Part shown: positions 1 through 32,585 of the stretch, in pieces
Numbering within the stretch: the stretch's first letter is position 1
Layout: each line of letters begins with the position of its first letter
Assembly: GCA_030765605.1 (NCBI GenBank)
Contig: JAVCCG010000143.1
Span: 1-32,585, forward strand
Source: Candidatus Alcyoniella australis
GTDB lineage: Bacteria > Lernaellota > Lernaellaia > JAVCCG01 > Alcyoniellaceae
Length of the DNA stretch: 32,585 bases
Direction: 5' to 3'
Program-made: the position numbers and the translations under genes
Notes under the pieces: generated by a model
What the model was told of the DNA's origin: nothing
Databases searched by the model: none
The model's input: the letters and a program-made list of their open reading frames with translations, nothing else

Positions 1-578
1 CCGACCGGTCGGGGTTCGTCAAGGGCAAGAAGCTGCGGAAGATCGGCATGCACTCCCAAGATACGGCAGAGCACTTCTTCGAGGACTGCCGCATTCCGCT
101 GGACAACATTCTCGGCGATGAGAACGCCGGGTTTCTCTACCTGATGCAGAAGCTGCAACAGGAGCGGCTGGTGGTGGCCTTGGGCTCCCAAGCCGCGGCC
201 GAGCGCGTGCTGGACTGGACCATCGACTACACGCGCCAGCGCAACGCTTTTGGCAGGCCGCTGAGCAAGTTCCAAAACACGCAGTTCAAGCTGGTCGAGT
301 GCGCGACCCAGGTGCAGATCGGCCGCACGTTTATCGACCGGCTGATCCTCGAGCACATGGCGGGCAAGCAGATCATCACCCAGACCTGCATGGCCAAGTA
401 CTGGAACTGCGAGATGTTCCAACGCGTGACCGACGTCTGTTTGCAACTCCACGGCGGCTACGGCTACATGACCGAATACCCGGTCTCCAAGGCGTTCATC
501 GACGGCCGGATTCAGACGATCTACGCCGGAACCACCGAAATCATGAAGCTGATCGTGGCCAAGCAAATGGGATTTTAA
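1..578 (+). CDS. Acyl-CoA dehydrogenase, LCAD-like (5' end cut by window)
   Basis: C-terminal part of an FAD-dependent acyl-CoA dehydrogenase, which introduces the alpha-beta double bond into acyl-CoA thioesters. The reading frame is open to the window edge (first full codon at base 3), so the ATG at 48 is internal. Family signatures are RNAFGRPLSKFQ, the LHGGYGYMTEYP FAD-contact stretch and the terminal IYAGTTEIMK. At the position where short/medium-chain enzymes carry the catalytic Glu (IYEGT) this protein has Ala. Long-chain and isovaleryl enzymes instead use a Glu in helix G, and the matching residue is present in LQQERL (codon 162-164). That places it in the LCAD/IVD-like branch and argues it is active. 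Substrate chain length cannot be read from the fragment. It converges on the next gene, with no clear terminator in the 22 bp between. Confidence 0.93.
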   Translation, partial: DRSGFVKGKKLRKIGMHSQDTAEHFFEDCRIPLDNILGDENAGFLYLMQKLQQERLVVALGSQAAAERVLDWTIDYTRQRNAFGRPLSKFQNTQFKLVECATQVQIGRTFIDRLILEHMAGKQIITQTCMAKYWNCEMFQRVTDVCLQLHGGYGYMTEYPVSKAFIDGRIQTIYAGTTEIMKLIVAKQMGF

Positions 579-600
579 AATCGATTAGGGACAGACCGGC

Positions 601-957
601 TTAGTCGTTGATGATCCGTTCGCGGTCCGCTTTTCTCAGCGAGCGAAACACTAGGTCGTAGGAGTGGTCGATCATCTCGCGCAGCTCTTTGCGCGGGATC
701 GAGCCGTCGAGGATCACGCTGTTCCAGTGGCGCTTGTTCATGTGATAGCCGGGGATTACCGATTCGTAGCGCGCGCGCAGCAGCTCGGCCAGGTCCGGGT
801 CGCACTTGAGGTTGACGCGCAGCGGGTCGCCCTCCAGGCCCACCAAACCGTACATCTTATTACCGACCTTAAGCACCAGGGTTGTCTCGTCAAACGGAAA
901 CGTCTCTTCGGACCCGGCTTTGGCCGCGAAGTATTTACGTAGGGCGTCAAGCTTCAT
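601..957 (-). CDS. MmcQ/YjbR family protein
   Basis: A 118-residue protein matching the MmcQ/YjbR (DUF419, CyaY-like fold) family in length and in its core: a KVGNKMYGLVGLE strand pair, RVNLKCDPDLAELLRARY, then PGYHMNKRHWNSVIL. The family is often labelled DNA-binding because of the fold seen in YjbR, but the biochemical role is not settled. The protein has no signal peptide or membrane segment, so it should be cytosolic. A GGAG motif lies about 11 bases before the ATG. It stands alone on the minus strand between the acyl-CoA dehydrogenase (convergent) and a hairpin terminator belonging to the upstream gene, so it is probably monocistronic. Family call is firm, function is not. Confidence 0.85.
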   Translation of the reverse strand: MKLDALRKYFAAKAGSEETFPFDETTLVLKVGNKMYGLVGLEGDPLRVNLKCDPDLAELLRARYESVIPGYHMNKRHWNSVILDGSIPRKELREMIDHSYDLVFRSLRKADRERIIND

Positions 958-1010
958 CCGCTAGTGTTCTCCAAAACTGTTTTCAACTGGATGATAAAGT
1001 AGGCGCTTGG

Positions 1011-1050
1011 GGCAAACAAACGGCCCGCCGGAAGCTTTCCCCCGGCGAGC
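1011..1050 (-). terminator. Hairpin terminator after the Spy-like gene
   Basis: Arms at 1023-1031 and 1042-1050 pair over 9 bp with one G-U (GCUCGCCGG with CCGGCGGGC in the minus-strand RNA). They close a 10-base loop and are followed by CGTTTGTTTG. The hairpin starts about 20 bases after the TGA of the Spy-like gene and fits a rho-independent terminator for the copA-Spy unit. The T run is interrupted, so strength is uncertain. Confidence 0.6.
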
Positions 1051-1070
1051 CCGATGATTCACCCGCAGGG

Positions 1071-1562
1071 TCAGCGGTTATTGCCTCTTCCCGTGCAGCC
1101 CTGGGAATTACCAGGGCCTTGGCCCATGCCGTTGTGCAAGGCCATGCCCGAGCCGTGGCCCAGGCCCAAGCCGCGCATGCCGTGCTCGCCGTAGTACTCG
1201 CGTTGCTCCGGCGTCAGTACGTTGTCGATCTCAGCGCGCACTTGATATTGGAGCATCATCTTCTGCTCGTTGACCATGCTGCGTTCGGACCTGAAGCGCT
1301 CGATCCTGGCCATGTCCGCTGATTGCTTGGCCAGCTCGTTGTCGATCGCCACGTTCAGGTCGCGCACCTGGTTGCCAAGCGCGGTGAACTGCAGCGAGTG
1401 ACTCTGGTAGATCGCCTCGATTTGTTGTTGTTGCTCGGCGCTCAGTTGCAGCTCATCGGGGACCATATTTGAACCGTGGCCTTGGCCGCGGGCCAGGGCG
1501 ACGCCGCTGATCAACATCACGCTCAGGGCCGCGATCGCTACTAGCAATGTGTTGCGTCTCAT
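1071..1562 (-). CDS. Spy/CpxP-like periplasmic protein with Met/His/Gly-rich tail
   Basis: Periplasmic protein of the Spy/CpxP/ZraP type, which are helical cradle chaperones or metal-stress sensors. Visible parts are a Sec signal peptide (residues 1-24, ending ALA), a Gln-rich helix with LSAEQ at 40-44, a long charged helical middle and an LTPEQ motif at 116-120. The two LTxxQ-like repeats are the family hallmark. The last 35 or so residues are rich in Gly, Met and His and include one Cys, a composition that suits soft-metal binding. An upstream GGAG sits 7 bases from the ATG. It follows the copper ATPase by 97 bp on the same strand and precedes a terminator, so co-transcription is likely and a role in periplasmic copper handling is a reasonable inference. 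Length (163 aa) is normal. Confidence 0.82.
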   Translation of the reverse strand: MRRNTLLVAIAALSVMLISGVALARGQGHGSNMVPDELQLSAEQQQQIEAIYQSHSLQFTALGNQVRDLNVAIDNELAKQSADMARIERFRSERSMVNEQKMMLQYQVRAEIDNVLTPEQREYYGEHGMRGLGLGHGSGMALHNGMGQGPGNSQGCTGRGNNR

Positions 1563-1658
1563 CGTTTATCTCCTTGAGGACGGAAGTCGTTTTTAATCAT
1601 GTCTCGATGATGCGCCAACGGCGGTTGGCGAGGTATGAGCTGAATCAGCAGCCGGTTG

Positions 1659-3911
1659 TTAAATTTTGGCGTGACGCAGGCGCAGGCTGTTGGTCACAAC
1701 CGAGATCGAGCTCAGGGCCATGGCGGCCGCGGCGAACATCGGCCGCAGCGTAATCCCCAGCAGCGGGAAGAGCGCGCCGGCGGCAATCGGAATGCCGATG
1801 ATGTTGTAGGCAAAGGCCCAAAACAGGTTTTGCTTGATGGTGCGCACGGTGCGGCGCGAGAGTTTAATTGCGCGCAGCACGCCGCCAAGCGATCCGGAGA
1901 TCAGGGTGATCTGCGCGGTTTGCATCGCCACGTCCGTGCCCGTGCCGATGGCGATCCCCAGGTCGGCCGTGGCCAGGGCCGGCGCGTCGTTAATGCCGTC
2001 GCCCACCATCGCCACCACGTGCCCCTGCTGTCGAATACGTTGCACCGCGTCGGCCTTTTGCTCGGGACGCACGTCGGCCAACACTTGCTCGATCCCCAGT
2101 CGATCGGCCACCACGCGCGCCGCATGCTGGTTGTCGCCGCTGATCATGTAGACCTCGAGCCCGATCTTGCGCAGTCCGATGATCGCTTGGGTCGCGTCGG
2201 GCTTGAGCGGATCGGCCGCGGCGATCAGCCCGGCGAGCTGCTTGTCCAGCGCCAAATAGACCAGGCTGTTGCCCGCGGCCGTCAGCTCGCGGGCCTGCGG
2301 TTCGAGCAGCGATGTATCGATCCCGCGCTGCTTCAACAGCTCGCGGTTGCCCAGCAGCGCGTGCGTGCCGCGCACCTGAGCCTCGATTCCCAGGCCGGGC
2401 AGAGTTTTAAATTGCGAGGCGGGCGGAACCTCGATGTTCCGCTGCGCCGCCCGTTCGCGGATCGAGCGTCCCAAAGGATGCTCGGAACCCGACTCCACGG
2501 CCGCGGCATAACTCAGCAGCTCGTCCTTGCTCAGCACTCCGAGGGGCACTACGTCGCTGACCACGGGACGGCCGATGGTCAGCGTGCCGGTCTTGTCAAA
2601 GGCCACGGCGGTAATCTCCCGCGCGCGCTCCAACGCCTCGGGGCTGCGGATCAAAATCCCGGATGAGGCGCCGCGCCCGGTGCCGACCATGATCGCCGTG
2701 GGCGTGGCCAGACCCATGGCGCAGGGACAGGCGATGATCAGCACCGCGATTGCGTTGAGCAGCGCCGCGCTCAGCGCCGGCTGCGGACCGAGCACGTACC
2801 AGATTACGAAGGTCAGCGCGGACGCGGCGAGCACTACCGGCACGAAGATCGCGGCCACGCGGTCGGCCAGGCGCTGGATCGGCGCCTTGGCGCCCTGGGC
2901 CTGGCGCACGATGCGCACGATCTGCGAGAGGGTGGTCTCGTCGCCCACGCGCGTGGCGCGCATGCGAAATGCCGAACCAAGGTTGAGCGTGGCGCCGATC
3001 AGCTCGTCGCCCACTGCTTTGGCAATGGGGATCGATTCGCCGGAGATCATCGATTCATCGACAGTGCAGCTGCCCGCGGTCAGCTCGCCGTCCACGGGCA
3101 GGGACTCGCCGGGCCTGATCAGCAGCTCGTCGCCGGGGCGCACGGTGTCGATATCCACGTCGTGCTCGCCGCCGTCGCGCAGCAGGTGGGCAATGCGCGG
3201 CCGTAAGCCGATCAGCGCGCGGATCGCGTTGCCCGCACGCGCCTTGGCCCGCGACTCGAGCAGTCGACCCAGCAGCACCAGGGTGATGATCATTGCCGCC
3301 GAGTCGAAGTAGACGTCGGGCAGGCTGCCCGGCGCGTTGCCGAACAGCGAGGGGCGCAACGTGGCCAGGGCCGAGTATAAAAAGGCCGCGCTGGTGCCCA
3401 GCGAGACCAGGGTGTTCATGTCCGCGGTGCGATGCTTCAGGGCGATCCAGGCGCCGCGGTGGAACTGCGAGCCGACCCACAGATAGACCGGTAGGGTCAA
3501 CAGCAGCAGCGCGATGTTCAGCGTGCCTCGCGGCAGGTCGGCGATCAGCGGAATCCAGCGGCCGAGCATCGGCAGCATGATCAGCGCCGAGAGCGCCACG
3601 CCGACCAGAAGCTTGCGCTTCAGAGCGCGCTGCTCGTGCTGGTCGGGTTCATCGGGTTGCTGTGAAGAGTTGACGCCCACCACACGATAGGCGCCTGCGG
3701 CCGCCACCGCAGCCTGCAATCCCTCCAGGTCGATCACCAGCGGGTCGAAGTCCACCTGCGCGCTCTCGCCGGCGAAGTTGACCGCGGCGAGTTTAACGCC
3801 CGGCGTGCTGCGCAGGCCGCTCTCGACCCGCGCCACGCACGAGGCGCAGCTCAGGCCGCTGATCTGTAGGTCGACCCGTTTGTCATCGGGTTGTTGTGCG
3901 GCGCTTGTCAT
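1659..3911 (-). CDS. copA: Copper-translocating P1B-type ATPase
   Basis: Inner-membrane pump that exports Cu(I) at the cost of ATP. Domains in order: one heavy-metal-associated domain with GLSCASC (C22, C25), several membrane helices from about residue 95, the actuator loop with SGES, the transmembrane metal motif CPC (C395, C397), the phosphorylation motif DKTGT (D439), the SEHPLG nucleotide motif, GDGINDAP (D638, D642) and two final helices. The CPC motif with an N-terminal CxxC domain indicates Cu(I) (or Ag) rather than zinc, where DKTGT-containing ATPases also carry CPC but differ in the last helices. Only one metal-binding domain is present, where many homologues have two. The ribosome site before the ATG is weak. 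It is probably transcribed with the downstream Spy-like gene. 750 aa is a usual length. Confidence 0.95.
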   Translation of the reverse strand: MTSAAQQPDDKRVDLQISGLSCASCVARVESGLRSTPGVKLAAVNFAGESAQVDFDPLVIDLEGLQAAVAAAGAYRVVGVNSSQQPDEPDQHEQRALKRKLLVGVALSALIMLPMLGRWIPLIADLPRGTLNIALLLLTLPVYLWVGSQFHRGAWIALKHRTADMNTLVSLGTSAAFLYSALATLRPSLFGNAPGSLPDVYFDSAAMIITLVLLGRLLESRAKARAGNAIRALIGLRPRIAHLLRDGGEHDVDIDTVRPGDELLIRPGESLPVDGELTAGSCTVDESMISGESIPIAKAVGDELIGATLNLGSAFRMRATRVGDETTLSQIVRIVRQAQGAKAPIQRLADRVAAIFVPVVLAASALTFVIWYVLGPQPALSAALLNAIAVLIIACPCAMGLATPTAIMVGTGRGASSGILIRSPEALERAREITAVAFDKTGTLTIGRPVVSDVVPLGVLSKDELLSYAAAVESGSEHPLGRSIRERAAQRNIEVPPASQFKTLPGLGIEAQVRGTHALLGNRELLKQRGIDTSLLEPQARELTAAGNSLVYLALDKQLAGLIAAADPLKPDATQAIIGLRKIGLEVYMISGDNQHAARVVADRLGIEQVLADVRPEQKADAVQRIRQQGHVVAMVGDGINDAPALATADLGIAIGTGTDVAMQTAQITLISGSLGGVLRAIKLSRRTVRTIKQNLFWAFAYNIIGIPIAAGALFPLLGITLRPMFAAAAMALSSISVVTNSLRLRHAKI

Positions 3912-3955
3912 GTGCGAAGATTACAGTCTGCACATGCGGCGGAATATGATTCAAA

Positions 3956-4234
3956 TCAGAGGGGCCGCAGCTGCACCAGGGTCGCTCCCCACGATCCGGA
4001 ATCGATCCCGGCCAGGCGATAAGACTCAACGTAGTCCAGCCCTTCGAGAATCGCCTGTACGCTGCGGCGCAAATTGCCGATCCCCTTGCCGTGGATGATT
4101 CGTACCTGCAATAGGCCCGCGGCGCGGCACTGCTCGAGGTAGTCCGGCACCAGGGTTTTGATATCGCGCGGGCTGAAGTGGTGCAGGTCGAGCACGCCGT
4201 CGATGGGCAGTCGCACGATCGTTCGCTCATCCAT
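3956..4234 (-). CDS. Smr-domain protein
   Basis: A 92-residue stand-alone Smr domain, the fold found at the C-terminus of MutS2 and associated with nuclease or nucleic-acid-binding activity. The signature elements are LDLHHFSP near residue 15 (the LDLHG-like motif) and [16 protein letters not shown] near residues 43-58 (the HGxG motif). Nothing else is fused to it. Its ATG lies inside the 3' end of the ferredoxin-fusion gene (8-base overlap), so translation is probably coupled to that gene. Why the two would be linked functionally is unclear. Domain identification is secure. The substrate, and whether it cuts nucleic acid, cannot be told from the sequence. Confidence 0.88.
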
Positions 4235-5324
4235 CTTCGGCCTCGGGCCGCTGGACCTGGTTGAGCCGCTGCAGCCGCGTGTGCGGCTCGCGATACCTGC
4301 GCCAGCAGGGCAAGCGGGTCAAGGTGGTGTAGGTCAGCAAGGCGTTGATCAAGCGCAGGCGGCTGAGGCGATTGGCGATCCAATACATCACGAACAGGCA
4401 CAGCAGGAAGTAGGGGTACTGGATCAGCCAGTACAACGGCGAGCCCTCCAGGCTTTGCAACCACGGCAAGTGCTGCGCCAGCAGGTTCAAACTCCAGACG
4501 CCTACCGGGATCGTGGTCGTGTACCACAGCAGCACGGCCCAGGACTGGCCGCCCTGGATCGCCTGTTGGGGACACAACGACACGCAGCGCATGCAGCTCT
4601 CGCAGGAGAAGCTCCAGTAGGGGCGCGGATTTTTGCCGTGCATGCGGATCGCCTGGAACGGGCAGTTCTGCGCGCATAGCCCGCAGCCATCGCAGTCTTG
4701 GCTGGCGAATAAAACTTTGGCCAAAAAGAAACGTCCGAACAGCAGGTAGCCGATGGAGACCGGCAGCAGCAGCAATCCCAAGAGCAGGGGCACGATGCTG
4801 CGAAACTGACGCTTGCCATCGAGCACGTTGCCCACGAACTTCTCGGCCAGAGGCCGGTTGCGCTCGCCGATGGCCAGCGCGCTGCGCTCGGAGTAGCCGG
4901 GATGGAAGGTGATCCAGTTGCTGGGCATGTCAATGCCGCGCACTCCGCGAAGGTGATAGCCCTTGAGCGCCAGGATCAAGGCGATCAGATAGGCCGCGGT
5001 CCCTTCCAGCCCCGGCAGAAACAGCGGGCCGAACTTGGTGCCCGCGCGAGTCGCGGCTACCAGGGCATGGCGGTTTTTCGAGCGCGGCAGGCCAAGCGCG
5101 AAGCGGATCATTCCCCACGGCGCAGTGAACCCGTGGGTCGGCATCAGCAGGCCGACCAGGTTTTGGGCGCAATCGTCGGGAAACGGCGTGTCCGGAGCGC
5201 GATTGATCGGCACGGCCGTGGTCTCCACGGTTCGCTGTTGTGCCAGACGCGCCATCCACTGCGCAACACGCGCGGTATTGCCCGTGCCGCTGAGAAAGTA
5301 CAGGGTGCAGCGGGAGTACGACAC
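4227..5324 (-). CDS. EFR1-type flavodoxin/ferredoxin membrane fusion
   Basis: Putative membrane-bound electron-transfer protein. The N-terminal 150 or so residues form a flavodoxin-like domain with an FMN-loop candidate ([12 protein letters not shown], residues 10-21). A hydrophobic segment follows at about 175-200. Next come two [4Fe-4S] ferredoxin motifs, [12 protein letters not shown] and [12 protein letters not shown], and then two hydrophobic segments, one around 265-285 and one around 295-320. This order matches the EFR1 (ferrodoxin) family found in anaerobes. The start is GTG. The gene is divergent from the DUF4846 gene with about 65 bp between, so a promoter should lie there, and the Smr gene overlaps its 3' end. 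Its redox partner is unknown. The extra C-terminal membrane segments, absent from many soluble EFR1 proteins, suggest it is anchored with its clusters on the cytoplasmic face. Confidence 0.85.
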
Positions 5325-5391
5325 TTAGTCTGTTATACACTCAGACGATCGTGGCATGGAACAAGCACTGGTCAACGGAAGTCGAAAAGAG

Positions 5392-6210
5392 ATGCGAAAA
5401 CTAATTGTCGTTCTGTTGGTCTTGATCGCGGCAACGGCCTGGAGCGTTGCCCGGGGCGATCCCGCGGCCACTGTGGCCGACATCCGGCCGCCTGCGGGGT
5501 TCACGCGTTCGGCCGCGACCAACGGCTGGCAGCAATGGGTGCGATCGCTGGCGATAAAGCCCGAGGGCTCGCAGGTCGTGGATTATGCGGGCCGACCCAT
5601 TGAACCGCCCAGCGCCCCGGCGTACTTGCTGGACGTGCCGCTACGCGGGCGATTTTGCCAGTGCGCGGATGTGGCGATAATGCTCTGGGCCGACTACAAC
5701 GAACAACAGGGCCGCGACGAGCAGGTGAGCTTCAACTCGGTCTCCGGACAGCCGATGAAATTCGCCGATTTCCTACGCGGCGTACGCTACCTGTGCACCA
5801 GCGACGGCAGCCGGTTGCGAGCCGCGCACAACGGAACAGCGGTGGGGCCGCAGTACTCGCGCGAGCAGGCGTTCGAGGACTATTTGCAACAGGTCTTCAC
5901 CTTTGCTGGGTCAGCCTCGTTGCACCGCGACCTGTCGCTGGTCGACCCCAAACAATTAATGCCGGGCGATATCTACGTGCAGCCGCCTAGCTCCAGCCCG
6001 GGAAGAATGGGACACGTGACGATCTTGCTCGATTTGGCGCGCAATGCTCAGGGGGATCCGATGCTGCTCACAGCCTACGGCTGGGTCCCGGCCATGAGTC
6101 CCTACATTCCACGGCCGGGCAGCGGACAGGGGCAGGGCGAATGGTTTAGCGAGCAGGGGCTCCACCAACACCTCGAGCCCTTTGGCCGGGGCTGGTGGCA
6201 CAGGTGGTAA
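5392..6210 (+). CDS. Secreted DUF4846 protein
   Basis: Exported protein of the DUF4846 family. I chose the ATG at 5392 because it begins a clean signal peptide (MRKLIVVLLVLIAATAWS), while the upstream in-frame ATG at 5356 would bury it. The mature part shows the family pattern: IRPPAGFTR, a run ending in CQCADVAIML (C91), SFNSVSG, a YLQQVFTFAGSASL helix, MPGDIYVQ and GRMGHVTILL (H208). A Cys followed much later by a GDxxx-GH element resembles the papain-like NlpC/CHAP arrangement, so a peptidase or amidase role is possible but unproven. The next gene downstream is an NlpC/P60-like protein on the same strand, which strengthens a cell-wall context. Promoter probably lies in the 65 bp shared with the divergent ferredoxin gene. 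Confidence 0.82.
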   Translation: MRKLIVVLLVLIAATAWSVARGDPAATVADIRPPAGFTRSAATNGWQQWVRSLAIKPEGSQVVDYAGRPIEPPSAPAYLLDVPLRGRFCQCADVAIMLWADYNEQQGRDEQVSFNSVSGQPMKFADFLRGVRYLCTSDGSRLRAAHNGTAVGPQYSREQAFEDYLQQVFTFAGSASLHRDLSLVDPKQLMPGDIYVQPPSSSPGRMGHVTILLDLARNAQGDPMLLTAYGWVPAMSPYIPRPGSGQGQGEWFSEQGLHQHLEPFGRGWWHRW

Positions 6211-6348
6211 GCCTGTGAAAAATACCAAAGTGGATAGTTAACCCGAACTGCAACCACAAACATCTTAAAGCCTGAATAAACAGCTTGCGGGCGAGTGGTA
6301 TATAAATTAAAGTCCGCATGCAGACAAATTAGATATGAGGACATGAAG

Positions 6349-8121
6349 ATGGCTGATTGGAAAGATTTGCTGGCACAGGCTGACAGTGAAACTACACTGC
6401 AAAGGGCGCACGGCGCTGTTGGACAAAAGACTACATACAAGCCGGGCAAGGGTGGATTCGATCCGGCCAAGGCGCTGACCAAAAGCTGCGACTGTTCGGG
6501 ATTCGTGGCCTGGGCCATCGGCATACCTCGCGAACTGCCCCCGGGCAGCGGACACTGGATGCAGACCACCAGCTACTGGCAGGGGGGCGGCAGCGCGGGC
6601 AGCGGACTGTTCGAACGCGCGCAGCTGGGCGACGCCGCGGCCGGGGACATCGTGGTCTATCCGGATTGGGGCAATCACCAGGGGCACATGGGTCTGGTCA
6701 GCGAGGTGGTTGACGGTCTCCCGACCAAAGTCATCCACTGCTCCTCGGGTAATTACAAGCGCCAAGGCGATGCGGTGGCCCAGACTGCGGCCGACGTGTT
6801 CAACAAGAATCCCAAGACCCGCGTGATGAAAATCGACTATGCGGCGTTGCGCGCGCTGTTCGACATTGCGCAACCCGACCCTGAGAACGATCCGTTGCCC
6901 AATCAAACGGTCAGGCTGATCGATCCGATCCTCGCCAACAATCCGACGTTGAAGCTGGTGGCGGCCGGCCTGCTCGAGCTCGAGTCCAGCGGCGGCCGGG
7001 TCTCGGGCTGCGAGGCGCTGCACGACGCACTCAACGCTCTGGCCGCGACCAAGCCGCAATACGCCGTTGACCTGGGCGCAAACCGGAAATATCGAGGGTA
7101 CTACGGCCCCAAGACCGCGACGGCGGTCAAGAATTTTCAGCTCGACCACCAGCTTGCCGCCAGCGGCGAGCTCGACGCGGCTACCTTGCAGGCCCTGGAT
7201 AGGGCGCTGCGTGATATTTCGCACCACGACACCACCGGAACGGGCGATGCGATCATCTGCAGGGTCGAGCGCCGCGGGGCTGATTGTTTCGCCAGAATGG
7301 ACTGCGGGCCGCAGTTCTTCGTGGGCCGCCGCGTCTCCTACGAGGGCCGGATCGGCCTGGCCAACACGCGCTACGCCGACGGCGGCCGTTACGAGCCCGA
7401 CGACTATCGCGAGCAATACGGGCACTGGGCCTACATGATCCACCCCACGGTGATCTGCGAGAGCAGGGGGCTGTTCAAGTGCCTGAACACCTACGACCGG
7501 GCGCGGATCACCTTCGGCTTTTACCAGCTGGCCGCCCACACGCCCAACGACAACTTCGTGCTGCTGCTGCGCGAGCTGCTCAAGACTCCGGCCGCGGCGC
7601 GCTATTTTCCCGACTTGGCCTGTGCGGACGGCCGCATCGTGCGCCAGATCGAGGGAGCGAACCAGAAGCTGGAGGACGATGCATCCACCGAGCTGCTGAT
7701 GCAATATTTCAATCCCTCGGGCCAAGATGTGGAGCAGGTCGAGATCATTCAGGCGGCCAAACTGGTGCACTGGTGCGAGAACGATGCGGACCACCGCGGG
7801 GTGCAGGTGCGCGTGGCCATCGACAAGTTGATCAAGTCGATGCGTTCATACTCCAAATGCTACGGCCTTGACGGAGCGTTGGATATGGTCTGTGCTGCGG
7901 TGGCCGACATTCGGCACCAGGGACGCGGACGCAGCGTGGAGATCATCGAGGCCCTGGATACGGACGGAGACGAGGACCGGGCCTATCGCAACCTGCTCGA
8001 GATCGGCGCCGCGCACTTCCCCGGACGGGTCAAGACCCTCGACAACCGCATCGAGGCGATGGTCCAGGCCGGGATCATGGGCCAAAAGCGCTACAGCGCC
8101 CAGCGCGCCGAGTTCGTCTGA
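6349..8121 (+). CDS. NlpC/P60-like + peptidoglycan-binding + lysozyme-like protein
   Basis: Multidomain wall-active protein without a signal peptide. The start at 6349 is supported by ATGAGGA 7 bases upstream. A GTG at 6295 and an ATG at 6343 are also in frame. Residues 1-185 look like an NlpC/P60 or CHAP cysteine peptidase: CDCSGFVAW (C49), GDIVVYPDW, GHMGLV (H113) and VIHCSSGN (H130) give a Cys-His-His set. Residues 190-290 contain a peptidoglycan-binding helix bundle (YYGPKTATAVKNFQ, ASGELDAATLQAL). Residues 300-590 form a Cys-containing domain with ICESRGLF and TFGFYQLAAH, reminiscent of the Glu-then-GxxQ layout of lysozyme-like transglycosylases, though I do not recognise the family. Absence of a leader means it must reach peptidoglycan by lysis, a dedicated secretion machine or an unusual route. 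Domain calls for the first two parts are moderately firm, the third is a guess. Confidence 0.7.
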   Translation: MADWKDLLAQADSETTLQRAHGAVGQKTTYKPGKGGFDPAKALTKSCDCSGFVAWAIGIPRELPPGSGHWMQTTSYWQGGGSAGSGLFERAQLGDAAAGDIVVYPDWGNHQGHMGLVSEVVDGLPTKVIHCSSGNYKRQGDAVAQTAADVFNKNPKTRVMKIDYAALRALFDIAQPDPENDPLPNQTVRLIDPILANNPTLKLVAAGLLELESSGGRVSGCEALHDALNALAATKPQYAVDLGANRKYRGYYGPKTATAVKNFQLDHQLAASGELDAATLQALDRALRDISHHDTTGTGDAIICRVERRGADCFARMDCGPQFFVGRRVSYEGRIGLANTRYADGGRYEPDDYREQYGHWAYMIHPTVICESRGLFKCLNTYDRARITFGFYQLAAHTPNDNFVLLLRELLKTPAAARYFPDLACADGRIVRQIEGANQKLEDDASTELLMQYFNPSGQDVEQVEIIQAAKLVHWCENDADHRGVQVRVAIDKLIKSMRSYSKCYGLDGALDMVCAAVADIRHQGRGRSVEIIEALDTDGDEDRAYRNLLEIGAAHFPGRVKTLDNRIEAMVQAGIMGQKRYSAQRAEFV

Positions 8122-8191
8122 TCGGCCGCGGCTGACGCAGCTCTCGCGTGCGGATTGTTCGCCGCGGCAGAATATTTATGAATAGTGCGGG

Positions 8192-8767
8192 CTAAAAATA
8201 GTAGTGGAAGCCGATGGTGCCGTACCCTCCGCCGTAGGTGCCGATACCCTGATATTTTCCCACGTCGGTGTATTGCAGACCGAACTCCAGGTCGAACCCC
8301 AAGTTGGGCAGCTCCTGGAAGAAGAACTCCACGCCGCCGAACCCCATCAGGATCAGGCCGGTGGAGGTGTCGTCGCGCTTTCCGTCGTCAACGTGGATGA
8401 TCGAGACGCCCGGGCCTCCGCCCACGTAGAAGTTGCACCAGCTGTCCTGGACCAGGTTCGCCAGGAACTTGCCACCGAGGGTGAGGTTGCTGCCCTTGGT
8501 CTCGTCGTAGGAGCTGTAGTTGAACCCGGCGAGGATGTTCATCCCGAACATCTCGGTGAACCAGAACTTGGCCGAAAGCTCGTCAGTGGCGATGTAGTAG
8601 TCGGGCAGGGCCACCACGTCGTCGCTGATGAACGGGGTGCTGATCTGTTTGTTGTAGCCCACGCCGAGCCTTCCGGTCAGATCCTTGGCCGCGGCCGGAA
8701 ATGGGGTCCACAGTAAAGCGCAGGCAATCAGTGCGATAAGGCTAAGTCTTATAAGGGTTTTTGTCAT
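8192..8767 (-). CDS. Outer-membrane beta-barrel protein
   Basis: Small OMP-type porin-like protein: signal peptide at residues 1-27 (hydrophobic core LIRLSLIALIACALLW, cleavage after AAA), then about eight alternating amphipathic strands with aromatic girdles, ending in IGFHYYF. A terminal Phe preceded by alternating hydrophobics is the recognition signal for the BAM assembly machine. Length (191 aa) fits an eight-stranded barrel of the OmpW/OmpX/OprF-N type, without enough identity to choose between them. Strand turns carry Asp/Gly-rich loops such as VDDGKRDD. A GGAGG lies 10 bases before the ATG. It is transcribed alone, divergent from the Ppx/GppA gene. Confidence 0.8.
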   Translation of the reverse strand: MTKTLIRLSLIALIACALLWTPFPAAAKDLTGRLGVGYNKQISTPFISDDVVALPDYYIATDELSAKFWFTEMFGMNILAGFNYSSYDETKGSNLTLGGKFLANLVQDSWCNFYVGGGPGVSIIHVDDGKRDDTSTGLILMGFGGVEFFFQELPNLGFDLEFGLQYTDVGKYQGIGTYGGGYGTIGFHYYF

Positions 8768-8785
8768 CAGCGGGAAACCTCCATC

Positions 8786-8803
8786 AATACCCTATTTGGT
8801 ATT
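8786..8803. promoter_or_regulatory. Inverted repeat upstream of the beta-barrel gene
   Basis: AATACC and GGTATT form a 6-bp inverted repeat around a 6-base spacer, about 20 bases ahead of the beta-barrel start codon and just downstream of its likely promoter region. It could be an operator for either divergent gene. It is short and may be chance. Confidence 0.25.
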
Positions 8804-8809
8804 ACAAAC

Positions 8810-8837
8810 TTGATTCGGGTCAATATATTGGTATAGA
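8810..8837 (+). promoter_or_regulatory. Candidate sigma70 promoter for the Ppx/GppA gene
   Basis: TTGATT at 8810-8815, a 16-base spacer and TATAGA at 8832-8837, preceded by TG one base away (extended -10). It would give a leader of about 60 bases before the Ppx/GppA start. The region is clearly more AT-rich than the flanking genes. Confidence 0.4.
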
Positions 8838-8903
8838 TTGTAGCATGTCAAGCAACATTAAACCCGCATTGTCCGCCGGGCCGGTCGTAGTGCAAGTTCG
8901 AGC

Positions 8904-9902
8904 TTGCCTGTGAGCGACGCAGGCAGCGCAACGGTCGCCGGGCTGGATATCGGCTCGAACACCGTGCGCCTGCTGCTGGCGCGGGTCGCGGGCCGCGAGC
9001 TTCACCAGCTGCTGCGCCTGCAGGGGATCACCCGTCTGGGCGGGGGGTTCGACCCCGATGTGGGTTTAAGTCCGGCGGCCATCGAGCGCACTGTGGTCTG
9101 CCTGGAACAAATACGAACGGAACTCGACACAGAAAAACTTCCGCCGCACGTTGCGTTGGCCACCAGCGCGGTCAGGCGCGCGGCCAACGCCGGGCAATTC
9201 ATCGACCAGGTACTGCGGCGCACGGGATTTATCCTTGAGGTGATCGACGGCGCGCTTGAGGCGCAACTCACCGCCCGCGGCGTGCGCTCAAACCTGAGTC
9301 CGGTCGAGCCGTTTTGGCTGATCGACGTGGGCGGAGGCTCCACGGAGCTGGGTTTGTGGGGGAGCGACGAGGGGCGGGCGCGTAGCGTGGAGCTGGGTTG
9401 CATCAGCTTGCTCGACGCCGAGCTGCACGACGATCCGCCCAGCCGCGCGCAGCTGGAGAGCGCCGCACAGGCCGCCGGGCGGGCGATGGCGCAGATCGTT
9501 CGCGAGTTGAACGGAGAGCACGACGCAGCGGGCGGTGCGTTGGTGGCCGTGGCCGGCACCCCGACCACCTTGGCGGCGATGGAACTGGGGCTGCGCGAGT
9601 ATCGCGCTGAACTCGTGCACGGCAGCTCGCTGAGTCGCGGCTCGTTGCTGCGCCTGCTGGACCTGCTCGCGTCGATGAACGCGGAGCAACGCAGCATGCT
9701 TCCGGGGATGGAACACGGTCGCGAGGACCTTATAATTCCGGGAATCCTGCTGTTGCTCGGGGCGTTGGACGCCCTGGGATTGGACCAACTGACGGTCAGC
9801 GACGCCGGACTGCTCGAGGGAGCGGCGCTGCTTGCGGCCGACAGGCGGTTCGGCGTTGATCAACGGCGATTCGTGACCGGAGGTCGGTTGACGATCCTTT
9901 GA
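8904..9902 (+). CDS. Ppx/GppA family phosphatase
   Basis: Exopolyphosphatase / guanosine pentaphosphate phosphohydrolase of the ASKHA fold, which removes terminal phosphate from polyphosphate or pppGpp. Signatures: GLDIGSNTVRLLLARV near residues 13-28 (phosphate loop 1), ATSAVRRAANAGQF near 92-105, DVGGGSTELGLW near 146-157 (phosphate loop 2) and AVAGTPTTLAAMELG near 216-230. At about 330 residues it is the short two-subdomain form lacking the C-terminal HD-like extension, so it cannot be assigned to Ppx versus GppA. The start is uncertain: TTG at 8904 and GTG at 8910 both work and neither has a good ribosome site. It may lead a unit with the small membrane protein 78 bp downstream. Confidence 0.9.
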   Translation: MPVSDAGSATVAGLDIGSNTVRLLLARVAGRELHQLLRLQGITRLGGGFDPDVGLSPAAIERTVVCLEQIRTELDTEKLPPHVALATSAVRRAANAGQFIDQVLRRTGFILEVIDGALEAQLTARGVRSNLSPVEPFWLIDVGGGSTELGLWGSDEGRARSVELGCISLLDAELHDDPPSRAQLESAAQAAGRAMAQIVRELNGEHDAAGGALVAVAGTPTTLAAMELGLREYRAELVHGSSLSRGSLLRLLDLLASMNAEQRSMLPGMEHGREDLIIPGILLLLGALDALGLDQLTVSDAGLLEGAALLAADRRFGVDQRRFVTGGRLTIL

Positions 9903-9980
9903 ACGTTTGACTAGACTTGAGCACCATTTACTCGCGCCGGCATCGAACAATGCGGAGCGAATTTCGGGGGGAGGTAATCC

Positions 9981-10406
9981 ATGCGATTTCGTGAGCTGAT
10001 GTCCTCGCAATCGGGGAAGATCAATTGGGTCAACATCGTGCTGTTGGCGATCCTGGGGTTGTTGATCTACGGCGGTTACACGTTTTTGCCGATCTACTTC
10101 GACAACCTCGAGATCAAACGTTTCATCGACGAACAGGTTCTGCAATCCGGCGTATACGAGGCCTCGGAGATCGAGCAGAACATCAAAGACAAGGCGGTCG
10201 AGATGGGGGTCGAGCCGCAGAACTTCGCGGTCAGCGTCTCCAAGGCCAACCAGAAGATCAGCATCAACTGCGAGTACAGCCGTATCGCCAAGTTTTTCGG
10301 TCAGGACGTGCGCCGTGATTTCGTGATCAAGGTCTACAACCAGCCGATTCGCATACCGGAATCAATCCAACCGCACAAGCATGGTGTGGCTTCGGACAAC
10401 GACTAA
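9981..10406 (+). CDS. Single-span membrane protein, DUF4845-like layout
   Basis: A 141-residue protein with one N-terminal transmembrane helix (about residues 17-37, NIVLLAILGLLIYGGYTFLP) and a soluble remainder that should face the periplasm: a helical part with EIEQNIKDKAVEMGV, then beta strands FAVSVSKANQKISINC and VRRDFVIKVYNQPIRI. This layout is like DUF4845 proteins of unknown function, but similarity is only in plan and a few residues. A strong GGGGGGAGG ribosome site precedes the ATG by 6 bases. Only 15 bp separate it from guaB, so it is probably in the gua operon. Confidence 0.7.
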   Translation: MRFRELMSSQSGKINWVNIVLLAILGLLIYGGYTFLPIYFDNLEIKRFIDEQVLQSGVYEASEIEQNIKDKAVEMGVEPQNFAVSVSKANQKISINCEYSRIAKFFGQDVRRDFVIKVYNQPIRIPESIQPHKHGVASDND

Positions 10407-10421
10407 TCCCAGAGGTGACAG

Positions 10422-11885
10422 ATGTTGCAGCCTGAGCTGAAAATCGGCCTGACATTCGACGATGTGCTGCTGGTGCCAGCAAAGAGCAACGTGCTCCCCA
10501 ACCAGGTCGAGCTGCGTACGCGGCTGAGCCGCAACATCGAGCTACAGATCCCGCTGCTTTCGGCAGCGATGGATACCGTGACCGAGAGCGGCACAGCGAT
10601 CGCCATGGCCCAGTTCGGCGGATTGGGCGTGATCCACCGCAATATGCCGATCCAGGACCAGGCGCTGGAGGTCGATCGGGTCAAGAAGGCGGTATCGGGG
10701 ATGATCCTCAACCCGATCACCATGCAGCCCGATCAGCAGCTTCACGAGGCCACCGAGATCATGCAGCGCTATCACATCAGCGGCCTGCCGGTGGTCAGCA
10801 AGGGCAAGCTGGTCGGGATCTTGACCAACCGCGATTTGCGGTTCGTCAAAGACCTCGATCAGAAGATCAGCAAGGTGATGACCAAGCGCAACCTGATCAC
10901 CGTACCTCCGGGCACGACCCTGGAGGAGGCCAAAGATCTGCTGCACCAAAACCGCATCGAAAAGCTGCCCGTGGTCGACGACCAGTTCCGACTCAAGGGA
11001 TTGATCACGATCAAGGACATCGAGAAGTCAGAGCAATACCCCAATTCGGCCAAGGACGACCACGGCCGTTACATGGTCGGCGCGGCGGTCGGCACGGGCG
11101 AGGACACGCTGCAACGCGTCGCGGCGCTGCTGGACAAGAATTGCGATGTGATCGTGCTCGACACGGCTCACGGCCACTCCAAGGGCGTGATCGAGGTGCT
11201 TAAAAAGATCAAAGCGAGCTGGCCCGACGCCGAGGTGATTGCGGGCAACGTCGCCACCAAGGAGGGCACCTTGGCCTTGATCCGCGCCGGGGCCGACGCG
11301 ATCAAGGTCGGCATGGGTCCGGGCTCGATCTGCACCACGCGGGTCGTGGCCGGCGTGGGCGTGCCGCAGATCTCGGCGGTGGACGAATGCGCGCGCGCGG
11401 CACGGCGTCACGATGTGCCGGTGATCGCCGACGGCGGAATCAAATACTCCGGCGACGCGGCCAAGGCTCTGGCCGCCGGCGCCCATACCTGCATGCTCGG
11501 CGGAATGCTCGCCGGCACCGAGGAGAGCCCGGGCGAGATCATTCTCTACCAGGGGCGCTCCTACAAGGTCTATCGCGGCATGGGCTCGATCGAGGCGATG
11601 AAGCAGGGCAGCGCCGACCGCTATCGTCAGGCCCAGACCTCGGACGAGTCCAAGCTGGTCCCCGAGGGGATCGAGGGGCGTGTGCCCTACAAGGGCTCGA
11701 TCGGCGCGGTGCTGTTCCAGATGATCGGCGGTATCCGTTCGGGCATGGGCTACACCGGCTGCCGCACGATCGAGGAGATGCACACCAAAGGTCGCTTTAT
11801 CCGCATCAGCAGCGCATCGCTGCGCGAGTCCCACGTGCACGATGTGATCATCACCAAAGAGGCGCCGAACTACCGGGTCGACTGA
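10422..11885 (+). CDS. guaB: IMP dehydrogenase
   Basis: Cytosolic enzyme that oxidises IMP to XMP with NAD+, the first committed step of GMP synthesis. The TIM barrel begins with [18 protein letters not shown]. Two CBS domains are inserted at about residues 95-205 ([24 protein letters not shown] and a second VTV-type repeat). The catalytic loop is GPGSICTTR with the nucleophile C304. The flap and monovalent-cation region follow, with [10 protein letters not shown] and the Arg-rich [15 protein letters not shown]. Length 487 aa is standard for bacterial enzymes with CBS domains. An AGAGGTGA ribosome site precedes the ATG. guaA follows after 55 bp, the classic guaBA order. Confidence 0.98.
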
Positions 11886-11940
11886 TCCGAATATCGCACA
11901 ACGCCCCAGACACAGAGCCCTGCGGGCCGGGGAACAACGG

Positions 11941-13512
11941 ATGTCGGTAAGCGCCAGCACTTCAGCGGCGATCAAAGATAAAATCCTGATCCTCGACTTC
12001 GGCAGCCAGTACACTCAGCTGATCGCCAGGCGTGTACGCGAGCTGCGCGTCTATTGCGAGATCCATCCGTACAACATGCCGCTGGAGCGCGTCGAGCGTT
12101 TTGACCCGCGCGGGATAATCCTCAGCGGCGGGCCCTCGTCGGTCTACGACAAGGACGCGCCCAAGTGCGACCCGCGGATCCTCGATCTGCCGCTGCCGCT
12201 GCTGGGCGTGTGTTATGGCATGCAGCTTTTGACCCTGCACTTCGGCGGCGAGGTGGCCCGCGCCCAGCGCCGTGAGTATGGACGAGCCGAGCTGTTGGTC
12301 CGCGACGCGGGCGACCTGTTCCGCGGATTCGTACCCGGCGATCCGATCGTCGCCTGGATGAGCCACGGCGACCGCATCGAGCGGCTGCCCGCGGGTTTCG
12401 ACGTGATCGCGCATTCGGAGAACTCGCCCTACGCGGCGGTGCGCGACGAGCAGCAGCGCGTGTTCGGCGTACAGTTCCATCCCGAGGTCGTGCATACCCC
12501 CCAGGGCAGCGAGATTATCGACAACTTCGTCCACGGCGTGTGCGGCTGCGGCTCGGATTGGACGATGCACAATTTCATCGAGGTCACGGTCGAGGCGCTG
12601 CGCAGTCGGCTGAGCCAGGGCCGGGTGGTGCTCGGCCTGTCCGGAGGCGTGGACAGCTCGGTGGTCGCACTGCTGTTGCACCGCGCGATCGGTGATCGGC
12701 TGACCCCGATCTTCGTCAACAACGGCGTGCTGCGGCTGCACGAGGCCCAGAAAGTCCAAGCCACGTTCCGCGATCGGCTGGGCGTCAAACTGGTCTACGT
12801 CGACGCCGAACAGCGCTTTTTGGACAAGCTCGCCGGAGTGATTGACCCCGAGCAGAAGCGCAAGGTGATCGGCGGCGAGTTCATCGCGGTGTTCGAGGAG
12901 TGCGCTGCGAAACTCGACGACGTGCGTTATCTGGCCCAGGGCACGCTATACCCGGACGTGATCGAGTCAGTGAGCTTCAAGGGCCCCTCGGCCACAATCA
13001 AGAGCCATCACAACGTCGGCGGGCTACCCGATCTGATGAGCCTCGAGCTGGTCGAGCCGCTACGCGAGCTGTTCAAGGACGAGGTACGCGAACTGGGCAT
13101 CGAGCTGGGACTGACCCCGGATCTGGTCTGGCGCCACCCGTTCCCCGGACCGGGGCTGGCCGTGCGCATCGTCGGCGAGGTGACCCGCGAGCGCGTACAG
13201 ACTCTGCAGTTGGCCGATCATATTATCACCGAAGAGATCGAGATCGCAGGCCTGGGCCGCGAGGTCTGGCAGGAATTCGGCGTACTGCTGCCGGTCAAGT
13301 CGGTAGGGGTGATGGGCGACGAGCGGACCTACGAATCGGTACTGGCCGTGCGCGCCGTGACCAGCCGCGACGGCATGACCGCGGACTGGGCGCGCCTGCC
13401 CCACGAGCTGCTGGGCCTGATATCAAACCGGATTATCAACGAGGTCGAGGGGATCAATCGCGTGGTCTACGACATCTCGTCCAAGCCGCCGAGCACCATC
13501 GAGTGGGAGTGA
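11941..13512 (+). CDS. guaA: GMP synthase (glutamine-hydrolysing)
   Basis: Converts XMP to GMP using ATP and the amide of glutamine. The class I glutamine amidotransferase domain (residues about 14-205) starts with [19 protein letters not shown] and has the triad C91 (GVCYGMQ), H180 and E182 (FHPE). The ATP-pyrophosphatase domain has the P-loop LSGGVDSSV around residues 233-241. The C-terminal dimerisation domain ends KPPSTIEWE, as expected for GuaA. 523 aa is normal. GGGGA lies about 7 bases before the ATG. It forms an operon with guaB and converges on the small lipoprotein gene 39 bp further on. I saw no good terminator between them. Confidence 0.98.
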
Positions 13513-13551
13513 TCCGGGGTCGGACCGGCGAACGGTTGCTTAGCTAATAAT

Positions 13552-14019
13552 TCAGCGCGCGAGCGGGGGCGGCCAGCCTTGGATGGTCGTGAGTCTCCAT
13601 ACGCTCTTTTGACGCTTGGCAATGAAGTAGAGGTCGTAGGCCAAGTTTTGCTGATGCCTGATCACGCCGACCTGAACGTTCTCAATGTGGGTCATCGAGA
13701 CGCCGATCTTGGCAGTGCCGCCGCCCTCTTCGATGCTGACGATCTCGTAGGAGGTCGGTCGGAAACCGGTGTAGAAATCCGAGAAGAACAGCTCCGACTT
13801 TTCGTCGATAAACAGATTGGGAAAGTCCTTGCGCGCCCGCGCCACCTGTTCGGCTTCGGCGCTGCCGGTGGCCGCCGCCGCCAGGTCTGGGTCGGACAGC
13901 GTAATGGCATAGGCCATGAAGGCCTCGACCGCGCCCGCGGGCGTCTTGGGACCAGCTTCGCCGCAGCCGACAAGCATGCACAACGCCAACGTCGCCAGGA
14001 CAACTGAAGCAGCTCTCAT
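13552..14019 (-). CDS. Small lipoprotein, NTF2-like candidate
   Basis: Putative lipoprotein of 155 aa: hydrophobic leader with lipobox LVGC (about residues 16-19), then a helical start TPAGAVEAFMAYAITLSDPDLA and alternating strands ELFFSDF, TSYEIVSIEE, TAKIGVSM, LAYDLYFIAKR and SVWRLTTI. Helices followed by a curved sheet that ends in a Trp-containing strand resemble the NTF2-like/DUF4878 type of lipoprotein, but this is by pattern only. Its ATG overlaps the TGA of the GH4 gene (ATGA), so it is the last gene of the six-gene minus-strand operon. No function can be given. Confidence 0.72.
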   Translation of the reverse strand: MRAASVVLATLALCMLVGCGEAGPKTPAGAVEAFMAYAITLSDPDLAAAATGSAEAEQVARARKDFPNLFIDEKSELFFSDFYTGFRPTSYEIVSIEEGGGTAKIGVSMTHIENVQVGVIRHQQNLAYDLYFIAKRQKSVWRLTTIQGWPPPLAR

Positions 14020-15296
14020 CGATCAGACCCCCTGAGATAGTCGAATCCGTTGACCTCGATCATATCATCCAATACATCTTCGGCGCGGCTCGCGGTCGGG
14101 CCGAGGGGATTGCAGGTCAGCGCCAGCAGCGCCTTATCGCGGCTGCGTTCGCAATGCGCCTCGATCGTCAACCGCTCGTAGGCTTTGGCCGGAGCGATAA
14201 GCGCCAGCAAAGCGTCCTGCAACGGCTCGGTCGCCACCGGCACTGCACCACTTGTATTTAGCTTGCAGCTTATCTCTACAACGGCCTGCTCGTCCAGGTT
14301 CGGAATCGCTCCGGCATTGGCCACGTTGACGATGTGCTCGCGTCCCAGGTCGTTGGTGATCGTCTCGATCAGATCCACGGCGATTTTGGAGTAGAACGCG
14401 CCGCCGCGGTTTTCCAGGGCCGCGGGCTTAGTGTGCTGCGCGGGGTCGCGATAGATTTCGAGCAGCTCCTGTTCGATCAGCATTACCTCTTGGGCGCGGG
14501 TCTTGTCCTTGGACTTGAGCTGTTCGAGGATCCGGTCGGTGTAGTAGTAGTAGCGGTTGTAGTACATCGGGAACGCGCCCAGGGAATCGATCAGCCAAGG
14601 GTCGTAGGCCATGTCCGGGATGTTCGCCGGGCCCTCGGCCGTGTCGAAGATCGCCCGCAGCTTGTCGGTATGGTCCTCGCCGCGCACCAACACCTTGCGG
14701 ATCCAACCCAGGTGGTTCAGGCCCACGAAGTCCAGATGAACCTCCGAGGGGTCGGCCTGCAGCACGGCGGCGACCAGCATCAGCGACTCGGTGGGTACGT
14801 TGCACAGGCCGATCGAATTGACTTTCCCGTGGTCGAGCAACGCCTGGGTAATTAGGCCTGATGGATTGGTGAAGTTGATCAGCCAGGCCTCGGGGCACAG
14901 CCGACGCATGTCCTCGCAGATCGACAGCGCCACGGGCAGGGTGCGCAACGCCTTGGCCATTCCGCCGACGCCGGTGGTCTCCTGGCCAATAAGCTCGTGG
15001 CGCAATCCCATCAGGATGTCCTGATGCCGCGCCGCCTGTTTGCCCACGCGGAACTGGCTGAGCACGAAGTCCGCGCCGTCCAATGCCCGCTCACGATCAA
15101 GGGTCGTGCTCACGCGTAGCGGTGATTTGTAGTGCTCGACCATTCGTTGACAGAACGGGCCGACGACCTCGAGTCGCTGCGGATCGATGTCCATCAATAC
15201 GATCTCGCTATCCGCGAACAGCTCGGCACGCTGCAGCATGCCGTCGATGATCTCGGGTGTGTACGTGCTTCCGCCGCCGATAACGGCAATCTTCAT
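14016..15296 (-). CDS. GH4-family NAD-dependent 6-phospho-glycosidase
   Basis: Family 4 glycosidase. These enzymes cleave glycosides by a redox elimination mechanism, with NAD+ oxidising C3 of the sugar and Mn2+ assisting. The Rossmann loop is IAVIGGGSTYTPEI at the N-terminus. The IGQETTGVGGMAKALRT stretch and INFTNPSG are typical, and the metal ligands are C165 (LCNVP) and H195 (LNHLGW). YYNRYYYY lies near residue 245. It is most like the 6-phospho-beta-glucosidase branch (CelF/BglT/LicH). No phosphotransferase or sugar-uptake genes are visible, so a phosphorylated import product is not guaranteed as substrate. It overlaps the zinc-ribbon gene upstream and the lipoprotein downstream by ATGA junctions, and a ribosome site AGGA is 9 bases before the ATG. 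426 aa is standard. Confidence 0.92.
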   Translation of the reverse strand: MKIAVIGGGSTYTPEIIDGMLQRAELFADSEIVLMDIDPQRLEVVGPFCQRMVEHYKSPLRVSTTLDRERALDGADFVLSQFRVGKQAARHQDILMGLRHELIGQETTGVGGMAKALRTLPVALSICEDMRRLCPEAWLINFTNPSGLITQALLDHGKVNSIGLCNVPTESLMLVAAVLQADPSEVHLDFVGLNHLGWIRKVLVRGEDHTDKLRAIFDTAEGPANIPDMAYDPWLIDSLGAFPMYYNRYYYYTDRILEQLKSKDKTRAQEVMLIEQELLEIYRDPAQHTKPAALENRGGAFYSKIAVDLIETITNDLGREHIVNVANAGAIPNLDEQAVVEISCKLNTSGAVPVATEPLQDALLALIAPAKAYERLTIEAHCERSRDKALLALTCNPLGPTASRAEDVLDDMIEVNGFDYLRGSDR

Positions 15297-16084
15297 CGTC
15301 TGTTTTCCTCTTTGTTCTGTCCGGGCGCGCTGTCGGCCGCCATCCCGTTGAATTGTAAATCGGTCTTGAAGTCAAAGGCGCTCATCAGCTCCAGCGTCTG
15401 CGTCAGTTTGTCACGGGAGACCAAAACGTGGAAGCCGTTGTTGAACACGCTGAATCCCAGGGCCGAAAGCTGGCGGCCCTCGCTGTGCGCCGCGATCCCC
15501 TCGGATTCGAGCAGCGCGACCAGGTGATCGGAGCGCGACATATTGTAAGTGCGATAGACCTCGACCATCGAGCCCCTGACCATCGGGCGCGTCTTGACCG
15601 ACAAACGCTCTCCCACTCCGCTGACAATAAAAAGCGCGACAGCGGCCAGCACCACCAGCGCACTGGCCGCCACCCAGCCCTCACCTTTGGTGGAGACGAT
15701 CAGCACGACGGTCATGATCGCGAACGGCAGCAGCATGCCCAGCTTGAGTTTGAAACCGGAACGCCGATCGTCCGCGGCAGAGTGTACATCGTAGAGTTCG
15801 CGGTCGCGGTCGGCCAGCCGATCGTGTTGGCACTGGGGACAGAAGCGCTCGTTGGGCGCGTACTCAAAGCCGCATTCCGGGCACTCCACCTGATACTCGC
15901 GGCCGCATTGCGGGCAGGAGCGATCCAGTTGGTCGGACTGGTTGCCGCATTCGAAGCAGGTCATGCCCTCGGCCTTGGACTTGTCGAACTCGATTTGAAA
16001 GCGGCAGCCGCAGCTCATGCAGATTGCGCTCTCCGCGCCGACCGGCGCGCCGCAGACCGGGCAGGGCAGCTTACGACGCTCCAT
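15293..16084 (-). CDS. Triple zinc-ribbon membrane protein with DUF2007 domain
   Basis: Three short zinc ribbons occupy the first 85 or so residues: CPVCG with CMSCG, CFECG with CPQCG, and CPECG with CPQCQ, giving twelve Cys in CxxC pairs. Two hydrophobic helices follow (about 112-130 and 138-157: GMLLPFAIMTVVLIVS and AASALVVLAAVALFIVSG). The C-terminal part, beginning VEVYRTYNMSRSDHLVALLESEGIAA, resembles the DUF2007 'putative signal transducing protein' domain (about 180-250). The protein is not recognisable as an enzyme. Zinc ribbons on the cytosolic side suggest protein or nucleic-acid contacts. Its ATG directly abuts the TAG of the Gfo/Idh gene (no spacer), and GAGGAG sits 3 bases before it. 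It sits in the middle of the sugar-enzyme operon, which makes an accessory or regulatory role there plausible. Confidence 0.78.
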   Translation of the reverse strand: MERRKLPCPVCGAPVGAESAICMSCGCRFQIEFDKSKAEGMTCFECGNQSDQLDRSCPQCGREYQVECPECGFEYAPNERFCPQCQHDRLADRDRELYDVHSAADDRRSGFKLKLGMLLPFAIMTVVLIVSTKGEGWVAASALVVLAAVALFIVSGVGERLSVKTRPMVRGSMVEVYRTYNMSRSDHLVALLESEGIAAHSEGRQLSALGFSVFNNGFHVLVSRDKLTQTLELMSAFDFKTDLQFNGMAADSAPGQNKEENRR

Positions 16085-17164
16085 CTACTCCTCTGGCGGT
16101 CGCCAGAGGTCCACCGGGAATTCGCACGGTGGCGGGTCGAACGGGAATTGCACCTTGGCGCCGATGCGCGCCGAGTGGTAGGCCGCGAGCATGATCAGCA
16201 GCACCTCGCGTCCGTCCTGCGCGGTCTCAAGCGGTTGCGCGTCGCCGCGCACGCAGGCGCTGAAGTGCTCGAACTCGCCCACGTAGCCGTGTTCGTACAC
16301 GTCGTCGACCACCGGCCGCGTCCAGCCGCGGGCATCGTCGGGCAGCATGCCGTAGCCGGGGATGCTGAAAACGTCGAGCCCGGGATTGCTGAACGATTCG
16401 GCGCGACCCACGCCCTTGTCGCCGAACAGCTCGAGGGTCGAGTCCATGCCGCCGTGTTTGGCCCAACTGGCCTCGGCCACGCCCAGCACGTTGCCCTCGA
16501 ACTCGATCTGCACGATGCAGTGATCGTCCAGCTGCGTGCGCTCGTGGTGCATTACAGTGTCGATCTGCGCGTACACGCTGCGCACCGCGGGCTTGTCCAG
16601 CAGCCAGCGAATGGTCTCGATGCTGTGGCAGCCCAAATCGACCATCGCGCCGCCGCCGGCCTCGCTGCGCGTAAAGAACCAATCGGAGTAGGGCCCGGCG
16701 TGCCGCTCGATCTGGCGCACCATGTAGGGCGATCCAAAGGCGCCCTCTGCGTGAAGCTGCTTGAGCCGTACGAAGCGCGGTACGAAGCACAGCTCCTCGG
16801 CGTACATCAGCAGCCGTTTATGTTCTGCGGCAGCGGCGATCAGCGCGTCGGCCTCGGCCAAGGTGTTGCACAACGGCTTCTCGAGCACCACGTGCTTGCC
16901 CGCGGACAGCGCCTCGAGCGCGATCGGCGCGTGGTACGCGTTGGGGAACGAGACGCAGACCACGTCGATGTCCTCGCGCTCTAGAATCCGATGGTAATCG
17001 TCGTACGCGTCGGGCACGCCCTTCCACTGGGCGAACATCTCGGCGTTGCTGTGCGAGCGGCTGGCCACGGCAGCGACCTGGGTCCCGGGCACGCGCGCCA
17101 GGGCGTCGAAGTGCGTGCGGCTGATCGAACCCGAGCCGATCAGGCCGTAGCGAACTTTTTGCAT
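16085..17164 (-). CDS. Gfo/Idh/MocA family NAD(P)-dependent sugar dehydrogenase
   Basis: Rossmann-fold oxidoreductase of the glucose-fructose oxidoreductase / inositol dehydrogenase family. The dinucleotide loop is GLIGSGSIS (residues 7-15). The family motif EKP is at 95-97, with the catalytic Lys96, and the substrate-side DLGCH (D176, H180) matches the DxxxH pair of active members. The start is ATG 17164: GGAGG with a 7-base spacer precedes it, and residues upstream in the open frame are low-complexity and would overlap the neighbour. 359 aa is the usual length. The gene follows the DegT aminotransferase by 29 bp and abuts the zinc-ribbon gene. Members oxidise a sugar or cyclitol hydroxyl to a ketone, the right substrate type for the neighbouring aminotransferase. 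Actual substrate unknown. Confidence 0.92.
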   Translation of the reverse strand: MQKVRYGLIGSGSISRTHFDALARVPGTQVAAVASRSHSNAEMFAQWKGVPDAYDDYHRILEREDIDVVCVSFPNAYHAPIALEALSAGKHVVLEKPLCNTLAEADALIAAAAEHKRLLMYAEELCFVPRFVRLKQLHAEGAFGSPYMVRQIERHAGPYSDWFFTRSEAGGGAMVDLGCHSIETIRWLLDKPAVRSVYAQIDTVMHHERTQLDDHCIVQIEFEGNVLGVAEASWAKHGGMDSTLELFGDKGVGRAESFSNPGLDVFSIPGYGMLPDDARGWTRPVVDDVYEHGYVGEFEHFSACVRGDAQPLETAQDGREVLLIMLAAYHSARIGAKVQFPFDPPPCEFPVDLWRPPEE

Positions 17165-17193
17165 CTTTCTTCCTCCTGTGCGAGCGAGGTTAT

Positions 17194-18462
17194 TTAAAAT
17201 CGGCTCTGGGCCTTGATCGGCTTGTCCAGCAGTTCGTCCTGGCAGTCGTGGATTTTGACGATCGCCTCCAGCAGCTGATCCATGTCGCTTTGGTCGCCCA
17301 TGAAGATCGGATAGTGCATCCACAGCGACTCGGCGTAGGCCGCGTGCTCGGCGTTGGGACAGCTGACCTGGTCGGCGGTCAGCTCATCGCCGTAACGCTC
17401 GCGGATCGTCGGGTAGTCGCTGGCGCGCAGTTTGAACAGCGCGTTTTGGTAGACCGGCACGTAGAAGTACGGGTCGTTTTCAAATCCCTCGGCAGTCAGC
17501 GCGGCGCTGAACTGATCGCGGGTGATCTCCCAGGCATCGGGCACGAACTTGAAAATGAACTGGTAGGCGTGCAGCCGCGTGATTCGCTCGTCCCACTTGA
17601 GGGTTTTTACATATCCCAGGCCGTCGAGCTTGTCGCTTAAGTAGCGGATGTTGCGCTCGCGGCGCAGGGTGTACTCCTCGAGCCGATCAAGCTGGCAGCA
17701 GAGCACCGCGCATTCCCACTCGGCCAGGCGGAAGTTCCAGCCGAAAAGCTGGTCCTCAAAGTTGCAGTAGAACTCTTCCTTGCGGCCGCAATTGATCAGG
17801 CTGTGGCACTTCTCCATCAGCTCGCGATCCGAGGTGATGATCATTCCACCTTCGCCCGCGGTGAGCAGCTTGCTCGACTGAAAGCTGAAGGTGCCCAGAT
17901 GGCCGATGGAGCCCGCGCCGCGGCCTTTCCACTGGCCGCCGTGGGCGTGAGCGCAGTCCTCGACCACGATCAGGTCGTGCTTTTCCGCGATTTCCATCAG
18001 CCGGTCCATGTCGGCAAAACGGCAGCCCAGATGCACGGGGACGATCGCTTTTGTCTTGTCCGTGATCTTGCGCTCAACATCGTCGGGATCAATGCAGTAG
18101 GTGTCGGGGTCCACGTCGGCGAAAACCGGCACGGCGTTGATCAGCGCCGGGGCCTGGCAGGTGGCGATCCAGGTATAGGGGGTGGTAATTACCTCGTCGC
18201 CGGCCTTGACCCCTGCGGCGCGCAGGGCAACGTAGATCGCGTCGGTGCCGTTGGAGCAGGCGATGCCGTACTTGGCGCCCTGGAATTGCGCGAAGCGCTC
18301 GTTGAGCTTGGTGGCCCAGGTGTTGGGCGAGGGGTATCCGCCCCAGTTGCCGCTTTCCAGAACCTCGATCAAGGCCTTTTTCTCGGCATCGGAACCTTGG
18401 GGGTATTCGGCGAACGGTTCGCTGCGAACCGGCGTGCCGCCGTTAATCGCCAGTTTGGACAT
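17194..18462 (-). CDS. DegT/DnrJ/EryC1/StrS aminotransferase
   Basis: PLP-dependent sugar aminotransferase (aspartate aminotransferase fold). It starts KLAINGGTPVRSEPF, a beginning shared with the scyllo-inosose aminotransferase and AHBA-synthase branch. Other motifs are ACSNGTDAIYVALRAAGV (cofactor phosphate site), EVITTPYTWIAT, VVEDCAHAHGG with the PLP-ring Asp, and the lysine SFQSSKLLTAGEGG (K198, Schiff base). 422 aa is normal for this branch. The ATG has GGAGGAG 4 bases upstream and lies 20 bases inside the 3' end of the preceding lipoprotein gene. With the Gfo/Idh dehydrogenase next to it, an oxidation-transamination pair acting on a sugar or cyclitol is likely. No nucleotidyltransferase or glycosyltransferase is visible here to confirm an NDP-sugar route. 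Confidence 0.93.
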   Translation of the reverse strand: MSKLAINGGTPVRSEPFAEYPQGSDAEKKALIEVLESGNWGGYPSPNTWATKLNERFAQFQGAKYGIACSNGTDAIYVALRAAGVKAGDEVITTPYTWIATCQAPALINAVPVFADVDPDTYCIDPDDVERKITDKTKAIVPVHLGCRFADMDRLMEIAEKHDLIVVEDCAHAHGGQWKGRGAGSIGHLGTFSFQSSKLLTAGEGGMIITSDRELMEKCHSLINCGRKEEFYCNFEDQLFGWNFRLAEWECAVLCCQLDRLEEYTLRRERNIRYLSDKLDGLGYVKTLKWDERITRLHAYQFIFKFVPDAWEITRDQFSAALTAEGFENDPYFYVPVYQNALFKLRASDYPTIRERYGDELTADQVSCPNAEHAAYAESLWMHYPIFMGDQSDMDQLLEAIVKIHDCQDELLDKPIKAQSRF

Positions 18463-20368
18463 GCTGCTCCTCCGTTTCTACGAGCCGGGCGCGGTGTCCC
18501 GGAGATGAGTCCCAGGCGAAACTTTCGCCGGGCCGCTCGATCTCGCAAAGGATCTTGTACAGCCCCAGCAGGCTCGAGATGTTGTGCTGAACGTAGTCGA
18601 TGCGGATGTCGTAATTATCGGTAGATTCGAAAAAACCGCCCAACGCCTTGTAGGGGTAACGCAGGTAGATCGCGTTAAAGCGGTTGAACTGGCAACGCTG
18701 TTGGAAAACGGCCGAGAGCTTGAGCGCCTCGAGCCAAGCGGACCCATCGTCGCCCGCGTACTGAGACAGGCGATAGGCAGCGGCCAGCCCCTCGGCGCGT
18801 GTAGCCGTGGGAGTAGACTGGGCGCGTCCGGAGAAGATTCCGTTGAGCTCCGGGTAGCGGTTGTCGCGCGACTGCTTGTCCACGATGCTGCGCGCCAGGC
18901 GATAGACGTGGGTCTTGTAGTGCTCGTGCGGCGCGATGCGGTACAGCTCGTTAAGCCCGATCATCAGCCAGTGGTCGGCCAGCAGCCGCTGGTCGGGCAC
19001 GTCCTTGTCGCGCACGTTGATCAGCCAGTCCGCGCCGCGCACCGCGGTTTCGATGTAGCGTTGGTCGGGCTCGAACTGGTAGAGCCGCACCAGACCCAAA
19101 ATCGCTTCGCCCGGGTAGTACATCGAATCGAACTGCTCGTCGGGTCCGGATTCCAGGTCGTACTTGCTGACGAAGTGGCCGTCGGGCTCCTGGGCCGCCA
19201 TCAGGTATTGGGCGAGCTGACGGGCGCGGCCGATAAACTGGGTATCGTGGCTAAGCTCGGTGTACTTGCAGATCGCGATCAACGCCAGGCCGTTGCCGCC
19301 GAGCTTGACCACCTGTCGCGATTGGCCGCGCTTCATTTTGGTCGAGACCACGGCGTAATAGGCCTCGTCCGCGAGTTTGACCGGCTCGACCTTGGTCATC
19401 AGGAAGCCCAGGGCGTCGCGCGCCTTGTCGCGCAGTCGCACATCGCCGCTGACCTGGTACAGCTCCATCATTGCGTAGATCGTGCCCGCGTGGCGCAGCA
19501 GGTTGTACGATGGGGACTGCTTGTCCAGCTGCGGACGGTAGGTGTAGACGAACTTGCCCTCGTCGTCCGTGATCGTAATCAGATAGTCGCCGCCGTTTTT
19601 GCAGGCGCGTTGGAGTCCGGCGCTGGATGTGTCCAGCTCGAGCGGCAGGCCGCGCGCGTAGACCACGAGGCGCGAGCTGTCGTCGGGATGCTCGGAAAAA
19701 TCGACGAAATCGACGAAACAGAACTGAAGCCCCTCGACCGTGCCGTCGAGGCAGTCGTTCATGATCTTGCCGTAGACCCGGATCTCGAGATAATTCTTAA
19801 AGGCGTTTTTCCGACGGCGGCCGTCGTCGCCCATCAGGTAGTGGCTGAGCACCTCCTCGGGCGTGAAGACCATCAACGGTCTGGTGTCGAACAGCAGCCC
19901 CTGGCGACTCATGTCATAACGATACTTGCGGACCGAGCCCCAGGCCTGCTGCGAACCGGTGGAGTCGACCACCGCGATTCTAATCCAGCCGCCAACGAGC
20001 GAGCGTTGACGATCCATCCGCTTGAGCACCGAACAGGCCGCGACCACCGATTCGTAGATGTTTTGCTCGTCGCCGTGGGCCACCAGCGCGGGCAGTTTAT
20101 CCAAAGCCACGCTGATTACCAGCGGTCGGCGACCGCGCTTGAACAGCTCGGGGAATTCATCGCGCTTGGGCGGCTGGGGCGTGCCGTACAGCTCGCCGCG
20201 AGCCACTTGGAGCAGGTAACTCATCTGGGCCTGGTCCAGCTCCAGCGACGTAAGCTCGTAGAATCCGCCTTGCCCCAGGCGGCATTGCGGAGGTCCGCAG
20301 CTCAGCGTACCCAGGGCGCAAAGTACGGCCAGAGCAATGAAAATTACTATAAATCGGAGGTGTTTCAT
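18443..20368 (-). CDS. Large lipoprotein with helical-toroid-like C-terminal domain
   Basis: Unrecognised 641-residue lipoprotein. The leader IVIFIALAVLCALGTLSC ends in a lipobox Cys at residue 24. Residues 35-260 are mixed alpha/beta and contain RPLVISVALDKLPALVAHG and the aromatic CFVDFVDF. From about 290 to 620 there are repeated helix pairs with similar starts: HAGTIYAMMELYQ, GGNGLALIAICKYTE, YPGEAILGLVRLYQ, DHWLMIGLNELYR, RAEGLAAAYRLSQ and VQHNISSLLGLYK. Six or seven such hairpins suggest an (alpha/alpha) barrel like those of glycosidases, epimerases and lyases acting on polysaccharides. The conserved Glu/Asp/His at each hairpin start would line the central cavity. It is the first gene of the six-gene operon and its 3' end overlaps the DegT start by 20 bases. 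An enzyme on extracellular glycans is a guess. Confidence 0.7.
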   Translation of the reverse strand: MKHLRFIVIFIALAVLCALGTLSCGPPQCRLGQGGFYELTSLELDQAQMSYLLQVARGELYGTPQPPKRDEFPELFKRGRRPLVISVALDKLPALVAHGDEQNIYESVVAACSVLKRMDRQRSLVGGWIRIAVVDSTGSQQAWGSVRKYRYDMSRQGLLFDTRPLMVFTPEEVLSHYLMGDDGRRRKNAFKNYLEIRVYGKIMNDCLDGTVEGLQFCFVDFVDFSEHPDDSSRLVVYARGLPLELDTSSAGLQRACKNGGDYLITITDDEGKFVYTYRPQLDKQSPSYNLLRHAGTIYAMMELYQVSGDVRLRDKARDALGFLMTKVEPVKLADEAYYAVVSTKMKRGQSRQVVKLGGNGLALIAICKYTELSHDTQFIGRARQLAQYLMAAQEPDGHFVSKYDLESGPDEQFDSMYYPGEAILGLVRLYQFEPDQRYIETAVRGADWLINVRDKDVPDQRLLADHWLMIGLNELYRIAPHEHYKTHVYRLARSIVDKQSRDNRYPELNGIFSGRAQSTPTATRAEGLAAAYRLSQYAGDDGSAWLEALKLSAVFQQRCQFNRFNAIYLRYPYKALGGFFESTDNYDIRIDYVQHNISSLLGLYKILCEIERPGESFAWDSSPGHRARLVETEEQHVQTGD

Positions 20369-20551
20369 GATTGGAAAATTCCTTAGAGAACAGGCAAGAA
20401 TCCTAACAGCGCGTTGCCGCGGGTGTCAACGTTGATCCAGCCGCTCCAACCGTCGAATCAGGCTGATGAACAGCTTGCTAATTTACAGTTGACCGAATAT
20501 GAACAGGGCTCTGAGCCAATGCGGAAAAATGCCGAGGAGGCGGATCACCCG

Positions 20552-21421
20552 ATGAACGATTGGCCGATCGAAAAGGGTTTTACACCAGTGGTGGCCCAGG
20601 CGTTGCGCAAAGCGGTGGAGTCCGCGCCCCGCGGCGCGATCCTCGCGCTGGATTGGGACGAGACCTGCGTACACGGCGACGCCGGGGATTCGGTGTTCTG
20701 GGGCATGGCCCTGGAGCTGCTCTACGCTGTGGACCAGCCGTGCTTCTGGGAACTGATGGACCAGGGCGAATCCGCGCGGGCAGCACGTGCCGCAATCCAG
20801 AGTCGCGACGGCGATGCCCTGTGCTGCGCAATCAGCGAGCGTTACGAGCAGGTGCTCGCACAGCAGGGTCCGCAGAGCGCCTACACCTGGCAAAGCCGGT
20901 TGCTGGCCGGGCTCACGCCGTTGCAGCTCTCGCGCCGCATTCGACGTGTGCTGCGAGCGCAGGTCGGGCAGCCGCCCGGGCTGCACAGGTTGGCGGACGG
21001 ACGGCAGATCCGCCTGGGAATGACTGCGCGTGCGCCGATGCGCGATCTGGCGCATCTGGCGCGTAAGCACGGGATGCGCGTCGTGGTTATCTCCGTGAGC
21101 CACGTCCAGGCTGTGCTCGCGGCGGCCGAGCTGACAAAGTTTCCCGCGCACCTGGTGTTGGGCAACCGGACCCATCCGCGCGGAGATCGCCTAGGCATGC
21201 GGCTGGCGATTCCGGTGATCTACGGGCCGGGCAAGGTCGCGGCGCTGCGCATGGCATGCGGTGCTGATCCCTGGATCGCAATCGGCGACTCGGACTTCGA
21301 TCTGCCGCTACTGCAATCGGCTCGCTGCCTGGGCATGCTGATACATCCGCTGGACCCCGCGCTGATAAAGCGCGCCGCAGAGCTGGGGATCATGGTCGAG
21401 CCGCGCCCATCCGGGCATTGA
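20552..21421 (+). CDS. HAD-superfamily phosphatase-like protein
   Basis: Cytosolic HAD-fold hydrolase. Motif I is ALDWDETCVHGD with nucleophile D34 and acid/base D36, motif II is VVVISVS near residue 178, and motif IV is IAIGDSDFDLPLL with D246 and D250. A cap domain rich in helices lies between motifs I and II (about 45-150). That layout is the phosphoserine-phosphatase-like C1 type. The start is set at 20552, preceded by AGGAGG at 20535-20540 (11-base gap). In-frame ATG 20519 and TTG 20414 are less likely. The gene is divergent from the sugar-enzyme operon and 183 bp from it, and overlaps the first bases of the next open frame. Phosphatase activity is the family expectation, the substrate is unknown. 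Confidence 0.82.
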   Translation: MNDWPIEKGFTPVVAQALRKAVESAPRGAILALDWDETCVHGDAGDSVFWGMALELLYAVDQPCFWELMDQGESARAARAAIQSRDGDALCCAISERYEQVLAQQGPQSAYTWQSRLLAGLTPLQLSRRIRRVLRAQVGQPPGLHRLADGRQIRLGMTARAPMRDLAHLARKHGMRVVVISVSHVQAVLAAAELTKFPAHLVLGNRTHPRGDRLGMRLAIPVIYGPGKVAALRMACGADPWIAIGDSDFDLPLLQSARCLGMLIHPLDPALIKRAAELGIMVEPRPSGH

Positions 21422-21477
21422 TCTGTCCAATGGGCGGTAATATCATGAGTAAGCCGATTTCCAATGGGGGGCCGAGG

Positions 21478-22272
21478 ATGGCACGTCGCGCACTGAGCAT
21501 CGCAATCGCATTGGTTCTATTCCTCGCCGCGGGCGCTACGGCGCAGTTCGCCAAGCCGCAGATCATGGACCGCGAGTCCGGGTTCTCGCGCATCATGTGG
21601 CTCGAGGACGACGCTACGCTGTACAACATGCGTTGGACCGTGAAGCGCTTTGAGCGCGACGGCCGCAAGTTCTATCTCTACGATGGCCAGGGCGACAACG
21701 GCAAGTCCGGGGCCGAGCGCATCGATTGGACCGAGGAATCGAGCGTCGAGATCTGCGACAGCGGCATGCTGCGCACGCAGTATTGGAAAAAGGTCAGCAG
21801 CGGCGCCGAGCAGATGACCTGGGATCTGCGCTACGACTGGACCGCGCACAAGCTTAGCTACCGTTTCGAGGATCGCGTCGCGGGCAAGGTTGAGGAGCAA
21901 CAGATCGCCATCGCGGACGATGCCTGGCCCGGCGACGCGCTGAACTTCCTGCTGCGCGGTTTTCCGTTCGAGCGCGGCGCGGGCTACAAAGTCACCGGCA
22001 ACCTGCTGATGACCGACGGCTCGGTGCTCGGCGGTCACATCATTCACCACGGCGAGGAGCGGATTAAAACCGTCTTCGGCGAGATCGACTGCTACAAGCT
22101 CGAACTCAAGCCCACCGGCGCGCTGGGTTGGGTGGCGCCGGATATGTTCATGTGGTTCACCAAGGCCGCACCGCATTGCTGGGTGCGTTACGACGGACGC
22201 GACGAGGGATTTATCAAGCCGCGAACCAAGAACGTGCTGCTCCAGTTCGAGCCGGCCGAGGCAATCAAGTAA
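21478..22272 (+). CDS. Secreted DUF3108-like protein
   Basis: Exported protein of about 264 aa. The ATG at 21478 begins a signal peptide, MARRALSIAIALVLFLAAG, with cleavage after ATA. In-frame ATG 21445 would add 11 residues and cannot be excluded. The mature part is all beta, with strands such as KFYLYDGQGD, KLSYRFEDRV and IKTVFGEIDCYKLELKPTG, then MFMWFTKAAPHCWVRYDG near the end. The order 'converted-to-readable beta strand, CYKLELKPTG, W-F-T-K...P...VRYDG' is like DUF3108 proteins, which are periplasmic and of unknown function. No catalytic residues are apparent. It follows the HAD gene closely and may share its transcript. Confidence 0.72.
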   Translation: MARRALSIAIALVLFLAAGATAQFAKPQIMDRESGFSRIMWLEDDATLYNMRWTVKRFERDGRKFYLYDGQGDNGKSGAERIDWTEESSVEICDSGMLRTQYWKKVSSGAEQMTWDLRYDWTAHKLSYRFEDRVAGKVEEQQIAIADDAWPGDALNFLLRGFPFERGAGYKVTGNLLMTDGSVLGGHIIHHGEERIKTVFGEIDCYKLELKPTGALGWVAPDMFMWFTKAAPHCWVRYDGRDEGFIKPRTKNVLLQFEPAEAIK

Positions 22273-22293
22273 AGCTTCTCAACCCGCACGGCT

Positions 22294-22322
22294 AAAAAAA
22301 ACGGAACGCCGATCGGCGTCCC
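22294..22322 (-). terminator. Rho-independent terminator of the ferritin-like gene
   Basis: Arms 22303-22310 and 22315-22322 pair over 8 bp (GGGACGCC with GGCGUUCC in the minus-strand RNA, one G-U) around a GATC loop, and eight T residues follow on the minus strand (22294-22301). It starts 26 bases after the ferritin-like stop. The plus strand has no T run, so it is directional. Confidence 0.85.
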
Positions 22323-22347
22323 GCCTGTTGATTGTTTCCGCTGTGCC

Positions 22348-22833
22348 TCAGCCCTGGTCGAGCGTTTTAAGCAATCCGATCAGTTTGCGTAGGTGATCGC
22401 GCTCCTGCTCGACCAGCTCGTCGATGATCCCGTGGGCCTCAGCCGCGACGATCGGACGCATCTCCGAGTAGTAGAGGATCGAGTCGCGCTCGAACTGCAT
22501 CGCGGTCTTAATCAAGCTGGCCGCGTCCTGATCCATGTAGGTCTGCTTGACGGTCTGCTTGTCGTCCTCGAACACGCCCTGGTCGGAGAGCAGCTGCAGC
22601 CCGGCCATGTAATCCCAGAAGTCCCACGACAGCTCTGTTCGATGCTCGCCGAACTGTTCGAGCAGCTTGCTAAACGATTCCCCGTGGCTTTTCTCTTCGC
22701 CCGCGAGGAAGGAGAACACCGAGCGCATCTCCTCGTCCTGAGCCTTGTCGGCCAGGGCGTTGTAGAACGCTTCGCCCTTGCGCTCGATCTCGATCGCCTT
22801 GTCCAGGATCTCACCGGTCTTGTAATACGGCAT
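22348..22833 (-). CDS. Ferritin-like (rubrerythrin-type, COG1633) protein
   Basis: Four-helix-bundle di-iron protein. Two ligand-type pairs are visible: EIERKGEAFY with EEKSHGESF in the first half, and QFERDSILYYSEM with EQERDHLRKL in the second, i.e. Glu...ExxH repeated. It lacks the CxxC rubredoxin domain of classical rubrerythrin, so it belongs to the stand-alone ferritin-like group. These proteins handle iron or peroxide in anaerobes, but the activity of this one is not determined by sequence. The start at 22833 has GGAG 6 bases upstream. An ATG four codons earlier (22845) lacks a ribosome site. 161 aa is normal. Monocistronic, closed by a clear terminator. Confidence 0.85.
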   Translation of the reverse strand: MPYYKTGEILDKAIEIERKGEAFYNALADKAQDEEMRSVFSFLAGEEKSHGESFSKLLEQFGEHRTELSWDFWDYMAGLQLLSDQGVFEDDKQTVKQTYMDQDAASLIKTAMQFERDSILYYSEMRPIVAAEAHGIIDELVEQERDHLRKLIGLLKTLDQG

Positions 22834-23006
22834 TAAGCACTCCACGTTTGGGGGACGGCCTTGGGATCACAAGCAATGATCTGGGCTGTCCAGAATTGCA
22901 TGTAAAAGATAACACCGACTTTGGCACAGTCAAGCAAGGGAGGTCTGTCGGCAGGGGCGGGCGGCATGATATTCTCAATCCCGGATATTTCGTCATGGAG
23001 ATTGCC

Positions 23007-24146
23007 ATGCACAGAGGATTATTGATCAGCGTTCTGGTGTTGTTGTGCGCGGCCTGCGTGCTGCTCGGCGCGTGTACGGCCGACGACGACGATGACGACA
23101 GCGGGCCGGACGACGACCTTGACGACGATGACGCCGCAGGGGACGACGACAGCGGCGACGATGACGACACGGCGGACGACGACGAAGCATTCATCCCGCC
23201 CACGCCGATCTACGGCTATTACGAGGAGGCGCACCGCAACAACTTTGATTGGTTGAGGGCCCAGCTGCCTACTCTGGCGCAGTACGAGCTGACCCTGCTG
23301 CTGGGCATGACCGATGAGATGCTGGGCGATGCCGACCTACTGGCGTTTCTGCGCGACGCGGAAACAGCGGGCGTGGCGGTGCGCGCCTGGATCCTGCTGC
23401 CGTATTCCGAAGGCTACTGGCCCAGCGAGGCCAACGCCGAGCTGTTCGCCGAGGTGGCGTTGGATTACGCCCAGTGGTTCATCGACAACCAGCTGGCCAT
23501 CGAGTGGATCGTGGTCGACATGGAGACCAGCGTCAACGTGATCGGCGACCTGACGCGCATGCTGCAAGAGGGGCGCTACGCCGACGCTCTGCTGGTGCTG
23601 ATCGAGCACCTCGACCCGCAGCGCTTTGCCCAGGCCTCGGAGGTCTACAACCAGCTCAACGACGAGCTGCGCGCCATGGGCATGCGCTCGATGGTGGTCA
23701 CCGCGCCGATGTTCCTCGACGATCTTTTTGACCAGGACTGCACGATCCAGGATGCGATGGACATCCCGGTCTCCACCGTGGAGTGGGACGAGGTCTCGAC
23801 CATGGTCTACACCACGACCTACAACTCGACGCTGGGCATGGATTTCGGGCCCGACCTGGTCTACAGCTACGCCCGGACCACTATCGAACATTATCCGCAC
23901 AACGCCTCGATTGCCCTGGGCATCTCCGGCGAGTACGAGGATTATCAAACGCTAGCGGACGAGGTCGCCGCGTCCAAGGCCGCGGGCATCGAGCGCATCC
24001 AGATCTACAACTTCCGCGGCGCGCAGAACCGCGACGATTACGAGCAGTGGCACCAGGCGCTGTATGCCGAGCCTGAGCAGCCGCCGGAAGAGGGCGCTGT
24101 CATGGTCTTGCGCGAGCTGCTCAAGTTGGCCGATCTGCTTTTTTAG
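23007..24146 (+). CDS. Asp-rich-linker lipoprotein with TIM-barrel-like domain
   Basis: Lipoprotein of 379 aa. GGAG 6 bases before ATG 23007 fixes the start, and an in-frame ATG at 22995 is four codons longer. The leader ends LLGAC (C23) and is followed by an Asp run of about 35 residues (mostly D with a few G, S, A and T), a stretch that is presumably extended and may bind calcium. The globular part (about 60-360) begins PPTPIYGYYEEAHRNNFDWL and contains AWILLPYSEGYW, AIEWIVVDMETSV, SMVVTAPMFLDDL, VSTMVYTTTYNS and ASIALGISGEYEDY. Strand endings carrying D/E in this order look like a (beta/alpha)8 glycosidase-type barrel, with VDME as the most active-site-like. I do not know the family. Eleven bases separate it from the next lipoprotein, so they are co-transcribed. 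Confidence 0.78.
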   Translation: MHRGLLISVLVLLCAACVLLGACTADDDDDDSGPDDDLDDDDAAGDDDSGDDDDTADDDEAFIPPTPIYGYYEEAHRNNFDWLRAQLPTLAQYELTLLLGMTDEMLGDADLLAFLRDAETAGVAVRAWILLPYSEGYWPSEANAELFAEVALDYAQWFIDNQLAIEWIVVDMETSVNVIGDLTRMLQEGRYADALLVLIEHLDPQRFAQASEVYNQLNDELRAMGMRSMVVTAPMFLDDLFDQDCTIQDAMDIPVSTVEWDEVSTMVYTTTYNSTLGMDFGPDLVYSYARTTIEHYPHNASIALGISGEYEDYQTLADEVAASKAAGIERIQIYNFRGAQNRDDYEQWHQALYAEPEQPPEEGAVMVLRELLKLADLLF

Positions 24147-24157
24147 GGAGAACGTAA

Positions 24158-25414
24158 ATGTGCTCCAAGCGCATATCGACCTTGCTGCTCGCGCTGATGC
24201 TCTGCGCCTCTTTGGCGATCATCGCCTGCGATCGGGATGGCGATGATGATGACGATCAGGCGGACGATGACTCCAACGATGACGACGCAACCGGAGACGA
24301 CGACAGCGGCGGAGACGACGACATCGTGGACGACGACGACGATCTGTTTCCACCCGACGAGCAGCAGCCGCTGTACGAGAAAGGTCAAATCCTCGAGCCG
24401 GACTCGCTTGAGTGCTTCAACTTCGAGACCGGGGAGTATCAACTCAACTGCAATCACCACGGATCGACCATCGCACAGCTGCCCGAGGGCTCGATGGCCG
24501 TGGTCTGGTATCACGGTGTTGCGGAGAAGTCGCCCGACGCGCGCATCGTCTGGTCGCGCCTGGCCCCTGGGGAGCGCGAATGGCCTTGGCCCGAGGTGCT
24601 CTACGACGAGCCGCTGCGCTCCGAGGGGAACCCCGCGCTGTGGGTTCACGAGGACGGCACGCTCTACGTGTTCTTTGTCACGATCTTCGGCGAGGGTTGG
24701 CCCCAGTCGTATCTGCGGCTGATCCGCTCGTTTGACAACGGCGCGACCTGGGACAACCCGCTGGAGCTGCGCGAGCGCTATTGCTGGATGGCGCGCCATC
24801 GGCCGGTGCGGCTGGGCAACGGCGAGTTGCTGCTGCCGCTGTACAACGAGTGCCTGGCCTACCCGGTATTTATCCGCTCCACCGACGACTTCGCCACATG
24901 GACCGAGGAGGCGCACCTGAACTTCGAGTATTACCGCCAACACCCGGGCCAGATCCAACCCGCGTGCATTGTGCTCGAGGGCGACGTGATCACGGCGCTG
25001 ACCCGCGACGGCATGCCCTCGAATCGCATCAAGCGCATGATCAGCCTCGACGGCGGCCTTAATTGGGGCCCGAGCATCCCGCTGGACCTGCCCAACAGCG
25101 GCACGTCGATCGACCAGGTGCGGTTGCTCGACGGCAGCGTGGTGGTGGTCTTCAACAACAGCCAGGAGCGGCGCTTTCCGTTGAGCGTGGCCCTGAGCCA
25201 CGACGGCGGCGAGACCTTCGACGCGATCCGCAACATCGACGACGAGTGCGAGGGGGAGGGCTGCTCCTACGCCTATCCCTCGATCGCGCAGAACACGCTG
25301 GACGGCACGATCTGGGTCTCCTACAGCGTGGGCCGCTCGACCATCGGCTGGGTGCAGTTCAACGAGCGCTGGCTGATGGACGGCGATGAGCAGCCGAACA
25401 TCCCGTCAAAATAA
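24158..25414 (+). CDS. Asp-rich-linker lipoprotein, sialidase/BNR propeller
   Basis: Lipoprotein of 418 aa with lipobox AIIAC (C24), a DDDDD-rich linker to about residue 67 and then a six-bladed propeller. Asp-box (BNR) repeats are visible as SFDNGATWDNP, STDDFATWTE, SLDGGLNWGPS and SHDGGETFDA. The start NHHGSTIAQLPEGSMAVVWYHG and the EGNPALWVHEDGTLYVFF stretch resemble the exo-alpha-sialidase / BNR_2 family. Arginines that would form the sialic-acid triad cannot be assigned with confidence, so hydrolase versus binding protein stays open. GGGAGA precedes the ATG by about 7 bases. It is the second gene of a two-gene unit and converges on the SDR gene. The shared anchor and linker of the two proteins suggest both sit on the outer face of the cell. 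Confidence 0.82.
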   Translation: MCSKRISTLLLALMLCASLAIIACDRDGDDDDDQADDDSNDDDATGDDDSGGDDDIVDDDDDLFPPDEQQPLYEKGQILEPDSLECFNFETGEYQLNCNHHGSTIAQLPEGSMAVVWYHGVAEKSPDARIVWSRLAPGEREWPWPEVLYDEPLRSEGNPALWVHEDGTLYVFFVTIFGEGWPQSYLRLIRSFDNGATWDNPLELRERYCWMARHRPVRLGNGELLLPLYNECLAYPVFIRSTDDFATWTEEAHLNFEYYRQHPGQIQPACIVLEGDVITALTRDGMPSNRIKRMISLDGGLNWGPSIPLDLPNSGTSIDQVRLLDGSVVVVFNNSQERRFPLSVALSHDGGETFDAIRNIDDECEGEGCSYAYPSIAQNTLDGTIWVSYSVGRSTIGWVQFNERWLMDGDEQPNIPSK

Positions 25415-25437
25415 AACGACCCCGGATTGCTCCGGGG
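25411..25437 (-). terminator. Terminator between convergent propeller and SDR genes
   Basis: Arms 25420-25426 and 25431-25437 (CCCCGGA and TCCGGGG) form a perfect 7-bp hairpin with a TTGC loop. On the minus strand it is followed by TCGTTTTATTTT, giving a good terminator for the SDR gene. The plus strand has only CCGTT after it, so it may act weakly there. Confidence 0.75.
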
Positions 25438-25460
25438 CCGTTACTGCGCACGAACTCTGG

Positions 25461-26270
25461 TCAGTCGCGCTTGGCCAGCAGCATGCTGGCCACGGTGTTT
25501 ACGCCGCTGTGCAGCAGGGGCAGGAAGCGCGAGTAGAAGCCCAAGAGGTTGATCGGGCTGACCATCTCCACCGCCTTGTCTTTGCGAACCGCCTTGAAGA
25601 TGATCCGGCCCACGGTCTTGGGCGAATTGCTGTAGAACGGCAGCAGCTTCATCGACATCTTGGCGCCCCAGGTCTCGCCCTGAACCTCGTCGTAGAACCC
25701 GGTGTTGACCATGAACGGGTAGACCGTGGTGACCTCGATGTTGTGCTTGGACAGCTCGAACCCCAGCACCTCGGAGTATCCGGCCATGCCAAGCTTAATA
25801 GAGGCGTAGGCGCCCCAGGTTGGCAGCAGGAAGAACGCCTGGCCCGAGCTGAGGTTGACGATGTGGCCGCTGTTGCGCTCGATCATGCTCGGCAGCAGGG
25901 CATAGATGAAGTGCAGCGGACCCATGAAGTTGACGTCGATCAGCTTGCGCCACTGCTTAAGCGTGGTGTCCTTGATCTCGCCGTTGTGGCCGATGCCCGC
26001 GTTGTTGATCAGTACGTCCACGCCGCCGAGCTTGGCGATTACGTCCTTGGCCGTTTTATCGACCGCGCTTTTTTTCGAGACGTCGGTAACGTAGGTGTGG
26101 ACCTTGGCGCCAAGCTCCTCGATCTGCTTGGCCGCCGCGTCCAGTCCGGGCTCGTCGATGTCGGTGAGCACCAGCACGCTGCCGGCCTTGGCAAAGTACT
26201 CCGCAGTGCACAGGCCGATGCCGTGGGCGCCGCCGGTGATCAGGACCACCTTATCCTTGAGCTTCTTCAT
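25461..26270 (-). CDS. Short-chain dehydrogenase/reductase (SDR)
   Basis: Classical SDR using NAD(P)H. Cofactor loop TGGAHGIG (12-19), Asp-containing second strand VLVLTDID, NNAG motif (near 88-91), and Y155xxxK159 in YASIK with the preceding catalytic Ser in LSSG. The C-terminal 60 or so residues (PINLLGFYSRFLPLLHSGVN) are longer and more hydrophobic than in the compact SDRs, as seen in membrane-associated members acting on lipids. Substrate unknown. The start at 26270 has GGAGG upstream (10-base gap). The open frame continues 22 codons further but lacks support. A separate strong promoter lies upstream, and a terminator lies downstream, so it is transcribed alone, not with the glycyl radical operon before it. 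Confidence 0.9.
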   Translation of the reverse strand: MKKLKDKVVLITGGAHGIGLCTAEYFAKAGSVLVLTDIDEPGLDAAAKQIEELGAKVHTYVTDVSKKSAVDKTAKDVIAKLGGVDVLINNAGIGHNGEIKDTTLKQWRKLIDVNFMGPLHFIYALLPSMIERNSGHIVNLSSGQAFFLLPTWGAYASIKLGMAGYSEVLGFELSKHNIEVTTVYPFMVNTGFYDEVQGETWGAKMSMKLLPFYSNSPKTVGRIIFKAVRKDKAVEMVSPINLLGFYSRFLPLLHSGVNTVASMLLAKRD

Positions 26271-26350
26271 CGACTGGGATCCTCCGGAAAAATTGCTGAA
26301 CAACCGGGATTTGCCGATCTCCCCGGCGGAAATCACTACTGACGCAATGG

Positions 26351-26379
26351 ACTATACGTGAAATGATGCACAGCGTCAA
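26351..26379 (-). promoter_or_regulatory. Strong sigma70 promoter for the SDR gene
   Basis: On the minus strand, TTGACG (26374-26379), exactly 17 bases of spacer, and TATAGT (26351-26356): 5 of 6 consensus bases in each hexamer. It lies about 75 bases ahead of the SDR start codon. This is the best-matching promoter seen in the window. Confidence 0.75.
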
Positions 26380-26443
26380 AATCGGAAATATACAGGAGAG
26401 CGGTCGAAAAGTGACGAGGTAGGAAGCTTAAAAACGACGGTGT

Positions 26444-27382
26444 TCAGCGGTTGACCGAGGCCTCGAAGCCCGCGTCCGTAAGCTGGTCGATCACGCGTTG
26501 CAGCGCGTCCTCGCCAAGCTCGGGGGCCGTGAAGAATTCGTCCGCACGGCCGACCTTGGCCCACTTGCCGCGCGCCAGGCTGTTGTAGGGCATCAGCTCG
26601 ATTGCGCCGACATATCCCGTCTTGCGCAGGATGGCGATGAACCCCTCGATGGTCTGTTGGTCGATGTTTGCGCCGGGGATCAACGGAATGCGCGGGATCA
26701 CGCGCGACGCTCCGGCGCTGCGTACGATCTGGCCAAAGCGCTCGATGATCGGCCCGTTGGATACGCCGGTGAGGCGTTCGTGCTCGGCCGGGTCGGGATG
26801 TTTGAGGTCGAACAAGAACAGGTCGCAAAGCTCGATCAGACGTTCGCCGATCTCCGCGGAGAACAGGCCGCAGGTCTCCAGCGCAACGTGTACGCCCGCG
26901 GTTTTCAATCCTTGGATCAGCTCGATCAGGAATTTATGCTGCATGGTCGGCTCGCCGCCGCTGATCGTCACGCCGCCGCCGGACTGATCGTAGAACGGCT
27001 TGTCGCGCAGCACGCGCTCGATGATCTGCGCGGCGTCGGCTGTAAAGCCGATCAGTTCAAGCGCCTTGTTCGGGCACTGCTTTACGCAATTGCCGCAGGC
27101 AGTGCAGCGTTCGACATCGTAACGACGTGTGCCGTCCACAATGCTCAGCGCATTATTTTGGCAGACCTCAACGCACTTGCCGCAGACAGTGCAGCGTTCG
27201 GCGATCAGCCCGATCTCGGGTTCGCGTCGCCAGGACTCGGGGTTGTGGCACCAGCGGCAGCGCAGGGGACAGCCCTTGAAAAAGATCAGGGTGCGGATTC
27301 CAGGACCGTCGTACAGCGCGTAGTGCTGGACGTCGAACAGCACGCCGCTGCCGCAGACCGGTTGCTTGCCGATCGCGCTCAA
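26444..27382 (-). CDS. Glycyl-radical-enzyme activating protein (radical SAM)
   Basis: Installs the glycyl radical on the neighbouring enzyme by reductive cleavage of S-adenosylmethionine. The radical-SAM cluster motif is GCPLRCRWC (C38, C42, C45) after YDGPGIRT. A ferredoxin insert carries two [4Fe-4S] motifs, [11 protein letters not shown] (64-74) and [12 protein letters not shown] (93-104), the arrangement of the activases for diol-dehydratase- and decarboxylase-type glycyl radical enzymes rather than of PFL activase, which lacks the insert. SGGEP (SAM binding) follows. The start is a TTG that directly follows the TAG of the alcohol dehydrogenase gene. The ribosome site is weak, so coupling by reinitiation is likely. 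312 aa is normal. It is the last gene of the operon. Confidence 0.94.
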
Positions 27383-28558
27383 CTACAGCCTTTCGCTCAG
27401 CACGTGGATCAGCTCGTCCACGGTGAGCTGCACCGGGTTGTTCTTGTTGCCGGTAGCCTGCGCGATCTGCGGCAGGTCCTGCTCGGTCACGCCGTACTGG
27501 GAAAGTCGCGGCACCTGCAGCGCTTGGGTCCACTCGTGCAACTTTTGATTGAGCATCCGTACGCGCAAGCCCACATCCTTCTCTACCAGGCCGACCAACA
27601 GCGCGCCGATATCGCCGTAGCGCTTTAGCGCTGGGCTGCCCTTACCGCGTTGCGAGATCAGCTTGTCGGTGCTAATGGCGGTGACCGCGGCCAGCAGCGA
27701 GCCGCAGGCCGCGCCGTGGGGCACGTCGAACGCGGCGCCCAATGATCCGGCCAACCCGTGGACAGTGCCTAGCCCGGCATTGGCCAACGTGATCCCAGAG
27801 AGCAGGGCGGCGTAGGCCATCATCCCGCGCGCCTCCAAATCGTCGCCGTGCTCGAATGCGCGCACCAGGCCGTGGCGCACGCGCTGCATGCCGCTGAGCG
27901 CCAGGGCGTCGGTCAACGGCGTGGCCTGGGTCGAGATGTACGATTCCAGCAACTGGGTGAACGCGTCGAGTCCCGAGGCTGCGGTGATCTCCGGAGGACA
28001 GCTGCAAGCCAACTGCGGGTCGAGCAGCGCCACGTCCGGCACGTAGTTGTCGTGGCGTAGCGACTTCTTAAAACCGCCGGGTCCCACGCGGCTGAGCACC
28101 GCGTTCTTGGTCGCCTCCGATCCGGTGCCCGCGGTGGTCGGCGCGGCGATCAGCGGCAGCCTGGTACCCGGAGGGGGTTTAGTTCCAACGTCCTCAAGAT
28201 AGTCGACCACCGATCCGGAAGTTGTCAGCATAGCGCTGATCGCCTTGGCCGCGTCGATCACGCTGCCGCCGCCCACGGCGAGCACCACGTCGATCGACTC
28301 GCCGCGCAAGCGCTGGACCTGCTCGTCGCAAAACTCGGGAGTCGGCTCGCCGGAGACAATCGCGTGCGCGTGTTTGATGTTTAGCAGATCAAGCCCGTCG
28401 ATCAGTTGTTGCCAACAACTACCGCGCGATGCAAAGCCGCGGCCGGTGACCAGCAGCACGCAACGGCCGTATGAGGCAACAAGCTGCGGCGCCTGAGACA
28501 AAGTGCCGGGGCCGAAGACGATCCGCGGAATTCTGGCAAAGCAAAACGGTGCGATCAT
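27383..28558 (-). CDS. Iron-containing alcohol dehydrogenase
   Basis: NAD(P)-dependent group III alcohol dehydrogenase. The nucleotide-binding GGGSVIDAAKAI and PTTAGTGSEATKNAV are typical. Metal-site positions are D198, Q202, H267 (VHGLAG) and H281 (VPHGAA), with spacing matching FucO (D196, H200, H263, H277). The second ligand is Gln where His is usual. Other Fe-ADH-like proteins have such a change, so it does not prove inactivity, but metal use may differ. In glycyl-radical operons an enzyme of this family reduces the aldehyde or keto product to the alcohol. Here the gene follows the glycyl radical enzyme by 28 bp and abuts the activase. 391 aa is normal. Confidence 0.93.
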   Translation of the reverse strand: MIAPFCFARIPRIVFGPGTLSQAPQLVASYGRCVLLVTGRGFASRGSCWQQLIDGLDLLNIKHAHAIVSGEPTPEFCDEQVQRLRGESIDVVLAVGGGSVIDAAKAISAMLTTSGSVVDYLEDVGTKPPPGTRLPLIAAPTTAGTGSEATKNAVLSRVGPGGFKKSLRHDNYVPDVALLDPQLACSCPPEITAASGLDAFTQLLESYISTQATPLTDALALSGMQRVRHGLVRAFEHGDDLEARGMMAYAALLSGITLANAGLGTVHGLAGSLGAAFDVPHGAACGSLLAAVTAISTDKLISQRGKGSPALKRYGDIGALLVGLVEKDVGLRVRMLNQKLHEWTQALQVPRLSQYGVTEQDLPQIAQATGNKNNPVQLTVDELIHVLSERL

Positions 28559-28586
28559 CAGACCTCCTGATTGAAATGCGTATTAA

Positions 28587-31178
28587 TCAACAAACAGCGC
28601 AGTGCTCGGTGCGCGAAATGACCTCGTCCTGAATCTCGCGGCCCAGGTCGACGAAATAGGTGCTGTAGCCGCCGACCTTGACGATCACGTCGCGGAACGT
28701 TTCCGGGTCGTGCTGCGCCGCGCGCAACATCTCGGCCGAGGCCACGGTGGGCTGAAGTTGCGCTCCGCCCATGGCGAAGTAGCTGCGCAGCAACGAGCAG
28801 AATTTGTCGCGCGTCTCCGTGGACTGACCGATGGCGCTGGGGTGCAGCTTGAGGTTGACCGCGCAGCCGAGCAATCCGCTGAAGTCGATGGCCGCGACCG
28901 AGCGCAACACCGCGGTGGTTCCGGCGCGCTCGACGTTGTAAGGATTGCAGCTCGAGGCATAGGGCGTGGCAGCCCGGCGGCCGTCGATCGTGGCCATCGA
29001 GGCCCGTCCGTCGATGGTGTGCGAGGTCATGCTGTTGATGAACGGCACGAACGGCCCGCCGCGGAAATCGCGGTATTTGTCCGTGGAAGCGAAGATCATC
29101 GCGGCCACTCGCGCGGCCAGTTCGTCGCTCTGCGCTTCGCCGTTGCCCCACTTGCCCTCCAAGCCGTCCACCAGTTGCGCGACGCGCTCGTGCCCCACGA
29201 AGTTGGCGTCGATTGCCGTGAGCAGCTCGGGCAGGGTCAGGTCGTGGCGCTCGAACACCAGCTTGTTGATCGTGTACAACGAGTCGATCACGTTGGCAAC
29301 CGAGTTGATCATGTTGATGCCGCTGAAATTGTACGTCGCGCCGCCGCGCGTGATGTCGCGGCCGTTTTCCAGGCAGCCTTGCATCAGCGCCGAGATGTGC
29401 GGCGCGGGAAGATGCTCGGAGAAGATCCGGTCGCGCAGGTTCGAGGACTCGGCGTTGAGCATCACCGCGTGGTCGAGTTGGATCTCGAACGCCTTGAGCA
29501 GTTGCTCGATATTTTCAAAAGATGACGGATCGCCGGTCTGCGGGCCCACGCCGCGCACCGGGCCGATCAGCGTCATCGCATCGCCGTTGCGCAGTGCCGC
29601 GTCGAACACGCGCGAGAGCAGCAGACCCGAGAAGCTGATGCCGCCGCTCTTGCCCGGGCAGATCAGGTCGGTGCAGCCGGTGATCGCGTAGTCCAGGGCA
29701 TCGGGGTCGGAGAAGCCGCGGCTGCGCATCGCGTCGACGAACACCTCGTCGTTCATCAACGAGAGGTTGGAGCACGAGTTGTGCATCAGCTCGGCAGCCG
29801 CAAGGTAAAGTTGATTGGGAGTGTCGCGGTGCACGCGCAGCACAATCGAGGTGATGGTCTTGGAGCGGTCGGCCGCCTCGAGCAGCAGGTAGGTCAGCTC
29901 GTTGGTCGCGTCCTGGCCATCGCTGGTTTGGCCGCCGACGGTGATCGGCGTCGAACCCTCGTAGCGCAAATAGAACTTGCCCAAAATGTTCGATTCGGGG
30001 CGCAGGTTGTGGGTCATGATCTTGAGCATCAGCTCTTGGCAAAGCTCGGAAGCCTGCTCGTGGGTGATGTCGCCGTTTTCGAGGTCGCGCCGAAAGTAGG
30101 GGATAAGCATTTGATCGAGGCGGCCCGGGGCGTGGACGTTGGTGATGTTGGCCAGCTCCACAGCGGTGTGAGTGCTCCAAAGCCCCTGCACAGCCTCGCG
30201 GAAACCGCGCGCCGGATGCAGCGGAGAGCGGCGGGCAGCCTTGAGCATCGTGCGCAGCACCTCGCGACGCTCAGGGTCTGTGCAGGCTTGCAGATTGTGT
30301 TCGAGTTGCTGGACCAGTCGTTCGCAAAAGCAGATCAGGCCGTCGAACGCCGAGAGCAGCGATTGCAAAAATACCCGGCGTTCGCTATCGCCGTTTGAAA
30401 CCGACTCGAGCTGTGCGCTTGCCTCGCGGCGCATCTGCAGCAGTCCGCGCTCGAGCACAGTTGCGTAATCCAAAATCAAGTGCCCCTGGTAGGTGGCGAT
30501 CGAGGCGCTGGTGGAGACGATCAAGGCCTGCTTAGTCGGCGTGGCCACCAGCGAACGGACGAAGTCCGCGACCTCGTCGTTGACCAATCCGGAGTTGCGC
30601 AGCTCGCGGTCCACCGCGTCGGCAATGGTCCGGCCCTTCCAATAGGGGAGAAGATCACGGCGCAGCTCGCGGGAATTCTCGGGGCTGATCTCGAAGCGGT
30701 TGATTTCGCGCCGCTCAAGGGTATCCAGTCCGACGTTGAGCGGATTGCCGCCCAGTGAGGCGTTGAATTTAAACGTGCGGACCAGGCCGCGGATTCCGTT
30801 TTGACGAACCAGATAGCCCAGCAGTCGCACGGTAGAGCCAAGCTGAAAGCGCAGCATGGCAGGACGGGTGAGCTCGCAGGCGAGAATGTTGTTGAACAGA
30901 CCGCGCTCGATATCAAGCGGCAGTCCCAGGAAATGCTCGGTCCAATTGCCGGCGATGCGGTCGTCCGGATCGATGTTGTGGGTCATGTTGCGATAGACGT
31001 GGAGCATCGATTCGGCAACGCGAAGCCCCGGCTGCACGTCGGGACTATCGCGCTCGCGCCACTTGGATGTGAATAGGCGCGCACGCTCGATCGAGATCTG
31101 CGGCGTCTGGGTCTGATAGCGGCGACGCATGCGCGTGATGCGCTCGCAGGCCAGGTCGTGGGGCGGTTGAACGCTCAT
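28587..31178 (-). CDS. Glycyl radical enzyme, substrate unknown
   Basis: Oxygen-sensitive radical enzyme of the PFL/diol-dehydratase superfamily, 863 aa. The C-terminal glycyl loop is IVKVGGYSTYFVDLG with the radical Gly at 837, 26 residues from the end, followed by EVISRTEH. The PFL-type barrel has TIDGRRAATP near its end and the catalytic Cys502 in GCTDL. In most lyases and dehydratases of the family this motif is GCVE, the Glu acting as base, whereas here the acid is Asp504. In glycerol/propanediol dehydratases a His-Ser pair precedes SPGRFDQ. Here the aligned positions before APGRLDQ are N347 and V348, with H349 next. These changes argue against glycerol dehydratase. Its ATG overlaps the GntR gene stop (ATGA). 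The alcohol dehydrogenase and activase follow. Confidence 0.93.
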   Translation of the reverse strand: MSVQPPHDLACERITRMRRRYQTQTPQISIERARLFTSKWRERDSPDVQPGLRVAESMLHVYRNMTHNIDPDDRIAGNWTEHFLGLPLDIERGLFNNILACELTRPAMLRFQLGSTVRLLGYLVRQNGIRGLVRTFKFNASLGGNPLNVGLDTLERREINRFEISPENSRELRRDLLPYWKGRTIADAVDRELRNSGLVNDEVADFVRSLVATPTKQALIVSTSASIATYQGHLILDYATVLERGLLQMRREASAQLESVSNGDSERRVFLQSLLSAFDGLICFCERLVQQLEHNLQACTDPERREVLRTMLKAARRSPLHPARGFREAVQGLWSTHTAVELANITNVHAPGRLDQMLIPYFRRDLENGDITHEQASELCQELMLKIMTHNLRPESNILGKFYLRYEGSTPITVGGQTSDGQDATNELTYLLLEAADRSKTITSIVLRVHRDTPNQLYLAAAELMHNSCSNLSLMNDEVFVDAMRSRGFSDPDALDYAITGCTDLICPGKSGGISFSGLLLSRVFDAALRNGDAMTLIGPVRGVGPQTGDPSSFENIEQLLKAFEIQLDHAVMLNAESSNLRDRIFSEHLPAPHISALMQGCLENGRDITRGGATYNFSGINMINSVANVIDSLYTINKLVFERHDLTLPELLTAIDANFVGHERVAQLVDGLEGKWGNGEAQSDELAARVAAMIFASTDKYRDFRGGPFVPFINSMTSHTIDGRASMATIDGRRAATPYASSCNPYNVERAGTTAVLRSVAAIDFSGLLGCAVNLKLHPSAIGQSTETRDKFCSLLRSYFAMGGAQLQPTVASAEMLRAAQHDPETFRDVIVKVGGYSTYFVDLGREIQDEVISRTEHCAVC

Positions 31179-31930
31179 GGCTTTCTCTCCAAAACGCGGC
31201 GTAGGGTCTGATCGTCGAGCAGCATTCGTTGCTCAAAGATTTTTTTGGCGCGCTTGGCGTTGCCCTCGCGCAGGGCTTTGACCAGTCGGCCGTAGACATC
31301 GGCCGTGACCTCGGGCCCTTCCTCGATCTGGTAGTAGAGCACGCTGACCTTTTCGAAAACCTCGCGCACCGTGTTGAGCATGTAGAGCAGCACGCGATTG
31401 CCCGTACCTTGGGCCAAGAGGTGAAAGAATTCGAAATCAAGTCCGCCATGGAGACGCTGGGCAGTGTCTTGACGGGGATAGCGATCGACCAGCTGTTGCA
31501 GACCCTCCAGCGTGGCCTCGTCGATGCGCTCGGCCGCCAGGTCGATCAAGGCCAGGGCGAAGATCCGCCGCACCTGGGCCAGGTCGAGCATCAGGGCGCT
31601 GTCCAGGCCGATCCCCTCGGCCAGCAGGAATTTTACAAGTTCCAGACCCCAGCTATGGGAACTGGGCTGTACGAACACGCCGTCCCCGGGTCTGATCAGC
31701 ACTAGGCCCATGGACTCCATGCGGCGCAACGCTTCGCGCAAACCGGTGCGGTTGACCTCTAGACGCTGGGCCAGCTCGCGTTCGGCGGGCAGTTTGTCTC
31801 CGGGAGCAAACGCGCCGGAGATCACCGCTTCGGCGAGTTGAACCACAACCTCGTCCGATACGCGCGCGCGACGCACGGGCCGCAGTTGCGGCGCGGGTCG
31901 GCCGTTGTTCTCGATCAGCTCTTGTGGCAT
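31175..31930 (-). CDS. FadR-type GntR-family regulator (FCD domain)
   Basis: Transcription factor with an N-terminal winged helix-turn-helix (about residues 22-90: SDEVVVQLAEAVISGAFAPG, LPAERELAQRLEVNRTGLREAL, GLVLIRPGDGVFVQ) and a C-terminal all-helical FCD ligand domain (about 105-245) with the DFEFFHLLAQ motif that often holds a metal and a small organic acid. The start is set at 31930 because the upstream open frame runs through the promoter and operator found here. ATG 31945 is the alternative. GGAAAAA lies near the start. It is the first gene of the operon and its stop overlaps the start of the glycyl radical enzyme. Likely represses its own operon until a metabolite related to the pathway binds. 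Confidence 0.9.
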   Translation of the reverse strand: MPQELIENNGRPAPQLRPVRRARVSDEVVVQLAEAVISGAFAPGDKLPAERELAQRLEVNRTGLREALRRMESMGLVLIRPGDGVFVQPSSHSWGLELVKFLLAEGIGLDSALMLDLAQVRRIFALALIDLAAERIDEATLEGLQQLVDRYPRQDTAQRLHGGLDFEFFHLLAQGTGNRVLLYMLNTVREVFEKVSVLYYQIEEGPEVTADVYGRLVKALREGNAKRAKKIFEQRMLLDDQTLRRVLERKP

Positions 31931-31941
31931 CGATTTTTCCG

Positions 31942-31976
31942 CCATTGGATTATTGGTACAACCAGTGGACCAATGG
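31942..31976. promoter_or_regulatory. FadR/GntR-type operator
   Basis: A nested palindrome: outer arms CCATTGG (31942-31948) and CCAATGG (31970-31976), plus an inner perfect TGGTACAACCA (31954-31964), which fits the FadR-subfamily consensus TNGTNNNACNA. It begins right after the -10 box and covers the expected transcription start, the right place for autorepression by the GntR protein encoded just downstream. Confidence 0.7.
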
Positions 31977-32006
31977 AGAATAGTCAATCGTCAGCAGAAT
32001 TGTCAA
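31977..32006 (-). promoter_or_regulatory. Promoter of the GntR-glycyl radical operon
   Basis: On the minus strand, a perfect TTGACA (32001-32006), an 18-base spacer and TATTCT (31977-31982). The start point would fall near 31970, inside the operator. This placement also rules out the most upstream start codon of the regulator's open frame (31987), which would precede transcription. Confidence 0.65.
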
Positions 32007-32038
32007 GACTCTGGCGCGTTGGCGAGGAAGGCGAAGCT

Positions 32039-32087
32039 ATTGCGAGCAGATTGTGCGCCGCAGTAGGAGACTCAATAGATAATCAGG
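32039..32087. repeat. 49-bp intergenic direct repeat, copy 1
   Basis: Starts ATTGCGAGCAGATTGTGCG and ends GATAATCAGG. It matches 48 of 49 bases with copy 2 at 32220-32268 (difference A/G in the tenth base from the end), and the 19 bases just before each copy are also partly similar. No ORF with coding character covers it. Confidence 0.85.
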
Positions 32088-32100
32088 AAAGCCCTGATTA
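32080..32100. repeat. Hairpin at the end of repeat copy 1
   Basis: TAATCAGG (32080-32087) and CCTGATTA (32093-32100) are perfect 8-bp inverted arms with a 5-base AAAGC loop. It uses the tail of the 49-bp repeat as its left arm. Could act as a bidirectional terminator or be part of a repeat-family structure. Confidence 0.6.
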
Positions 32101-32168
32101 TTCGTTGGGGTCCGTCGCGAGGCGTGCAAGGTGCCGCAAGAACAAGGAAGCCGAGCCTATACAACGCA

Positions 32169-32190
32169 GGCGTACCCACTGTGGTACGTC
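32169..32190. repeat. Hairpin within the intergenic repeat region
   Basis: GGCGTACC (32169-32176) and GGTACGTC (32183-32190) pair over 8 bp (one G-U) around a 6-base loop. It lies between the two 49-bp copies. GC-rich hairpins around a GTACC core recur in intergenic repeats of some deltaproteobacterial genomes, though I cannot confirm family membership. Confidence 0.5.
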
Positions 32191-32219
32191 GAGGATGGAT
32201 CGGCGAGGATGACACGGTT

Positions 32220-32268
32220 ATTGCGAGCAGATTGTGCGCCGCAGTAGGAGACTCAATGGATAATCAGG
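32220..32268. repeat. 49-bp intergenic direct repeat, copy 2
   Basis: Second copy of the repeat at 32039-32087, 181 bases away, same orientation. It ends two bases before the stop codon of the TPR gene, so it lies exactly at the 3' border of that gene. Confidence 0.85.
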
Positions 32269-32269
32269 G

Positions 32270-32585
32270 CTAGTACAGGCCGGTGAAGCGAAAGCTGTGG
32301 GCCTTGGGATCGGGAAGGAAATGCTTGAAAAACTTGCCCATGTTGTCACTCAAACGTTTGGCTACCAGCGATTCGCGTTTATAGGCGGCCGCGATTTCGG
32401 CATCGGTCGGATCGAGGTGAAAGGCCTTGCAGTAATCCTCGCGGGCCTGGCGCAAATTGTTGATCGCCTCTTCGATCTTGCCCAGCAGTAGGTAGCAGCA
32501 GGCCTGATCGCAGACCAATTCCATGGAGGATTGTACTGCCTGACGCGCGGGCTCGTACATCTGTTGGCCATACAGCGCCTGGGCC
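32270..32585 (-). CDS. TPR-repeat protein (5' end cut by window)
   Basis: C-terminal 105 residues of a protein with tetratricopeptide-like helix pairs. The frame stays open to the window edge, so the ATG at 32560 is internal. Two repeats are visible: ALYGQQMYEPARQAVQSSME... and CCYLLLGKIEEAINNLRQA followed by YCKAFHLDPTDAEIAAAYKR, with the LxxxP spacing at the end of a TPR unit. A short tail ends FRFTGLY. TPR units mediate protein contacts, and nothing indicates the partner. The stop (TAG) sits directly beside copy 2 of the intergenic repeat. Confidence 0.75.
   Translation of the reverse strand, partial: AQALYGQQMYEPARQAVQSSMELVCDQACCYLLLGKIEEAINNLRQAREDYCKAFHLDPTDAEIAAAYKRESLVAKRLSDNMGKFFKHFLPDPKAHSFRFTGLY

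Follow-up and report, generated by a model that had tools for sequence, protein, structure and literature searches.

The solved structures closest to the predicted model of P0001, the glycyl radical enzyme (GRE) described here, are those of glycerol dehydratase (GD), propanediol dehydratase (PD), HypD, and CutC, all of which are eliminases. GD of Clostridium butyricum (1r8w/1r9d) and PD (5i2g, 9rco) are B12-independent and, like P0001, are encoded in operons with an activase and an iron-containing alcohol dehydrogenase (Fe-ADH). They share the fold (TM 0.85/0.93), the thiyl Cys, and the equivalent of His164 with P0001 but are only ~30% identical to it, and Glu435 is replaced by Asp, H281-S282 by N-V, and both Y339 and D447 by Ser. 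HypD likewise has the same eliminase fold, Cys, and His but, at ~30% identity, carries Asp-Ala in place of N347-V348 and Glu in place of D504. CutC yields the highest sequence score for P0001 among PDB entries, and HpsG ((2S)-3-sulfopropanediol dehydratase, 6lon) is its top NCBIfam equivalog (NF048011, 392 bits); both, however, have Glu at the D504 position, and His233 corresponds to Asp in CutC and Gln in HpsG. Pyruvate formate-lyase (PFL) differs in having adjacent Cys-Cys, where P0001 has G501-C502.

The precedent for a GRE acting on sugar polyols is provided by YbiW and PflD, the 1,5-anhydroglucitol/anhydromannitol-6-phosphate C-O lyases, whose pathway includes a downstream aldolase (PMC12441222). 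These enzymes are the model that the P0001 family most resembles in gene context, although their neighbors are PTS and FsaA genes rather than the GPH symporters, FGGY kinases, and DeoC or KDPG aldolases discussed below. YbiW and PflD are ~24-31% identical to P0001, carry Glu at the Asp504 position, and belong to a separate clade.

An intact GRE operon

P0001 is encoded in the window (the whole analyzed stretch of 32,585 nucleotides) by a reading frame with zero internal stops (Table 1). The protein matches two Pfam domains, PFL-like at 438 bits and Gly_radical at 68 bits, and the best solved fold for its AlphaFold2 model (pLDDT 92.4, pTM 0.93) is GD 1r8w. The Cys motif reads ITGCTDLICPG, with the thiyl Cys502 and Asp504; N347-V348-H349 is followed by A350-P351-GRLDQ; and the glycyl loop, IVKVGGYSTYF, contains the radical glycine, Gly837. 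A sequence-only reading of this DNA had singled out the glycyl loop, the radical-relay Cys502, and the GCTDL motif with Asp504, all of which are present in the intact ORF and align with GD. P0001 has the PFL-like barrel, thiyl Cys, C-terminal glycyl loop, and cognate radical SAM activase by which the GRE superfamily is recognized and, judging from its sequence, is an intact, oxygen-sensitive GRE from a family without a studied member.

Table 1 Features of the P0001 operon and selected P0001 codons (window positions)
Feature	Position	Strand	Basis and remarks
FadR/GntR-family regulator (GntR + FCD)	31175..31987	minus	Pfam; 4-bp overlap with GRE start
P0001, GRE, 863 aa	28587..31178	minus	ORF, Pfam, AlphaFold2 model
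Fe-ADH	27383..28558	minus	Pfam; 28 bp after GRE
GRE-activating radical SAM enzyme	26444..27382	minus	TIGR02494, 310 bits (cutoff 174); 0 bp after Fe-ADH
Short-chain dehydrogenase/reductase (SDR)	25461..26336	minus	adh_short, 178 bits; 107 bp after activase
H233 codon (GD H164), family-invariant	30480..30482	minus	Alignment
N347-V348-H349 codons (GD H281-S282-I283)	30132..30140	minus	Alignment
R393 codon (GD K323), family-invariant	30000..30002	minus	Alignment
S409 codon (GD Y339), Ser throughout family	29952..29954	minus	Alignment
G501-C502-T503-D504 codons (thiyl Cys and Asp replacing catalytic Glu)	29667..29678	minus	Alignment to GD C433/E435
S515 codon (GD D447), Gly/Ser/Ala in D-type	29634..29636	minus	Alignment
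G837 codon, glycyl radical site	28668..28670	minus	Alignment (GD G763)

The genes on the minus strand are arranged in the order FadR/GntR regulator, GRE, Fe-ADH, activase, and SDR, the last of which is probably the end of the operon. The activase carries CxxxCxxC and ferredoxin-type cluster cysteines. Apart from the activase and Fe-ADH that had been recognized previously, the SDR and the FadR-type regulator are additional members of the operon. The FadR-GRE-activase arrangement recurs at locus L077 of G002 as well as at three loci of the UBP15 group (L042/L048/L054). Of the accessory subunits by which benzyl/alkylsuccinate synthases and arylacetate decarboxylases are recognized, no small subunit is encoded in the P0001 operon. 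A plus-strand ORF (25386-26342), which gave no hit when scanned, is a shadow of the minus-strand SDR gene. Elsewhere in the window, a possible sugar operon (13552-20368, minus strand) encodes a GH4 glycosidase, a GFO/IDH/MocA oxidoreductase, a DegT aminotransferase, and a GH127-like protein.

P0001 falls under every NCBIfam GRE-enzyme cutoff, scoring 374 bits for trans-4-hydroxyproline dehydratase, 349 for CutC, and 392 for HpsG against cutoffs of 1000-1100, and 447 bits for TIGR01774 against a cutoff of 678. The profiles of benzyl/alkylsuccinate synthases and arylacetate decarboxylases score P0001 far lower than the eliminase profiles. These scores, the Gly-Cys in place of Cys-Cys, and the replacement of at least five GD pocket residues bear out the earlier warning against annotating P0001 as glycerol dehydratase or PFL. 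The genome of the window contains a large set of seven GREs (G000 contigs C143, C109, C64, C79, C35, C94, and C78), none of which reaches the TIGR01774 cutoff.

A GRE subfamily with Asp in the active site

Relatives of P0001 were collected by scanning one genome for each of 84,980 species and by whole-genome searches. The scan patterns, S[CA]NPYNV[ED] and IVKVGGYS, favor family members, so that the edges of the family are defined by the search. The scan produced 64 loci, nearly all coding for relatives of P0001, and the combined family comprises ~70 proteins with 43-59% identity to P0001. All named records come from metagenome-assembled genomes, many of them from Lokiarchaeota; the other hosts include Helarchaeota, Dehalococcoidia, Desulfobacterales, Myxococcota, Hydrogenedentota, Phycisphaerae, Actinomycetota, Spirochaetales, and UBP15. 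A search of plasmids yielded GREs at ≤33% identity only, and a search at the phylum level took in 7 genomes, the phylum of the window being tiny. The family is far from every solved GRE: the branch that splits it from other GREs spans 2.1 changes per site in the first tree and 1.6 in the tree with characterized references (bootstrap/SH-aLRT 100/100).

The family splits into two types. The E-type members share the motifs GCVE and NLHCFGR[LM]DQ, whereas the D-type members, including P0001, combine GC[VT]D (or SCVD/SCAD) with N-V-H. Asp occupies position 504 in all 44 D-type proteins (the fragment L074 included), for which reason chance or an alignment slip was dropped as an explanation, and N347, V348, and H349 are each kept in 41 of 43. 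The D-type clade is supported by an SH-aLRT of 96 in the first tree and by bootstrap/SH-aLRT of 99/99 in the tree with references; its earliest branch consists of P0001, L009, and L010 (SH-aLRT of the trio, 100). The anticipated separate cluster sharing Cys-x-Asp and Asn-Val-His was thus recovered. The loss of the usual catalytic Glu might indicate a degenerate or noncatalytic GRE, but we regard this as highly improbable: the remaining GRE hallmarks and the Asp are maintained in bacteria and archaea alike, and an activase adjoins P0001.

The E-type loci usually follow the order TetR, GRE, SDR, ADC-like, and acyl-CoA dehydrogenase, mostly without an adjoining activase. This conserved cluster was seen in L081 (G000 C109), L080, L015, L020, L027, L030, L053, L061, and L067; URO-D-type methyltransferase and B12-binding (corrinoid) proteins are encoded beside the E-type GREs of L025, L032, L065, L066, and L067. 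The window SDR (adh_short) and the epimerase-like E-type SDRs fell together under single-linkage clustering, an equivalence that was discarded because the families differ.

All seven characterized GREs that were aligned (GD, PD, HypD, CutC, YbiW, PflD, and HpsG) have Glu at the D504 position, in agreement with the contrast originally drawn between P0001 and characterized enzymes. Glu also prevails in ~50 further GRE loci, taken from both related and unrelated genomes; one HypD-like protein among them has GCVT, and the PFL-type proteins have CCVS. Conversely, Cys-x-Asp is found in two uncharacterized GREs outside the D-type: L028, a member of the E-type clade, and L109 (G040), an unrelated protein with GCVD that appears to represent a separate origin. 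Cys-x-Asp is, by these alignments, rare but recurrent and not exclusive to the D-type, and Asp for Glu is a conservative change seen at least three times in uncharacterized GREs. L106, L121 (G106), and L113 (G084) may form a further, distinct group of uncharacterized GREs; their Cys motif is CMRW or CMVP, and the Cys is not preceded by Gly.

Pocket residues were mapped to GD (1r8w/1r9d) through sequence alignment, using the positions that we take to line the pocket in the GD structure. C433, E435, and G763 correspond to C502, D504, and G837, and H281, S282, and I283 to N347, V348, and H349, matching the replacement of the GD/PD His-Ser pair, with His at 349, that had been proposed by eye. Other changes are Y339 to S409, D447 to S515, Y640 to N715, and S642 to M717. 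H233 and C502, the counterparts of GD H164 and C433, are unchanged and invariant in the family, as are R393, R405, and N391. The side chains are shorter at most of the altered positions and may leave room for a larger substrate, and the P0001 pocket is predicted to differ from that of every studied relative compared. The missing His-Ser pair was dropped as a sign of novelty in itself: the same positions hold Asp-Ala in HypD, Thr-Gly in CutC, Ser-Ser in PflD, and Ala-Ile in HpsG. Because the pair is not general among GREs, its absence argues only against GD, PD, and YbiW. P0001 could instead be a dehydratase of small diols of the glycerol or 1,2-propanediol kind with altered residues, its short aldehyde product being reduced by the adjoining Fe-ADH, as suggested by the GRE, Fe-ADH, activase gene order, the GD fold match, and the retention of H233 and C502. 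This appears improbable, given that GD H281, S282, Y339, D447, Y640, and S642 are all replaced, that identity to GD is ~30% with all NCBIfam scores below cutoff, and that no microcompartment or diol genes were seen near P0001.

Sugar metabolism genes near D-type GREs

Genes for GPH sugar symporters and FGGY kinases recur near D-type GREs, as do those for KDPG aldolase in Lokiarchaeota and for DeoC in two bacteria. At least one of these genes lies within 10 kb of the GRE in 22 of 39 D-type loci compared with 1 of 30 E-type loci (Fisher p 1.5e-6, uncorrected for shared ancestry, the loci being nonindependent). Linkage of genes with few copies per genome is a stronger point than these counts. KDPG aldolase is present in one copy in eight of the nine Lokiarchaeal genomes and in two in the ninth, and in each genome a copy is located beside the GRE, at a distance of 1.1-5.6 kb. 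Similarly, the bacterial genomes of L021 and L022 have a single DeoC gene, which lies within the GRE operon together with genes for Fe-ADH, FGGY kinase, and GPH symporter. The chance that a single-copy gene falls within ~20 kb in a genome of 3-6.5 Mb is <1% per gene. KDPG aldolase and DeoC both split deoxy compounds, which are the expected products of a GRE dehydratase acting on a polyol or sugar acid.

The gene surroundings of the relatives closest to P0001 are sparse or of another kind; no kinase, aldolase, or sugar transporter gene adjoins P0001 itself or these relatives in G002, G004, and G030. The closest relatives of the window Fe-ADH nevertheless come from genomes with D-type GREs: its identity to the Fe-ADHs of L016, L021, L022, the genome of L035, and G004 is 45-51% (45-49% for those inside three sugar-linked GRE loci), compared with at most 232 bits (35%), and mostly <150 bits, for other Fe-ADHs in the searched genomes. 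Although the window operon has no kinase or aldolase gene, this kinship ties it to the sugar-linked loci.

A less probable but serious alternative is that P0001 uses C-O or C-C chemistry or decarboxylation on a compound that is hydrophobic, acyl, or aromatic. The sister E-type clade lies in a nonsugar setting, beside acyl-CoA dehydrogenase and ADC-like genes as well as SDR and sometimes URO-D and corrinoid protein genes, which speaks against the sugar reading; the D-type GRE of G030 (L079) is flanked by genes judged by eye to be thiolase-like and acyl-CoA synthetase-like, so that substrates may vary inside the D-type clade; and the window regulator belongs to the FadR family. However, FadR/FCD regulators act on genes for a variety of organic acids and sugars, the majority of D-type loci are sugar-linked, and the window Fe-ADH groups with those of sugar loci. 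The D-type GREs most likely act as radical C-O lyases on a substrate of the sugar or polyol type.

A candidate radical sugar or polyol eliminase

For P0001 itself, we propose with moderate confidence an active GRE eliminase (a dehydratase-type C-O lyase) belonging to the Cys-x-Asp subfamily, with a polyhydroxylated substrate of the sugar or polyol type. The co-encoded activase would generate the Gly837 radical, which would oxidize Cys502 to a thiyl radical; the thiyl would then remove H from one of the carbinol carbons in the substrate. Asp504 would accept the proton of that carbinol hydroxyl, the part played by Glu in known eliminases; His233 would protonate the leaving hydroxyl on the next carbon; and the return of H from Cys502 would give a deoxy-aldehyde or deoxy-ketone. 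In IseG, a conserved Glu deprotonates the substrate OH, a role extended by analogy to other GRE C-O/C-N lyases (PMC6453916). The Fe-ADH and/or the SDR might then reduce or interconvert the carbonyl products, and in the relatives, phosphorylation by an FGGY kinase could be followed by cleavage of the deoxy compound by an aldolase of the DeoC or KDPG type.

The suggestion in the sequence-only reading that this may be an undescribed reaction class was not supported: the fold, the kept His/Cys/carboxylate layout, the neighbors of the relatives, and the closeness to eliminase structures favor known C-O elimination chemistry. New chemistry that requires Asp rather than Glu is, in our estimate, quite unlikely. 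Although Asp is invariant in the 44 D-type proteins and the pocket differs from the aligned GREs at many positions, Asp and Glu alternate within the family (L028), and Asp is found in the unrelated L109, so the swap alone need not alter the reaction type. The P0001 group is a new, coherent, uncharacterized GRE subfamily in which an Asp version of the known eliminase site is conserved. Neither a function for this subfamily nor an NCBIfam name was found, and no Cys-x-Asp GRE or deoxyribose-linked GRE is described in the open-access literature that was searched, where a paper could be missed.

A whole GRE subfamily of Asgard archaea and ~10 bacterial groups emerges, known here from metagenome-assembled genomes alone. 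If the sugar-eliminase reading is true, these organisms, which are of deep evolutionary interest, would gain an anaerobic carbohydrate route. Lokiarchaeal GREs have been taken to hint at the degradation of alkanes or aromatics (PMC8163825); Asgard GREs cited for hydrocarbon activation should be sorted into members of the P0001 family and true alkyl/benzylsuccinate synthases. The linkage to the only KDPG aldolase or DeoC of a genome makes the substrate question testable. More tentatively, and possibly at best, the D-type GREs could form a new class of radical sugar/polyol dehydratases with an Asp base that convert, for example, a pentitol to 2-deoxyribose or an aldonate to a 2-keto-3-deoxy acid. 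FGGY kinase and DeoC or KDPG aldolase would then complete an unrecognized “radical deoxy-sugar” fermentation common to anaerobic bacteria and Lokiarchaeota, with tandem GRE pairs in some lineages. Pairs of D-type GREs, in tandem or in the same operon and served by a single activase, were observed in L014, L018, L021, L022, and L033, and could form a heteromer or catalyze a two-step reaction; in one member of the pair, the residue ahead of the radical Cys is Ser instead of Gly (SCVD).
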